Positions 1-64,000 of a DNA stretch of 64,000 nucleotides are shown one piece after another. The position numbers and the translations under genes are program-made. Location of the stretch: assembly GCA_014896315.1 (NCBI GenBank), contig JADBKP010000011.1, forward strand, positions 1 through 64,000, given 5' to 3'. A model generated the notes under the pieces. That model was not told the DNA's origin. It worked only from the letters and a program-made list of their open reading frames with translations, and searched no databases. The stretch's first letter is position 1. Each line of letters opens with the position of its first letter. Origin of the DNA: Limnochordales bacterium. GTDB taxonomy: Bacteria; Bacillota; Limnochordia; Limnochordales; DUMU01.

Positions 1-55
1 GGGCGGGTCATTTTCATTCCGGCGCTACTGGGTCAGTTTACATCCGGCGCTGACA
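1..55 (-). mobile_element. Terminal segment of an IS21-family-like insertion sequence (element extends out of the window to the left)
   Basis: Minus strand reads TGTCAGCGCCGGATGTAAACTGACCCAGTAGCGCCGGAATGAAAATGACCC: TG-type terminus followed by two 21-bp direct repeats (GCGCCGGATGTAAACTGACCC at 30-50 and GCGCCGGAATGAAAATGACCC at 5-25), typical of IS21 termini with multiple internal repeats. Confidence 0.6.
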
Positions 56-670
56 ACGCTTACCGTCCGCCTCCCATCCCTCATGCGCGATCAGCACCCG
101 CTCCTCGACGAACTTTTGGCGATCCCTTTGCAGGCGCTCGTATATCCCATCCACCTCTAGAAAGAGCTTCGGTACACACCGACTCCCACTGCTAGTGGCC
201 CGTTGCCGTTCTTCTGCTGCCGCAGCTATTTGACCCACCGCTATCACCGACCGGCGGATTGTCTCGTGGCTAACGACAGGGTGCTGGTAGATACCGGCCA
301 ACGCCTTCGCAGCTTGGCGATAGGAACTGCATTCTACACCCAGCGTAACAACTGCCTCCCGCAACCCCGGGCTGATGGTTTCATTCGGCTCAAGTCCCAG
401 CACCTCGTCCAGGAGGTATACGTATCTCCTCTCTTCCCGATCGTAGTAAAGCCGCCGCTGGTAAACCACCGGAACCCCCAGCAGCGTCTCAATGGTGCGA
501 GACCGCACCTGCTTGACCTGAAAGCGCTCGGGCCTTCTTTCCATGATCAGGCAATCGTATTGCCACAAGACCTCTGCCAACACTTGGGCAAAGGCCTCTC
601 CCAGTTTCCGCAGCAACATATACTCCAACTGCTTGAAGGAATACGGGCACAGGGAGCGAAACTCTTTCAT
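38..670 (-). pseudogene. ISLre2-family (UPF0236-type) transposase, N-terminal fragment
   Basis: Protein MERRPERFQVKQVRSRTIETLLGVPVVYQRRLYYDREERRYVYLLDEVLGLEP...VSHETIRR resembles ISLre2 transposases; ~200 aa versus the much longer full protein; truncated at the IS21-like terminus near 55/56. Confidence 0.75.
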
Positions 671-894
671 GACGAGAAGCCACCTCCGGTTGGTTGGTTT
701 TTGTGCAGATTGACGATTCGGAGGTTGAGCTTCTCGTTCCTGCTATTTAGCCCCAAAACCGGTCTCTCAGGCTGGCGGGTTGCCACCGTTTGCGATCCAC
801 ACCGCGAGACTCCGAAGTCGCAGTCCCGGAGGGCTACTGCAGGAACCCATCAGGTACCCTTCAAGCACCTACCATCCACTACCACCCAGAAATC

Positions 895-1317
895 TTTTAC
901 TCACAGCGCCTAGCCCCGCAGACGGTGGAGCGGGTGAAGGCCAAGATCCGCGAGCTGAGCCGGCGGAACTGGAGCATGTCCATGGCAGAGCGCATAAGGC
1001 GGATCAACCAGTACCTCAACGGATGGTTGGGGTACTTCGCCCTTGCCGGCGCCAAGGGTATCCTTACCGACCTTAACCAGTGGCTTCGCTATTGGCTGCG
1101 GGCGTGCGTATGGAGGCAATGGAAGCGCGTCCGTACCCGCTATCGGGAGCTGAGGCGGCTGGGACTGCCCGAATGGAAGGTGCACGAGTTAGCCAACGCG
1201 CGCAAAAGGGCCGTGGCGCATGGCCAACGGCCCCCTCAACGACGTCCTGACCATTGCCTACTGGCAAGATCAAGGATTGATTGACCTCGTTAGCCGTTAC
1301 GAAGAAATCCGTCAGCT
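895..1317 (+). pseudogene. Group II intron reverse transcriptase/maturase, C-terminal (maturase X/GIIM) remnant, frameshifted at the 3' end
   Basis: RLAPQTVERVKAKIRELSRRNWSMSMAERIRRINQYLNGWLGYFALA...LNQWLRYWLRACVWRQWKRVRTRYRELRRLGLPEWKVHELANARK is a classic GIIM domain; the continuation MANGPLNDVLTIAYWQDQGLIDLVSRYEEIRQ lies in another frame; RT domain absent. Confidence 0.85.
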
Positions 1318-1318
1318 T

Positions 1319-1394
1319 TGGCGAACCGCCGGATGCGGATCCGCACGTCCGGCGGTGTGTGAGGACGGGGACGAGACGCCCCCTCCTACTTGAT
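1319..1394 (+). ncRNA. Group II intron 3' end (domains V and VI)
   Basis: GCGAACCGCCGGATGCGGATCCGCACGTCCGGCGGTGTGTGAGGACGGGGACGAGACGCCCCCTCCTACTTGAT: domain V-like hairpin followed by domain VI-like stem with a bulged A in CCTACT, immediately after the maturase remnant. Confidence 0.75.
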
Positions 1395-1765
1395 CAATGC
1401 TCGGCCGGCCGCGGTCGTAGCCCGGGGGGGAGGTCGGGAAGCCCGCGAGGGCTAGGCCCACGGTGTCGCCGCCGACGAAGCTGGCGACGGTAGGGAAGAC
1501 GAAAACCCGGGCCCGGGGGTGCACAGACAAGCTCAACTCGTGGCGGCGGTGGCACCGTCCGGGACAATGGGGTCATAGGTGGCGGCGACGAAGGGGCTGA
1601 CTCCCAGGTTGGCCGGGGAGATGCCGAGAAAGAGGTGCTCCATGACGCTATTTACGACTACGGCGACGTCCAGGGTGTCACCCGCGGTGTCGCCCTCGGA
1701 GCCGCTCCTCACTTTGGCCAAGAGATGCTCAATCAGCGCCTCGACCCCCGTTCGGTCCGCGGGTG
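1395..1765 (-). pseudogene. DUF4445/RACo-like ASKHA-domain protein (corrinoid-protein activator type) fragment, frameshifted
   Basis: Two minus frames together read GVEALIEHLLAKVRSG...LDVAVVVNSVMEHLFLGISPANLGVSPFVAATYDP // LSVHPRARVFVFPTVASFVGGDTVGLALA, matching the conserved ASKHA core of DUF4445 proteins; no intact ORF. Confidence 0.6.
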
Positions 1766-2320
1766 AAGGTGGTCGAAGACGATGCCACCACCATCACCCA
1801 TCACTCCGGCAATGTGTTTGTCGATACGGACCCGAGGACCGAAGGTGAGGTGGTCTGTGTGGGTATCATTCCCGATCGTGTGTTCAAGGTTATGAGCGAG
1901 AGACCCTTCCAACTGCTCGAGTTGTGCCGCCAGCTCCCGGAGGGCGGCTTCCTCTGGCAGCCGCACCGCGCTGTCCGGAGCATCCGCGACATTCTCGCCC
2001 ACATGATGGGTGCGGAGCGGTTCTGGATCGAGCACGTGGTCGAGGGTGGCGCCAAGCCGACCGTGGACGAAACCTCATTTACCACGACGGATGGGGTGGA
2101 ACGGTCGTTTCGTCCGGTCAGAGAGCGTACCGTCGCGTGGCTGGACAGCCTCAGGGAGTCGGCCCGCAGCGAGACACGCCATATCGGGTGGGCTCCTCAT
2201 GAGGTGACCCTGGAGTCTGTCGCCTGGCATCTCATCATTCACGATTTCCACCACAAGCGGCAGGTAGCAACGCGGCTCGCCACGCTCGGGGTGGAGGTAC
2301 CCAACCTCGACATGCTCTGA
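1763..2320 (+). CDS. DinB-like family protein (true start may be near 1892; N-terminal part possibly from an unrelated fragment)
   Basis: MSERPFQLLELCRQLPEGGFLWQPHRAVRSIRDILAHMMGAERFWIEHV...WHLIIHDFHHKRQVATRLATLGVEVPNLDML fits the DinB/DUF664 four-helix pattern with H/D...HxxHH motifs. Confidence 0.65.
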   Translation: MKVVEDDATTITHHSGNVFVDTDPRTEGEVVCVGIIPDRVFKVMSERPFQLLELCRQLPEGGFLWQPHRAVRSIRDILAHMMGAERFWIEHVVEGGAKPTVDETSFTTTDGVERSFRPVRERTVAWLDSLRESARSETRHIGWAPHEVTLESVAWHLIIHDFHHKRQVATRLATLGVEVPNLDML

Positions 2321-2379
2321 GCCTGCCTTGCACGCAGACCGCGGCTGCTGGTCTGCGGCGAAGGCCTGTAGCAAGCTCT

Positions 2380-3105
2380 TTACGTGCTGGCGGGAAAGGC
2401 CAGCTTCTGGGATGGTAGACCGTTGATCGCAGCCAGAACCGCCTCCACCTGGCCCAGGTCGGGGAAGAGCAGCGTCGGGTGGCAAGCAGAGAGTTCGTCC
2501 AGGGTGTGGGTGCCGGTTGCGACCGCCAACGAATAGTAACCGTTGCGTTGTGCTGCGTCGATGTCGAGGGGAGTATCTCCCACCACCACCACCTTGTCCG
2601 GTGGCGGTCCGCCCATCTCCGCCTGGTAGTAGGCGGCTGAACGGAGGGCAGCCCGGCGGATCAGCTCGGCACGGTCGAAACCATCTTCCGCGAAACCGCC
2701 CACTGGGAAGAAGCGGTTGAGATCATATACTCCCAGCTTGGCCCGGGCACCGTCCTCGAGGTTTCCCGTACCCAGGGCGAGCAGGAAGTTACCCCGGCGG
2801 CGGGCTTCCTCAAGCAAGGCGGGGATTCCAGGAGGCAGTTCACCCGGGTACTTTTTGACCGCCTCCTGAATGAACTGCAGGTACAGCTTGGTTATCTCTT
2901 TGATTGCTTTCTCCGAGGGTTCAAACCCGTGAACCTCCAGGGTTTCAGCGATGATGCGGGTATCGGGCTTGCCCCGCCAGTCGACCCGAGCAATGGCATC
3001 GTCGATGTTGGCATAGATTTTGAACGCTTGGTTCAGGGCTCGTGTGCCGGCGCCGTTGCTTTTGAGCAGTGTACCATCCAGATCAAAGAGCAGCAGGGTT
3101 CGCAT
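2380..3105 (-). CDS. HAD superfamily hydrolase (phosphoglycolate phosphatase-like)
   Basis: MRTLLLFDLDGTLLKSNGAG (HAD motif I), VVVVGDTPLDIDAAQRNGYYSLAVATG (motif IV). Confidence 0.9.
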   Translation of the reverse strand: MRTLLLFDLDGTLLKSNGAGTRALNQAFKIYANIDDAIARVDWRGKPDTRIIAETLEVHGFEPSEKAIKEITKLYLQFIQEAVKKYPGELPPGIPALLEEARRRGNFLLALGTGNLEDGARAKLGVYDLNRFFPVGGFAEDGFDRAELIRRAALRSAAYYQAEMGGPPPDKVVVVGDTPLDIDAAQRNGYYSLAVATGTHTLDELSACHPTLLFPDLGQVEAVLAAINGLPSQKLAFPAST

Positions 3106-3204
3106 GACGTCCCTCCGAACTCATCACAAGCCTCATTGTACCCTGCTTGTGTAGCTCTCGCCAGCGGTTTGGTTGCCTCCGCAGGCGAGAAGGGGGTGGT
3201 GCCG

Positions 3205-4149
3205 GTGTCATTCGTCTCCCTCTACATCACCATCGCGACCATCATATATCTGTCAGTCTCATCTTTTTATCTGGTTGACGGCTTGGTGGAATGGCGCAAA
3301 CGGGGTCAACCCACCTGGGCGCTTTTCTGGGTCCTTGTGCTGCTCATAGCAGCCGTGAGGTTGAGCAGGCTCGCCCTGGCAGCTTTTCCCATTTCGTTCT
3401 TGATTGGCGGAGCGACCTGGTTCTTCGGCCGTGGCCGCCAGCAGTTCGTCGGGCTTTCCGACCCGTTGCTGCTTGGGTTTGCCAGCCTCTCCTCGGTAGC
3501 CATCTCCGGCGCTCTCGCAGGCTTCACGGTGCTCTTCATCTTCTTCACCTTGTTTGGTGTAACCGACCGGAGCGTGCTGGGGCTAGCCATACCGGCTGCG
3601 CTTGTCTTGGGGGCAATCCTGGCGGTGGCCAAGAAGTTCATCCGGAAACGGTGGCCGGAGCGGCTGGGTGAGGGGAGCGCCGGTCTGACTCAGGGCGGCA
3701 TGTTCTACATGGATGAGGTTATCGCCTTGATTGCGAGCCTGTTTTTGCTGCCACTTTTGGGAGGGATGGCGATTGCCGGACCCTTCCTTCCAATGGCCGT
3801 CTATTTCGCTTGGTCCTTTCTACAAATGCGGTGGCTGCGGTGGGTGGCCGCAGTCGACGAAAGCCAGAGAATGGAGGCAGAGGCGTATGATGTGATTCTG
3901 CGGGATGATCACCTGGCCGCCTGGCTGGGTGAACTGAAGCTTGATTACCAGCAGGACACAAAGCGGTATGTGGTTAGTGGTACGCTGCCCAGTCGCGGGA
4001 TGCTAGCTTCACTCGAGACCCGGCTGCGGGGTGTTGAGGGAGCGGATGTCGATCTGTCCAGAGTACGGATCGATCCCGAGTTGAAGCCCGATCCATGGAA
4101 ACAGGTGGCGCTGGGAGTACGTTCCCGCTTTTCCCGGAGAGGTCGGTGA
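3205..4149 (+). CDS. Multi-pass membrane protein with C-terminal cytosolic domain, paralogous to 6049-6951
   Basis: GTG start at 3205 preceded by AGAAGGGGG; several hydrophobic segments; C-terminal GxLPSRxxxxxLExxLRGVEGxDVDLSRVRIDPE resembles the paralog. Confidence 0.75.
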   Translation: MSFVSLYITIATIIYLSVSSFYLVDGLVEWRKRGQPTWALFWVLVLLIAAVRLSRLALAAFPISFLIGGATWFFGRGRQQFVGLSDPLLLGFASLSSVAISGALAGFTVLFIFFTLFGVTDRSVLGLAIPAALVLGAILAVAKKFIRKRWPERLGEGSAGLTQGGMFYMDEVIALIASLFLLPLLGGMAIAGPFLPMAVYFAWSFLQMRWLRWVAAVDESQRMEAEAYDVILRDDHLAAWLGELKLDYQQDTKRYVVSGTLPSRGMLASLETRLRGVEGADVDLSRVRIDPELKPDPWKQVALGVRSRFSRRGR

Positions 4150-4234
4150 CCTCAGTTTGTAGAGCAGGAAGGTGCCAACGCGCGGGGAATAGCCCGACAG
4201 GGAGGTTCCGTGCAGCTACCCCCTCGCGAAAGGA

Positions 4235-5575
4235 GTGGTTTCGGTGAAATGCCAGTGGCTTGAGCGGAGCTTTTTCTGGCGGAGTACGACGGTAATCTAC
4301 ATGTTGGTACTGTTGGTGTCTCTGATGGTGGCCAATTTGGCGCAGGCAGCTTCAACGCCGGTGCAGATCCGGTTTGCGGCCTGGGCTGCGCCGGGGGAGT
4401 ATGATGAGATCATTGCCGCGTTCGAAAAGGCCAATCCCGACATCAAGGTCAAGTTTGAACCAACGAGTTGGGGAGCGTACTGGACGCAGCTGCAAACCCG
4501 GATCGCCGCGGGTGCGGCCCCCGACGTGATGCGCATGAGCGGTGCTTATCTGCTCAACTTTGCCGCGGACGGGGCACTGCTGCCCCTGGATGACCTGATC
4601 CGCCGGGACAAACTCGACGTGAGCCAGTACTTCAACACCGGCGACATCTTCCTTTTTGGCGGTCAGACCTACGGTCTGCCGGAGTTTGGCGACATCGTGG
4701 GGGTGTACTACAACATCGACAGGCTGGAGGAGGCAGGAGTGGCGCCACCTGGTAGCGAGTGGACCTGGCTGGACATGGCCCAGCTCGCCCGCAAGCTGAC
4801 CGTTCGCTCGGGCGACCAGGTTAAGCGCTGGGGCTTGTTGCTGGACCTCTTCATTGGAGGCAACGGGCAGACGTCGTGGGTCAACTTCCTGCTGCAAAAT
4901 GGGACGCGGGCTCTCAGCGACGACAAGCGCCGGGCGATTCTCGATGCACCGGCGGCCGTCGAGGCGATCCAGTTCCTTGCCGATCTCTACCAGAAGGACC
5001 GGTCGATCCCCGGGTCTGAAGTACCCTTCACTTACCAGAGCTTTGTCGACGAGAAAGTGGCCATGATGTATGCCCTGGTTCCCGTCGGTGTCCCGCTCAT
5101 TGCCGCAAGCGCCAAGTTCCGGTGGGATATCGCCCCGGTGCCAAGAGGGAAACGCTTCGCATCGGAGACCAACTTTGTCGGCTTCTCCATCAGTAGCCAG
5201 ACCAAGCAGCGGGAAGCGGCGTGGCGATTTGTGAAGTTCCTCGCCGGGCCGACAGCCCAGAGTATTATTGCCCGCAAGCGCCAGGGCATTCCCGCTCTCA
5301 AGTCGGCTGCTTTCTCCCGCGAGTTCCTGTTGCCTGACCAGGCGCCGCGACGGCTGGGTGAGGTCCTGCAGGTGACGACGCCGCACACCTACGACCTGCA
5401 GTTTACCCCGGGCTGGTCGCTTTGGACCGCTGCGGCCGATTCCCAGATCATGCAGGCCGTGCGGGGCAGCAAGGCAGTGGACGTAGCGATGAAGGCGGCG
5501 ACCGAGCAGGTCAACAAGATCCTGGATCAGTCCTGGCGCCAGCTCGATGCCAAACTGGCCCGGAGCAAGCGATAA
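4235..5575 (+). CDS. Extracellular solute-binding protein family 1 (sugar ABC type), no adjacent permeases
   Basis: Signal-like N-terminus; VQIRFAAWAAPGEYDEIIAAFEKANPDIKVKFEPTSWGAYWTQLQTRIAAGAAPDVMRM is typical of SBP_bac_1. Confidence 0.9.
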   Translation: MVSVKCQWLERSFFWRSTTVIYMLVLLVSLMVANLAQAASTPVQIRFAAWAAPGEYDEIIAAFEKANPDIKVKFEPTSWGAYWTQLQTRIAAGAAPDVMRMSGAYLLNFAADGALLPLDDLIRRDKLDVSQYFNTGDIFLFGGQTYGLPEFGDIVGVYYNIDRLEEAGVAPPGSEWTWLDMAQLARKLTVRSGDQVKRWGLLLDLFIGGNGQTSWVNFLLQNGTRALSDDKRRAILDAPAAVEAIQFLADLYQKDRSIPGSEVPFTYQSFVDEKVAMMYALVPVGVPLIAASAKFRWDIAPVPRGKRFASETNFVGFSISSQTKQREAAWRFVKFLAGPTAQSIIARKRQGIPALKSAAFSREFLLPDQAPRRLGEVLQVTTPHTYDLQFTPGWSLWTAAADSQIMQAVRGSKAVDVAMKAATEQVNKILDQSWRQLDAKLARSKR

Positions 5576-5600
5576 GGATGAGGTGAGGATGCGCCCGGGC

Positions 5601-5627
5601 CGCCTGTGCCGCCTGTGCCGCCTGTGC
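5601..5627. repeat. 9-bp tandem repeat (CGCCTGTGC x3)
   Basis: Direct reading: three consecutive CGCCTGTGC units just after the SBP stop. Confidence 0.85.
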
Positions 5628-5663
5628 CCCCCGGGCCGTCCGGGCCAGGGCCGGTGCGTTGTG

Positions 5664-5718
5664 GATGGCGCATTCTGCACCATCGCCGATGGAGCCGGTT
5701 GGTGCAAGGTGCGCCATC
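5664..5718. repeat. Inverted pair of an imperfectly palindromic 22-bp motif (GATGGCGCAnnnTGCACCAnC)
   Basis: gatggcgcattctgcaccatcg (5664-5685) and its inverted relative ggttggtgcaaggtgcgccatc (5697-5718). Confidence 0.75.
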
Positions 5719-5854
5719 AAGCCCGGGGGGACGCTCCCAACTGACAAACGAGGGGGAGCCTTAGCCCGCCACCCCCATCATAAGCAGCAGTTTTAGTTCT
5801 CAACAAACTCAGAAACTAGCCCCTACGCTCTCTCACATTCCCCTCGGACTTTCC

Positions 5855-5910
5855 GATGGCGAATCTTGCACCATCGCCGGCACATCCCGATGGCGCAACA
5901 TGCACCAACG
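5855..5910 (+). repeat. Two direct copies of the same 22-bp motif
   Basis: gatggcgaatcttgcaccatcg (5855-5876) and gatggcgcaacatgcaccaacg (5889-5910). Confidence 0.8.
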
Positions 5911-5911
5911 G

Positions 5912-5996
5912 ACCTGAGGCCCTAAATATGCGGCCTAAACCCTGCGACCTCAAGCCTGCAGCCCCAAACCTCCGGCCCAAACCTGAGGCCATAACG
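5912..5996 (+). repeat. Degenerate ~13-15 bp tandem repeat (nnGnGGCCYnAAnCC-like)
   Basis: cctgaggccctaaat/atgcggcctaaaccc/tgcgacctcaagcc/tgcagccccaaacc/tccggcccaaacc/tgaggccataacg. Confidence 0.55.
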
Positions 5997-6048
5997 CTTC
6001 AACGCCAGCGACCGGTATCCAAGGCCAATTGCCGCCAGGGGATCAAGC

Positions 6049-6951
6049 TCAAAACCGTGGGTCGCACTCCACCTCAGAGACGTCCACCGTTCCCAGAGCA
6101 GACAGCTTCTGCGCCAGCGACCGGCGTGCGAGCAAGCTCGGCAGCTTCCCAGACACTTTGATCACCCCGCCGGTACGGTCGAACTGGATCTCAAGCTCCG
6201 GCAACCAGCGGCAGAGGTAGTCGTCCCGCAAGAGCAGCTCATGGGCCATGGCCAGCATGCGATGCTCAGTGTCAACAGTGCCCGTCCACCGCAACCAGGA
6301 AGCCTGCAGCGCTGACCATATGAGGTAGACGATCCAGGGCAGGAACGGACCACCGAACAGGGCGTAACGGCCCAGAACAAAAGTCATGGGCAAGCTCAAC
6401 AGAAACATGATGCATTCGTCGGCGTATAACCCCAAATGGGCCAGGCCTCCGTCCAGCTTTGGGGAAACGGCCATCATGTCTGGTTGGCGTTGACGCACTT
6501 GCCGCTTCATGCCCGCTAGCAGCGTGCCAAGGGCGGCGGCGGCGAGCAAGAGTCCGGCAAATGTTGTCACACTCTGGAAGTGATAGGCGGCGGCAAAAGC
6601 CAGAAACAGGGTTACGCCGGCGACTGCTCCTGACAACAGGAAGGAGGTAAGGGAGGTCCAGCGAAACAGGACTTGGTCGGGAAGAAACCTTTGCGGCCTC
6701 CGGCGTATTTTGCCAAACCAGATGACAAAGGCGGCCGCCCAGGTGATCGGGACATAGTAAAGGGCCACGGGTACCGACCCCGCCATCCAGCTGGGCAGGA
6801 AAAGCGTGCCGAGAAGGAGAAGCAGCACTCCCCAACGGTATAACCTTTCCCATACCCGCACCCGCCACCAGAACGCGATAGAGTCGATCAACCAGATGCC
6901 GGCCACCGTCAAGCTGACGACCAGGGAAAGTATGGCGTAGGGGGAACCCAT
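6049..6951 (-). CDS. Multi-pass membrane protein, paralog of 3205-4149
   Basis: Hydrophobic segments, shared pattern (xGGPFLPWxVYLxWSxLQxxWLRWxxxVDxxxRMxAxAxxxxLRDDxLxxWLxELxxxxxxxxGxxxVSGxLPSxxxRxxLxxxLxxLGxVDVSxVxxDP). Confidence 0.75.
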   Translation of the reverse strand: MGSPYAILSLVVSLTVAGIWLIDSIAFWWRVRVWERLYRWGVLLLLLGTLFLPSWMAGSVPVALYYVPITWAAAFVIWFGKIRRRPQRFLPDQVLFRWTSLTSFLLSGAVAGVTLFLAFAAAYHFQSVTTFAGLLLAAAALGTLLAGMKRQVRQRQPDMMAVSPKLDGGLAHLGLYADECIMFLLSLPMTFVLGRYALFGGPFLPWIVYLIWSALQASWLRWTGTVDTEHRMLAMAHELLLRDDYLCRWLPELEIQFDRTGGVIKVSGKLPSLLARRSLAQKLSALGTVDVSEVECDPRF

Positions 6952-7098
6952 CTGTCTCCCCTCCGTTTCTCGTGGCCCTTTCCTGCCGTTCTCTAGTCGC
7001 TATTCGCTACTGTTTGTTTTGTACATTCGTCATTCTTGCCCATCACCTCCTTAATGTTAATCCTCTGTGCTCTATTCCGTGAACTCAAAACTGCGCGC

Positions 7099-9678
7099 TT
7101 ACTCCTCCGCAACCAGAATCATCGCGATGGGTGTGGCAGGCAGTGGCAGCTCGAGCACGTCCCGGTCGCGGCCGTTGCCGGTGCTTTGCCATTGGGCAGG
7201 CCACGGTTGAAACTGCTTCTTACCCGGGGCGAGCAGCCAGGCGGCTGGTTGGCCATTGCCGGGCTGTTGCCGATTGGGCGAGATGCCCGCAAGTCGGAGC
7301 CAACCCTTCCCCTCTCCGCTGCCGAGGGAGTTGGCGGCCGCTTCCACTTCGGCAGGCGTCTTGGGCGGGGCGAGTTCGTCGCTGCCGCGCCGCCACACGA
7401 CAAGGAGCGTCCCGCAAGAAACGGGCAGCTCAGCGCCGGCCTCGGTAGCCGGGGCGGGTTGCCGCAGGCGAAAGCGCTTGACCACCACCGGCTGGCCGCG
7501 GTAGGGTCGCCAGATGGCGCCGGCCGATTGGGCTTCTCCTGTGCCCGCACCTTCTGCACCTTCACCGGTCGCTTCGCCTTCCTTCTCGGGCAAGATCACC
7601 TCGACGCCTTCGTCATCCAGGAATTCGCCGTGCTGCAGGAAGGGCCTGACCATCGCTCGGAGCTTGAGCAGCTCACGGATGTACTCCCACATCTCGGGGT
7701 CGGTACGGAAGTTGCAGAAACGGGCGTCTTCCTGGTCATAGAACCAGAAGATGCTGCCAAGGATCAGAGTTCGGTGCAACTGATCATAAGCCAGATCGGA
7801 TATGCCCTGGGCCCGGAAGCGCTGGCCGTGAGCCGGGTAGACCATATCTACCATGAGGAATTCCGGAAAAGTGTACTTGTACATCTCCGGGTATGAGTAG
7901 GCGTAGTACCAGCCGTGGATCAGCCCCGCAGAAAGATAGGGCGCGTAGCGGTCACCACACCCTTCGATCATGAGAAAAGGATTGAGCCGGTGGCGGGTGA
8001 GCGTATCGTTTAACTGCTCAAGCAGCCGCCGCGCGTCGGCGTTCCACGTAAACGGGTGCAGATGACCGTGTTCCGGTGAGAAACAGGGCAGAGGTCCGAT
8101 AGCGGCGTAGCAGTCAAGGTAGACTCCGCTTGCGCCCGCCTCCCCCACCAGCCACCGGACCGTATCGATGATCTGCCGCTGATAGCCCGCCGCGCCGCGA
8201 CAGTTGACGGTGAAATCCTTGTCAAAGAAATGACGCTGCTCGGTAGTCCCATCTTCCTTCCGTACAGCCCACTGTTCGCCCAGGGTCGGGTGGTAGTGGG
8301 AATCAGTCCCAAAGAGGGCGGCGTTGATGTAGAAGGTGACCTGGCCGCCGCTTTTGCGTATCTGCCGAACACCGTCGACGAAGTCCATCACGGTCCCCAG
8401 CGAAAGGTCGGGATAGTACTCGGGGTAGAGGTGATCGAACCCGCCGCTGCTCCAACCGGCAACAAAGAGATGGCCCACACCGTCGGCTTCGGCCCGCTGG
8501 TAGAGAGGGTAGAGGTCGGCAAAGGTGTGGGTAAAGCTGCCATCCTGCCACTTGAAGTCGTAATGAGCCATGAGGCTATCGGAATGCTCGAGCCATTCCG
8601 GGCGACGGCTGGGCAAGGGAAGGTTCTGGGAAGAGGTCCCTGTCGCCGGGCTAGCGGTGGCGGCACCTGTAACGGTGGTTTGGGCGGCCTGGCCCGAAAC
8701 TGCCGCAGGGCCTTCGGATTGTGGCCGCAGCACCTGGCGGGCAAATGCCCGGTAACGCCGGGCTCCCCAGTGCCAGTCTCCGCCATGCGCAGCCAGGGCC
8801 ACCGGCCCGCAAGTCAAGGATTCGCCGGCAGCTACCCGCACCGGGTGCACTACTCCCAATGCCAACGTGGCCAATCCATCTCCCTGCTCAACGTCGACCC
8901 GCAGGGCCACGATCCTGCCTTCCGGATCGTAACTGGCGAGGTACAAGCCCGCCGCCTCCGGATCCGCGCCGGCGTCCGCATGGGCGAAATAGTCCATCCA
9001 GGCCATGGAAAGCTGGCCGCAGTAAAGTTCCTGCAGACGGAAAAGGCCGGGATTCCCGGCCACTGGCCGGGCAGAGATAACTCCTAAACCGGCCGGGCCG
9101 GGGAAGGGGCTGGTGAGCGAGCGCACCGGATCATCAAAGCGTAGCCCGGCAAAGAACGGATAGACCAGGGTTTCCCGGACAGGTGTGGGGCTGACCAGGC
9201 TGTGCGGTTCCTGCGGCAAGGCGGGGATGGCAGCCCGGGCCCGGATTCCGTGCAAGAGAGGGTATACGACCGAGGTGACGCACCATCCGGGAGAGGAGTT
9301 GCTCACGGCGATCGTTCCGCGGATCTCTTGCGTGAGCTCGGCCCCTTCATTTGCTATCTGATCTGCTATCTGCAAGGTGGCGGTGATTGAGAGTGCGGGC
9401 TTTTCGTTCTCCTGTAGAAAGACGTGATAGGTGAACTGCAGCCGTTCCGGGTCCGATTCGATCCGGGTCAGGCGGACTCGGCGATCGCCGGGGCTGAGGA
9501 TAAAACTGGTTTGGCCGTCGCTGGCCCTTGCCTCCAGTTCCCATAGTCCCGAGGATGGGTTACTGGGTGAGAGAAACTCCCAAGTGGTTGCTCCCCGCCT
9601 TGCCAGGGAAACGGGTTTTCCGGTGTGGGGATCAAAACGCAGCTCAAATCCGTTAGTGACGAGACAGAGTTCCTTCAT
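7099..9678 (-). CDS. DUF6259-like putative glycoside hydrolase
   Basis: N-terminal beta domain (LVTNGFELRFDPHTGKPVSLARRG) plus TIM-barrel-like region (GHLFVAGWSSGGFDHLYPEYYPDLSLGTVMDFVDGVRQIRKSGGQVTFYINAALF...GVYLDCYAAIGPLPCF); ATG at 9678 with good RBS (GGAAGGCAG). Confidence 0.7.
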   Translation of the reverse strand: MKELCLVTNGFELRFDPHTGKPVSLARRGATTWEFLSPSNPSSGLWELEARASDGQTSFILSPGDRRVRLTRIESDPERLQFTYHVFLQENEKPALSITATLQIADQIANEGAELTQEIRGTIAVSNSSPGWCVTSVVYPLLHGIRARAAIPALPQEPHSLVSPTPVRETLVYPFFAGLRFDDPVRSLTSPFPGPAGLGVISARPVAGNPGLFRLQELYCGQLSMAWMDYFAHADAGADPEAAGLYLASYDPEGRIVALRVDVEQGDGLATLALGVVHPVRVAAGESLTCGPVALAAHGGDWHWGARRYRAFARQVLRPQSEGPAAVSGQAAQTTVTGAATASPATGTSSQNLPLPSRRPEWLEHSDSLMAHYDFKWQDGSFTHTFADLYPLYQRAEADGVGHLFVAGWSSGGFDHLYPEYYPDLSLGTVMDFVDGVRQIRKSGGQVTFYINAALFGTDSHYHPTLGEQWAVRKEDGTTEQRHFFDKDFTVNCRGAAGYQRQIIDTVRWLVGEAGASGVYLDCYAAIGPLPCFSPEHGHLHPFTWNADARRLLEQLNDTLTRHRLNPFLMIEGCGDRYAPYLSAGLIHGWYYAYSYPEMYKYTFPEFLMVDMVYPAHGQRFRAQGISDLAYDQLHRTLILGSIFWFYDQEDARFCNFRTDPEMWEYIRELLKLRAMVRPFLQHGEFLDDEGVEVILPEKEGEATGEGAEGAGTGEAQSAGAIWRPYRGQPVVVKRFRLRQPAPATEAGAELPVSCGTLLVVWRRGSDELAPPKTPAEVEAAANSLGSGEGKGWLRLAGISPNRQQPGNGQPAAWLLAPGKKQFQPWPAQWQSTGNGRDRDVLELPLPATPIAMILVAEE

Positions 9679-9791
9679 CTGCCTTCCCTCGCCAGTCGCG
9701 GCGTTCAAATGCTGCGGTTTTGGTTCGGCACCCGGCGGGCAATTCCTTTACGAATTGTGATCGGGCCGGCAGGAGATTCCATTGAAAACAA

Positions 9792-9811
9792 GAAATTCGA
9801 AGTAGAATTTC
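9792..9811. promoter_or_regulatory. Perfect inverted repeat GAAATTC-N6-GAATTTC, candidate operator
   Basis: gaaattcgaagtagaatttc in the intergenic region between divergent genes 7099-9678(-) and 9887-10615(+). Confidence 0.45.
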
Positions 9812-9886
9812 AGCCCACCGTTCATCAGAAGCCGATACCTGGGACGGCAGGGCGGGAGAATCATGTTTATGGAGGGAGGCCGGTTT

Positions 9887-10615
9887 ATGAGGAAGTTGCT
9901 GCACGGGTTTGTGGCGGGAGCGGCGCTAGGTGCAATGGTGTTGACGCTGGCCGGCGGTGCGGCCCTGGCGGCGGATACCGGGAGCTGGGTGGTCACGCGC
10001 ACGGCCAGCCCCATCGTCATCGACGGTGATGCCTGGGATTGGCTGCCGGCGGCGCAAGCGACGGTACTGCTCAGCCCCGCCTTCTCGCTGGTGAATGCCG
10101 GGGCGATCGGGTCGGACAAGGAATCCAGCGGTCAGATCTATCTGAAGTACGATGACGAGGCCGTCTACGTGCTTGGCATCATCAAGGATGACAATGTGGT
10201 GGGTGACCAGGTCGGGTCGGGCATCTGGCAGAATACCGCTATTGAACTCTGGTTCAACCTGGGTGACCAGAGCCTGCCGGCCAACCCTGCCGATTACGCC
10301 AACTATCAGGAGGAAGACTACCAGATCAACCTCACCCCGATGGTTGGTGGTGAGCAGAAGGGCTATTACTATGTCTATCCCGGTACGAAGGCTGCGTTTA
10401 ACGACAACGACTCCATCGCGGTAGCTGCCAAGCTCGTTCCGGGCGGGTATGTCATCGAGGCGAAAATCCCCAAGGCCACCTTCCCGGGCTTTTCCGGTAT
10501 CAAGGCCGGCGGGCAATTCGGGTTTGCAGTCTCGCTGGTGCATATCAGCTCGATTGCTGGCTGGTCCCATATGTGGACGCCGGGAGTGGAGTACGCGGTG
10601 GTGACAGTTCAGTAA
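9887..10615 (+). CDS. Secreted protein with CBM9-like sugar-binding domain
   Basis: Signal peptide MRKLLHGFVAGAALGAMVLTLAGGAALAA then SPIVIDGDAWDWLPAA...GQIYLKYDDEAVYVLGIIKDDNV...TAIELWFNLGDQ (CBM9-like pattern); RBS GGAGGGAGG. Confidence 0.75.
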   Translation: MRKLLHGFVAGAALGAMVLTLAGGAALAADTGSWVVTRTASPIVIDGDAWDWLPAAQATVLLSPAFSLVNAGAIGSDKESSGQIYLKYDDEAVYVLGIIKDDNVVGDQVGSGIWQNTAIELWFNLGDQSLPANPADYANYQEEDYQINLTPMVGGEQKGYYYVYPGTKAAFNDNDSIAVAAKLVPGGYVIEAKIPKATFPGFSGIKAGGQFGFAVSLVHISSIAGWSHMWTPGVEYAVVTVQ

Positions 10616-10688
10616 GCGTGCAGTGAACGGCTGCTCGCGCAGTACAACAGGTACAAGAGCGAGACAGAGAGCGAAGGAGAGCGAGTGA

Positions 10689-10723
10689 GAGAGGCGGGGA
10701 TCAGCTCCCCGCCTCTCTTGTTT
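10689..10723 (+). terminator. Rho-independent terminator, overlaps the 3' end of the opposing FAD oxidoreductase gene
   Basis: GAGAGGCGGGGA-TCAGC-TCCCCGCCTCTC-TTGTTT: 12-bp perfect stem, 5-nt loop, T-rich tail. Confidence 0.85.
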
Positions 10724-12791
10724 CCAGCGCTTCGAGGGAGGGCAGGAGTGCCCGGTAAAGCCGTTCGGCCAATTCACCGCGAGTGAGGGGCTTGGCCAAT
10801 TCCTCCGGGAGCAACTGCTTGTAGAGCTTGCCGTTGGGGAAGAGTTCCCGGGCGAGAGCCTCCCGGGCCAGCTCATCCAGGCCCAGCTCCGGGAAGAGCC
10901 GGCGGGCCCGTTCCAGCCAGCTATCCAGGCAGGCCAGGTCGGCAGGCTGGTCGGGCTGGAAGGTAAGCTCCCGTGCTGCAGGATCGACCGCCTCGTCGCC
11001 CGGCAGTATGCCCAGTGCGGCCAGCCGGTGGATGGCGACGAACGAGGGATGTTCAATGGGCACGTCGATGAACCAGAAAAGCGGGATGCCTGCCTGTGCC
11101 AGCACTCCCTGGAAGCGGCGCAGGAGGCCGGGGGTGTTCCGGACCGCTGCTGGAGTGGTCTCGGTCTGCAGACAGTAGGCGGCCAGATACCCTGCCGTCT
11201 CCCCGATATTCCACTCGACCGGGTGCAGTCGATAGGCTCCGTTGGTGATGTGTGTGGTGCCGATGTTTTTCGCGGCCGCCAGGAGGTTGTCGGCGTCGGC
11301 CGGAATCAGAGCTCCCAGCGGGATCTCGAAGGGTTTGGTCGGTTCTGCCGCCGGGTTGGGCTCTTCGCCGCCCGGGTGAATGTCGATGGGGTAGAAGCCG
11401 ATACCGGCCGTGTCCGGGTAGTGGGTCGCCCGCGGTCCCGGTTGGTAGGCGGCGGCGATCTCCTGCTCCAGGATGGTCTTGAGCGCCTTGATGCGTCGGG
11501 ACTCCCGGATGTAGGGGTATTGGGAGAGTCCGTCGGCAGATCCCATCACATCGGCTCGCAGCAGCAACTCCGGATACCCTCGCCCGCCGTCATCACGGGG
11601 CGCTTCCGTTTGCAGCCAGTAGAGGAAGCCCAGGGCGAGGTTCTTTGCTTGCCGGTGCACCTCCCGCTCCTCGGCCAACGTCCGGTCGATAAGGTTGCCC
11701 GAGCGGTAATCATTTCCCGGCCAGTTGATCATGGCGATATCATTGGGCATGTCCTCGAAGTTCTCCCGGTCGATCAGTCGCCGGTAGGTCCAGAAAGGCG
11801 CCGGACCGCCGGGCGGGTGCTCGAACATCCGGTAAGTCTTCCAACCAACCTTATCGCCATACCAGAGCTTGAAGGTGTACGGCTGGCTATCCCGGAACTG
11901 CTCATATCCTTCGGGTTTAGGAATGGTATGGTTTTCGCCGGGGCGATACTCGACGGCAAAGGTGTAGGTGAAACTCTGTACCCAATTGGGATTGGCCTTC
12001 TCCTTAGCGTGCGGTTCGCCCGTTTCCGCTCTGGACTCAGCCCCGCTCCGATAGGGCAGGCCGGCCAGGGGTAGGAGATCCCCAAGTTCGCTCGCGTCGA
12101 TAACCATTTCCGGAACGACGGTAAATTCCGTATCGGTGTAACCAGCAGCTTCCGCTTCTTCCGCCGTCAGCAGCCACGGCGGGACGGCCGGCCTGCCGCT
12201 TGTTTCAGCTCCGGCCGGATCGACGCCGGGTATCCGTCCTGCCCGCAGCGCCTCCGCCTGGACCGGCGTAAGACGCTGCCGGAAGGCGACCTCCGTGAGG
12301 CGACGTCCGTGGCGCTCGACGCGCAGCGGCGTTGTGCCGTAGAAGACCTGCAACTTACCCTGCTTTACATACGGGCCAAGCATCTGGGCGATAACAGCCA
12401 GGGCCGCTCGCGGTTCGAAACAGAGGCGGCTGACCCAACCGTTGCCGGGGTTGAGATGTTCGGCAGCCCTGGCTTTTTCGCTCAAACGATGATTCTTCCT
12501 GTAGTACTCGCGAATGCCGTTGCGCAGGGCGTAATACGTGCGCGTTCCTCCAAAGGTTTCAATCCAGCGATGTTCGTCCAGGGCGGAGACTCCCTGGCTG
12601 GTCATCTGTCCGCCGAGCCAGAGGGTGGGTTCGGTGATGATCACGCTTGCCCCCTGCGAAAGAGCGGCCAGGGCAGCGGCCACGCCGCCCATACCGCCCC
12701 CGACCACCAGGATTTCGCACCTTGCGGGGCGGGCCTTCAGATCTGTAGCGGCAAGGGATCCAGGAAGATTTTCCCAAGTAATCTCTACCAT
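10701..12791 (-). CDS. FAD-dependent oxidoreductase (FAD_oxidored type)
   Basis: CEILVVGGGMGGVAAALAALSQGASVIITEPTLWLGGQMTSQGVSALDEHRW; ADNLLAAAKNIGTTHITNGAYRLHPVEWNIGETAG. Confidence 0.88.
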   Translation of the reverse strand: MVEITWENLPGSLAATDLKARPARCEILVVGGGMGGVAAALAALSQGASVIITEPTLWLGGQMTSQGVSALDEHRWIETFGGTRTYYALRNGIREYYRKNHRLSEKARAAEHLNPGNGWVSRLCFEPRAALAVIAQMLGPYVKQGKLQVFYGTTPLRVERHGRRLTEVAFRQRLTPVQAEALRAGRIPGVDPAGAETSGRPAVPPWLLTAEEAEAAGYTDTEFTVVPEMVIDASELGDLLPLAGLPYRSGAESRAETGEPHAKEKANPNWVQSFTYTFAVEYRPGENHTIPKPEGYEQFRDSQPYTFKLWYGDKVGWKTYRMFEHPPGGPAPFWTYRRLIDRENFEDMPNDIAMINWPGNDYRSGNLIDRTLAEEREVHRQAKNLALGFLYWLQTEAPRDDGGRGYPELLLRADVMGSADGLSQYPYIRESRRIKALKTILEQEIAAAYQPGPRATHYPDTAGIGFYPIDIHPGGEEPNPAAEPTKPFEIPLGALIPADADNLLAAAKNIGTTHITNGAYRLHPVEWNIGETAGYLAAYCLQTETTPAAVRNTPGLLRRFQGVLAQAGIPLFWFIDVPIEHPSFVAIHRLAALGILPGDEAVDPAARELTFQPDQPADLACLDSWLERARRLFPELGLDELAREALARELFPNGKLYKQLLPEELAKPLTRGELAERLYRALLPSLEALETREAGS

Positions 12792-12980
12792 AGATTAGAC
12801 CGGTCCTTTCCCGCGCTGATTGCTGGGGAGATGCCCTCGCATGCCAGCTCCGGTTAATTATAGGAGGGCATCTTCCCATCTTGCCAGAGGAAGGTTGCTC
12901 GCCAGAAAGAATTAACTGTGCAGTGAAGGTAGGTCAACCGGGAAGCAGAAGCCCGGGAGGGGAAGCGGGAGGTCTGCTGG

Positions 12981-15900
12981 ATGGAAGTAAAGCTGATACC
13001 GGACAAGCTGGCCAAGCGTCAGCGCGAGATCGAGCCCTATCAGTTTCGAGAGCGAATGGAAGTTGACAACTGGCGGGCCATGGACGGGCGGCTCACCCGG
13101 GAGGCGGCCAGGCCCGGCTTGGACGAGAGCGCCTGGCGTCGCTTTGGTGTCGGTGACACCTGGGGCGGTCGCGATGCGACGCTCTGGTTGCGGACCCGGG
13201 TCGTCATTCCGCGCGAATGGGCCGGGCAGAAGGTGGTCTTGCGTCTCCGTTTGGGCGGCGAGGCGCTGGTTTACCTCAACGGCCGGGCGTTGCAGGGAAT
13301 AGACGACCACCACTCCGAGGTGGAACTCTCTTCGGTGCTGTCCCCCGGCGAAGAGGCCTGTCTGGCCGTAGAGGCCTGGAGCGGTATGGGTAACGAGACC
13401 CACACGTTTAAAGAAAGCCAGCTGGTGGTGATCGATCCGCTGGTACGTCGCTTTCTCTTCGATCTGCAGATGGCACGGGAGCTGGCGGACGCGGTATCGG
13501 CAGAACCCCAGCTGCGGGAGGCGATTCTCCGGGCGGCCGACCGGGCGGTAGATCGCATAGATTATCTGCGTAAGGGGAGCGAGAGTTTCCGCGAGTCGAT
13601 CGAAGAGGCCTCGAAGCTCCTCCGGGAGGAGTTGGCCCGGTTGACGGCGGAGTACGGGCCCCGGGGGCGGCTTCATCTGATCGGCCATGCCCACATCGAT
13701 CTCGCGTGGCTCTGGCCGGTGCGGGAGACCCGCCGCAAAGCGGCGAGCACCTTTGCCACCGCCCTGCAACTGATGCGTGCTTACCCCGCCTTCTACTTTG
13801 GTCAGAGCCAGCCGCAGCTCTATGAATGGTTGAAGGAGGATTATCCGGAGATATTTGAAGGTATTCGCCGCCGGGTGGCGGAAGGCCGCTGGGAACCTTT
13901 AGGGGCGTTGTGGGTTGAGTCTGACTGCAACCTGTCCGGAGGTGAGGCGCTGGTACGACAGGTGGTTTACGGGAAGCGGTTCTTCCGCAAGGAGTTTGGC
14001 TACGACTCAAGGGTTGCCTGGCTGCCCGATGCGTTCGGTTTCACCTGGAGCCTGCCGCAGATTCTCCGTAAGGCAGGGATTGAGTATTTCGTTACCACCA
14101 AGATCAGCTGGAACCAGTTTAACCGCTTCCCTTACGACCTTTTCTGGTGGGAGGGAGCAGACGGTTCACGGGTGCTCGCCCACTTCTATTTCAACCCCGG
14201 CGGGGGTTACAACGGGAATATCCGTCCGGCCCAGCTGCGCCAGACCTGGGACAACTTCCAACAGAAAGAACTGGCGGATACCTCGCTCTTCAGCTACGGG
14301 TACGGTGACGGGGGCGGCGGTCCTACCTGGGAGATGCTGGAGATGTACCAGCGTCTCCAGACTGCTCCGGGCCTGCCGCGGCTTTCCACCGGTCCGGTAC
14401 AGAGCTTTCTCGATCATCTGCCCAGGGAAGGGCTGCCCGTCTGGAATGACGAGCTCTACCTCGAGCTACACCGAGGGACGTTTACCACCCAGTCGGCTGT
14501 GAAGAAGGCGAATCGTCGGGCTGAGTTCGCCCTGCGGCGGGCAGAGATCTTTTCAAGCTGGGCCTCGCTCCGTGCAGGAGCACCATACCCCGCTGCTGAG
14601 CTGGAAAGAGCCTGGAAGATGCTGCTTCGCAATCAGTTCCACGATATCCTGCCCGGGTCGGGTATCCACGAGATCTACGAGGATGCTCTCCGGGAGCTCG
14701 AGGAGGTTCTTAGAGTTGCCACCTGTTTGAGCAGCAAAGCGGTGGGCGTGTTACTGTCTGGGCCCGAACCCGCCGGGAAGGCCGGGCGGTCTGAGCAGAC
14801 CGTTGCGGAGGATGAGACCGATCAGATCATTGTCTTCAACGATCTCTCCTGGGAGCGCGCCGACCTCGTCCAGGTGGTAGTACCGCGCGAGCTGATCGAG
14901 AGACGGCAGGCAGGTGGGCACTGCCTCGCGGTGCAAACCCCAGGAGGTGTGAGCCTTCCCTGCCAGGTGGTGGATCTGCCCGATACCGACGATAATGTGG
15001 GTTTGCTCTTCGAACCGCGGGAGCTTCCGCCGCTTGGTTGGGCGGTCTACCGCCTGCAGGTGTTGGGGGCAACCTCAGCGGAGGGGGCTGCCGGAGAGAC
15101 TGCCGGCGATACTACCGGAGAGAGAGTTGAGGAATTGCCCTCCGTGAACGGTTCTGCTTTCCGTACGGTGATGCGGGGCGGGTCCTGGGAGATCACCACT
15201 CCTTTCTACGAGATCTCGCTGGCCAGGGATGGCAGCATAACCCGTCTTTGGGACAGGCGGGTCAAGCGGGATGTGCTGCTGCCGGGAGAGCGCGGCAACG
15301 TGATCTGGGCGTTCGAGGATAAGCCCAACCATTGGGACGCGTGGGATATCGACCTTTTCTATGAGAAGAAAGGATGGGAAGTTCAGGAGAACGCCCGGGT
15401 CGAGCTGGTGGAGAGCGGTCCGCTGCGGCTCTGCTTCCGTATCTATCGCGACTTCCATAACTCGCACATAGTTCAGGAGATGCGTCTCTACCGTCACCTG
15501 CCGCGGATCGACTTCGACACCGAGATCGACTGGCACGAGCGGGACATCCTCTTGAAGGTTGCCTTCCCGGTGGCGGTACGCAACCGCCAGGCTACCTACG
15601 AGATTGCGTACGGCCATATTGAACGGCCCACGCATACCAACACAACTTGGGATCGGGCCCGCTTCGAGGTGGCGGGGCACAAGTGGGTCGACCTGTCAGA
15701 GGACGGGTATGGGGTGAGCCTGCTCAACGACGGGAAGTACGGCCATGATGTGCATGGATCGACGATCCGCCTGACGCTCCTCAAGTCGCCGGTTTGGCCT
15801 GATCCACGGGCGGATGAGGGGCGGCAGCGGTTCACTTACTCTTTGCTCCCACATCCCGGCGGCTGGCGCAGCGCCGGCACGGTTGCCCGGGCCTATGAGC

Positions 15901-16289
15901 TGAACAGCCCCGCATGGACCCGCTTTGTCCCGGCAGGCTCGGGTGATACGGTTCCGGCAGAGAAGTGGCGGTATCAATTCCTGCAAATTGGTCAGGAAAA
16001 CGCCATACTGGAAGTCTGGAAGGCGCCGGATCTTCCGGGTGGCGATGGCAGGACATCCACCGGGCAGCAGGCGGGCAACGAGTGGATACTGCGTCTCTAC
16101 GAGGCGTTTGGGCGCCGAGGACCGGTGACGCTTACCTTCGGACGTCCGGTACGCTCGGCAGAGCGGGTGAACCTCCTTGAGGAGCCCGAGTGCTGCGAGC
16201 CCGGGGCTGCTCCGGTGGTGGAAGGAGAGCGGATAACCATTAACCTGCGCCCGCTGGAGATCTGCACATTGCGAGTCTGCCTTTCCTGA
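12981..16289 (+). CDS. Alpha-mannosidase, glycoside hydrolase family 38
   Basis: GRLHLIGHAHIDLAWLWPVRETRRKAASTFATALQLM, WVESDCNLSGGEALVRQ, WLPDAFGFTWSLPQILRKAGIEYFVTTKISWNQFNRFPYDLFWWEG. Confidence 0.95.
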   Translation: MEVKLIPDKLAKRQREIEPYQFRERMEVDNWRAMDGRLTREAARPGLDESAWRRFGVGDTWGGRDATLWLRTRVVIPREWAGQKVVLRLRLGGEALVYLNGRALQGIDDHHSEVELSSVLSPGEEACLAVEAWSGMGNETHTFKESQLVVIDPLVRRFLFDLQMARELADAVSAEPQLREAILRAADRAVDRIDYLRKGSESFRESIEEASKLLREELARLTAEYGPRGRLHLIGHAHIDLAWLWPVRETRRKAASTFATALQLMRAYPAFYFGQSQPQLYEWLKEDYPEIFEGIRRRVAEGRWEPLGALWVESDCNLSGGEALVRQVVYGKRFFRKEFGYDSRVAWLPDAFGFTWSLPQILRKAGIEYFVTTKISWNQFNRFPYDLFWWEGADGSRVLAHFYFNPGGGYNGNIRPAQLRQTWDNFQQKELADTSLFSYGYGDGGGGPTWEMLEMYQRLQTAPGLPRLSTGPVQSFLDHLPREGLPVWNDELYLELHRGTFTTQSAVKKANRRAEFALRRAEIFSSWASLRAGAPYPAAELERAWKMLLRNQFHDILPGSGIHEIYEDALRELEEVLRVATCLSSKAVGVLLSGPEPAGKAGRSEQTVAEDETDQIIVFNDLSWERADLVQVVVPRELIERRQAGGHCLAVQTPGGVSLPCQVVDLPDTDDNVGLLFEPRELPPLGWAVYRLQVLGATSAEGAAGETAGDTTGERVEELPSVNGSAFRTVMRGGSWEITTPFYEISLARDGSITRLWDRRVKRDVLLPGERGNVIWAFEDKPNHWDAWDIDLFYEKKGWEVQENARVELVESGPLRLCFRIYRDFHNSHIVQEMRLYRHLPRIDFDTEIDWHERDILLKVAFPVAVRNRQATYEIAYGHIERPTHTNTTWDRARFEVAGHKWVDLSEDGYGVSLLNDGKYGHDVHGSTIRLTLLKSPVWPDPRADEGRQRFTYSLLPHPGGWRSAGTVARAYELNSPAWTRFVPAGSGDTVPAEKWRYQFLQIGQENAILEVWKAPDLPGGDGRTSTGQQAGNEWILRLYEAFGRRGPVTLTFGRPVRSAERVNLLEEPECCEPGAAPVVEGERITINLRPLEICTLRVCLS

Positions 16290-16317
16290 TCAGGCAGGAA
16301 AGATGGAGTTTTTCTCG

Positions 16318-16364
16318 AAGTGAATAGGACAGGCCCGGGGGGGTTCCCGGCCTGTTCACTTTTC
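16318..16364 (+). terminator. Terminator-like hairpin between GH38 and Gfo/Idh/MocA genes
   Basis: GTGAATAGGACAGGCCCGGGGGGGTTCCCGGCCTGTTCACTTTT: ACAGGCC..GGCCTGT core extended by GTGAA/TTCAC, followed by TTTT. Confidence 0.6.
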
Positions 16365-16382
16365 GCGCGGGAGGCAGGGCAA

Positions 16383-17375
16383 GTGAGAATAGGAATTGTC
16401 GGCCTGGCCCTTTCGCATCCATACGCTTTTGCCAACCTGGCGATCCAGGAGGGCGAGAGCGTTGTCGCCGTCTGGGACGAGTCACCGGAGAAGCGGGAAG
16501 AGCTGGCCGCACGTTTGGGGGCGCGAGCTGTGGATGATCCCGACCTGATGCTACCCGGTCGGGAGGTGGCTGTTGACGCCGTTTTCGTTTGCACGAAGAG
16601 CGGACAGCATGCCAGATACGCGTTGCCGTTTCTTGCGGCAGGTGTGCCTACCTTCGTGGACAAGGCTTTGGCCACCAACGTGGAGGACGCTCGGGCCCTC
16701 CTCGAGGCTGGGTCGCGGCCCGGCCGGCTGCTCATGTCCACGTCGGCCATCCGCTACGCTCCTGCACACGTAGCTCTGCGCGAGCAAGTGCTCGCTGGCC
16801 GATTGGGCAAGACGGTATGGGCCGAAGCCCTGGTTGCTCACGACATCAAGGGTTACATGGAAGGTTTTTCGAGGTGGCAGGATAGCGTGCCCGAAGGTGG
16901 CGGCTCCATTATTAATATGGGAATCCACGGAGTTGAGCCCCTGGTCTCTGTCTGGGGCGGCGATTTTGAGAGTGTTTTCTGCCAGGCTTCCCGTCTGATT
17001 TATACACAAAGCCAATCGGAAGATACGGCAGTTATTCAGATTCGCTACAAGGATGGCCGCCTGGCCAGTGTCCATGTGCTCTGTAGCAGCAGCGTGCATG
17101 GATATCATCTGCGTGTCCAGGGGGAGAAGGGTTTTCTGGCTGCGGCTGCTCCCAGCGGTTTGCTGGTGGGGCTGAATGGGACCTGGTCGGGCAACGGTGA
17201 CGGGAATGTGGAATATGGGTATAAGGAAACAGTTCACCGGTTCCTGGAAGGGGTACGGCGGGGAGAGATGCCCATCCCTCTGACCGAGACTGCCGCAGTC
17301 ATCTCTATCCTGCTGGCAGCTCGCCTCTCCGCCGCCGCAGGACGACCGGTGACCCGGGAGGAAATTGGACTCTAG
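16383..17375 (+). CDS. Gfo/Idh/MocA family oxidoreductase
   Basis: VRIGIVGLALSHPYAFANLAIQEGESVVAVWDESPEKREELAARLG...VDAVFVCTKSGQHARYALPFLAAGVPTFVDKALATNVEDARALLEA. Confidence 0.88.
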   Translation: MRIGIVGLALSHPYAFANLAIQEGESVVAVWDESPEKREELAARLGARAVDDPDLMLPGREVAVDAVFVCTKSGQHARYALPFLAAGVPTFVDKALATNVEDARALLEAGSRPGRLLMSTSAIRYAPAHVALREQVLAGRLGKTVWAEALVAHDIKGYMEGFSRWQDSVPEGGGSIINMGIHGVEPLVSVWGGDFESVFCQASRLIYTQSQSEDTAVIQIRYKDGRLASVHVLCSSSVHGYHLRVQGEKGFLAAAAPSGLLVGLNGTWSGNGDGNVEYGYKETVHRFLEGVRRGEMPIPLTETAAVISILLAARLSAAAGRPVTREEIGL

Positions 17376-17550
17376 CGATATGCTGCCAGCAGGTAAGGGA
17401 AACGGAGGGGTAGCCAGAAAGTGTAATTGGGGCGGGAAGATTGACCGGGAAGGGGATGGACTGACTCAGGAGGAAGTAATCTAGGTGCCTTATCACCGCT
17501 GACGTGTTGATTATTGAACGGCTGGCGTAGCTCGGGGGGGATAGGTAGGT

Positions 17551-20535
17551 ATGCAGGAGATGGTCGGCTTGTGGAGACGCCTGCACCACAGCCGCTGGCC
17601 GCTGCTCCTGGTGGTGGCAGCTGTTGCGGCCGTTGGGTTCTGGCAAGTACAGGCCCAAAACGGGAGTGAGGCGGTGGCGGAGACCGAGACAGTGGACGAG
17701 ATAGTCACATTTACCCTGGAGAAGACCTACGACGAAAAGAAAACGGAATGGGACAAGCAGGGCGTAAAGGACACCCAGGGTGTTTCCATCACCATTCCGG
17801 GGATCCGCTATGTGGCGGTTAGCGATCCGGGTGCGGTGAAGGTGATAGACGACCCTGAGGGTCAGCGGGGAAAGGTTCTGCTTTGGGACCAAGATGAGAG
17901 CTGGGTCGAGTGGGAAGTCACCGTACCCGAGTCCGGCTACTACCAGATCAGCATTGATTATTACATGCCACCCGGAAAGAAGTCGTCGGGCGAGCGTGAC
18001 CTGATGATCGATGGGGAATACCCCTTCCGGGAAGCCAAGCGTTTCACCTTCCATCGCATGTGGAGGGATGCGGCTCCTCCGCGCAAAGACAGCCGCGGCA
18101 ACCACATCCGCCCGGGGCAGGAGGAGGTTTTTGGCTGGCAAACGGCCCGGTTGGAGGACAGCCGGCGTCTCGTCCTTGAGCCGCTGCGCTTCTATCTGAC
18201 CGCGGGAACGCATCGCCTGCGCATGGGAGCCCTGCGCGAGCCGATGATCATCGGCAGCATTAAAGTGCACTCCCCTGTGGTCTTGCCTACCTACGCCGAG
18301 AAGCTGGCTGAGTGGAAGGCAGCCGGTTTCCGTCCCGCCCGCAGCCTGGTGAAAGTGCAGGCGGAGGAGGCAACCCTCAAGTCGCAGCAGACACTGCGCC
18401 GGGAGTATACTTCGGATCCTCTTCAGGAGCCGCCGGCCAAGGGTAAGATCATTCTTAATGCTTTTGGTGCCTGGCGCTGGCGCTTTGCCGGTGACTGGGC
18501 CGAATGGGTTTTCGATGTGCCGGAGGACGGCCTCTACGAGCTGAACCTGAGGGTATGGCAGGGGTACGAGGACGGTCTGCCTGTCTATCGCCGTCTCTAC
18601 ATCGACGGTGAGATACCCTTCCAGGAGGCCAACGCCATCCCGGTGCCTTACAACCGCAGGCAGCAGATTTGGCGGGTAGGCGCAGTGAAGCCGGGCGACG
18701 AGCCTTACCTCTTCGCCTTGACCAAGGGGCGGCACGTGATCAGGTTAGAAGTGAGCGTCGGCCCGCTGGCGCAGACGGTTCGCACGATCGAGGAAGTCTC
18801 CCAGAGGCTCTCCATATTCAACCGGGAAGTGGTCATGGTTACCGGACCGCAGCCGGACCCCAACTTCGAGTACCGGATTGAGACCATCATTCCCGATCTG
18901 ATTGACCGGTTGAACGCCACTGCGGCGCTGCTGGAAAACGAAGTGACGCGAATGACCAAGGCGGTAGGGCGCCGGCCCGCTGCAGCCAACACGCTGGCGA
19001 TGGTAGCCGACCAGCTGCGCAACATGGCGAAGAACCCGGATATCATCACGAAACCGGGTGGTATCAAGAGCTTCGGCGACAACCAGACGAGCCTTAGCCA
19101 GTGGTCCCTCAACCTGCAGAATCAACCGCTCGAGGTCGACTGGTTGGCCCTTGCGCCGCCTGGGCACAAGTGGCCGCGGGCCGGGGCGAATGCTCTTGAC
19201 CAGGCAAAACGGGCTGCGGGCGACCTGATCGCCTCGTTCGGGAAGGACTACGGCCAGATAGGTGATGTGTATGAAGGTCAGGAGCCGCTGAAAGTCTGGG
19301 TTGGCCGCGGGCGTGAGTGGGCCGAGATCATCAAACAGATGGCTGACGACGACTTTACGCCCAAGACGGGTATTCCTGTCAACATCAACATTCTCCCGGC
19401 CGGCCAGCTGGGTATCGGCGGTCTCAACCCGATGTTGCTTGCGGCCGTCACCGGTGATACCCCCGATGTGGCTCTGGGTGCGGCCTCCAACCTGCCGGTG
19501 GAGTTCGCCATGCGCGGGCAGATGACCGCCCTCGATGAGTTCCCCGATTATGAGGAAATACGGAAGCGGTTCCGCCCCGGAGCGCTGATTCCCTACTACT
19601 ATCAGGGCCATGTGTACGGGCTTCCGGAGCAGCAGGACTTCCAGATGCTCTTCTATCGCATCGATGTTCTGCAGCTGCTCGGGCTCAAGGTACCGAACAC
19701 CTGGCAAGAAGTGTATGAGATGATTCCTGACCTGCAGGCGAACGGGCTCGACTTCTACTATCCGTCACCTGCCTCGGTCGGTGATATCGGCGGTTTCACG
19801 CCCTTCCTTTACCAGCTAGGCGGTGAGTACTACACGCCGGACGGCCTCAGATCGGCGTTGAACACCCCGCAGGCGCATGCGGCCTTCAAGGAGTGGACCG
19901 AGCTTTGGACCAACTACAAGATCCCGCTCCAGGCCGACTTCTACAACCGCATGCGTACTGGCTTGATGCCGATCGGCGTGGCGGGATATGGTCTCTACAC
20001 GTCCCTCGTAACAGCAGCACCGGAGCTTGCCGGCTGGTGGGGCATGGCGCCGCTGCCGGGCCATGTGCGGGATGGGCGCATCGACCGCACCACGGCCGGT
20101 GGCAGCACGGCGGTCATCATCTTCAAGATCGAGGATGAGAAGCGCCGCCAGCAAGCATGGGAGTTCGTCAAGTGGTGGACCAGCGAAGAGACGCAGATAC
20201 GTTTTGGTAACGAGGTGGAGGGCCTGCTTGGCGCTGGCGCCCGCTGGAACTCCGCCAACGTCGAAGCGATGAAAGGTCTGCCCTGGCCGAATAAGGACCT
20301 GCAGGCTATCCTCGAGCAATGGCGCTGGCTGAAAGAAGTGCCGGTGGTGCTTGGCGGCTACTTCACCGGGCGCCATGTCAGCAACGCCTGGAACCGTACG
20401 GTCATCAGCGGCATGTTGCCGCGGGAGTCCCTCGAGCTTGCTGTCAAGGACATTGACCGGGAGCTCTTGGCCAAGCAGCAGGAGTTCGGTATTACCCCGG
20501 AGACTGCCAAGCAGCTCTACCTCGGAGAGGAGTGA
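17551..20535 (+). CDS. Very large extracellular solute-binding protein with N-terminal CBM6/35-like beta-sandwich regions
   Basis: Signal/TM N-terminus; two CBM-like blocks (DESWVEWEVTVPESGYYQISIDYY...; GDWAEWVFDVPEDGLYELNLRVWQG); C-terminal SBP (MLLAAVTGDTPDVALGAASNLPVEFAMRGQMTALDEF...YGLPEQQDFQMLFYRIDVLQLLGL). Confidence 0.85.
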   Translation: MQEMVGLWRRLHHSRWPLLLVVAAVAAVGFWQVQAQNGSEAVAETETVDEIVTFTLEKTYDEKKTEWDKQGVKDTQGVSITIPGIRYVAVSDPGAVKVIDDPEGQRGKVLLWDQDESWVEWEVTVPESGYYQISIDYYMPPGKKSSGERDLMIDGEYPFREAKRFTFHRMWRDAAPPRKDSRGNHIRPGQEEVFGWQTARLEDSRRLVLEPLRFYLTAGTHRLRMGALREPMIIGSIKVHSPVVLPTYAEKLAEWKAAGFRPARSLVKVQAEEATLKSQQTLRREYTSDPLQEPPAKGKIILNAFGAWRWRFAGDWAEWVFDVPEDGLYELNLRVWQGYEDGLPVYRRLYIDGEIPFQEANAIPVPYNRRQQIWRVGAVKPGDEPYLFALTKGRHVIRLEVSVGPLAQTVRTIEEVSQRLSIFNREVVMVTGPQPDPNFEYRIETIIPDLIDRLNATAALLENEVTRMTKAVGRRPAAANTLAMVADQLRNMAKNPDIITKPGGIKSFGDNQTSLSQWSLNLQNQPLEVDWLALAPPGHKWPRAGANALDQAKRAAGDLIASFGKDYGQIGDVYEGQEPLKVWVGRGREWAEIIKQMADDDFTPKTGIPVNINILPAGQLGIGGLNPMLLAAVTGDTPDVALGAASNLPVEFAMRGQMTALDEFPDYEEIRKRFRPGALIPYYYQGHVYGLPEQQDFQMLFYRIDVLQLLGLKVPNTWQEVYEMIPDLQANGLDFYYPSPASVGDIGGFTPFLYQLGGEYYTPDGLRSALNTPQAHAAFKEWTELWTNYKIPLQADFYNRMRTGLMPIGVAGYGLYTSLVTAAPELAGWWGMAPLPGHVRDGRIDRTTAGGSTAVIIFKIEDEKRRQQAWEFVKWWTSEETQIRFGNEVEGLLGAGARWNSANVEAMKGLPWPNKDLQAILEQWRWLKEVPVVLGGYFTGRHVSNAWNRTVISGMLPRESLELAVKDIDRELLAKQQEFGITPETAKQLYLGEE

Positions 20536-21494
20536 CGTACGTGGCAACGGCAAGTCAAGTAGTCGAAAGAGTGGGGGTCCGCCCGGCACCCGGGCGGATC
20601 GCCCGCCTGATCGAGCAGATGCGCAAGGAAAAGGTTGCCTATCTTTTCCTTGCACCCTATGCAATCGTGTTCTTTGTCTTCACGATCTTGCCGGTCTTGA
20701 CCGCCATCGGCCTGAGCTTTACGTACTACAACATGCTGCAGCCACCCAAATGGATCGGCCTGACCAATTACCGCCTGCTTCTGCTTGACGACAGTGTCTT
20801 CCTCATCGGGGTGAAGAATACCCTCTACTTTGCGATCATTGCCGGGCCGGTCAGCTTTGTTGCCTGTTTCCTCTTTGCCTGGCTGATCAACATGCAGAAG
20901 GCCCGCAAGCCGCTGACTCTGATCTTCTACGCACCTTCGCTGGTAAGCGGTATTGCGATGGGGCTCATTGCCAGCTACTTCCTGTCGGGCGACCGTTACG
21001 GGTTGCTCAATGATTTCCTGATAAGAATCGGAGCAATCAGCACGCCAATTCAGTTCCTTAGGGACGCGCGGCTGATCATGCCCTTCATCATCCTGGTTCA
21101 GCTCTACATGAGCCTCGGAAATGGCTTCCTTGTCAACATCGCGGGTCTGCAAAACGTCGACAAGACCCTTTACGAGGCGGCCGCTCTAGACGGCGTCGGT
21201 ACGAAGTTACAGGAGATGTGGTACATAACGGTACCACTGATGAAGCCGCAGCTTCTCTTCAACGCCGTCATGGCGATCGTATCGTCGTTTAACGTGTTTG
21301 GGATCGCGCTGGCTATGGTCGGCTTGCCGAGCTGGCAGTACGCGGGTCATACAATCGTGGCACACATGTACGACTACGCCTTCATCCGCTTCTCGCTCGG
21401 GTACGCGTCGGCGGTGGCGGTGATCCTCTTCATATTCACCTTCACCCTCAACCGCATCGTCATGCGTATTCTGTCGACCCGGGGTGACTATTGA
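20532..21494 (+). CDS. Sugar ABC transporter permease (MalF-like)
   Basis: AYLFLAPYAIVFFVFTILPVLTAIGLSFTYYNMLQPPKWIGLTNYRLL; EAA loop LYEAAALDGVGTKLQEMWYITVPLMKP. Confidence 0.93.
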   Translation: MTYVATASQVVERVGVRPAPGRIARLIEQMRKEKVAYLFLAPYAIVFFVFTILPVLTAIGLSFTYYNMLQPPKWIGLTNYRLLLLDDSVFLIGVKNTLYFAIIAGPVSFVACFLFAWLINMQKARKPLTLIFYAPSLVSGIAMGLIASYFLSGDRYGLLNDFLIRIGAISTPIQFLRDARLIMPFIILVQLYMSLGNGFLVNIAGLQNVDKTLYEAAALDGVGTKLQEMWYITVPLMKPQLLFNAVMAIVSSFNVFGIALAMVGLPSWQYAGHTIVAHMYDYAFIRFSLGYASAVAVILFIFTFTLNRIVMRILSTRGDY

Positions 21495-21564
21495 TGCAGC
21501 CAACGGAAGCAGCGTACCGGGGGTCCATTAGGCGAATCGGCTTGGAAGCGGAGGAGGAGAGAGA

Positions 21565-22449
21565 GTGAGTACCTACGGTCTCTACTACGGTATCAAACCA
21601 GTGCGGCGGAAGGGATGGAGCTTCGGCCAGATCGTCCTCTTCCTGTTTCTGATGGGCCTGGCTGCCTTCATGATGCTTCCGCTGGTCTTCGTAGTGGTCA
21701 ACGCGCTCAAGCCTCTGGATGAGTTGTTGCTCTTCCCCCCGAGGTTCTGGGTGCAGCGGCCAACGTTGAGCAACTTCGGTGACCTGTTGTTGGCTACATC
21801 GGCCACGACAGTCCCGTTTGTTCGCTATATCTTCAACAGTGTCATTGTTTCCGTGTCGGTCGTGGTCCTGACCATCCTTATCGGGAGCATGGCCGCTTAT
21901 GCGCTTTCCAATAAACACAAGTTCCCGGGGCAGGAGCTCTTCTTCGTCCTTGTAGTCTCATCGCTTATGTTCGCCTCGGAAGTGACCTCGATTCCCCGGT
22001 ACCTGATCGTCAACAAGTTGGGGTGGATCGATCACTACTGGGCACTCATCATCCCACCCTTGGCCGGAGGCTACGGGGTCTTCCTGATGAAGCAGTTTAT
22101 TGATCAGGTTCCGCGGGAGATCATCGAAGCTGCTATCATTGATGGCGCTAGCGACTGGACGATTTTCTGGAAGCTGATCATGCCGGGAGCCCAGTCGGCC
22201 TGGGCGACGCTGGGGATCACCCAGTTCGTCGCTACGTGGAATGATGCCTTCAGCGCCCTCATCTTTACCCGGACAGAGGTCATGAAGACGCTCCCGCTCA
22301 TGTTGCAGACGGTAGGCGGCGGATCGATTGCCCGGGCGGGCGCGGGGGCGGCGGCCACCTTCTTGATGATCTTCCCGCCCATCATCATCTTCGTCTTCCT
22401 GCAGTCGCGGGTTGTCGAAAGCATGGCCTACTCTGGAATCAAGTCGTAG
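21565..22449 (+). CDS. Carbohydrate ABC transporter permease (MalG-like)
   Basis: FGQIVLFLFLMGLAAFMMLPLVFVVVNALKPLDELLLFPPRFWVQRPTLSNF; EAA loop IIEAAIIDGASDWTIFWKLIMPGAQS. Confidence 0.93.
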   Translation: MSTYGLYYGIKPVRRKGWSFGQIVLFLFLMGLAAFMMLPLVFVVVNALKPLDELLLFPPRFWVQRPTLSNFGDLLLATSATTVPFVRYIFNSVIVSVSVVVLTILIGSMAAYALSNKHKFPGQELFFVLVVSSLMFASEVTSIPRYLIVNKLGWIDHYWALIIPPLAGGYGVFLMKQFIDQVPREIIEAAIIDGASDWTIFWKLIMPGAQSAWATLGITQFVATWNDAFSALIFTRTEVMKTLPLMLQTVGGGSIARAGAGAAATFLMIFPPIIIFVFLQSRVVESMAYSGIKS

Positions 22450-22471
22450 AGCAGAGGGGGGTCGAACGTAC

Positions 22472-23932
22472 ATGAGTCGGAAAACGCAACTGAAAAGGTG
22501 GGCAGCCGGACTCACCCTCCTCCTGGCTATAGCAAGTCTGGCCGGAAAGGCGGAGGGTGCAGCCCAATACATGTCCTACACGCTGGACTGGCGCAACCGC
22601 CGGGTGGCTGCACCCCTGGGTTACGTTGTAGAAGATGTGCTGACGGGCATCGGACAACTGGAGGAACCGATGCGGGCGCCGCAGGACCTCTTCCTGGACC
22701 GGGAAGAGAACCTGTGGATAGCGGATACCGATGGCAACCGCATCATCAAGATGACACGAACCGGTGAGGTCCTGCTGACCATCACCGAGGCCGATGGTGT
22801 GCCGCTTTTCGGACCGCAGGGCGTATTCGTTGACGATCAAACGGGCGAGATATATATCGCCGACACCGGCAACAAGCGAATCGTGCGGCTCAACCCCGAC
22901 CTGTCGGTGAACAAGATCTACGGAGCGCCCAAGTCGCTGAAGCTAGGTCCGGATTTTAACTTCCAGCCGACCAAGATCGTTGTCGACAAGAGCGGCAACA
23001 TGTTCATCGTGAACGGCGGCGACTTCCACGGCTTCCTCCAGATGGACTCGAGGGGGCGCTTCCGTCAGTGGTTCGGAGCAAACAAGGTGCCGTTCAGCAT
23101 TACGCGTGTGCTGACGCGTATCTTCGCCTCCGAGCAGCAGCGGCAACAGTTGACCCGCGTACTACCGCCGCCACCGAGTAATGCGTTCTTGCATCCAAGC
23201 GGCTACATGTACGTGACCAGTGCGTTTGCGACCACGTCGCAGATCAAAAAGCTGAACGCAGTGGGGAGCAACTCCTTCCCGGAGCAGTTCTACGGCGAGG
23301 TACGGGTAGAAAACTGGACCCTGGTGCGGCCGCAGTTTGTGGATGTTGCCGTCGACCAGAACGACATTGTCAGTGCCCTGGACGCTAACACCGGCCGCGT
23401 TTACCAGTATGACCAGGACGGCAATACGCTGCTTGTCTTCGGTGGGCAGGGAGATCAGCGAGGTGTGTTTAAGTATCCAAGCAGCCTGGTGGTGGACTCC
23501 CGCGGCTGGCTGTACGTACTGGATAACCAGCGAAACGATATTCAAGTCTTCCGGCCCACTGAGTTTGCCCAGCTGGTACATAGGGCCAGCGACCTCTACT
23601 ACAAGGGCGAGTACCAGGCGGCGGCCGAACTGTGGCGCCGGGTGCTCGACATGAATACCAACTACGAGCTGGCGCACAAAGGAATCGCCCGGAACTACTA
23701 CAAGGACGGGGAGTACCGGAAGGCGATGATCGAATACCGCCTGGCCCACGACAAGGCCGGTTACTCCATGGCCTTTGCGGAGCTGCGCAAGGAGTGGGCG
23801 CGTGCACACTTCCCGCTGCTCATCGGCCTGGTACTTCTGACAATACTGGTCCTTGTCGGTATTGGTGTCGCGATCACGCTATACGTCCGCGCCGGGTGGC
23901 GCCGGCCAGGACAAGCGGTGGAGGAGGCGTAA
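22472..23932 (+). CDS. NHL-repeat beta-propeller protein with TPR segment and C-terminal TM helix
   Basis: APQDLFLDREENLWIADTDGNRIIKM, GPQGVFVDDQTGEIYIADTGNKRIVRL, YPSSLVVDSRGWLYVLDNQRNDIQVF; YYKGEYQAAAELWRRVLDMNTNYELAHKGIARNYYKDGEYRKAMIEYRLA; TM LLIGLVLLTILVLVGIGVAITLYV. Confidence 0.88.
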   Translation: MSRKTQLKRWAAGLTLLLAIASLAGKAEGAAQYMSYTLDWRNRRVAAPLGYVVEDVLTGIGQLEEPMRAPQDLFLDREENLWIADTDGNRIIKMTRTGEVLLTITEADGVPLFGPQGVFVDDQTGEIYIADTGNKRIVRLNPDLSVNKIYGAPKSLKLGPDFNFQPTKIVVDKSGNMFIVNGGDFHGFLQMDSRGRFRQWFGANKVPFSITRVLTRIFASEQQRQQLTRVLPPPPSNAFLHPSGYMYVTSAFATTSQIKKLNAVGSNSFPEQFYGEVRVENWTLVRPQFVDVAVDQNDIVSALDANTGRVYQYDQDGNTLLVFGGQGDQRGVFKYPSSLVVDSRGWLYVLDNQRNDIQVFRPTEFAQLVHRASDLYYKGEYQAAAELWRRVLDMNTNYELAHKGIARNYYKDGEYRKAMIEYRLAHDKAGYSMAFAELRKEWARAHFPLLIGLVLLTILVLVGIGVAITLYVRAGWRRPGQAVEEA

Positions 23933-23933
23933 G

Positions 23934-24539
23934 ATGAACACTTTTCGCATGGCGATGGCTGTGCTCTTCCATCCCAGCGACGTTTTCTATGAGGTGAAGC
24001 AGAATAACCACCTCATAGCCGGGCTGTGGATGATGCTCGCCTTCCTGGTGATTCGCTTCGTGAACATCTTCGTCACCGCCTACCACTTCCGGACGGTCGA
24101 TCCAGAGGAAGGGAGTCTCCTGTTTGAGATTGCGCGAGTTTTGCTGCCGACGCTGACGTTCGTTCTGGCGCAGTACGCTATCACCACCATCTCCGATGGC
24201 GAGGGCTTTATCGGCCAGGTCTTTGTTGGTACGTTCCTGTCGATGGCTCCCTACGTGGTCTTCTCGCTGCCGCTGGCAGCCCTCACGAACGTCCTCACCC
24301 TGGCGGAGGGGGGCGTGGTCGGTTGGATTCAGCTCATCATATACGGATGGTGTTTCGTGCTCCTGGTCTCAATGACGCAAACCATTCACAACTATGATTT
24401 TGGCCGGGCGATGGCAATCCTTGGCCTTACACTCCTGGTCATGCTGCTGGTGTGGGCGGTGATCATGCTGCTTTACGCCCTTTCGGACCAGGTAGTACGG
24501 TTCATCAACGAAGTCATTGTCGAGCTGTCCGTTCGGTAA
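23934..24539 (+). CDS. YIP1 family membrane protein
   Basis: MNTFRMAMAVLFHPSDVFYEVKQNNHLIAGLWMMLAFLVIRFVNIF... five or so hydrophobic segments, Yip1-like layout. Confidence 0.75.
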   Translation: MNTFRMAMAVLFHPSDVFYEVKQNNHLIAGLWMMLAFLVIRFVNIFVTAYHFRTVDPEEGSLLFEIARVLLPTLTFVLAQYAITTISDGEGFIGQVFVGTFLSMAPYVVFSLPLAALTNVLTLAEGGVVGWIQLIIYGWCFVLLVSMTQTIHNYDFGRAMAILGLTLLVMLLVWAVIMLLYALSDQVVRFINEVIVELSVR

Positions 24540-24553
24540 GGGGGGATACGGGC

Positions 24554-26899
24554 ATGAAGGGTATGGAACGGCCGCGTAGCAAGCGCCTCACGCTGTGGTT
24601 GGGCATCATGGTGCTGATCCTGGCCGTCACAGCCGGCGGCGTTCTGGCCGAGGATAGTGGCTTCTTTGGCTTCGGGTTTGACTTCGGTGACCTTGGTTTC
24701 GGTGAGCTCTTCGAACAACTGGGCATTGACCTTGGAGAAACGGAAGGGGAGTCGGTTGAGGCTGAACCAGAAGCTCCCCTCACGCCCGAAGAGCAGAAAG
24801 CCGTCGACAAGGGTCTGACGCGGCATTACCGGGTAAAGGCGGAGACGGACTCCCTCGTGCTCTGGTTTGACGAGACCACGTCGAACCTGGCTGTAGAAGA
24901 CAAACGCAACGGCATCATGTGGCGTTCGACGCCGGATATAAACAAGGATGAACTGGAGATCTCCGGCCTGTGGTTGGACCACATGGAATCGCCCTTCGTC
25001 TTCTCTTCTACGCAGGACTTTGAGCGGGCCAAGCAGAGCAATACGAAGCGGGCTGCCCCGGAGATGACGTTCGAGCCCGTAGAGGGGGGCGTCAAGGTAC
25101 ATTACAAGTTCACCTCCGACGGCGAAGGTATCGAGCTTAGCATTATATACAGGATCGTGGACGATCAGCTGATCGTTTCGGTGCCTTACAACGAGTTCAA
25201 AGAGGATAAGGAGAAGGGTAACCATCTGGTCTCCCTGGAACTTCTTCCCTTCCTGGGCGCGGCTACTGATAACGACCAGGGTTACGCCTTCTATCCTGAC
25301 GGCTCAGGTGCGATAACCCGCTTTGAACCGATCCACGCGCCTGAATATACGCGTGGCTATTCCGAGTACGTTTACGGTCCGGATGAGTTCCCCTGGCCGC
25401 AGCGGCCGCAGACGGCACAGACCGCTATGCTCCCGGTCTTTGGCATGGTCAAAGGAGACGGGGCGTTCCTGGGAATCATCACCGAGGGTGAGGCGAGCGC
25501 CAAGGTCAACTTCTCACCCAGCGGCTATGTGGTCAACCTGTACCGCACCAGCGCCGAGCTGGTATATCGCCGCAACTACCAAGCGTACCTGCGCCGCGGC
25601 GTGACCGCTGACAAGATCGCCGAAGATCCCATCGCCGGAGATCGGGAAGTGCGTTACATCTTCCTCGACAAGGCGAATGCCTCTTACTCGGGCATGGCCA
25701 TGCGCTATCGCCAGTACCTGATTGAAGAGGCGGGAGTCAAACCCATCCAGCTGGATGAATACCCGCTACACCTGCGGCTCTTCATGGGAATCCAGAAGCC
25801 GATGCTGGTCTTCCAGCAGTTTGTCGCCATGACCACGTTCGAACAGGCCGGCGAGATAGTGCAGGACCTGATGGAAAAGCGAGGAGTTAAGGCTATCGAC
25901 CTCACGCTGGTGGGATGGAACCGGGGCGGTTGGTACCGCAACTGGCCGCGGCGGCTACCGGTACCCAGCCAGCTGGGCGGCTCCAAGGGACTCAAGGCTT
26001 TGACGGACAAGATGAAGGAGCTCAACGTCCCGGTCTACCTTGAGGATAACTACGTAGAAGCGTTCCGCGACGCGGGTGGCTTTGCTCCTCGTGTGGATGT
26101 GGTCCGGGCGGTGAACAAACTACCCGTGGTCAACCGGTTTGATAACGACCATCTGCTGCTCAGCCCGATGGTGGCGTTGCGCTTTGCCCAGCGAGACATT
26201 CCCGAGCTGGCGAAGATGGGTGTGAGCGGTGAGGAGTTCCTCTACTTTGGCGAGATCATGTTCCCGGACTACAACGCCAGGAGCCTGCCCAAGGGCCAGA
26301 CGGTGCTCGAGCGTGATGGTACCGCCGAAACCTGGATGAAGATTGTCGATCTCTCCCGCAAGACGCTGGGCAGGGCGGCGGCCCACGGCGCGAATGCTTA
26401 TCTCTTCGGGCATGTCGACGCCCTGCGGAATCTGCCAATGCGGGACAGCGGTTACATCTTCGCCGATGAGACCGTCCCCTTCATGCAGATGGTGTTGCAC
26501 GGCCTGATCCCGTACAGCGGCGAGACAGCCAACCTGCGGTATGATGCTCGCCGGCAGTTCCTGCGGCAGATCGAATATGGGGCGATCCCCGTCTTCGAGC
26601 TGACCTGGAAGTCGTCGGTGGAGCTTGAACCGACCGAGTACAACCGGCTTTTCAGCTCCGAGTACAGGCTCTGGGCTGACCGGGTGCAGAAAGAGTACCA
26701 GGAGATGGCCAGCATCTTCGCACCGCTGGTCAACCAGCGTATGGTCAAGCACGAAAAACTGGCCAACAAGGTCTACCAGACCACCTACGAGGACGGCACT
26801 CGCATTGTGGTCAACTACAACGAGACACCCTTCGTGTCCGGTGACGTGCGGGTGGACGCTCTCGGTTACACGGTGTTACGGGGAGGGAGCAGCCGATGA
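24554..26899 (+). CDS. DUF5696-like secreted/anchored protein with glycosidase-like TIM-barrel region
   Basis: Signal peptide; LTRHYRVKAETDSLVLWFDETTSNLAVEDKRNGIMWRSTP...; GVKAIDLTLVGWNRGGWYRNWPRRLPVPSQLGGSKGLKALTDKMKELNVPVYLEDNYVEA. Confidence 0.75.
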   Translation: MKGMERPRSKRLTLWLGIMVLILAVTAGGVLAEDSGFFGFGFDFGDLGFGELFEQLGIDLGETEGESVEAEPEAPLTPEEQKAVDKGLTRHYRVKAETDSLVLWFDETTSNLAVEDKRNGIMWRSTPDINKDELEISGLWLDHMESPFVFSSTQDFERAKQSNTKRAAPEMTFEPVEGGVKVHYKFTSDGEGIELSIIYRIVDDQLIVSVPYNEFKEDKEKGNHLVSLELLPFLGAATDNDQGYAFYPDGSGAITRFEPIHAPEYTRGYSEYVYGPDEFPWPQRPQTAQTAMLPVFGMVKGDGAFLGIITEGEASAKVNFSPSGYVVNLYRTSAELVYRRNYQAYLRRGVTADKIAEDPIAGDREVRYIFLDKANASYSGMAMRYRQYLIEEAGVKPIQLDEYPLHLRLFMGIQKPMLVFQQFVAMTTFEQAGEIVQDLMEKRGVKAIDLTLVGWNRGGWYRNWPRRLPVPSQLGGSKGLKALTDKMKELNVPVYLEDNYVEAFRDAGGFAPRVDVVRAVNKLPVVNRFDNDHLLLSPMVALRFAQRDIPELAKMGVSGEEFLYFGEIMFPDYNARSLPKGQTVLERDGTAETWMKIVDLSRKTLGRAAAHGANAYLFGHVDALRNLPMRDSGYIFADETVPFMQMVLHGLIPYSGETANLRYDARRQFLRQIEYGAIPVFELTWKSSVELEPTEYNRLFSSEYRLWADRVQKEYQEMASIFAPLVNQRMVKHEKLANKVYQTTYEDGTRIVVNYNETPFVSGDVRVDALGYTVLRGGSSR

Positions 26900-27804
26900 G
26901 CACTGAGGCGTCGCGGGCGATTAGAGTCAGAAGGCTACGAATCCCCCTGCATACGCAACAGGCGATCATGGGGTATCTCTTCATCACGCCCTGGATCGTG
27001 GGGTTCCTCCTTTTTCTGGCTTACCCCCTGGTCCATTCGTTCTGGCTGTCGTTCAACAACCTGGAGAACCTGGTCAATTTCCAGCTCCGGTACATAGGGT
27101 TACAGAACTACGTGGAAGCGTTCCTGATCGACGTCAACTTCCTGCCGATGCTGTATACAACGATCCGGAACGCCATCATCGACGTGCCGTTGATCATCGT
27201 CTTCTCGCTCTTCACGGCGATCGTGGTCAACCAGAGGCTACCCGGCCAGGGGTTCTTCCGGGCGATCTTCTTCCTGCCGGTGGTGATCGGCTCGGGACTC
27301 GTAATCCAGCAGCTCTTCAACCAGTACCAGGCGGAGATGGGCCAGGCGCCGCTGGTACGCGGAATTGACGTGCCCACCGTCATCCTGGTTGTCGGTCCGG
27401 AGTTCGCCCGGACGGTTTTGGACCTGATGAACAGGCTGGCGCTGGTTCTCTGGAGGACGGGCGTGCAGATTCTGCTCTTCCTTGCCGGCCTGCAGGGAAT
27501 CTCCAGCACGCTGTACGAAGCGGCACGGGTGGACGGAGCCAGCGAATGGGAGAAATTCTGGAAGATCACCCTGCCGATGATCTCGCCCATCATCCTGCTG
27601 GTCGCGATCTACACGATCGTCGACTCGTTCACGGATATCTTCAACCCCATCCTGAACTACATCAAAAACCTGGCCTTCGCGGGTCAGTTCCGGATGGGAT
27701 ATGCGGCCGCGCTGGGTTGGATCTACTTCATAGTCGTCTTTGCTCTGATGGGGCTTGTTTTCTGGATTGGCCAGAGACACACGTTCTACGCCGGTGAGAG
27801 GTAA
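26896..27804 (+). CDS. Sugar ABC transporter permease (MalF-like), second pair
   Basis: MGYLFITPWIVGFLLFLAYPLVHSFWLSFNNLENL; EAA loop LYEAARVDGASEWEKFWKITLPMISP. Confidence 0.93.
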   Translation: MSTEASRAIRVRRLRIPLHTQQAIMGYLFITPWIVGFLLFLAYPLVHSFWLSFNNLENLVNFQLRYIGLQNYVEAFLIDVNFLPMLYTTIRNAIIDVPLIIVFSLFTAIVVNQRLPGQGFFRAIFFLPVVIGSGLVIQQLFNQYQAEMGQAPLVRGIDVPTVILVVGPEFARTVLDLMNRLALVLWRTGVQILLFLAGLQGISSTLYEAARVDGASEWEKFWKITLPMISPIILLVAIYTIVDSFTDIFNPILNYIKNLAFAGQFRMGYAAALGWIYFIVVFALMGLVFWIGQRHTFYAGER

Positions 27805-27822
27805 GCAAGGGGGGGGATAGAC

Positions 27823-28836
27823 ATGGCACAGATAGCAGAGGAATTGCGCATAAGAGGCCGGCGTGAGGGCCTGAAGCTGGCCTGGAAAGGTCGTTTGCAA
27901 AGCTGGGTGGCCAAGGCCTTCATTTACCTGGTCCTGATCGATATAAGCTTCATCTTCCTGTCACCGGTAATCTATATGGTGTCGACGTCGCTCAAGACGG
28001 TGGCAGACGTGATAGACCCGACGGTCTACTGGGTGCCGACCACGTTCAACCTCGATAACTTCAAGCTCTCGTGGCAGGCGCTCAAGTACTTCCCCAGCTG
28101 GCAGGCGATTACCGAGGCCTGGACTCAGGGAGGGCTTGCAGCGCTCAAGGATCTCATCATGACCGAATCGGCCGCCGCCCGTAGCACCGTGATCGCGGTC
28201 CTGGCCGCTATAGGTCAGGTGATTTCCTGCTCCCTGGTAGGGTACGGATTCGCCCGCTGCAAGTTCCCCGGCCGGGAGCTTCTCTTCATGCTGGCGATGT
28301 TTACCTTCCTCGTACCGCCGCAGACGATCATCATCCCGCTCTTCATCGTCTATAAGCAGCTGGGCTGGATCGATACATACTTGCCTTTCATCGTCCCCTC
28401 TTTCCTTGCAAACGGCTTGCGAGGGGCGATCTTCATCTTCATCTTCCGGCAGTTCTTCCGCGGGCTGCCCTGGGAGCTGGAAGATGCGGCCCGCATGGAC
28501 GGGGCCGGATGGTTCACTATGTTCTGGCGGGTTATGCTCCCGCTGGCGAAGCCGGCCATCGTCGTTTCCTTCCTTTTCTCGCTGGTGTGGCACTGGAATG
28601 ACTACTTCGAACCCACCATCTACCTGATGAACCAGGAGAAGTTTACCCTGCCCCTGCGCCTTTCCATCTTCTGGACGGGGCTGGAAGAGGTCACGGGCGG
28701 CCAGGCCAGCCGGTTCTACAACGAGCCACTGATCATGGCGGCCAGCTTCCTCGTCATCGTGCCGCCGCTCATCCTCTACATCTTCACGCAGCGGCTCTTC
28801 GTGGAGAGCGTGGAGCGGACGGGGCTTGTCGAGTGA
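27823..28836 (+). CDS. Carbohydrate ABC transporter permease (MalG-like), second pair
   Basis: FIYLVLIDISFIFLSPVIYMVSTSLKTVADVIDPTVYWVPTTFNLDNF; EAA loop WELEDAARMDGAGWFTMFWRVMLPLAKPA. Confidence 0.93.
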   Translation: MAQIAEELRIRGRREGLKLAWKGRLQSWVAKAFIYLVLIDISFIFLSPVIYMVSTSLKTVADVIDPTVYWVPTTFNLDNFKLSWQALKYFPSWQAITEAWTQGGLAALKDLIMTESAAARSTVIAVLAAIGQVISCSLVGYGFARCKFPGRELLFMLAMFTFLVPPQTIIIPLFIVYKQLGWIDTYLPFIVPSFLANGLRGAIFIFIFRQFFRGLPWELEDAARMDGAGWFTMFWRVMLPLAKPAIVVSFLFSLVWHWNDYFEPTIYLMNQEKFTLPLRLSIFWTGLEEVTGGQASRFYNEPLIMAASFLVIVPPLILYIFTQRLFVESVERTGLVE

Positions 28837-28877
28837 GGAGCAGCCACCAGGTTCCGGAGTCGGCTTGCACTTTGCGC

Positions 28878-28907
28878 TGGGCGACGCTTTCGGGCGTCGC
28901 CTTTCTT
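28878..28907 (+). terminator. Rho-independent terminator after the transport operon
   Basis: GGCGACGC-TTTCGG-GCGTCGCC-TTTCTT. Confidence 0.75.
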
Positions 28908-29014
28908 GCTGAGGAGGATTGCGGGCCGGCAGGCAGAAGAAAGAGAAGCTGAACGGTCGTACCCCAGTGCTGATTGAGCCAGGGTGCGACCTGTCAAGCC
29001 GGTCACCGGGAAGG

Positions 29015-31192
29015 ATGACGAGCATGGTTGGGAATCTCCGGCAACGCTCGGGGGCGAGGGGGCTTGGGGGCATCGGGCTGTTTTGCCTCATCTTTCTTGT
29101 TTTCGTAAGTGCTTTGAACGGCGACAGCGCCCTTGCCTGGGCGAACGGATCGGTAAGCACGAACCCACATGTCCGCCCTGAGTTTTTTCCGGTGGAGTCG
29201 GTGCGGGCGGGGTTGCAAGGTTACGGCTACACGGTGATCAGCGGAACGCAAGTGGTCCGTTTCCCTGTAGAAGTGCTCGGGCTCGTGAAGAGAGCCGGAC
29301 CTGCCGGAGGCGACCTGGTGCTGGTGCGTGTAGGGGGAGCGCCGGTCGAGGCGGCCGGTGGGATAGCAGCCGGGATGAGCGGCAGCCCCGTTTTTGTTGG
29401 TGATCAGCTCCTGGGGGCGATAGGATACGGTTTCGAACTGGCCGATCCTACTCTGGGGCTGGTCACGCCTGCCGTTGACATGGCGAAGCTCATTACGATG
29501 CTGGAGGAAGCTGACGCGCAGGCCGAGAAGACGGCCGAAAGCCGGGAAAGTGCGGATGTATCGGCGGCAGCTGGCGTGGGCCGGGATGGGGCGCTCTCGT
29601 TTGAGCTGCCAAAAGTAGCCTTCCTGGTTCGGAATCGCGAACAGGGATTGGAACTCAAAACCGCCCTGGGCGACCACTCCTTAGTGTTTGCTCCGGTGGC
29701 CACACCCGTCTTTGCCAGCGGACTTGGCCAGCGGTCGTTGGAACGGCTGCGCCAGGGGCTGGCCCGGTACCCCGTTGAGGTGCGGGCAGGCTGGGCCGGG
29801 CTGGCTGGTACAACCGCTCTGACCGGCTTGGCCGGCGGCCGTTTACCTCTTATCGGACGGCCTGCAGATGCCGAGGAGCCAGTATCGGGATCGTCTGTGG
29901 CGGAGGAAAGCGGGCTCGATCTGCCTTTCCCTTCTCCAGGGCAGGCCCTGGCGGTACAGCTGGTACGGGGCGACGTCGATATCAGTGCTTTGGGCACCAT
30001 CACCTGGGTGGAGGGCGACAAGCTCGTTGGCTTCGGTCATCCTTTTCTTAACAAGGGAGTGACACGTTTCTTCCTCGGCCCTGCTTATGTAGTGGGTACG
30101 GTGCCTTCGCTGGCCATGCCCTTCAGAATTGGCTATCCGCTCGAGGCGGTGGGGACATTGGGGCAAGACCGCAGCACCGGTGTGGCAGGGCGAGTGGGCG
30201 TCCTGCCCCCCACCCTCAAAGTGGAAGTGAAGGTGCGTGAAAAGGGGAAAAGTCCGCTGACGACCAGGGCGGAGATCGTATGGGATGAAGAACTTACCGG
30301 CTCGCTGGTGGCGCCGGTGCTGCTGCAAGCCGTGGATCGTGCGCTGGACCGGATTGGCAGTGGAATGGCCACCATGAAGCTACAGGCCAAGGTCGACGGC
30401 ATCAGCAGTACGATTGTCCGTACGAACCTGTACGTCAGCCGTGTCGACATCGCTGCCGCCGCGGTGCAGGAGGCAGTGGAGTTGGTGGAGCTGGTAGCCA
30501 GGAACCAATTCCGTTCGGCACGAGTAAGCCAGTTGAATCTGGACGTGGAGGTCACTCCCGAACTGCGGAGCGCGACCATTGAAAGCGTAAGGGCGCCCTC
30601 GGTGCCGGTTCGGCCAAAGCAGAAAATAGAGTTGCAGGTTGTGCTCCGCCCCTTCCGTGGCGAGCCTGAGACCCGTGTACTCGTTCTCACCCTTCCCGAG
30701 GACCTGGCGCCGGGGCCGCTGACCATCACCGTCAGGGGTGGCAGCAGCTATGGCGGCGGGCTTCGGGATGAAGAGGATGAAGCGGAGGCAGTGACTGACG
30801 AAGATGAAACGGCCGCGTACTACGGCGAGTACTATGGCGAGGGCGAGGAGCGACCGCAGGCTCTGGAGGATCTGCTGAACCAGTTCGCAAAGCGGGAGAA
30901 GAACAACGACCTGGTTGCTGAGTTCTGGCCGGAATCCTATGAGGGCGGCGCGCCGGCTGATGAGACGGGGAAAGAGCGGCAAAGTCAAGCAGGCAGCGCC
31001 CGCCAGGGGCAGCCTGCGAGCGGCGACGGGAAGGCAGACGGGAGAGTGGCTGGGCAGCGGAAGCCGATCAAGGTGGTACTTCCGACCCCGTACGTGATAG
31101 ACGGTTGGATAGACGTCGATCTTGAGGTTGCACCCGCGGAGGTAGATTCCAAAGGCAAGCAGGGCAGCGATTTGACCGAGAGAACTGGCTGA
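29015..31192 (+). CDS. SpoIVB-type S55 peptidase domain protein, secreted
   Basis: Signal peptide; RAGLQGYGYTVISGTQVVRFPVEVLGLVKR...AAGMSGSPVFVGDQLLGAIGYGFELADPTLGLVTPAVDM; acidic low-complexity C-terminal part. Confidence 0.8.
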   Translation: MTSMVGNLRQRSGARGLGGIGLFCLIFLVFVSALNGDSALAWANGSVSTNPHVRPEFFPVESVRAGLQGYGYTVISGTQVVRFPVEVLGLVKRAGPAGGDLVLVRVGGAPVEAAGGIAAGMSGSPVFVGDQLLGAIGYGFELADPTLGLVTPAVDMAKLITMLEEADAQAEKTAESRESADVSAAAGVGRDGALSFELPKVAFLVRNREQGLELKTALGDHSLVFAPVATPVFASGLGQRSLERLRQGLARYPVEVRAGWAGLAGTTALTGLAGGRLPLIGRPADAEEPVSGSSVAEESGLDLPFPSPGQALAVQLVRGDVDISALGTITWVEGDKLVGFGHPFLNKGVTRFFLGPAYVVGTVPSLAMPFRIGYPLEAVGTLGQDRSTGVAGRVGVLPPTLKVEVKVREKGKSPLTTRAEIVWDEELTGSLVAPVLLQAVDRALDRIGSGMATMKLQAKVDGISSTIVRTNLYVSRVDIAAAAVQEAVELVELVARNQFRSARVSQLNLDVEVTPELRSATIESVRAPSVPVRPKQKIELQVVLRPFRGEPETRVLVLTLPEDLAPGPLTITVRGGSSYGGGLRDEEDEAEAVTDEDETAAYYGEYYGEGEERPQALEDLLNQFAKREKNNDLVAEFWPESYEGGAPADETGKERQSQAGSARQGQPASGDGKADGRVAGQRKPIKVVLPTPYVIDGWIDVDLEVAPAEVDSKGKQGSDLTERTG

Positions 31193-31368
31193 ACCTTCCT
31201 CGGCAGGCTTGCGTCGAGAAAACGAGGGATTCCGGTCGAGCCTTTCCTGCCTTACTTCTGACCATCCGAGAGTTGGTTCCGGCGACAGCAATTGCTGGTA
31301 AGTGTAGGCAGGAGATTGCACGGGCCGGACGAATTGAATGCTTTCGGAGGCTGGCGAGAGAAGGAGGA

Positions 31369-33090
31369 ATGTCGATGGCCGTTGAGCGGTGCAGGGAGAA
31401 AGCCGGATTAGCCTCTCTCGTGCTGGTGTTAATCGTCTCCCTGCTGGCGATAACCCCGGTCGAGGTAGCCGCGGCAGAGGACGAGGCGCCGATCGTGCGG
31501 GTCATTGAGGTGACGGGCAACCAACTGGTTCCTACCGATAAGATCCTGGCGGCAATCACCAATACCAAGGTGGGTGAGCCGCTGGACCAGGAAAAGATAT
31601 ACCAGGATCTGTACGCCATCTTCAATCTTGGTTACTTTCGGGAGGACAGCCTGGATGCCGTATGGGACCCCCTGGACGAAGGCAGCGGGGTCAAGGTGAC
31701 GTTCCGGGTTAAGGAGTATCCGGTGGTCAAGGATGTCAAAATCGAAGGGTTGACAGTTCTCTCACCGGATAAGGTGCTTCCTTACCTGCGTACCAAGGCC
31801 GGTCAGCTTTTCAACCGTAGGGAGCTACAGGAAGATGTGAGTGCTCTGCCGCAAAAGGTATACGACAATGAAGGAATAGCCGTGAGGCCCACCGACCTCA
31901 ACTTTGACATGGAGACCGGTGTGCTCACCCTGAAGCTGACCGAGACGCGGGTGGGACAGATCACCATTACCGGCAATGAGAAGACCAAGGATTACGTAAT
32001 CCGACGGGAACTGCTCCTCAAACCCGGGGACGTCTTTGATGTCAACAAATTGCGGGAAAGCCTGCGACGCATCATCATGCTCGGACATTTCGAGGAAGTG
32101 AGTCCCGTCTTCCCCGAGAAGCAGGAAGACCCGGACGTCCTTGACCTGGGGATTGCGGTCAAGGAGCGGAAGACCGGCCAGGCGTCTTTCGGGGCAGGCT
32201 ACAGCAGTAGCAGCGGGTTCATGGGTTTCATCGAAGTTGGGGATACAAACTTCCTGGGACGAGGGGAGACCGTCAAGCTCCGCCTCGAGGCAGGAAGCAA
32301 GGAGACCACCTACGACATCGAGTTCTATGAACCGTACCTGGACAGCAACCATACGTCACTCGACGTGCGGTTGTACAACACCCGTTCGACCCTGTACAAT
32401 GAGAGCCGGCAGCGATATGATCAGCGCCGCCGCGGTGGCAGTCTCACCCTCGGACGGCCCATCAGCGACTATACGCAGCTGACCGCAGGGATCAAGATCG
32501 AAAACGTGCTCAATGAGGGCGAGGGTGCGCCGGTGGGTGGTCGCACACACAGCCTGCAACTGGGACTTCATACGAACACCACGGATCACCCGTTCGTGCC
32601 CACTTCCGGCTACCGTAACTCGCTGTTGCTCCAGTTTGCCGGTGGTTTGCTGCGGGGTGACGCGCAGTTCTCCAAGTACGAGGATCAGCTGGCCTACTAC
32701 TGCAAGGTGGGTGAAGGTGGCCAGGTTCTGGCAGTGCGCGTGGCCGCGGGAGTTGGCACCGGCAACATCCCGGACCAGGAGAAGTTTCTGGTCGGGGGTG
32801 CCGACACCGTGCGCGGCTACGAGTACGGGGCAAACCAGGGTACCAAGATGCTGGTTATCAACGGCGAATACCGCTTCCCGATTAGCGGCCGCGTGGGAGG
32901 TGTAGTATTCGTCGACAGCGGTCGTGCCTGGAAGGAGTCGGAGACCGTAAAGGTTTCCGACCTGCAAACTGGTGTTGGTGTGGGCATCAGGCTGGACACC
33001 CCCCTGGGGTTGATGCGTTTCGATTATGGCTTCCCCCTGGGAGGAGACCGTAAGGGTAGATTCTACTTCAGCTTCGGTCAGGCATTCTAG
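31369..33090 (+). CDS. bamA: Outer membrane assembly factor BamA (Omp85) with POTRA domains
   Basis: Signal peptide, POTRA repeats (IVRVIEVTGNQLVPTDKILAAI; VKDVKIEGLTVLSPDKVLPYL; VGQITITGNEKTKDYVIRREL), barrel with VRGYEYG motif, C-terminal RFYFSFGQAF ending in F. Confidence 0.92.
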   Translation: MSMAVERCREKAGLASLVLVLIVSLLAITPVEVAAAEDEAPIVRVIEVTGNQLVPTDKILAAITNTKVGEPLDQEKIYQDLYAIFNLGYFREDSLDAVWDPLDEGSGVKVTFRVKEYPVVKDVKIEGLTVLSPDKVLPYLRTKAGQLFNRRELQEDVSALPQKVYDNEGIAVRPTDLNFDMETGVLTLKLTETRVGQITITGNEKTKDYVIRRELLLKPGDVFDVNKLRESLRRIIMLGHFEEVSPVFPEKQEDPDVLDLGIAVKERKTGQASFGAGYSSSSGFMGFIEVGDTNFLGRGETVKLRLEAGSKETTYDIEFYEPYLDSNHTSLDVRLYNTRSTLYNESRQRYDQRRRGGSLTLGRPISDYTQLTAGIKIENVLNEGEGAPVGGRTHSLQLGLHTNTTDHPFVPTSGYRNSLLLQFAGGLLRGDAQFSKYEDQLAYYCKVGEGGQVLAVRVAAGVGTGNIPDQEKFLVGGADTVRGYEYGANQGTKMLVINGEYRFPISGRVGGVVFVDSGRAWKESETVKVSDLQTGVGVGIRLDTPLGLMRFDYGFPLGGDRKGRFYFSFGQAF

Positions 33091-33105
33091 AAAGGGGTAT
33101 TTGGT

Positions 33106-33582
33106 TTGGAACTCGTACGCAATCGTAAGTTTGTTCCCGTGATCATCCTATCTGCGGTATTTCTGGCGCTCGGTGCCGGGCTAGTGTGGAGGTTGCAGGC
33201 GGCCGGAGTTTCCCAGACGGCACCGTCTATCGGATATGTGGATAGTACCCGGCTTATTAACGCCTACCTCGCCACTCCGGCCGTGGACAAGGTGCTGCAG
33301 GATGAGAAGAACCGGCTGGAGAAGGAGATGGCCACGGTACTGGAAAAGGAGAAAGATGATCAGAAGAAGCAGGAGATTGTCAACCAGTACCAGGCCAGAC
33401 TGAATGCCCGGATCCAGCAAGAAGTGGAGAAGCTAAACACCTTTGTCGCTCAGGTGGCAAAGGAGAAAGGGATCAGTCTGGTACTGGATGGTACAGCCGT
33501 TATCTACGGTGGTGTTGATCTCACCGCGGACGTGATGAAGAAGGCGGGCATCAGTACCGGCACTTCCACCGGTGGCAAGTAA
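33106..33582 (+). CDS. skp: OmpH/Skp family periplasmic chaperone
   Basis: Signal/TM, IGYVDSTRLINAYLATPAVDKVLQDEKNRLEKEMATVLEKEKDDQKKQEIVNQYQARLNARIQQEVEKLNTFVAQVAKEKGISLVLDGTAVIYGGVDLTADVM. Confidence 0.9.
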   Translation: MELVRNRKFVPVIILSAVFLALGAGLVWRLQAAGVSQTAPSIGYVDSTRLINAYLATPAVDKVLQDEKNRLEKEMATVLEKEKDDQKKQEIVNQYQARLNARIQQEVEKLNTFVAQVAKEKGISLVLDGTAVIYGGVDLTADVMKKAGISTGTSTGGK

Positions 33583-33621
33583 GTCACTCGGATGGCAGGA
33601 GCAGCGGTGAGAGTGGGAAAG

Positions 33622-33645
33622 GGCGGCGGGTTTACCGCCGCCTTC
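33622..33645 (+). terminator. Intra-operon hairpin (attenuator-like) between skp and lpxD
   Basis: GGCGGCGG-GTTTA-type loop-CCGCCGCC followed by TTCT. Confidence 0.5.
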
Positions 33646-33667
33646 TGCGTCGGACAGGAGGGAAAGG

Positions 33668-34720
33668 ATGCCGCAGTACTCCCTGGGAGAGCTGGCCCGA
33701 CGTCTCGATACGGAGCTGCACGGGCCGCCGGACCTTCTCATCACTTCCGTGGCTGCCTGGGATGAGGCTCAGGAAGGAGCCATAACGCTGGCCATGACAG
33801 AGAGAATTGCGCGCCAGGTAGCGGCGGGGCGGGCTGCCGCGGTGCTGACCTCTGCGGATCTACTACCGTTTCTTGGTGAGAAGCCGGCGCTGGTAGCATC
33901 TCGACCTCGCCTGGCCTTCGCCCGCCTGCTGGCGCTCTTCTCAGAGCGGCCCCTCCCCCAGCCAGGTATCCATCCTGCTGCCGTAGTAGCTCCCGACGCC
34001 TACCTGGGCAGGGATGTGACCATTGGTCCGTTTGCGGTGGTTGAGAGCGGGGCATGGATTGGTGACAGGGTAGTAATCGCGGCCGGGGCGTACGTAGGGG
34101 CGGGTGCTCGCATCGGGGATGAAACCCTGATCGGTCCCCATGCCGTTGTCTACGACGGCGTCGTGCTGGGCCGGCGCGTGGTCCTGCAGGCCGGCGCGGT
34201 GGTGGGCAGTGACGGGTTCGGCTATGAGCGGGCCGGCGAGGAGATCGTTCACCTGCCTCACATCGGGACGGTGGTGCTGGAAGATGAGGTGGAAGTGGGG
34301 GCCAACACCACGATCGATCGTGCCACTTGCGTGACCACCCGGATTGGCAGGCGAACCAAAATTGACAATCTAGTGCAAATAGGGCATAACGTGACCGTTG
34401 GGGCCGGATGCTTGATCGCCGGGCAAGCAGGCATTGGGGGGAGCGCCTGCCTGGAAGATAACGTGACGCTCGCGGGCCAGACCGGGGTTGCCGACCATGC
34501 ACGGGTCGGGAAGGAGGCGGTTATTGCCGCGCGCGGGGTGGCGGTTGGGTATACCCCCGGCGGCCGGATGCTCTCCGGCTTTCCCGCTCACGATCATGCG
34601 CAGGAGCTACAGGTGCTGGCTCTAGTCCGCAGGCTCCCCCGGCTTGTCGAGGAGATCCGTTCCTTACGGGCCCGGGTCACCGAGCTGGAAGCCCGCCTTG
34701 GAGTTGACAAACAGTCATAA
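33668..34720 (+). CDS. lpxD: UDP-3-O-(3-hydroxyacyl)glucosamine N-acyltransferase LpxD
   Basis: Left-handed beta-helix hexapeptide repeats, VGSDGFGYERAGEEIVHLPHIGTVVLEDEVEVGANTTIDRAT, KIDNLVQIGHNVTVG. Confidence 0.95.
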   Translation: MPQYSLGELARRLDTELHGPPDLLITSVAAWDEAQEGAITLAMTERIARQVAAGRAAAVLTSADLLPFLGEKPALVASRPRLAFARLLALFSERPLPQPGIHPAAVVAPDAYLGRDVTIGPFAVVESGAWIGDRVVIAAGAYVGAGARIGDETLIGPHAVVYDGVVLGRRVVLQAGAVVGSDGFGYERAGEEIVHLPHIGTVVLEDEVEVGANTTIDRATCVTTRIGRRTKIDNLVQIGHNVTVGAGCLIAGQAGIGGSACLEDNVTLAGQTGVADHARVGKEAVIAARGVAVGYTPGGRMLSGFPAHDHAQELQVLALVRRLPRLVEEIRSLRARVTELEARLGVDKQS

Positions 34721-34761
34721 AGATTGGCAGAGCTCGGGACGCTGAAGGGAGGGCAGACTCT

Positions 34762-35838
34762 GTGCGTATCCTGGACCGTTACCTCCTGGCAGAGTTCGCT
34801 ACTCCTTTCGCGTTTGCTGTCGGGGCCTTCACACTGATCCTCACATCTGGCGTCCTGTTCGAGCTGGCCGATCTTTTGCTCGTCAAAGAAGTGGCGGCGG
34901 CCACCGTTGGTAGACTGCTCATCTACCGCCTGCCGGCCGTGGTGGCACTGACGGTGCCAATCGGAATCTTGTTTGGTGTAATGCTCTCGATCGGCCGGTT
35001 CGCACGGGAGAATGAGCTGGCAGCGATGAGAAGTGCTGGCCAATCGTTCACGCGGTCGGTTGCCCCGCTCTTGATCACGGCATTCGTGCTCAGCACCCTG
35101 ACGTATCTGCTGAACGAGAAAGTGGTTCCGGTGACCAACCATGCGTACCAGACACTGGTACGGCAGATCGTGGTGGCCGACCCGGCTGCGCCGATAGATG
35201 AGAATGTATTCTTTCGGGCCGGAGAAGACCGCTACCTCTATGTCGGCCGGGTGGACCGGGCAGGACATCAGGTTTGGAACGTGCTGGTCTATCAGCTTCG
35301 CCCCCAGGGTTTCCCCATTCTTACCAGTGCCCCGCATGGGACTTATCGGGAGGGCGAGTGGCATCTGTTCAACGGGGTGACGCGGGAGCTGGATCAACGG
35401 GGGTTTGTCATCCGGGAGACTGCGTTTGCCGAAATGGTCTACCGCCTGCCGTCGGTTGACCGGTATCTCCTGGCCAATCAGAAGACGCCTGAGGAGATGT
35501 CTCGCCGCGAACTGGCGGAGACCATCTCTCTGTTTGCTCAGGCCGGAGTTGACCTGCGGGAGCTGCGTGTCGAGTATGCCATGAAACTGAGCCTGCCCTT
35601 TTCCGGGCTGGTCCTGGCGCTCTTTGCGGCTCCTCTCAGCGCCACGGGTCGACGGCCCGGCCAAAGAGCTGGCAGTGCGGCGGCCCTGGCGGTTCTGTTC
35701 AGCTATTATGTCGTGACATCGCTTAGCCGCTCGTTGGGGATAGGCGGGGTATTGCCGGTTACTCTAGCTGCCTGGCTGGCCAACGGGTTGTTTGCGGGCT
35801 TGGGCGCCTGGCTGCTGTGGCGAGCAGAGCGTCCCTAG
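34762..35838 (+). CDS. LptF/LptG family LPS export permease (copy 1)
   Basis: MRILDRYLLAEFATPFAFAVGAFTLIL...YRLPAVVALTVPIGILFGVMLSIGRFARENELAAMRSAGQS, typical YjgP/YjgQ. Confidence 0.92.
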   Translation: MRILDRYLLAEFATPFAFAVGAFTLILTSGVLFELADLLLVKEVAAATVGRLLIYRLPAVVALTVPIGILFGVMLSIGRFARENELAAMRSAGQSFTRSVAPLLITAFVLSTLTYLLNEKVVPVTNHAYQTLVRQIVVADPAAPIDENVFFRAGEDRYLYVGRVDRAGHQVWNVLVYQLRPQGFPILTSAPHGTYREGEWHLFNGVTRELDQRGFVIRETAFAEMVYRLPSVDRYLLANQKTPEEMSRRELAETISLFAQAGVDLRELRVEYAMKLSLPFSGLVLALFAAPLSATGRRPGQRAGSAAALAVLFSYYVVTSLSRSLGIGGVLPVTLAAWLANGLFAGLGAWLLWRAERP

Positions 35839-35869
35839 TCCTGACGGGTGAGGGTGGGGGGTACGAACG

Positions 35870-38128
35870 ATGAGGCGACGGGTCCGGTGCGGTTGTTGGC
35901 TCTCGGGGGTGGCAGCCCTGCTGGCGGCCGTCCTGCTTGGCGCGCTGGGGACGGCGGCTGCCGGCAGAAAAGTAGACATAACTGCCAGTACCGGGGCGCG
36001 CTGGGAAGTGGGGAGCGAGTTGCTCACCGTCGAAGGGGATGTACGGGTTACGTACGACGATGTTACCCTGCGTGCAGACTGGCTGCAACTCGACCTTGGC
36101 GCCAACAGGCTGGTTGCCCGGGGTAACGTGAAGTACTCGCGCCGTGGGCAGGAAGTACAGGCGGAGCAGCTCACCCTTGATCTGGATAAGGAGAGCGGCT
36201 CCATCGAGAGTGCAACTGCCAGATTGGAACTATCTGATAAGCGGGGAACTCTCTTTGTGAGCGCCCCCCACATCGGGGCGGAGGATAAGACACTGGTAGT
36301 CAGCAACGCCTCCCTTACCACCTGTGATTTGAAGACTCCTCACTACCATCTCGATGCGCGACGGGTCACCGTCTACCTGGATGACCGGGTGGTGATCGAA
36401 GGGGTATCCTATTGGGATTTCGGGATTCCCCTCTTCTACTGGCCGCGTCTTACCATCCCTTTGCGCCGGCAAAGCTCGCTGGAGCTGCCCGAGATCGGGT
36501 ACAGCACTAGCCGGGGTTGGTTCGTCAAGACAGCGTACAGCTACTACCCGACCGTGTGGAAGGCACATGGCATTATCCACCTGGACTATTACTCGCTTGC
36601 AGGCTGGGGCACCGGTATCGACCATTTCTACAGAGACAACGAGCAGGGACAGGGAGTGCTCTCTTTCTACGTCCAGCCAAACCGGCAAACGGGACACACC
36701 GATCTTGTGCTCGGCTGGTCGGAAGAGTGGCATCCCCACGAGAATCTGGCAGGGGCCGCGGCGGTCCGTTACGAGAGTGGCAGCGAAGCAGGCCGGCCGA
36801 CCGAAAGAATAGTTGTAGAAGGCAAGGCGTCCTATAGTACAGATAGGGCCCGGCTGCAGCTCTCGCTCAACCGCGAACTGCATCGGAGCGAAGCGGAGCT
36901 GAACGGGAGTGCCGACGGGAAGGATTATCTGCAGGCAGGGGCGAGCCTTACGCTGCGGCTTTCTCCCCGAACCGATCTGAGCGGTCGTGTGCAATGGCGG
37001 GAGAGCCGGGCAGCCGGGACGGAAGAACGGCGCATGCAGTACCAGCTCTCCCTTGTGCAGCTGCAGGACAGGTTCCGGTGGACCGTCGGGCTGGAGCAAC
37101 AGCTCAATCCCGACCTGGATCAGAAGGATACTCCGGTGGACTGGCTCTCCTTCCGGCGAAGCCCGTACCTGACCATCGCCGGTCTGCACCCACTCAAGCT
37201 GCCGTTTGGCTTCGGAGCCAACTGGGCTGTGGAAGTGGCGCGGCTGGGAGAGATAGGGATTGCCGGTACGGTGCAGACGGGATGGCGCGGAGCAGCCGAC
37301 CTGGCGCTCATCACTCGTTCCTGGCCCTTACTTCCCTCGCTGACCCTGCAGGTCAACGGGACTGCCAGAGCTGCTTTCTACGATTCGGGCGGCACGCAGG
37401 CTGCCCTCACGTCTGAGGCGGGGCTGATCTGGAAGCCCGGCTCAACCCTCACCCTTTCGCTGCGTCACCGCGACCGCACAGTCTTTGGGTATTCGCCCTT
37501 CCTCTTCGACCGGGAGTTGCCGGAACAGGTTCTGGCGGGCAGCATCGACTACAGGCAACCGCAGCTGCAGCTGACGCTGGCGGGGGGCTACGACCTTTAC
37601 TGGCGGGCATGGCGGCCCGTGGTGGCAGAGGTCAGCTGGACTCCCACGGAACAGCTCGGGATTACCAGTGGTTTGGTGATCGATACTCAGGGCAAGGGGG
37701 TGCGTGCCGTAGCCGGTTCCGTGCGCTGGACGCCGGGCGAAGACAGAGGAGTGGAGGTCGGCGTCGCCTACGCCCCCCTTGCTCAAAGCCTCGATCAGCT
37801 CAAGGCACGCATTGCCCTACCTGTTGGTACTTCATGGAAGATCAACTCAGACGTGCTATTTGACGGGCCAACCCAGCGTTTCACCCGTGCCAGCGTCTCC
37901 CTGGTTCGCGATCTCCACTGCCGTACGGTCAGCCTTCGCTACGATGCCGTGGGGCAGGCAGTCTGGCTGCAGTATCAGATCAGTGCGTTTCCGGATGCCC
38001 GGGTGGGACTGGGTACGGGGGCCGGCGGCACCGTCGTTGACGTCGATGCCCTGCGGGACTTCCTGGAACGGTTTGCCGGCGGCAACCCTGCGCCGGCTAC
38101 TTTGGGGGCGGGGGCCGGACAGTTATGA
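35870..38128 (+). CDS. lptD: LptD-like LPS assembly outer membrane protein with N-terminal OstA domain
   Basis: OstA-like N-terminus (GSELLTVEGDVRVTYDDVTLRADWLQLDLGANRLVARGNVKYSRRGQEVQAEQLTLDLDKESG), conserved VIEGVSYWDFGIPLFYWPRLTIPL, extended beta-barrel. Confidence 0.88.
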   Translation: MRRRVRCGCWLSGVAALLAAVLLGALGTAAAGRKVDITASTGARWEVGSELLTVEGDVRVTYDDVTLRADWLQLDLGANRLVARGNVKYSRRGQEVQAEQLTLDLDKESGSIESATARLELSDKRGTLFVSAPHIGAEDKTLVVSNASLTTCDLKTPHYHLDARRVTVYLDDRVVIEGVSYWDFGIPLFYWPRLTIPLRRQSSLELPEIGYSTSRGWFVKTAYSYYPTVWKAHGIIHLDYYSLAGWGTGIDHFYRDNEQGQGVLSFYVQPNRQTGHTDLVLGWSEEWHPHENLAGAAAVRYESGSEAGRPTERIVVEGKASYSTDRARLQLSLNRELHRSEAELNGSADGKDYLQAGASLTLRLSPRTDLSGRVQWRESRAAGTEERRMQYQLSLVQLQDRFRWTVGLEQQLNPDLDQKDTPVDWLSFRRSPYLTIAGLHPLKLPFGFGANWAVEVARLGEIGIAGTVQTGWRGAADLALITRSWPLLPSLTLQVNGTARAAFYDSGGTQAALTSEAGLIWKPGSTLTLSLRHRDRTVFGYSPFLFDRELPEQVLAGSIDYRQPQLQLTLAGGYDLYWRAWRPVVAEVSWTPTEQLGITSGLVIDTQGKGVRAVAGSVRWTPGEDRGVEVGVAYAPLAQSLDQLKARIALPVGTSWKINSDVLFDGPTQRFTRASVSLVRDLHCRTVSLRYDAVGQAVWLQYQISAFPDARVGLGTGAGGTVVDVDALRDFLERFAGGNPAPATLGAGAGQL

Positions 38129-38826
38129 GAGGGCGTCCCGCACGCTATTGGGTCAGGGCATCCCTGGTGCTCCTTGCAGCCGGGTGGGTGCTGGCAGTAG
38201 CGGTCCTATGGATGCGGTGGGGTGGACGCCCGGCAGAGCAAGAGGCTGCGCCAGCCGAATCGTCCGGTGCGGCTATGGGTACGCAGGAGGCGGCCGATCC
38301 CCCCGCGCTGGAGCTAACGGGCAGTGAATTGATCGGCTGGTATCAGGGGAAGCGCCAGTGGCGGCTGAGGGCTCGCAGGGTGCAGGTGGAATCGGACTCC
38401 TCCCTGACCCGCCTCGAAGATATCCGGGAAGGGGTGATCTACCGGGACGGTCAGCCCTATCTGGGCTTTGCATCGGCAGGGGGAGAGTGGGACCCGGAAA
38501 GCGGTTCACTCCGCCTTTGGGGCGGGGTCGAACTCACCTTCGAGGGTCGGACGGTCTTCTCCACCGAGTCGTTGCACTGGGACGGCGAGAGCGAGCGCCT
38601 GGTGGTACCCGGTAGAGTCCGGCTCTTCTGGGATGGGCGGGAGCTGGCGGCAGATCGGCTGGAAGCAGATGTGCGGTCCCAAACGATCACCGCTATAGGG
38701 AATGTACGGATAGCCCAGACGGGGCAGGCCATTGAAGCGGAACGGGTGATCATCAATCTATCCACGGAGGAAGTGCGGGCGGAAGGGGCAGCCCGCCTGA
38801 TTGTGGAACTTTCGGCGGACCGGTAA
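38125..38826 (+). CDS. lptC: LptC-like LPS export periplasmic protein
   Basis: N-terminal TM; LTGSELIGWYQGKRQWRLRARRVQVESDSSLTRLEDIREGVIYRDGQPYLGFASAGGEWDPESGSLRLWGGVELT; OstA fold. Confidence 0.82.
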   Translation: MRGRPARYWVRASLVLLAAGWVLAVAVLWMRWGGRPAEQEAAPAESSGAAMGTQEAADPPALELTGSELIGWYQGKRQWRLRARRVQVESDSSLTRLEDIREGVIYRDGQPYLGFASAGGEWDPESGSLRLWGGVELTFEGRTVFSTESLHWDGESERLVVPGRVRLFWDGRELAADRLEADVRSQTITAIGNVRIAQTGQAIEAERVIINLSTEEVRAEGAARLIVELSADR

Positions 38827-38948
38827 GAGCTGGGGGCGGTGAATGGGGCGGTGGATGGGGGCGGCGCGGCAGCGGCTAGCCTCTTCCGAGGAAACGGCGG
38901 TTCGAGGACGAAGAAAGATGGGGACGGAGCGAAAGGAGTGGGATCGAG

Positions 38949-39683
38949 GTGCGCAGCTATCGCAGCTATCTTCGGCTCTCCGGGCTTCCTTTCTTTGTAG
39001 CCAGCCTGATGATCCTGGGGGCGGTACAGATCTGCGACGCAGCGACTGCCAGCGGGGGACAGCCGGCAGGCGGGAGCGGCAAACGTACAGTGATTGTGCA
39101 GGTACGGGCCAATCCGGACGAACAGACCGTACGCGTGGACCAGAAAACCGGCATAACCACCATTGAGACCCGTTCAGGCATTATCGAGATCGTTTACGGC
39201 GATATCAAGGCGACTGCTACCCGGCTTGAGTACAACCAGAAGCAGCAGACGGCGGTGCTGAGTGGAAATCTACAGGTGATCGAGGGTAACCGTACTATTA
39301 TCGCCGAGCGGGTCGAGATCGACTTCCGCGCCGACCAATACACTTTCATAGGGAAAGTGCAGATGGTGGAGAAAGATGAGAGCGGCAACGACGGAGCGAC
39401 GGCACGGGTGAAGCTGAGCATCAGTGCCGACCGGCTCGTCTACAATTCGCAGACCGGTGAGGCCGTTGCTGAAGGGAACGTCCGGGCTGCTGAGGGTGAC
39501 CGCAAAAGCCAGGCCGACAAACTGGTCTACAAGTCCAACTGGCTTCAGTTGACCGGCAAAGTCCAGGTTACTACCGACGACGGCATGAGTGTGAGCGCCG
39601 CACGGATGGAAGTAGATATGGATCGGAATACCGTGCAGATTTACGGGCAGACCAGCATGTCCCTGGTGCTGGAGGATGAGTGA
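38949..39683 (+). CDS. lptA: LptA/OstA family periplasmic protein
   Basis: Signal peptide; GIIEIVYGDIKATATRLEYNQKQQTAVLSGNLQVIEGNRTIIAERVEIDFRADQYTFIGKVQMV; repeated OstA pattern. Confidence 0.87.
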   Translation: MRSYRSYLRLSGLPFFVASLMILGAVQICDAATASGGQPAGGSGKRTVIVQVRANPDEQTVRVDQKTGITTIETRSGIIEIVYGDIKATATRLEYNQKQQTAVLSGNLQVIEGNRTIIAERVEIDFRADQYTFIGKVQMVEKDESGNDGATARVKLSISADRLVYNSQTGEAVAEGNVRAAEGDRKSQADKLVYKSNWLQLTGKVQVTTDDGMSVSAARMEVDMDRNTVQIYGQTSMSLVLEDE

Positions 39684-39747
39684 AGGACCTTCTTCCAGCC
39701 TGTAGCAACCGCGGAGCGGATCTCCTGCCGGCTGCCGCCTCCTCCGA

Positions 39748-39756
39748 TGTTATAAT
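39748..39756 (+). promoter_or_regulatory. Extended -10 promoter element (TGTTATAAT)
   Basis: TG-T-TATAAT perfect extended -10, ~25 nt upstream of RBS GGGAGGAGGCGG and the 39784 ORF; no clear -35. Confidence 0.5.
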
Positions 39757-39783
39757 GCCAGAGGATGGGAGGAGGCGGTTTAG

Positions 39784-42231
39784 CTGCGGTTTTGGGAAAA
39801 GAGGCTGGTCGGCCAGGTCGTAGCCGTCCTGCTGGTGGCAGTGGTAACCGTTGCAGCCGGCGGGCTGCTGGCCCGCGGGGCGACAGAGGCTTTCCTCGCC
39901 CGCCTGGTAGAAGGGTACTTGGGCGAGGAGAACAGCTTCGACCTGTTGGTCCAGATCCATACTGCTGATGCTGAGGCCGGCCGGCAGGCGCTGGCGGAGT
40001 TGCTCGCCCGGGAACTTCCGGGTACGAGAATCAAGGTCGGACCGGCGCTGGGCGGCCAGCAGAATTACTTTCTGACGATTCCTGCGGAGCGCAAGACGGC
40101 AAGGGATCTTGGCCGTCTCGATGCGCTTCTGGCGCGCCTTTCGGGTTTTAGCGGGTATACCGTGCTCATGCACCCGGTGGTGACGGTAAGCCGCGTTCAT
40201 CCGGCTTTCCGGCCACAGATCCAGGAGGCGGCAAGCAGCCTATCAGGGGTAAAGCTCTGGTTCTGGCACGGTGACGACCTGGTGCTGCTTCTCGAGAACC
40301 CGGAAGAGTCGGCGCAGGTGTCCTCCCGCCTTCAGCGGCTGCTGCAGAGAAGCCAGGTATACCGTCTGGAACTTCCAGTTCCTCTTGCCGCCGGTGAGCT
40401 CTCCCGGCTTGCCGATGGGGTAGCCGCGCGGCTGAACGCAGGCGAGGGGGGTGAAGGCACGGCGCGGTATCAACCGGTGCCTCTCAATGGAACCCGCTCA
40501 TCTGGCGGTCTTAACGGGTCATGGGGAGCCGGGGATCTCGAGCAGGCACTGCGGGCGGCGCGCCAGGTATTGCAGCTTTACGTAACCCGGGTCGAACTCC
40601 GCTTCCCCGAGGCAACCAATCTGCGCTCTGGCGACCGGATTCTGCTGGTGCCTGCTGACCTCGCGGGCGAAGGCGCGGACGCAGGCTCTCAGGTGGCGGC
40701 CGTGGTGGCTCAGGTTACGGAGGTCGCCAGTGACGGGACCGATGGACAAGCCCTGGTGGTAAAAGGCCAGTGGAACGGGGGCGAAGCTGCCCGGGTCTTT
40801 GCCATGAAGGACGATCGGGTAGGGGCGGAGATCGGCAGTGCTACTATCGACTCTCCCCGGCTTAAGCTGATCGCTGCCCTGAACCGGGCCGAGCAGCTTT
40901 TGACCTCCGCACAGAGCAGCGGTCAGGAACTGCCGCAGGTCCTGGACGAGCTGGAAGCTGCCCTCCGCGGCGTTGAAAAGCTGCTGGACCGGGTTGACAT
41001 TCTCTTTCAAAACTCTCCGGTGGAAGAGAAAGATCAACTCCTCTTGACCCTGGCCCTGCGTGTTCTCACCGAGGAGCTCGGCCTGACCGGTGGTGAAAAC
41101 GGCGAGCGGGCCGGTACTGCCCTGGGTGAAGATATGGCCGGCTTGGATCGGGAGAGGTTGATGCGGCTGCGGAAGGGTATCGAAAGACTGCAGCAGCAAA
41201 GCGCACTGGCCGATCCCTCGCAGCTGGCACCCCTCCTGGTCGATCTCAAAGGGTTGAGTGGGAGTCTGCGCGATCTTAATGATGGCCAGCTCGGAGCGAG
41301 CTTGCTCAGCCTCGAGCAGTATCTTCAGGCAAGTACCGCGGCAGGCAGCCACCTGGAATGGCGGGGGCCTGCAGGTCTTGCGGAGGAGAGGTTGCGGGAG
41401 GCCGTCGCCGCTGAACTGGCGGAAGCCGCAGAGACTCTGCCAGCCAGCGCCCGCATCACCAGCCTGCCCGCGGGCATCATCCAGCCGGATGCCCGGACAC
41501 AGCTGCTTACGGTGGTCCGCAGTGCCGGCCGCCTTGTCAACTTCCTCTCTGTCGCCGTGTTGACGTTGCTGGTGCTCCTTTTCGATCAGGCCACCGTGAT
41601 TGCTGCCTGGAAAGTGGTGCGCAGGGCCAAGCAGCGGCATGTGCGGGCAAACCGGAGCTGGGAAAGGGTTCTTGTCGGCCTGCGGGGGGCTTGCGAGCGG
41701 CTTGCACCGGCGATCTACGGAGTCTGTACAGGTGCTCTGCTTGCCGGCGGAGGAAGCTTTGTGGGCCTGGTTCTCAACGCCGCCGGCGGAAGGGGTGGCG
41801 ACGTCACGACTCCGGCCGGATTGGCGCAAGGAACGGCCGGAGCCTTTGCCGATCTCGGGGCTTGTCAGCTGCCCCTCATAGTCGGGGCGCTCCTTGGATT
41901 GCTGGTCGCATTGGCGGCCGAACGCCTGAGTCCGGTACCTGAGGAACAGATCTGGGCCGGTGAGTCTCTTGGGCTCTCCTATCGTCAGATCCTAGAGGAG
42001 ATCGTCATACCTACCGGGCGCCCCGGACTCTACCAGCTTCTTCTCGCCGTTTCTCGTACTCTGTTCACCAGAGCACGACGTGACCGCGGGGTGCGGAGCC
42101 AAGCCGTCAAGCGGCGGCCGGGCGGGTTATACGGTGGCACAAGCCGCGGTCGCGGTCCGACGGGTGACGGGGGCACAGGCAGAGAGCGAAACGTCGAAGG
42201 GGAGGGGAAGGCATGGCAGGTCTCATGGTAA
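39784..42231 (+). CDS. Uncharacterised ~815-aa membrane protein, putative ABC transporter permease component with large extracytoplasmic region
   Basis: N-terminal TM (VVAVLLVAVVTVAAGGLLARG), long soluble region, C-terminal TM bundle (LVNFLSVAVLTLLVLLF; AIYGVCTGALLAGGGSFVGLVL; LPLIVGALLGLLVALAA) with cytosolic motif SYRQILEEIVIPTGRPGLYQLLL; overlaps the ATPase gene. RBS fits a CTG start at 39784; GTG at 39835 is the alternative. Confidence 0.7.
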   Translation: MRFWEKRLVGQVVAVLLVAVVTVAAGGLLARGATEAFLARLVEGYLGEENSFDLLVQIHTADAEAGRQALAELLARELPGTRIKVGPALGGQQNYFLTIPAERKTARDLGRLDALLARLSGFSGYTVLMHPVVTVSRVHPAFRPQIQEAASSLSGVKLWFWHGDDLVLLLENPEESAQVSSRLQRLLQRSQVYRLELPVPLAAGELSRLADGVAARLNAGEGGEGTARYQPVPLNGTRSSGGLNGSWGAGDLEQALRAARQVLQLYVTRVELRFPEATNLRSGDRILLVPADLAGEGADAGSQVAAVVAQVTEVASDGTDGQALVVKGQWNGGEAARVFAMKDDRVGAEIGSATIDSPRLKLIAALNRAEQLLTSAQSSGQELPQVLDELEAALRGVEKLLDRVDILFQNSPVEEKDQLLLTLALRVLTEELGLTGGENGERAGTALGEDMAGLDRERLMRLRKGIERLQQQSALADPSQLAPLLVDLKGLSGSLRDLNDGQLGASLLSLEQYLQASTAAGSHLEWRGPAGLAEERLREAVAAELAEAAETLPASARITSLPAGIIQPDARTQLLTVVRSAGRLVNFLSVAVLTLLVLLFDQATVIAAWKVVRRAKQRHVRANRSWERVLVGLRGACERLAPAIYGVCTGALLAGGGSFVGLVLNAAGGRGGDVTTPAGLAQGTAGAFADLGACQLPLIVGALLGLLVALAAERLSPVPEEQIWAGESLGLSYRQILEEIVIPTGRPGLYQLLLAVSRTLFTRARRDRGVRSQAVKRRPGGLYGGTSRGRGPTGDGGTGRERNVEGEGKAWQVSW

Positions 42232-42980
42232 GGGGGCTGACCAAGCACTTCCCGGGGAGCAGCAAGCCGGTCCTCGTCGATTTCAACCTGGCCGTGGCTC
42301 CGGGAGAGACTGTAGTCATCATGGGGCCGTCGGGTGCGGGCAAAAGCACCTTGTTGCGGGTGATCGACCGGTTACTTGAACCTGACGAAGGCGAGGTTTT
42401 CTGGAACGGAATTCCCGTTCACCAGTTGCAGGGCGAGCAGCTGCGCCGCTGGCGGCGGCAGGTGGGTTTCGTTTTCCAGCAGCACAGCCTATTTGAACGG
42501 ATGACGGTGCTGGAAAACTGTCTGCTTGGGCCGCGGCTTGCCGGCATACCCGAGGCCCAAGCCCGGGAACGGGCCCTGGCGGCGCTGGCGCGGGTCGGTC
42601 TCGCGCACCTGGCCGACCGCTGGCCGGCGCAGCTCTCCGGCGGGGAACGCCAGCGGGTGGCCATCGCCCGGGCGCTGAGCATGGAGCCGGAACTGATGCT
42701 CTGGGATGAGCCCACGGCCAGCCTCGACCCGCTGCTGGTGGGTGAAGTGAAGCAGTGCCTGGCAGCTCTGGCGGCCGAAAGGAGCTGTGCGATGCTGGTG
42801 GTCACCCACGAGGTCGGCTTTGCCTGGGAGATTGCCTCCCGGGTCGTGCTCATGGAGGCCGGCCGCAAGGTGGAGGAGGGAGAGCCGGGAGAGCTTTTCT
42901 CTCATCCCCGTACTGAACTGGGCCGCAAGTACCGTCAGCTGATCAGCGAAGGATTAGCTCTCTACCTGACGAATAAGTGA
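42213..42980 (+). CDS. ABC transporter ATP-binding protein (amino-acid/GlnQ-like subfamily)
   Basis: Walker A GPSGAGKST, Q-loop VFQQHSLF, signature LSGGERQRVAIARAL, Walker B LMLWDEPTASLDP, H-loop VVTHE. Confidence 0.95.
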   Translation: MAGLMVRGLTKHFPGSSKPVLVDFNLAVAPGETVVIMGPSGAGKSTLLRVIDRLLEPDEGEVFWNGIPVHQLQGEQLRRWRRQVGFVFQQHSLFERMTVLENCLLGPRLAGIPEAQARERALAALARVGLAHLADRWPAQLSGGERQRVAIARALSMEPELMLWDEPTASLDPLLVGEVKQCLAALAAERSCAMLVVTHEVGFAWEIASRVVLMEAGRKVEEGEPGELFSHPRTELGRKYRQLISEGLALYLTNK

Positions 42981-42999
42981 GGGGTTTGGGGGGGAAGTC

Positions 43000-43845
43000 A
43001 TGACAGCAGTGGCGGAGGCATCAGGGGTTGCCCTGCACACAGGAGTCGCGGCTCATGTTCGCCTTCGGGCAGCCCGGCCGGGAAGCGGTATTCTCTTCGT
43101 TCGTACGGATCTTCCCGGCTCTCCGTCGATTCCCGCAAGCATAACCCATGTCATCCCGGAACGTCGCAGCACGGCCCTGTCCGATCCCGCCACCGGGGCG
43201 ACGATCCGCACGGTCGAACATTTCCTGGCAACCTGTTTTGTGCTGGGTGTGCAGGATTGCATACTGGAGGTGGACGGGCCGGAGCTGCCCGCAGGAGATG
43301 GGGCGGCTCTCTACTGGGTCGACCTTGTCCGGCAGGCGGGTCTGGATGTCCCGGCCTGCCGGTACGATGCACCGAAGCTTCCTCAACCGGTTGTCATAGA
43401 AGACGAGGAAGGCGATGTCGCGACTTTTATCGCCGCCTTTCCGGCCGACGAGTTTTCTGCTTACTATGTTTTCGTCCCTCCTTATCCCGGACAAGCGGTT
43501 CAAGTTGCCGCCTATGTGGACGGCAGCAGCACAGATGCGGCCGACTTCTTCGTTCGCAACCTCGCTCCTGCCCGGACGCCGGCGTTTCTCGAGGAGATTG
43601 CCACCTTGCGGGAGGCAGGGCTCGGGCTTGGGGTAAGCGAGGAGCAAACCTGCCTGCTCAGCGCCGCCGGACCGGTCGGCAAGTGGCGGTTCCCCGACGA
43701 ACCGGCCCGCCACAAACTGGTGGATCTGCTGGGAGATCTCTTTCTGGCCGGCCGTTTCCGGGCGCGCCTTGTGGCGGTACGGACCGGGCACCGCCACAAT
43801 GCCCTGCTGGCCCGCCGGGTATGGGAGATGCTTGGGGGCAGGTGA
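43000..43845 (+). CDS. lpxC: UDP-3-O-acyl-N-acetylglucosamine deacetylase LpxC
   Basis: GVALHTG, TVEHFLA, ARHKLVDLLGDL, GHRHNALLAR motifs (Zn-binding H/H/D and catalytic His). Confidence 0.92.
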   Translation: MTAVAEASGVALHTGVAAHVRLRAARPGSGILFVRTDLPGSPSIPASITHVIPERRSTALSDPATGATIRTVEHFLATCFVLGVQDCILEVDGPELPAGDGAALYWVDLVRQAGLDVPACRYDAPKLPQPVVIEDEEGDVATFIAAFPADEFSAYYVFVPPYPGQAVQVAAYVDGSSTDAADFFVRNLAPARTPAFLEEIATLREAGLGLGVSEEQTCLLSAAGPVGKWRFPDEPARHKLVDLLGDLFLAGRFRARLVAVRTGHRHNALLARRVWEMLGGR

Positions 43846-43869
43846 GCGGCGAAGAGCAGTAGCGGGCCA

Positions 43870-44418
43870 GTGCTGATGATGGGGGCGTGGAGGATGGAGT
43901 TTTCGGGTACGGGACCTACGGGGCCTATGGATAGCCGGGCTATCCAGCAACTGTTGCCCCATCGGCCACCTTTTGTCTGGGTTGATCGCATCAGTGAATG
44001 TGAACCGGGCAAGCGGGCGCGCGGTATCAAGCTGGTTTCCGTCAACGACCCGCTGGTAGCCGGGGAGTTGACCTCTGCCGGCCGGGATGGAGGCGGAGAG
44101 GCCGGAGGGGAAGCAGCCGGTTCTTTTCCCCGCATGTTGCTGGTAGAGGCAATTGCGCAGGTGGCCGCCGTTGCCTTGCTGCCACTGGTGAATGAGGGGG
44201 AGGCCGATCGACCGACCGGAGGGCCAGGCGTGTTACCTCTGTTTGCCGGAATGGAGGATGTAGTCTTTGGGCCGCCCGTACGCGCCGGAGATGTGATCGA
44301 TATCGAGGTAGAAGTGCTGCAAGCCCGAAAGTCAGCGGCGCGGGTGAGCGGGCGCTGCCTAGTTGCCGGGGAAGTGGTGGCACGGGGGACTTTCCTGTTT
44401 GCGTTCCGGCGCCAGTAA
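43870..44418 (+). CDS. FabZ-like hotdog-fold protein (catalytic HFPxxPVMPG loop not recognisable)
   Basis: IQQLLPHRPPFVWVDRISECEPGKRARGIKLVSVNDPLVAGE...LLVEAIAQVAAV...VVFGPPVRAGDVIDIEVEV; FabZ-like ends but a Gly-rich insert replaces the active-site His loop. Confidence 0.75.
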   Translation: MLMMGAWRMEFSGTGPTGPMDSRAIQQLLPHRPPFVWVDRISECEPGKRARGIKLVSVNDPLVAGELTSAGRDGGGEAGGEAAGSFPRMLLVEAIAQVAAVALLPLVNEGEADRPTGGPGVLPLFAGMEDVVFGPPVRAGDVIDIEVEVLQARKSAARVSGRCLVAGEVVARGTFLFAFRRQ

Positions 44419-45272
44419 TGTCCGCGCATCAGGTTAGATGGGAGAGGGGCAAGTCGATGCAAGAGGTCGAGCGGCGGCAGGCGGGAGAGGTTCTGCCCGT
44501 TCGCATTCACCCCACGGCAATAGTTCATCCCGGGGCACAGCTCGGGCGGGGCGTGACCATAGGTCCGTATGCAATCGTGGGTGAGCACGTCATTCTCGGC
44601 GACGAAACCTGGGTGGGACCACGGGCCGTTGTCGAAGGCTGGACCATCGTCGGCCGCCGCAACGTCATCGGTGCCGGTGCTGTCATCGGAAATGAGCCAC
44701 AGGACTTGAAGTTCAAGGGGGAGCAGACCTGGCTTATCATCGGCGACGACAACGAGATTGGTGATCTGGTTACCATCAGCCGGGGGACGGCCGCAGGTCG
44801 TGGCGAGACCCGTATCGGCAACCGGTGCCGCATCCTGGCGCAGGCGCACGTTGCGCATGACTGCCAGCTTGGCAACGAGGTGGTGGTGGAGCGGGGAGCC
44901 GGGCTGTCGGGTCATGTAGAGGTGGAGGACCTGGTGATTATCGGGGCCCATGCCGGCATACACCAGTTCACCCGGATCGGCAAAGGTGCTCTGGTACAGG
45001 CTCAGGCCATGGTTAACAAGGATGTGCCGCCTTATGTGGTGGTGGCCGGCAATATCGCGCACGTCGTGGGACAGCACCTGGACGGAATCAGACGGGCGGG
45101 ACTCTCCCACCGGGAGGCCCAGGATGTACAGCGGGCTTTTGAACTGCTTTATCAGGCCGGCCTCAATGTATCTCAGGCCATCGAGCAGATGGAACAGGAG
45201 CTGGGGGGCTCGCCGGAGATCGATCACTTTATCCGGTTTCTCCGCAATGCCGAGCGGGGGATCTGCCGGTGA
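44418..45272 (+). CDS. lpxA: UDP-N-acetylglucosamine O-acyltransferase LpxA
   Basis: IHPTAIVHPGAQLGRGVTIGPYAIVG, GNEPQDLKFKGEQTWLIIGDDNEIGDLVTISRGT, AHVAHDCQLG, GAHAGIHQFTRIGKGALV. Confidence 0.96.
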   Translation: MSAHQVRWERGKSMQEVERRQAGEVLPVRIHPTAIVHPGAQLGRGVTIGPYAIVGEHVILGDETWVGPRAVVEGWTIVGRRNVIGAGAVIGNEPQDLKFKGEQTWLIIGDDNEIGDLVTISRGTAAGRGETRIGNRCRILAQAHVAHDCQLGNEVVVERGAGLSGHVEVEDLVIIGAHAGIHQFTRIGKGALVQAQAMVNKDVPPYVVVAGNIAHVVGQHLDGIRRAGLSHREAQDVQRAFELLYQAGLNVSQAIEQMEQELGGSPEIDHFIRFLRNAERGICR

Positions 45273-46126
45273 GTGGTTCAGCGGACCCGCTTGCGGCTCA
45301 TCCGGTGGCCATCCTGGCGGGACGGGGAAACCTTCCCGTAGAAGGGGTGAAGCGGGCTCTCGCCTCGGGTCGGCCGGTGGTGGTTGTTGCGGTCGTCCCG
45401 GGGGTGGCGGTAGAGCTGGCACGGCTTGCTACAGTCTACCGGGAAATACCGTTTCAGCGGTGGCAGGATGTGGTGAATTGCCTGCAGTTCAGCGGGGTAA
45501 CAAGTTGTTATTTTTTGGGTAAAATCGAGAAACGAGATGCGCTCTTTCAGGGCGCTTGCTGGGACGAACGGGGGCGGCGGGTCATGGCCACCACGCCGCT
45601 CCACTCCGATGATATCCTGCTGGCTGCCTTTGCCGATGATCTAGCGTCGGTCGGGGTGGAGCTGCGGCCGCAGGCCGAACTTCTCGCCGACCTTTTGGCG
45701 CCGCCCGGAGTTTGGACTGGTGAGGAGCTTGCCGAAGCCGAGCGGCGGGACATTGCGTACGGATACCGGCTAGCCCGGGTCGTTGCCGACCTGGACGTGG
45801 GTCAGACGGTGGTGGTAAAAGACGGAGCGGTGGTGGCGGTGGAGGCCATCGAGGGTACGGACGCCTGTTTGCTGCGGGGAGCGCAGCTCGCAGGTGCCGG
45901 AGCGGTGGCGGTGAAAGTGGCCGGAGGGAGTCAGGACCCTCGCTTTGATCTGCCCACCGTTGGGCCGGATACTTTGACCATATTGAAGGAGTGCCGGTAT
46001 CGAATTCTGGCGGTGGAGGTCGGGCGCACGCTCGTACTGGAACGGGATTCCCTAGTGGCCGCTGCCCGGGCGGCGGGAGTGAAGCTGGTGGGGTGGCCGC
46101 TGCCGGGCGAGGGGGCTGGTACTTAG
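45269..46126 (+). CDS. lpxI: UDP-2,3-diacylglucosamine pyrophosphatase LpxI (DUF1009)
   Basis: VAILAGRGNLPVEGVKRA..., YFLGKIEKRDALF, DVGQTVVVKDGAVVAVEAIEGTDACLLRGAQLAG, VVKVA-GGSQDPRFDLPTVGPDTL. Confidence 0.93.
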   Translation: MSGSADPLAAHPVAILAGRGNLPVEGVKRALASGRPVVVVAVVPGVAVELARLATVYREIPFQRWQDVVNCLQFSGVTSCYFLGKIEKRDALFQGACWDERGRRVMATTPLHSDDILLAAFADDLASVGVELRPQAELLADLLAPPGVWTGEELAEAERRDIAYGYRLARVVADLDVGQTVVVKDGAVVAVEAIEGTDACLLRGAQLAGAGAVAVKVAGGSQDPRFDLPTVGPDTLTILKECRYRILAVEVGRTLVLERDSLVAAARAAGVKLVGWPLPGEGAGT

Positions 46127-46148
46127 GAGGCAGAGGAGGCAGGTAGCC

Positions 46149-47333
46149 TTGGCAGGCTTGATCTGGGTGAGCGCCGGCGAAGCATCGGGTGACCGACACG
46201 GGGCGGCCCTGGTTGCCGCACTGCGGGCGCTCTGCCCGGAGCTCCGGTTCGCGGGCCTGGGGGGGCCGGCCATGCGCCAGTGTGGGGTTGAGATCGTCTA
46301 TGACCCCACCTCACTGAGCACTGTAGGGTTCCTCGAGTCTTTGCGGGCGACCGTCCCTTTGCGGCGGGTTCTGCAGAGACTGACCGGACTCTGGGAGAAC
46401 TGCCGTCCTGATCTGGCCGTTCTCATCGACTTTCCCGGCTTTAACCTCCGCCTGGCCGAAATGCTGCACCAGCGAGGGATACCGGTCGTCTACTATCTTC
46501 CTCCCACCGCCTGGCTGTGGGGTGAGGGGCGGGCACTGCAGGTAGCCCGCAACTGCGTACAGGTTCTCTGCACCCTGCCTGTCGAGCTGCCCGTTTATGA
46601 GAAGGCCGGGGCAGCCGTGCGGCTGGTGGGCCATCCGGTACTGGATTACACGGCGAATGCTCCCACGCGGGAGGAGGCCCGCCGACAGTTGAATCTTGAC
46701 CCTGATACACCCTGCTTTGCTCTCCTGCCCGGCAGCCGTACTCAGGAATTGGATGAACTGTTGCCCCCGCTTGTCAAAGCAGCCTCCCTGGTGCGCCGGG
46801 AGCTGCCGTCGGCCTGTTTTCTGCTTCCGGCCGCCCCGACGCTGGGTGAGAGCCGCATCAGGGAGATGGCAGAACGGTTGAGCCCCGGAACGGTCAGGGT
46901 CTTACCCGGTCCGCAGTGGATGTATCCGATCCTGCGGGCGGCCGACGGCGCTGCCGTGGCCAGCGGGACGGCGACCCTGGAGGCTGCCGTTCTAGGAACC
47001 CCCATGGTTATCATCTACCGAACCTCGCTCTCAACGTATCTTATCGGTCGCAAGCTGCTGCACTTGCACTACGTGGGCATGCCTAACATCCTGGCCGGTG
47101 AGGAGATCGTCCCCGAGCTGCTGCAGCACCGGGTGACGGCAGAAAACATAGCGCAGCATCTGCTGAACTTTTTCCGGGATGCGCAGCTGCGGCGGAGGAT
47201 ACAGTCGGCGCTGGCCAGCGTGGTCCGGCAACTGGGGACGCCGGGGGTAGCTGCCCGGGCGGCGCAGGCTGTATGGGAGATACTGGAGCGGCGCCGGGGG
47301 CAGGCGGAGAGTGCAGGCGAGCGGAAGGAATAG
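46149..47333 (+). CDS. lpxB: Lipid-A-disaccharide synthase LpxB
   Basis: LIWVSAGEASGDRHGAALVAAL, FAGLGGPAMRQCGVEIVYDPTSLSTVGFLESLR, VLIDFPGFNLRLAEMLHQRGIPVVYYLPPTAWLWGEGR, LLPGSRTQELDELLP. Confidence 0.95.
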   Translation: MAGLIWVSAGEASGDRHGAALVAALRALCPELRFAGLGGPAMRQCGVEIVYDPTSLSTVGFLESLRATVPLRRVLQRLTGLWENCRPDLAVLIDFPGFNLRLAEMLHQRGIPVVYYLPPTAWLWGEGRALQVARNCVQVLCTLPVELPVYEKAGAAVRLVGHPVLDYTANAPTREEARRQLNLDPDTPCFALLPGSRTQELDELLPPLVKAASLVRRELPSACFLLPAAPTLGESRIREMAERLSPGTVRVLPGPQWMYPILRAADGAAVASGTATLEAAVLGTPMVIIYRTSLSTYLIGRKLLHLHYVGMPNILAGEEIVPELLQHRVTAENIAQHLLNFFRDAQLRRRIQSALASVVRQLGTPGVAARAAQAVWEILERRRGQAESAGERKE

Positions 47334-47336
47334 AGA

Positions 47337-48620
47337 TTGATGCCGGGTCCGGTCCGTTTCGTGCTGACCACAAACAGCCCGGGAGAGGTTTCTGGCTGGC
47401 TTACACCTGTGGTGGCCGCCCTGCGGGAGCGCTACCCTGCGGCGGCGATCCACGTCTTCCTGCCACCCTGCGATTTCGCGAGCGGCGCGGAGGCGGAGGT
47501 TGTCCGCAGCATAGCGGGGATAGACGGTGTGTGGAGGCCGCGGGAGTACCTGCGGTTTGCCCTGGCCGGGCTCGGGCCACCGGGCTTGCCACGTCGGGGC
47601 GCGGGGGCGGTTATCTTCCTGGGTGGAGACCTCATTCATGCGGTCTTGCTCTCGCGCCGGCTGGGCTTGCCGGCCTTCGCATACACCGAGGGCTTTGCTC
47701 GCTGGTCTGGCAGTTTCCGCCGGTTCTTCCTGCCCGACCGCCTGGCCCGGGAAAAGGCGATCCGGCGGTACGGTGCGCCCGCCGCCAAGCTTGAGATCGT
47801 GGGGAATCTGATGGTGGACGCGGTGCACAGGGCCCTGGCCGCTGCCACGGCTGCGGCCCTTCCCCCTGGCCTGGCCGAGGGCAACTTCGTCGTGCTTCTC
47901 CCCGGGAGCCGTCCCCCCGAGTTTCGCCAGGTCTTCGGCCTCTTCCTGCGTGCTGCCGCTCGTCTGGCGCTGCCCGCTGTCGTGCTGCTCTCCCCGTTCA
48001 TCTCCTGGCGCGTGGCAGAAGAGGTACTTAAAGCCTCCCGGGGTCGACCTGACCGCTTTCTTTACCCGGTTGGGGGCGTACTTGGGCCGGCTCCCGCCGA
48101 GCTGGCCCTGCCGGCGGAGACCGGCTCCGAGAGCCGCCTGCTGGTTACCGACGACGGCCGAGTGCTGCCGGTCTACCGGGCCCCTGCTGCCATCCGTTAC
48201 CAGTTGATGGCCAGGGCCCGCGCGGCTCTCTGCCTGCCGGGCACAAACACGTTGGAGATGGCGACGCTCGGGCTTCCGGCGGTGGTTGCTCTGCCGCTGC
48301 AACGTCCCGATCTGATCCCCCTGCCGGGGTTGGCCGGAATTCTGGGCAGGCTACCCGGAGCCGGTCGCTTTATAAGAAAGGCCGTAGTGGAGAGGGAGGC
48401 GGCCCGACGACAGTGGCTTGCCCTTCCCAACCTTATCTTCAACGGCCCGCTGCTGCCGGAAGTGCGGGGAAGAGTTACACCCCAGACCCTGGCCGATGCG
48501 TTGGAAAAGCTGCTGGCAGAGGAGCCGGGATGGCGACGGGCCCGGCTGCGGGAGGTGGCCGGGCCGGCCGGGGCGGCTGCCCGGCTGGTGGAAGCAATCG
48601 CTCGTGAACTGCAGTTGTGA
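47337..48620 (+). CDS. LpxB-related glycosyltransferase-like protein
   Basis: VRFVLTTNSPGEVSGWLTPVVAALRERYPAAAIHVFLPPCDFASGAE, VVLLPGSRPPEFRQVF, LCLPGTNTLEMATLGLPAVVALPLQRPDLIPLPGLAGIL. Confidence 0.8.
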   Translation: MMPGPVRFVLTTNSPGEVSGWLTPVVAALRERYPAAAIHVFLPPCDFASGAEAEVVRSIAGIDGVWRPREYLRFALAGLGPPGLPRRGAGAVIFLGGDLIHAVLLSRRLGLPAFAYTEGFARWSGSFRRFFLPDRLAREKAIRRYGAPAAKLEIVGNLMVDAVHRALAAATAAALPPGLAEGNFVVLLPGSRPPEFRQVFGLFLRAAARLALPAVVLLSPFISWRVAEEVLKASRGRPDRFLYPVGGVLGPAPAELALPAETGSESRLLVTDDGRVLPVYRAPAAIRYQLMARARAALCLPGTNTLEMATLGLPAVVALPLQRPDLIPLPGLAGILGRLPGAGRFIRKAVVEREAARRQWLALPNLIFNGPLLPEVRGRVTPQTLADALEKLLAEEPGWRRARLREVAGPAGAAARLVEAIARELQL

Positions 48621-48662
48621 ACAACTGGCCGACTTCTAGATCAACGAGAAGGCGTGTTAATC

Positions 48663-48671
48663 TGTTATACT
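48663..48671 (+). promoter_or_regulatory. Extended -10-like promoter element (TGTTATACT) upstream of msbA
   Basis: TG-T-TATACT in a locally AT-rich gap 58 nt before the msbA start; no clear -35. Confidence 0.35.
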
Positions 48672-48728
48672 TGTTGTGGCAAGACTGGTCACTTTTTTGC
48701 TCGTTGTTTTGTGAGAGGAGGGCAAAAC

Positions 48729-50513
48729 ATGTCTGTTAACCGTCGCCTCTTGATCATGCTGCGGCCTTATGTACTGCACATAGCTGCGGGCGTGCTGTCA
48801 GCTCTCCTGGTCAGCGGCGGGAACCTGCTTTTGCCCTTTCTCTTTGGTAAAGGACTGGTAGACCAAGTCTTGCTCGGTTTGAAGGATAGTTCGTTAGCAA
48901 GACTCAACTGGTTTGCTGCAACTATTATCATACTTACTGCCGTCAAAGGGGTTTTTAACTACAGTCGGCAATATTTCCTGGGCTATGCCGGGCACCGCTA
49001 CGCCATGGATTTGCGCGCCCTAATCTTCGACCGTTTGCAGGCGGTTTCCCTCGAGTACCATGAGCGAGAGCGGTCTAGCGAGAGCGTGGTACGGATTACC
49101 AGTGATGTGGCCGTACTCCAGCAACTTCTCTCGGGAACAGTGGCCGCCCTTGTCAGCGATGTGGTGATGTTGATCGGAATCCTGGCGTTCACCCTCTATA
49201 TCCACTGGAAGCTGGCCCTCCTCACCCTGCTGCTCTTCCCGTTCATCGGCTTCTTGATGGGGCGTTTCGGTGACAGGGTGCGGCACTTCACCCGCCAGAT
49301 GCAGGACCGCCTGGCCGACATAACCAACATCGTGCAGGAGACGCTGCTCGGCATCAGGGTTGTCAAGGCGTTCACCTTGGAGGAACAGGAGCGGCAGCGC
49401 TTTCACCGGCAAAACCAGGCGAGCTTCCGGGCCGGCCTGCGCACGGTGATGGCCCAGGCGACGATCAGTCCTCTTGTGGAGCTTCTGGTAGTCACGGGAA
49501 TGACCGGCATCGTATGGTATGGGGCGCGAGAGGTACTGGGCGGCCGGTTGAGTCCGGGAGACCTGGTCTCCTTCCTGAGTTATGCCGGGATGGCCAGCTC
49601 GCCGCTGGCCGCGCTGAGCCATCACTATGCCGCCATTCAGCAAGCCCGGGCAGCGGTGGAACGGATGCAGCCGCTCCTAGCCGCACCCGTCCGCGTGACG
49701 GATACGCCCGGAGCAATCCCCCTGCCCACGGTCAAGGGACGGGTCGTCTTCCGCAACGTTACCTTCGGCTACGAGCCCGACCGTCCCGTGCTGCACAACA
49801 TCAACCTGACTGTCGAACCGGGGCAGGTGGTGGCGCTGGTGGGGCCGAGCGGGGCGGGCAAAAGTACCCTGGTCCACCTTCTCCTGCGTTTCTATGACCC
49901 CCAGAGCGGGCAGATTGAGCTGGACGGCCACGATCTGCGCCACGTGACGCTGGAGTCTTTGCGCCGCCAGATCGGGTTCGTTCCCCAGGAAACGGTGCTT
50001 TTTGGCGTATCGGTACGGGAGAACATTGCCTGCGGGCGGCCGGGGGCAGGCGAAGATGAGATCATTGCCGCGGCTAAACTGGCCAACGCCGATGAGTTTA
50101 TCCGCCGGCTACCCCAAGGATACGATACTATCCTGGGTGAACGGGGGGTCCAGCTCTCGGGCGGGCAGCGACAGCGGCTTGCCATTGCCCGGGCGGTGTT
50201 GCGCAACCCGCGGCTTTTGATCCTGGACGAGGCGACGGCGGCGCTGGATGCCGAATCGGAGTATCTGGTGCAGCAGGCGCTGGAACGGCTGATGGCGGGT
50301 CGGACTACATTTATCATCGCTCATCGGTTTACCACGGTGCAGCGGGCCGACCTGGTGGTGGTACTCGACCGGGGACGCATAGTGGAGAGCGGTTCACCCA
50401 GGGAGTTACTCGGGCGACCGGGGTCGGTCTTCAGCCGGTTGCACCGGTTGCAGCTGGGTGCAGAGAGCGTCCAAGAGCCGGTAGGGACCAAAGCGGTCAC
50501 GGCGCGGGTCTGA
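48729..50513 (+). CDS. msbA: Lipid A export ABC transporter permease/ATPase MsbA-like
   Basis: ABC exporter TM domain fused to NBD: GPSGAGKSTLVHLLLRFYDPQSGQIELDGHDLRHVTLESLRRQIGFVPQETVLF, LSGGQRQRLAIARAVLRNPRLLILDEATAALDAESE. Confidence 0.93.
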   Translation: MSVNRRLLIMLRPYVLHIAAGVLSALLVSGGNLLLPFLFGKGLVDQVLLGLKDSSLARLNWFAATIIILTAVKGVFNYSRQYFLGYAGHRYAMDLRALIFDRLQAVSLEYHERERSSESVVRITSDVAVLQQLLSGTVAALVSDVVMLIGILAFTLYIHWKLALLTLLLFPFIGFLMGRFGDRVRHFTRQMQDRLADITNIVQETLLGIRVVKAFTLEEQERQRFHRQNQASFRAGLRTVMAQATISPLVELLVVTGMTGIVWYGAREVLGGRLSPGDLVSFLSYAGMASSPLAALSHHYAAIQQARAAVERMQPLLAAPVRVTDTPGAIPLPTVKGRVVFRNVTFGYEPDRPVLHNINLTVEPGQVVALVGPSGAGKSTLVHLLLRFYDPQSGQIELDGHDLRHVTLESLRRQIGFVPQETVLFGVSVRENIACGRPGAGEDEIIAAAKLANADEFIRRLPQGYDTILGERGVQLSGGQRQRLAIARAVLRNPRLLILDEATAALDAESEYLVQQALERLMAGRTTFIIAHRFTTVQRADLVVVLDRGRIVESGSPRELLGRPGSVFSRLHRLQLGAESVQEPVGTKAVTARV

Positions 50514-50519
50514 CTGGCA

Positions 50520-51743
50520 ATGGGTCGAGACGGAGACCGGCAGATGCAGATCATCGTAATAAGCAACGGCAGAGCAGAGGATCTGGTGGGAGCGGCGCTG
50601 GCCCGGGCCTTGCAGGCTCAGGAGCTGGAACGGGGCTGGCGCTTGCAGGTGATGGCGCTGCCGCTGCTGGGGGCGGGCGATGCGTACCGGGAGGCGGGGA
50701 TCGGCCTGCCCCTGGGCGCCGGTTTGGAGCTTCCCTCCGCCGGGTTTGGCCGGTTGGGGCTGATGGCTCTCTGGCGTGACCTTAAGGCCGGGCTCTGGTC
50801 GCATACACTACGGTGGGTGGGGCGGCTTGCCTGCGCCCTGGTGGGGACGAGCGGCAAAGCTACGAGCGGTTTGGTCTGTGTGGGCGACACATACTTGCTT
50901 TTTCTTGCCTGGCTGGCGAGCCGGCAATCCCACCGCCGCCTGCCCGTGTACTTCCTGCCCACGGCCAAAAGTGAATTGTTACGAGGCCATGGGCGGGCCG
51001 AGTACTGGTTGATGCGGCAGTTTACCCGCCATGTGTTTCCGCGCGATCGGGCGACCGAGGCGGCGCTCGTGCGGCGGCAGGTCAGGGCAACGTACGTGGG
51101 AAACCCTTTGCTTGAGGTGGGAGGAGTGGCCGAGGGATGGCGGCGGCGCCAGGAACGCCTGGGCGCAGATAGCAGGGACGGTGGGGAGTTTACCGTTGGG
51201 TTGCTGCCGGGAAGCCGGCAGGACAGCAGGGAGAATCTGGAGAAGCTACTGGCGGTGGCTCGTACCATCATGACGCTGCAGCCCGACGGCGGATGTCATT
51301 TTCTGGTGGGCTTGGCGAAGAGTGGAGGAAACAGCGCCGGTCGGAGCTCTGTCGTCCCCGAGGGTGTGGAAGTGGTGGATTTCCCGGAGCTACTGGCCCG
51401 GGCGGACCTGGTCATAGGGCTGGCTGGTTCCGCCCACGAACAGGCTGCCGCCCTGGGCATACCGGTGATCGCTTTTCCGGGGGGACGGCTGCAGTACACG
51501 GCCCGTTTTGCCCGAGCGCAAAAGCGTTTGCTCGGACAGGCGCTTGTGCTCTGCCCCGACTCGCCGGAGGCGGTGGCCCGGGCCGCCATCGCCTTACGAC
51601 ATGATCCCGACCGCCGGGCCAGGATGGCGGCTGCCGGCCGGGAGAGGATGGGCGACCCGGACAGCCGGGCGCTGGTGGCCATTGCCCGGGCCATTGCTGC
51701 CGACCTGGCTGCTGGTCCGGTCCAAGATCTTGCAAGGAGTTGA
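50520..51743 (+). CDS. Lipid-A-disaccharide synthase-related protein
   Basis: MQIIVISNGRAEDLVGAALARALQAQ...RLQVMALPLLGAGDAYREAGI; VYFLPTAKSELLRGHGRAEYWLMRQFTRHVFPRDRATEAAL; LLPGSRQDSRENLEKLL; GLAGSAHEQAAALGIPVIAFPGG. Confidence 0.82.
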   Translation: MGRDGDRQMQIIVISNGRAEDLVGAALARALQAQELERGWRLQVMALPLLGAGDAYREAGIGLPLGAGLELPSAGFGRLGLMALWRDLKAGLWSHTLRWVGRLACALVGTSGKATSGLVCVGDTYLLFLAWLASRQSHRRLPVYFLPTAKSELLRGHGRAEYWLMRQFTRHVFPRDRATEAALVRRQVRATYVGNPLLEVGGVAEGWRRRQERLGADSRDGGEFTVGLLPGSRQDSRENLEKLLAVARTIMTLQPDGGCHFLVGLAKSGGNSAGRSSVVPEGVEVVDFPELLARADLVIGLAGSAHEQAAALGIPVIAFPGGRLQYTARFARAQKRLLGQALVLCPDSPEAVARAAIALRHDPDRRARMAAAGRERMGDPDSRALVAIARAIAADLAAGPVQDLARS

Positions 51744-52702
51744 AACCGACGCACCAGTCAACGTCAACCCGAATCAGCATTGTGATACCGACCTACAACC
51801 GTCGGGATGTTGTCACGGCCACTATCCGCGGCCTCTGTGACCAGGAAGATGCCGGGCTTGAGCAGGGCAGACCCGTCTTCGAACTTATTGTCGTCGACGA
51901 CGGTTCAACCGACGGAACTTTGGAGGCGCTAGCGAAGCTGCGGGATTCCCTTCCGTTTCCCTTTCGCCTGATCGCGGGCTCTCACAGCGGCCCCGGGGTG
52001 GCAAGGAATATCGGCACGGAAGCGGCGGCCAGCCCACTTATCCTTTTCATCGACAGCGATCTGATCCCCGGGCGGCGGCTTGTGGCCGGGCACCTTCGGG
52101 GGCACGCCGCGGGTGGCAACCGCATCGTGCACGGGCCGGTGATCCAGGTCGAGACCCTGGACATTGCCAGGGCGCGGCGGCAGAAGGCCCGCATCACCGA
52201 CATGAGCCGCGGCTTCTTCGCCACCACCAACGTTTCCATTGCCAGAAAGCACCTTCTGGCGGCTGGTCTTTTCGACGCCGAACTGAGCCGGTACGCCTGG
52301 TGGGAAGATCTTGAACTCGGTGAAAGATTGCGCGCCCTGCCGGAGAAGCTTGAAGCCGTCTGGATACCCGAGGCGGCCGGATACCACTACAAACCGCCTC
52401 TGCGCCTGGCCGACCTCGAGCGGGTCTGCCGGCGGGAGGTTCAAAGGGCCCAGAGCGCTCTTATCTTTTACCGTAAACACCCAACCTGGGCCGTCCGCCG
52501 CAAGATTCCTTTGAGTCGCCTTGTCTTTGCCATAGAGCGGCTCATCTCCCTGGGGGACTGGCCGGCGAGCGAACGGGCAAACCGGCTGCTGGAGATGGCC
52601 GAGAGAGCCGGGTGGAGGAGGCTTTTCCAGATCCTTGCCTGGATCAAGATTCAGCATGCCTACTACGATACCTTGCGCCGGGAGCTGCGGGTGAGAGGTT
52701 AA
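51740..52702 (+). CDS. Glycosyltransferase family 2
   Basis: ISIVIPTYNRRDVVTATIRGLCDQ...FELIVVDDGSTDGTLEAL; ARNIGTEAAASPLILFIDSDLIPG. Confidence 0.93.
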   Translation: MKPTHQSTSTRISIVIPTYNRRDVVTATIRGLCDQEDAGLEQGRPVFELIVVDDGSTDGTLEALAKLRDSLPFPFRLIAGSHSGPGVARNIGTEAAASPLILFIDSDLIPGRRLVAGHLRGHAAGGNRIVHGPVIQVETLDIARARRQKARITDMSRGFFATTNVSIARKHLLAAGLFDAELSRYAWWEDLELGERLRALPEKLEAVWIPEAAGYHYKPPLRLADLERVCRREVQRAQSALIFYRKHPTWAVRRKIPLSRLVFAIERLISLGDWPASERANRLLEMAERAGWRRLFQILAWIKIQHAYYDTLRRELRVRG

Positions 52703-52715
52703 GTGACGTTAAGCG

Positions 52716-53675
52716 ATGGGAGGAAAGCACGTGCGTGCACTGGTCACCGGAGGAGCGGGCTTCATCGGGTCTCATATCGTCGCCAAGCTGCTTGCCGAGG
52801 GACACCGGGTGGCGGTGGTCGATGACCTGTCCACCGGAAAACGGGAGAACGTGCCAGCGGGAGCGCAGTTCTACCGTATGAGTTTGCTTGATCCCGAGCT
52901 ACCCGATGTAGTACAGCAGATCGAGCCAGATGTGGTCTTTCATCAGGCAGCGCAGGTCAAGGTGAGCTATTCGCTGGCCGATCCGGTCCAGGATGCCCGC
53001 ATCAACATCGAAGGGTCTCTCCGTTTACTGGAAGCCTGCCGGAAGGCGGGGTTGCCCAAAGTGGTCTACGCTTCTTCGGCCGCCGTCTATGGTGAACCGC
53101 AGACCGTTCCCCTGCCTGAGGATCATCCTCTTGCTCCCCTTTCCCCTTACGGGCTTTCCAAGCTCACGGTAGAGCGCTACCTTGCCATCTACCACTCTCT
53201 TTACGGGCTGCGTTATGCCGTGCTGCGTTACGCCAACGTATACGGCCCCCGGCAGGACAGCTCCGGAGAAGGGGGTGTGGTCGCCATCTTTGCCGACCGG
53301 GCCGTCCGGGGCAAACCCCTGGTGATCTACGGTGACGGTTCGCAGACACGGGACTTCGTCTATGTCGAAGACGTGGCCACGGCCAACCTCCTGGCCGCCA
53401 ACCCGGACCTGCCGGGTGAACTGGTGGTCAACATCGGGACGGGCCGCGAGATCAGCGTGAACGAACTGGCACGTGCTGTGGCCGCGCAGGCCGGCCATGA
53501 ACTGCCTTTCGTTTACGAGGCTCCTCGGGCGGGCGAGATCCGGCGCAGTAGTCTGGCCAACGGCCGGGCGATATCGGTCCTGGGCTGGTATCCGGCGACA
53601 GACCTGGCAGAAGGATTGGGCAAAACCCTGGCCTGGTACCGTGCGCATGCCCTGCCAGGGATTCCAGAGAAATGA
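52716..53675 (+). CDS. NAD-dependent epimerase/dehydratase (UDP-glucose 4-epimerase-like)
   Basis: VRALVTGGAGFIGSHIVAKLLAEGHRVAVVDDLSTGKREN; YASSAAVYGEP; YGLSKLTVERYL. Confidence 0.94.
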   Translation: MGGKHVRALVTGGAGFIGSHIVAKLLAEGHRVAVVDDLSTGKRENVPAGAQFYRMSLLDPELPDVVQQIEPDVVFHQAAQVKVSYSLADPVQDARINIEGSLRLLEACRKAGLPKVVYASSAAVYGEPQTVPLPEDHPLAPLSPYGLSKLTVERYLAIYHSLYGLRYAVLRYANVYGPRQDSSGEGGVVAIFADRAVRGKPLVIYGDGSQTRDFVYVEDVATANLLAANPDLPGELVVNIGTGREISVNELARAVAAQAGHELPFVYEAPRAGEIRRSSLANGRAISVLGWYPATDLAEGLGKTLAWYRAHALPGIPEK

Positions 53676-53758
53676 GGAAGGTAGCAGGGCGGCCGGCCTT
53701 GAACTCTTTACCTTGAACTCCTTCTCGCATTGGTGGCGAAAGGGCGGGAACGGAAACG

Positions 53759-54496
53759 GTGGAGGCGTCGGCAGCGGCAGAAATACGGGCGGAGGGGCTG
53801 GTCAAACGGTACGGTGGGCGGACCGTCGTCAACGGTGTAAGTCTAACCGTCAGCCGGGGACAGGTGGTCGGGCTGCTCGGCCCAAACGGGGCGGGCAAGA
53901 CCACTACCTTCTACATGCTGGTCGGTCTGGAACAGCCGCAGCGGGGGCGGGTGTTTATCGGCGACCTGGACGTGACGGGTTGGCCCATACACCGGCGGGC
54001 GCGCCTGGGTGTAAGCTACCTGCCCCAGGAAGCCTCAATCTTCCGCAAGCTGACTGTAGAGGAGAACCTCCGGGCGGTGCTCGAGGTGTTACCCCTTTCC
54101 CGCAAGGAGCGGGAGGAGCGTCTCGAGGAGTTACTCTCGGGCTTTGGCCTGACCGCTTTGCGCCGGCAGAAGGGTTACATGCTTTCCGGCGGTGAAAGAC
54201 GCCGGACGGAGATCGCGCGTGCCCTGGCGACACGGCCCGCCTTCCTCCTGCTGGACGAGCCTTTTACCGGGGTCGACCCCATCGCAGTGGCCGAGTTGCA
54301 GGAGCTGATCCGGGCGATCCGCCGGGAGGGGATTGGCATTCTGGTGACCGACCACAACGTGCGGGAGACGCTCGCCATCTGCGACCGGGCCTACATCGTC
54401 CATGCAGGCCGCGTCCTGCTGGAAGGCCCGCCCGACCGACTGGTGGGGGATCCCGAAGCACGCCGGTTCTACCTGGGTGAGAGCTTTTCGCTGTAG
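53759..54496 (+). CDS. lptB: LPS export ABC transporter ATP-binding protein LptB
   Basis: [137 protein letters not shown]. Confidence 0.96.
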
Positions 54497-54518
54497 GGCA
54501 GAGGCGGTGGCGGGGAGA

Positions 54519-55619
54519 ATGCGGACTTTGCGGCGGTACGTTCTGAGGGCGTTTGTCGGGCCGTTCATATTCGGTATGGCGGCATTTACCAGCATTTTTG
54601 TGGCTGCCGACCTGTTGAACGTGGTCCGCAACGCCGTCACCGCCGGTGCCGGTTGGGGTGTGGTGGCGCAGATCACGCTCCTGCGGCTGCCCCAGACAGT
54701 GGTGTACACCTTGCCCATGGGGATGCTCTTTGGGGCGTTGCTCGGTGTGGGGCGGCTGGCCAGCCAGATGGAAATCGTGGCGATGCGGGCGGCGGGGGTA
54801 AGCCAGGTCCGGCTCTTCCTGCCGCTGGTCCTGGTGGGTGCGGTCGCCTCGGCCGTGGCGTTTGCTGTCAACGAGGCGGTGGTTCCGGCAGCGAATCGAC
54901 GGGCCACCATAGTCTGGCGGGAGCAGATCAGCCGCGAGCCACCGGCGCCGGTAAGGGAGAACGTCACTCTCAGCCATTACCGGGACGGGAGACTGCACTG
55001 GCTGCTCTGGGCGGCCCGTTACGAGCCGGAAGCAGGGAGGCTCGAGGATGTTACCGTGGTTACCATGGAGGAGGGAGCGCCGGCCCAGACGGTGCACGCC
55101 CGGGGACTGCAGTGGCAGGGTGACCGCTGGTTGCTGGAGGACGGTATGATCTACCGTTATGGCCGGGAGGGTCAGGTGACCACCCTGCGCTTTAAGGGCG
55201 GCAGCCAGGAAGTAGATCTGGGAGTCGAGCCGCAGGAGATTGCGGCCGAGCAGAAGAGTCCGTCTGAGATGAGTGCGGCGGAACTGGCCGAGCGGATTCG
55301 TGTGCTTGCCAGCCAGGGAGTGGCGATTCCCCGGGAGTTGCGGGTGCGGTTGCACCAGAAATACGCGCTCGCCCTGGCCAGTCTTGTCTTCGTGCTTCTG
55401 GCGGTAGGTCTCGGGGGTAGGGGGGCAGTTCGCCGGGGTGGGGCGGCCACCGGGTTTGGTTTGAGTATTGTGTTGATTTTTTTGTATTATATATTGATGG
55501 CCCTCGGCGGACCGCTGGCAGAGACGGAGCGGCTGCCGCTGATCGTGGGCAGCTGGCTGGCGGATTTGGTCCTGGGGCCGCTCGGCCTGTGGCAGTACTT
55601 GCTGCTGGATCGGCGGTAG
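54519..55619 (+). CDS. LptF/LptG family LPS export permease (copy 2)
   Basis: MRTLRRYVLRAFVGPFIFGMAAFTSIFVAADLLNVV...LLRLPQTVVYTLPMGMLFGALLGVGRLASQMEIVAMRAAGVS. Confidence 0.92.
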   Translation: MRTLRRYVLRAFVGPFIFGMAAFTSIFVAADLLNVVRNAVTAGAGWGVVAQITLLRLPQTVVYTLPMGMLFGALLGVGRLASQMEIVAMRAAGVSQVRLFLPLVLVGAVASAVAFAVNEAVVPAANRRATIVWREQISREPPAPVRENVTLSHYRDGRLHWLLWAARYEPEAGRLEDVTVVTMEEGAPAQTVHARGLQWQGDRWLLEDGMIYRYGREGQVTTLRFKGGSQEVDLGVEPQEIAAEQKSPSEMSAAELAERIRVLASQGVAIPRELRVRLHQKYALALASLVFVLLAVGLGGRGAVRRGGAATGFGLSIVLIFLYYILMALGGPLAETERLPLIVGSWLADLVLGPLGLWQYLLLDRR

Positions 55620-55756
55620 TTAGGCTCGCCCGGCAGGTATGTACCCGGCGGAGACGTCGGCCCTGCCAGTAACGGGCTTTTTTGCAAAACGGTTACGGAT
55701 CTACGGAGAGCACAAAGGGAGGAGGGAGCTGACGGTTTACTGGGGGGTGGAGCAGC

Positions 55757-57070
55757 GTGTACGGGGTGGCACTGATTGCCGTCCTGATCGTCATGGGTGG
55801 ACTCATCGCCTACCTGGGCGATCTCCTGGGTCGGCGTATCGGCCATCAGCGGCTCACCCTCTGGGGACTGCGGCCCCGGCACACCTCCATCATCATCACC
55901 GTCATCGGCGGCTTCGTCATTGCCGGGAGTACTCTGGGCATGCTGGCCGCCGCCTCTCAAGATGTACGTATAGCCCTCTTCCATATCAAAGAGATACAAA
56001 TTGAGCTCCGGCGCAGCCAGGATCAACTGCGCCAGGCGCAGGAGCAGATCCGCAGGCAGCAGGCGCAGGTAAAAGAGCTTACCTTGATGATCGAGACCAA
56101 GTCCAACGAGTACCGCGATATTGACGCCCGGCTGCAGGAGCTGATGGCGGCCCGGCACGAGGCGGAGAAGCAGCTGGCCGCCGCCCGCCGGGAGAAGGAG
56201 CGGGTGGAGCAGGATTACGAGCGTATTCGCGCTTCGTATGAGGCTACTCGGGAGAACCTGGAGAAGGTCCAGGATGCCCTGGCCAAAGAGAAAGAACAGG
56301 TGCGCCAGCTGGAAAAGAATAGCAAGGAGTTGGCGGAGACCGTAGCCCGTCTGGAGCTGGCCCGCGACGACCTCAACCGGCGGCTGAGCCAGCTTTACGA
56401 AGAGCTCCAGAAGGTGCAGGGGGACGTAAACCGGCTCCGCCAGGGAAATGTCGCCTACCGGGCCAACCAGATTGTTTGGGCGGAGACGCTGACCGCCGGT
56501 GGGACGCGCGAGGAAGTCAGGCAACGGCTGTACGATCTCTTGGTCCGGGCCGATCGACAGGCGGTCTCACGGGGGGCGAGCCTTCCCGACCGCTCCGGCT
56601 CGGGCCTGAAGCTGCCCAATCAGAAGATGTTCGACGATGCCGTCGAGTTCCTGGCCGCCCGGGATGGGGAATGGGTAGTCCGGGTGGTCAGCAAGGCCAA
56701 CAGTCTGGTGGGAGAACCGGTCGTGGTCTACTTCGAGATCATCCCCCACAGGTTGGCCTTCCGCCAGGACGAAGTGATCGCCAGCGCTGTGGTCGATCCC
56801 GCGCAGGGCAACCCGGAAGAGGCGTTGCTCTCCTTGTTGGAACAGGCCAACGGGGTGGCGGTTCAGCGGGGTATGATAACCGACGCGAACGGTACGGTGG
56901 GCCAGGCGGACGGGCAGGAGTTTGGCCGGGCTCTGGCCGCCCTCCGCTCCGCCAGGGGGCCGGTTAGGCTTGAGGCGCGGGCGGCCTCCGACACCTGGAC
57001 TACCCGGGGACCCTTACAGATCCGCCTGCGGGTTGTCGCCGCAGATGACGATGAGGGTGACAACCCATGA
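55757..57070 (+). CDS. DUF3084-like membrane-anchored coiled-coil protein
   Basis: Two N-terminal TM regions (LIAVLIVMGGLIAYLGDLLGRRIGHQRLTLWGLRPRHTSIIITVIGGFVIAGSTLGMLAA), long coiled coil, C-terminal globular domain. Confidence 0.82.
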   Translation: MYGVALIAVLIVMGGLIAYLGDLLGRRIGHQRLTLWGLRPRHTSIIITVIGGFVIAGSTLGMLAAASQDVRIALFHIKEIQIELRRSQDQLRQAQEQIRRQQAQVKELTLMIETKSNEYRDIDARLQELMAARHEAEKQLAAARREKERVEQDYERIRASYEATRENLEKVQDALAKEKEQVRQLEKNSKELAETVARLELARDDLNRRLSQLYEELQKVQGDVNRLRQGNVAYRANQIVWAETLTAGGTREEVRQRLYDLLVRADRQAVSRGASLPDRSGSGLKLPNQKMFDDAVEFLAARDGEWVVRVVSKANSLVGEPVVVYFEIIPHRLAFRQDEVIASAVVDPAQGNPEEALLSLLEQANGVAVQRGMITDANGTVGQADGQEFGRALAALRSARGPVRLEARAASDTWTTRGPLQIRLRVVAADDDEGDNP

Positions 57071-58002
57071 GGTACAGGGCTCGAGCATTTGTGGCCGTAC
57101 TCATGGCGCTGATGTTAGGGGCGGCGGTTGCAGTCCAGGCCGGTGACCCTGCCGTCGCCGGGGCGTCCGGGCAGGTGGAAAGCCTGAGCCTGACGACCGG
57201 TTCGTCCCCGGACCATGGCCAGGGCCAAAGCCCAGCGGCGGAGCGGACTTCCGCCCGGACTTCCATTCCCGGCGGCCTGATCATCGACCCGGAGACGGCG
57301 CTGGAGAATGAACCGGGCTCTGAAACCGGCCTCAGCCTCGACCAGCTGGGGCAGGCCATCGGCCGGATCAGGCTGCCGGCCGATCGCGCCCGCCTGCGGT
57401 TCAGCTTCACCTCCAGCTCATCCGAGCTTCCTGCCTGGGTTCCTCCGGCTTTGCAACTGGAGATACCCAAGATAGACCAGATGCCCGCCTCTGCGGAGGC
57501 CGAGGAAACCTTCACCATCTTGCGCTGGGGAACGGCGCAGATACTCCTGGGGGATGGGTCAGAAGGGAAATGGGTGGCGGCCGAACAGAGATTTCAGCTC
57601 AACAGCTCCTGGGAAGCCCGGGCCAGGCTCTTCTCACCGGTGTATAGCCTCATGGGCACGGGCGGCGCGCGGCTGGGTGAGGGCCTGAGACTGGAGCTGA
57701 CCGCCCGTTCACAGGCGTTGAGTGTGGAGGCGAGCCTGCCTGTCTGGGACGAGCCGTCGCTTCAGGCAGAAGTCGCGTATGAACTGGGAAAGGGTGCCCG
57801 GGTCAACGCAGCCTACCGGGTGGATGCTGACGGCATCTCCATCCGTTCATCCACGGCAGTAGGAGTGGCTTTGAGTCTGGGGGAGAACGCGTCACTCTCT
57901 GCCAGTTATCGTCTGATAAAATGGAGTGACGATAGAAATGAAGAGAGCAGCACGCAGACGCCGGCGCGGGAGGCGGAGGCATCGCTCCAGTTTCGTTTCT
58001 GA
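57067..58002 (+). CDS. Secreted protein with predicted C-terminal beta-barrel-like strands ending in F
   Basis: Signal peptide; alternating strands VALSLGENASLSASYRLIKWSD...EAEASLQFRF with terminal aromatic. Confidence 0.55.
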   Translation: MRYRARAFVAVLMALMLGAAVAVQAGDPAVAGASGQVESLSLTTGSSPDHGQGQSPAAERTSARTSIPGGLIIDPETALENEPGSETGLSLDQLGQAIGRIRLPADRARLRFSFTSSSSELPAWVPPALQLEIPKIDQMPASAEAEETFTILRWGTAQILLGDGSEGKWVAAEQRFQLNSSWEARARLFSPVYSLMGTGGARLGEGLRLELTARSQALSVEASLPVWDEPSLQAEVAYELGKGARVNAAYRVDADGISIRSSTAVGVALSLGENASLSASYRLIKWSDDRNEESSTQTPAREAEASLQFRF

Positions 58003-58081
58003 ACGGATTGCAGGAGCGATCTGCCGGGGGGCGAAACCAGAAACAGGAGTACCACAAATCTAAAGGCAGGGAGGAATCGCG

Positions 58082-60061
58082 ATGGAGGGCCGGGCGCGGC
58101 GACGTGGTGGTAAGCCCAAGGGTGGTCCGTGGCTGCGGGTCGGATTGTTCTTGTTAGTCAGCACATTGGTATCCCCCCTCATGGCAGCGGCGGATGGAGC
58201 GCCGGTGGTTGCTGCCGCCGCCGAAACCGTCTCTTCCTCTTCGTGGGAGTCCGAGGCGAAGCAGGCATTAGAAACCCTGTCGGCGGCTGGTATCATATCA
58301 CCTCCGGTCGCAGAGCTCGCGCCCCCGAGCCGGGAGGAAGTAGCCCTCTGGCTTTACCGGCTGCTCACCCACTTTCAGCAAGAAGATTTCCTCATCACCG
58401 ATTCCACGGGCAAACTGGTGCTGTCACCGGCTGCCCGGGCGGCCCTGCAGCAGTGGGTGGCCGCCGAAGTGGCCGCCCAGCTGGCGGCTGCCGGGGAGAG
58501 TGTCCCGGCCCGGGAGCGGGTCATTGAACGCCAGGTCGTGGTGGAAGCCGGCCCCCGCGAGGTTTTGCCCGTACTTACCCGGGCCGAGGAGGCCCTACGC
58601 CAGGCTCAGCAAGCGTTGGAAAGCGCGCTCGCCGCCCAGCAGGCGGCGGTTTCTGCCAAGGAAGCTGCGGAGGCAGCGGCAGCGCGGTTGAAAGTCGTAG
58701 AGGAGGAGCTGCTGGCCGCGCGGCAGGCACTGGGTGTCCTGGAGGCGCAGATGCGGGAGCTGTCGCAGCTCGGTTCTACGGTGGCAGAGCTGGCCGAACA
58801 GGTTGCCAGCCTCAACCGGGGGCTCGCGGAGCTGCAAGAGTCATTGGGCGCGGCCGATCAACGGGTAACCGCGGTGGATCTGCGGGTGGCGGCCACGCAG
58901 GGAGATATCGAGACTCTTCGTCTTCTGATCGACCGGCGGGTGGAGGAACTGGCCAAGAAGTGGGGGATTGACAAAGAGAAGCTCGAGGCCGAGCTTGCCG
59001 AAGCCCGAAACCGGGTTGCGGCGGTGGAGAAAGACGCCGTGCGCCAGGAAGCCTTGGCAGCTGTGACCGCTCTCGTAGAGGCCAGAACCGGGCATCTGGA
59101 AGCGGCCATCAACCAGCTGGCTGGGGAGCTCCGGCCCGAACTGGTCCGCCTAGACGGACGGCTGGCGGCGGTAGAAAAGCAGCTGGGCCTGTTGGATGAG
59201 CGGGTGAGCGCCCTGGAGGCGGGTCTGAAGGACCAGGGGATCCGGCTGCAGCAAATGGAGGAACGGTCCCCGAGCCTGGCACCGAAGGTCTGGGCAGCAT
59301 GGGTGAGCACCGGATCGGAAGGCAACATCCGGTACGGATTGGAGATCTCCTGGGACCGGGCCGGGCGTGAGGGCGTACTGGCCGACCTGGCCGGCAGTTG
59401 GCGGTCGGAATGGGAACCCGAAACGGGTTCTCTCTGGCAGAAGCTTGGGATCAGCAAACCCCTGGGCCCGGACTTGACCGGCGATCTGGTTCTGGAGTTG
59501 CTCCCGCTTGCGCCGGAAGAAGGAGAATCTACGGGCGAAACCGGCAGTATCCAGTCGCTGGCAGCCAGGTGGGCTGTGGGAATCAGAAAGGAGGCGCCGA
59601 GCTGGCCGGGCCTGGCCTTTGGCTTGGGCGGCAGCTTGCTGGCGCGGGGCCAGTGGTGGCGGGTGCAGGTCACAGTTCCGATGACGGAGGCCGGTGCGCC
59701 GCTCCAGGTGGAAGCCTCTGGTTGGCTGGCGGGAGGCTTGACCGGCGAGACGAGTGGGGAGTTCCCTTACCTGCATGTTCCCGGTTCGACCGAGGAGGCG
59801 TTCGACCCGGAGGTTGGCCTGCGCTTGCTGGCGACCAATGCTCACCGGCACGGTTCGGTCATCGCGGGAGGTTGGGAGTGGCGGCAGAAGCCCGGCTCTG
59901 CAGCGACCAGGACGGCTCGCCAGGGCTGGTTGTCCCTGGAGTTGCCGGTAGGAAGTGATACCTCACTCTCACTGATAGGACGACGTTGGTGGTTCTCCGG
60001 GCCGGGCGATGGACCCAAGAAGTTTAGCGAGTTGCGGATTTCGCTCAACCTGGACCTTTGA
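58082..60061 (+). CDS. OmpM-like envelope protein: SLH-like N-terminus, long coiled coil, C-terminal beta-rich barrel-like domain
   Basis: Signal peptide; ALETLSAAGIISPPVAELAPPSREEVALWLYRLL (SLH-like); ~250-aa Ala/Glu-rich coiled coil; strand-rich C-terminus WLSLELPVGSDTSLSLIGRRWWFSGPGDGPKKFSELRISLNLDL. Confidence 0.65.
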   Translation: MEGRARRRGGKPKGGPWLRVGLFLLVSTLVSPLMAAADGAPVVAAAAETVSSSSWESEAKQALETLSAAGIISPPVAELAPPSREEVALWLYRLLTHFQQEDFLITDSTGKLVLSPAARAALQQWVAAEVAAQLAAAGESVPARERVIERQVVVEAGPREVLPVLTRAEEALRQAQQALESALAAQQAAVSAKEAAEAAAARLKVVEEELLAARQALGVLEAQMRELSQLGSTVAELAEQVASLNRGLAELQESLGAADQRVTAVDLRVAATQGDIETLRLLIDRRVEELAKKWGIDKEKLEAELAEARNRVAAVEKDAVRQEALAAVTALVEARTGHLEAAINQLAGELRPELVRLDGRLAAVEKQLGLLDERVSALEAGLKDQGIRLQQMEERSPSLAPKVWAAWVSTGSEGNIRYGLEISWDRAGREGVLADLAGSWRSEWEPETGSLWQKLGISKPLGPDLTGDLVLELLPLAPEEGESTGETGSIQSLAARWAVGIRKEAPSWPGLAFGLGGSLLARGQWWRVQVTVPMTEAGAPLQVEASGWLAGGLTGETSGEFPYLHVPGSTEEAFDPEVGLRLLATNAHRHGSVIAGGWEWRQKPGSAATRTARQGWLSLELPVGSDTSLSLIGRRWWFSGPGDGPKKFSELRISLNLDL

Positions 60062-60126
60062 ACTTTCCTTTTCCTTACTGCGTCTTGAAATCCGGGTTGC
60101 TGGCGGGCGAGCGGTTCAGAAGCAGC

Positions 60127-60540
60127 ATGAAAGAGCGTTGTGTGCTGGCCATTGACCCGGGGCGCACCAAGGTGGGCGTAGCGGTGGTGGCTGCCGATGG
60201 CCGGGTTTTCTGGCGGGGGATTGTTACCCCGCCGGAGCTGCCGGCGGTGGTGACGTCCCAATGGGAGAAGTATCAACCCGAGGCGGTGGTGGTGGGAGAC
60301 CGGACCGGCTCGCGGGAGATGGTGGAGCTCCTGCGCCGGGAGTGCCCAAAGGAAGCAGAAAGCCGGATCATTCTGGTTCCCGAGCATGGCAGTACACTGG
60401 CTGCCCGTTCCCGTTACTGGCGGGAGAAGCCACCGCGGGGCTGGCGGCGTCTTCTCCCTCAGGGGCTACTCAATCCGGCTGAACCTGTCGATGATTTGGT
60501 TGCGGTGATACTTGCCGAACGCTACTGGGCCGGCAGGTAA
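60127..60540 (+). CDS. YqgF/RuvX-like RNase H-fold protein
   Basis: VLAIDPGRTKVGVAVVAADGRVFWRGIV; PEAVVVGDRTGSREMVELLRRE; PAEPVDDLVAVILAERYW. Confidence 0.7.
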   Translation: MKERCVLAIDPGRTKVGVAVVAADGRVFWRGIVTPPELPAVVTSQWEKYQPEAVVVGDRTGSREMVELLRRECPKEAESRIILVPEHGSTLAARSRYWREKPPRGWRRLLPQGLLNPAEPVDDLVAVILAERYWAGR

Positions 60541-60542
60541 AT

Positions 60543-60568
60543 CGTGAGCAGGATTCGTGAGCAGGATT
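60543..60568 (+). repeat. Perfect 13-bp tandem duplication (CGTGAGCAGGATT x2)
   Basis: Direct reading: cgtgagcaggattcgtgagcaggatt. Confidence 0.9.
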
Positions 60569-60647
60569 TCGACAGCTAGGGGCGAAAACGAACCCGCAGC
60601 AGGGACGTGCGGGAGTGGCTAGCCGACCGGTTTGCTGGAGGAGGCAG

Positions 60648-62534
60648 ATGACGTTGGCCGGCGTCGAGCTCCGGGAAGAGCGGTTGTTATCTCGACGGAC
60701 CTGGTTGCAGATGCTCAGCCTGGCCCTGGTCTTTTTTTGCTTGCTGCTCCTGACCGACCGGAGAGGGGCGCTGGCGGCTGCACCCGCGATGGCGTCCGAT
60801 CCTCGTGCAACTCTCAGTTGGGGCGAGCTTCCGAGTGCCAGCAACCCCTTTGCTACCATTCCGCCCGGCGATGTTATCTACAGGGATCTCCAGCTGCTCC
60901 GAGATGCGGGAGTTCTTGAGCCACAGGCACAGGCGTTGATTTCGGTTCAACCGCCGCTATCCCGGTATGAGGTAGCGGTCTGCCTCGCCCGTATTCTCAG
61001 TTCTGTTGGGCCAGTCGAAGGGAAGGCCGGCGGAGCAAAGTCGCAAGCCGAGGCGACTGCAGAACCGGCGACAGCTGCACAAGTCTCCCCTCCAGCTGCC
61101 GGAACACCGTCGGTAGGGGTCGGCCTGCCCGAGAGCGTGGTGGTTGACGAGGCTTTACTCGACCGGCTGTTTGCCCGGCGCCCGGGTGCGGCAGCGAGTT
61201 CGGTTCGGGAGGCGCTTGTCAACCTGCTGGTGGAGTTCTCATCCGAACTGGCGGTCATGGGCTATCGGGTGCACCTCAGCGCAGGCAACGAAAGAAGCAT
61301 TCTCCCCTCGCTGCTGGCAGCCGGTTCCACGTCGACCGGTGTCGGGTTTACGCTGGACAGGGAGGAGTCGGACGTCAGCGACAGTTCGTCCAGGGCGGGC
61401 GATGGTTCCCTGGTCTTGCCTGCCTGGGCGCGGTCGGGGGCGTCGCGCCTGGAGTGGAGTTATCATTTGGGTGAAAGCTACGGGAAAAGCACCGGCTACT
61501 CCCTGGCACAGGCTGCGGAGAATGCGGCCAGTGCCGCAGCCGGTGCCAACCAGCCCGGCGGCAGCCCCTGGGAGGGTAAGGTGCTGGTAGTCGTGCCGGC
61601 CGCGGCCGCGGCCGCCGGCCGTAGCAGCGCTCTGGTAGGTCTTGATACGTCTTACAAGCTCGGGAGCATTGGCGAAGCCCGCTGGCAGTGGTGGTCGCCC
61701 TACAGTCTTTCCCTGGCTTCGCAGCCGGTGGTTGCTCCGGGTAGCGTTAGTACACTGGGGGGCGAGATGCGGCTTCTGCCCGGTGTGACGGTACGGGGGG
61801 AGCTGATCCAAACCTACGGGTCAGATGGGACCAGTCCCACCAGCTCTTCCCGGGTGGCCACACAGGTCGTGCTTGGGGATCTGCAGCTCGGGGCGTCGGC
61901 TCGCTGGACTCAGCCGGGTTTTCCCGTCGCCGGCAGCGAGGGGGGGAATGGAGGGGGCAGCCGCTCCTATGAGCTGGAGGTCAAAGGGGGAGATGTAACC
62001 CTCACCGCCCACCTGGCCCGGATGAACCCTGTCGGAGCGTTGGATCTGGCCAGATACGAGCCGGGCCGCACCGTGCGGGCGATCGGGCTTACCTACGACC
62101 TGAATAATCTGGCAGTGATACGCGCCGGCTACCAATGGATAGACCTGGGGCCGGGCAAAGAAGGTAACCATCAGCAGCAACAGGGGACTGCCGAGCTGGG
62201 AGTGGGGCTGACGGCGAACGGACCGGGTGGAACCAGTGTGAAAGCGGATGTTCTGTGGCAGGGAACTGCCGGAGAAGGCAGGGGCGTTGAGGTCAGCACC
62301 ACCGCGTCTTTAGAGTACAGGCTGCTTCCCTGGAGCGCCCGCTTCATGACCGACACGCGGCTTGGGGATGGGCGAACGACTTCGACAAGCCTCAGCCTTG
62401 GTTACTCACCCAGTGATGACAAGTCGTTCTGGATAGGGTATAAGCTGGTTGAGTACCACCCGGATCAAGATAGGTGGCTAAGGGATCAGACTCCGGAAAA
62501 CGTGGCTCAGGCCGGACTTTTCATACGGTTTTAG
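60648..62534 (+). CDS. SLH-like domain plus outer membrane beta-barrel protein
   Basis: Signal/TM; PPGDVIYRDLQLLRDAGVLEPQ...PLSRYEVAVCLARILSSVG (SLH-like); amphipathic strands to C-terminal NVAQAGLFIRF (terminal F). Confidence 0.7.
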   Translation: MTLAGVELREERLLSRRTWLQMLSLALVFFCLLLLTDRRGALAAAPAMASDPRATLSWGELPSASNPFATIPPGDVIYRDLQLLRDAGVLEPQAQALISVQPPLSRYEVAVCLARILSSVGPVEGKAGGAKSQAEATAEPATAAQVSPPAAGTPSVGVGLPESVVVDEALLDRLFARRPGAAASSVREALVNLLVEFSSELAVMGYRVHLSAGNERSILPSLLAAGSTSTGVGFTLDREESDVSDSSSRAGDGSLVLPAWARSGASRLEWSYHLGESYGKSTGYSLAQAAENAASAAAGANQPGGSPWEGKVLVVVPAAAAAAGRSSALVGLDTSYKLGSIGEARWQWWSPYSLSLASQPVVAPGSVSTLGGEMRLLPGVTVRGELIQTYGSDGTSPTSSSRVATQVVLGDLQLGASARWTQPGFPVAGSEGGNGGGSRSYELEVKGGDVTLTAHLARMNPVGALDLARYEPGRTVRAIGLTYDLNNLAVIRAGYQWIDLGPGKEGNHQQQQGTAELGVGLTANGPGGTSVKADVLWQGTAGEGRGVEVSTTASLEYRLLPWSARFMTDTRLGDGRTTSTSLSLGYSPSDDKSFWIGYKLVEYHPDQDRWLRDQTPENVAQAGLFIRF

Positions 62535-62570
62535 TTTCGCGGGGCAAGGGCAGCACCTACGGCAGGAGGA

Positions 62571-63515
62571 GTGATGGCTGTGCGCAAGGGAATCGCTATC
62601 GCCTTGATACCGTTCGTGGTCCTCGGACTATTGCTGCCGGGAGTGGCAGCTGCACAGGAGAATGTGGCGCCCATCACCGTTCTCGAGGGTGTAGAGAGGC
62701 TGTTGTATGGTCGGCCGCAGGATGGTGCATTGCTCACACGGCTTAACAAGGTGGAAAAAGATGTGTATGGCGAGGTGAAGGTCGGAGCGCTGATTACCCG
62801 GATCAATACGGTGGCGGATTTCCTGTCCCACAGCGGCGAGACCGGTGTAGCACTGGGACTCCAGTTGAACGCAGTGGAATGGATGGTCTATCAGCAGTTG
62901 AACAGCAAGGCTCCCCTGCTGGAGCGGGTAGGTGCTCTGGAGCTGGGCCTGCTTGGCCAGGTGCAGACGGGTTCGGTGGTCGAGCGGATTCAACGTCTAG
63001 TACAGATGGTCTGGCCTTCCGGTAAGTTGAATATCGAGCGGGTGCTTATTCCTCCAAAAACCCTGGTCAAAGTACAGATACTGGGCCGACTCGATTCCGC
63101 TTCGAGCCGGGTTGGTGATAGCGTAGAGTATCGGGTGGTCGAAGACGTCAAGATTGGATCACGGGTTGCGATCCCCGCCGGAACCATCGGCAAAGCCACC
63201 GTAACCGAGGTGCAGTCGGCCGGGCCGGTAGGACGGGCTGGAAGAATCGGGCTGGATTTCGGGGTGATCATGGCGATTGATGGTACCCCGGTCCCGGTCA
63301 GGATCGGAGAGCGGGCCACGCAGGAGAACCAGTCGGCTACCACCCTGGCAGCTGGCGCGAGCATGGCCGGAGTATTGCTACTGGGACCTATTGGGCTTGT
63401 GAGTGGGTATTTTGTCCGCGGCAAAGACGTGACGATCGAAGCCAACACGCAGTTCTTCATCGAAGTGGCTGAGGAGACCGCTGTGTACGCTCTTTCGCTG
63501 GCCCCGTCAGCGTAG
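62571..63515 (+). CDS. Secreted protein with four ~35-aa N-terminal repeats and a C-terminal beta-rich domain; function unknown
   Basis: Signal peptide; repeats GVERLLYGRPQDGALLTRLN / KVEKDVYGEVKVGALITRIN / AVEWMVYQQLNSKAPLLERVG / ALELGLLGQVQTGSVVERIQ. Confidence 0.7.
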   Translation: MMAVRKGIAIALIPFVVLGLLLPGVAAAQENVAPITVLEGVERLLYGRPQDGALLTRLNKVEKDVYGEVKVGALITRINTVADFLSHSGETGVALGLQLNAVEWMVYQQLNSKAPLLERVGALELGLLGQVQTGSVVERIQRLVQMVWPSGKLNIERVLIPPKTLVKVQILGRLDSASSRVGDSVEYRVVEDVKIGSRVAIPAGTIGKATVTEVQSAGPVGRAGRIGLDFGVIMAIDGTPVPVRIGERATQENQSATTLAAGASMAGVLLLGPIGLVSGYFVRGKDVTIEANTQFFIEVAEETAVYALSLAPSA

Positions 63516-63544
63516 TAAAGATACTCGGATGGCGGTGTGCGAGA

Positions 63545-64000
63545 GTGGGCACAACGGTCAAGATTCCGTTATCGTTGATCGACCGGGACGAAAGTCAGTG
63601 CCGGACCGCAGTTGATGAGGACGCGCTGGAGGGGCTGGCTCGTTCACTTAAAGAAGTAGGTCTGCTTCATCCCATACTGGTTCGCCGGCATGGGGAGAGG
63701 TATCAGATTGTGGCGGGCGAGCGGCGCTACCGGGCTGCTCGCCTGCTGGGGTGGCGGAGCATCGATGCTCTGATCTTGCCCGAGGGTACGGAAGCCAACG
63801 ATCCACGGGTGCAATTGATCGAGAACCTTCAACGCGAGGATCTGAACCCGGTCGACAAAGCCCGGGCGGTGCGGCGGTTCATGGAGGAGACGGGGATGAA
63901 CAAGGTCCAGGCCGCCGAGGCTCTGGGCATACCTCGTACCACCATTACTGATTGGCTGAACGTGTTGGAGATAAGTCCGGCCTACCAGCAGGCAGTTATC
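63545..64000 (+). CDS. parB: ParB/Spo0J/Noc family partition protein (3' truncated by window end)
   Basis: VKIPLSLIDRDESQCRTAVDEDALEGLARSLKEVGLLHPILVRRHGERYQIVAGERRYRAARLLGW...VQLIENLQREDLNPVDKARAVRRFMEETGMNKVQAAEALGIPRTTITDWLN. Confidence 0.92.
   Translation, partial: MGTTVKIPLSLIDRDESQCRTAVDEDALEGLARSLKEVGLLHPILVRRHGERYQIVAGERRYRAARLLGWRSIDALILPEGTEANDPRVQLIENLQREDLNPVDKARAVRRFMEETGMNKVQAAEALGIPRTTITDWLNVLEISPAYQQAVI

Follow-up and report, generated by a model that had tools for sequence, protein, structure and literature searches.

X-XATP, a conserved ABC gene pair of diderm Bacillota outer-membrane clusters with a possible role in handling envelope lipids

What does a large membrane protein, encoded together with an ABC ATPase, do in the middle of an LPS gene cluster? 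This question is raised by two overlapping genes, here called X and XATP, in a 64,000-nucleotide stretch of DNA from a Limnochordales bacterium (contig JADBKP010000011.1; the whole stretch is referred to as the window). A preliminary description, made from the letters of the window, took the pair for a possible novel transporter of envelope lipid or another ligand. Our tentative answer, to which we give close to an even chance, is that X and XATP make up an ABC transporter dedicated to the envelope of diderm Bacillota and that its cargo is most likely a lipid or glycolipid of that envelope.

The genes in the window are arranged in the order LptFG, LptD-like, LptC, LptA, X, XATP and LpxC (Table 1). 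After LpxC come FabZ, LpxA, LpxI, LpxB and MsbA, five labels given from sequence and gene order without a family search, and farther on LptB and a second LptFG. The two LptFG paralogues thus stand apart in the window, and the same split is common to many relatives. For Negativicutes and Halanaerobiales, an Lpt cluster with a single LptF/G has been described (eLife 2016). LptFG matches were also seen in open frames of ~1050-1140 aa in seven genomes (G205, G302, G231, G136, G257, G327 and G391), where LptFG is apparently fused to an LptD-like protein.

Table 1. Features of the X-XATP locus and of neighboring genes in the window
Feature	Position	Strand	Basis or remark
LptFG, first copy	34762-35838		beside LptD-like gene
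LptA, upstream neighbor of X	38949..39683	+	LptD_N match, E 5.8e-13
Extended -10 box TGTTATAAT, putative promoter for the pair	39748..39756	+	sequence
Shine-Dalgarno GGGAGGAGG	39767..39775	+	8 nt before CTG; conserved in L052 and L053
X, 815 aa, predicted membrane subunit of an ABC transporter; large extracytoplasmic domain; CTG as probable start	39784..42231	+	
TM1 of X, residues 5-34	39796..39885	+	hydropathy; AF2 helix 6-46
Two tandem ferredoxin-like domains of X, residues 54-196	39943..40371	+	AF2, Foldseek
Beta-barrel of X, residues 269-356	40588..40851	+	AF2; resembles EF-Tu domain II-type barrels
Helical coiled-coil-like region of X, residues 358-518	40855..41337	+	AF2, alignment
TM2, TM3 and TM4 of X, residues 580-612, 646-664 and 688-718	41521..41937	+	hydropathy, AF2
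Cytosolic EAA coupling loop of X, residues 717-755	41932..42048	+	Pfam BPD_transp_1, hhalign
XATP, GlnQ-class ABC ATPase	42213..42980	+	overlaps X by 19 bases
LpxC, downstream neighbor of XATP	43000..43845	+	PF03331, E 2.5e-59
LptB	53759-54496		within window
LptFG, second copy	54534-55619		beside LptB; HMM match at 54534-55595

The open frame of X begins with a CTG codon that is immediately preceded by an in-frame TAG, and the earliest ATG, GTG or TTG in it, a GTG at 39835, falls inside TM1. CTG is probably the start codon. Such a start is plausible because of the strong Shine-Dalgarno sequence upstream and because the TATAAT box, Shine-Dalgarno and CTG are all kept in homologues from the same genus (L052) and the same family (L053). 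The extended -10 attributed to X at the outset is borne out, as the box is identical in the same-genus homologue and its TATAAT is kept in the same-family one.

A Pfam search assigned X to no family. Hydropathy and charge predict four TM segments with a positive TM2-TM3 loop, which argues for an N-in and C-in orientation. The outline given earlier, an ~815-aa protein with an N-terminal TM segment and an extracytoplasmic region of ~500 aa, agrees with an open frame of 815 aa, with TM1 and with about 540 residues between TM1 and TM2. The coiled-coil-like stretches noticed in this region correspond to helices in the AlphaFold2 model, in a part whose length varies among homologues. The C-terminal TM bundle is present as well, but holds no more than three segments. 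The model of X has a pLDDT of 77 and a pTM of 0.61, and that of fragment 1-362 a pLDDT of 85; over most of the ferredoxin-like domains pLDDT is above 90, and a short alpha-beta segment precedes TM2. In one family (f23; L112-L114), a conserved gene of ~459 aa lies between LptA and a shortened X of 616-657 aa.

Foldseek found no significant match for the whole X protein. The extracytoplasmic fragment gave only generic resemblances: the ferredoxin-like domains match tandem ACT/HMA folds, and the barrel matches EF-Tu-II-type barrels, with a probability of 0.99-1.00 over 102-103 columns for aIF2-gamma. Its best match, 3a8i (E 5.3e-5), is unconvincing, with an rmsd of 21 Å. In family searches and Foldseek, the extracytoplasmic part resembled no binding protein by family or by fold, and X showed no MCE or other known lipid-binding domain. 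The fusion of an amino-acid permease with a binding protein, named beforehand as a finding that would refute the novel-transporter idea, is rejected by these searches. An MCE-like barrel with a helical needle is attractive by eye, but Pfam and Foldseek give it no support.

The most conserved part of the X family is its C-terminus, with the alignment consensus SPV..E..AG.ALGLS..QIMREIVIP.GRPGL..LLNR, which fits the EAA---G---------I-LP motif of type I importers. The EAA loop is the coupling motif of ABC importers. A consensus pattern of the loop matches 59 of the 68 homologues. Pfam BPD_transp_1 was detected in 25 of 33 C-terminal fragments (best E 8.6e-6; next family, 3), and hhalign against ten BPD_transp_1 permeases of the same genome gave E 6.7e-9 over exactly the X loop, so the early comparison of this cytosolic loop to an ABC coupling motif was well founded. 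As controls, LptFG gave E 0.0061 (probability 6%) and FtsX E 0.0099 (probability 4%); the LptFG control also hits the coupling region, and a small part of the signal may thus be generic to coupling helices. PotC, MetI and one amino-acid permease align in register with the loop, with weak E-values. PF00528 gave no match to the whole X protein of the window at E up to 1, and reached 15.1 bits against a cut-off of 26.4 in a fragment of one homologue (L047), short of a whole-domain match. A separate BPD_transp_1 permease match with an internal TGA was noted at G000:C3:83113-83676 (L201), possibly a pseudogene or a sequencing error.

X and its homologues stop soon past the EAA loop, and the two TM helices that usually follow are missing. 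A frameshift masking two further TM segments is ruled out, since the homologues terminate there too. In type I importers these two segments form part of the pore, so the transport path in X is not obvious. Based on these sequence comparisons, the best-supported reading is that X would combine the core of a type I importer with a new overall architecture.

XATP is an ABC ATPase (PF00005, E 8.7e-41) with Walker A in 144 of 144 sequences, DEP in 141 and LSGG in 128. Its best NCBIfam models are TcyN and GlnQ (E about 1e-66 for both) and EhuA, all below their equivalog cut-offs; by its ABC domain, catalytic motifs and closest models it belongs to the GlnQ/PAAT class, as the preliminary description had proposed for the ATPase that overlaps X. 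XATP lies directly downstream of X in 143 of 151 related loci, a set that includes some loci present in both genome collections, and in 3 of the 151 (L039, L040 and L055; ORFs of 967-976 aa) the two are fused with the ATPase C-terminal. The same neighbor across the 151-locus set is a pairing far beyond chance. Pairwise distances of X and XATP correlate with r 0.89, and with a partial r of 0.62 after removal of LpxC, LpxA and FabZ, more than these neighbors account for.

The main alternative, though a less probable one, is mechanotransmission as in FtsEX, MacB and LolCDE, in which no cargo crosses and TM movements shift the extracytoplasmic domain onto a periplasmic partner, for which the Lpt bridge, a peptidoglycan enzyme or a lipoprotein would be candidates. 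X has the topology of FtsX and MacB (N-in, TM1, large domain, TM2-TM4, C-in), but no FtsX-family match beyond the hhalign value given above. Ferredoxin-like repeats are also known in proteins of this type and Foldseek gave X a weak LolE match (probability 0.54); however, MacB, LolE and FtsX are absent among the 50 matches listed for the extracytoplasmic fragment. The TM segments missing past the EAA loop make a pore doubtful, whereas the coupling motif and the ATPase are those of the importer class.

The distribution of X bears on its cargo. X was found in 58 of 61 genomes of a class sample and, as a strong match, in 78 of the 399 Bacillota genomes of a phylum sample, that is, in 76 of 99 LptFG-positive genomes versus 2 of 300 others. 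Both X genomes without LptFG belong to a single family (f76), whose other sampled members with X carry LptFG. Co-occurrence of X and LptFG is seen over many families (Fisher p 4e-58, a value that overstates the evidence because genomes share ancestry). Named carriers include Sporomusa, Pelosinus, Orenia, Natroniella, Halonatronum, Hydrogenispora and Halanaerobiales MAGs, and all 80 X matches retained out of 103 bear Bacillota names. With the X of the source genome alone as query, a search of genome contigs gave no match.

The usual neighbors of the pair are Lpt, LpxC, FabZ and LpxA. In 112 loci the next gene after XATP is LpxC, and 88 loci have LptA, LptC or LptD a short way upstream; the tie to an LPS or outer-membrane cluster, first suspected from the window, is conserved in relatives, where its absence would have refuted the idea. 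Such neighbors would suit an LPS-specific accessory, acting with LpxC, MsbA or Lpt in quality control or regulation of the lipid A supply. We consider this improbable, because LpxC and the pair can each occur without the other. LpxC is absent genome-wide from 30 of the 61 class relatives (two of these, from f9, may have assembly gaps), and 27 of the 30 keep X. In four families (f5, f8, f13 and f14) LpxC is missing throughout the sample, yet X, XATP and Lpt are kept, and the f76 locus contains no LpxC either. Conversely, some genomes with a full LPS cluster have no pair. Both genes are gone from otherwise syntenic clusters at the loci examined in f44, f74, f85, f77, f51, f123 and f15, for example where LpxD is followed by LpxC with no X-XATP in between; the f74 contig stretch starts inside LpxC, and one f77 genome (G327) does have the pair. 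Since lineages with intact clusters miss X-XATP as a unit, the Lpt/LPS pathway can exist without it. And since relatives without LpxC keep X and Lpt, the pair is unlikely to work on lipid A alone.

Several of the LpxC-less class relatives keep Lpt together with an LpxB homologue (L044, L045, L049-L051, L062, L063, L066, L067, L069 and L071), and most of them also have FabZ. It is possible that LpxC-less, Lpt-bearing class relatives are diderms with a glycolipid other than lipid A.

An ordinary amino-acid or nutrient importer with an unusual binding-protein fusion, placed in the cluster by chance, is very improbable: TcyN and GlnQ are the closest models of XATP and the X tail has EAA homology, but the extracytoplasmic part has no binding-protein family or fold, a permease would here do without TM segments after its EAA loop, the position of the pair is conserved across many families and X is nearly confined to Lpt-bearing genomes (76 of 78).

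We return to an envelope lipid or glycolipid transporter as the preferred reading. Because X-XATP is almost confined to Lpt-bearing relatives, its cargo is probably lipid or lipid-like and carried between the two membranes. Inward, or retrograde, handling is our first guess for the direction, since the coupling motif and ATPase are of importer type. Elsewhere, retrograde lipid handling is done by Mla. We predict an assembly of two X chains and two XATP, presumably (X)2(XATP)2, in which the ATPases would dock on the C-terminal EAA loops and ATP binding and hydrolysis would move TM2-TM4. TM1 and TM2 would pass this movement on to the large extracytoplasmic part, with its tandem ferredoxin-like domains, barrel and helical stalk, and an envelope lipid or glycolipid would travel between the inner membrane and the periplasmic or outer-membrane side.

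Of the 27 genomes with MlaE among the 399, 13 also carry X and 14 do not; 65 of the 78 X genomes have no MlaE. A genome-wide search of the source genome found no MlaE (PF02405) and no MCE proteins (PF02470). Strict complementarity of X and Mla is not supported, and X is no simple Mla substitute, since 13 genomes have both and nine Lpt-bearing genomes have neither; the X/MlaE split tracks mostly a few clades and is thus not independent evidence. Mla has been reported as absent from Halanaerobiales and present in only a few Limnochordia, and undiscovered lipid systems have been proposed in Veillonella parvula (PMC10665443). Together with the absence of MlaE from most X genomes, this pattern is consistent with a lipid-handling role for X in bacteria without Mla. 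A broader proposal, which we regard as unlikely, is that X-XATP founds an architectural class of its own among ABC lipid transporters, with a type I importer core cut at the coupling loop and an extracytoplasmic lipid-handling arm, and is the ancestral retrograde system of diderm Bacillota, standing in for Mla where MlaEFD is missing.

Present in 76 of the 99 Lpt-bearing genomes sampled, X-XATP is among the most regular members of the diderm Bacillota outer-membrane gene cluster. For bacteria without Mla and Lol, it offers a defined two-gene target in the question of how lipids move between membranes. The carriers Sporomusa and Pelosinus are cultivable and some relatives naturally lack the pair, which makes the question of lipid movement testable.

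Our search of the open-access literature, with Taib et al. 2020 outside its scope, found no description of the pair; an outer-membrane cluster paper names three other unclear genes (COG0816, COG4372 and COG0750), X not among them. Among known systems, the initial view, which set the pair apart from Lpt, MsbA, Mla and Lol, holds by the tests made, X having no PF02405, PF02687 or LptFG match. LptB2FG shares its gene neighborhood and co-occurrence with X; its own LptB and two LptFG proteins are separately encoded in the window, which rules out X-XATP as an LptBFG replacement, and the hhalign value for LptFG is at the control level given above. Like the type VII systems FtsEX, MacB and LolCDE, X is predicted to have four TM segments with a large domain between TM1 and TM2, but its coupling would run through the EAA tail and not the TM2-TM3 loop. 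MlaFEDB and MCE systems are similar in being ABC systems of an outer-membrane gene cluster, and their periplasmic barrel and helical region are echoed, by resemblance only, in X; a further link is that MlaE is mostly absent where X is present. They differ in that X matches neither PF02405 nor PF02470, a profile test that a very divergent barrel could escape, and that the X system holds everything except the ATPase in one chain. Type I importers (BPD_transp_1: PstA, PhnE, PotC, MetI and PAAT permeases) have no counterpart to the extra N-terminal TM segment and extracytoplasmic domain of X, which ends two TM segments short of them and has no binding protein in its domain or among its conserved neighbors. 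With these importers, X shares the EAA motif in register and three TM segments before the loop oriented as expected, and XATP is of their class.
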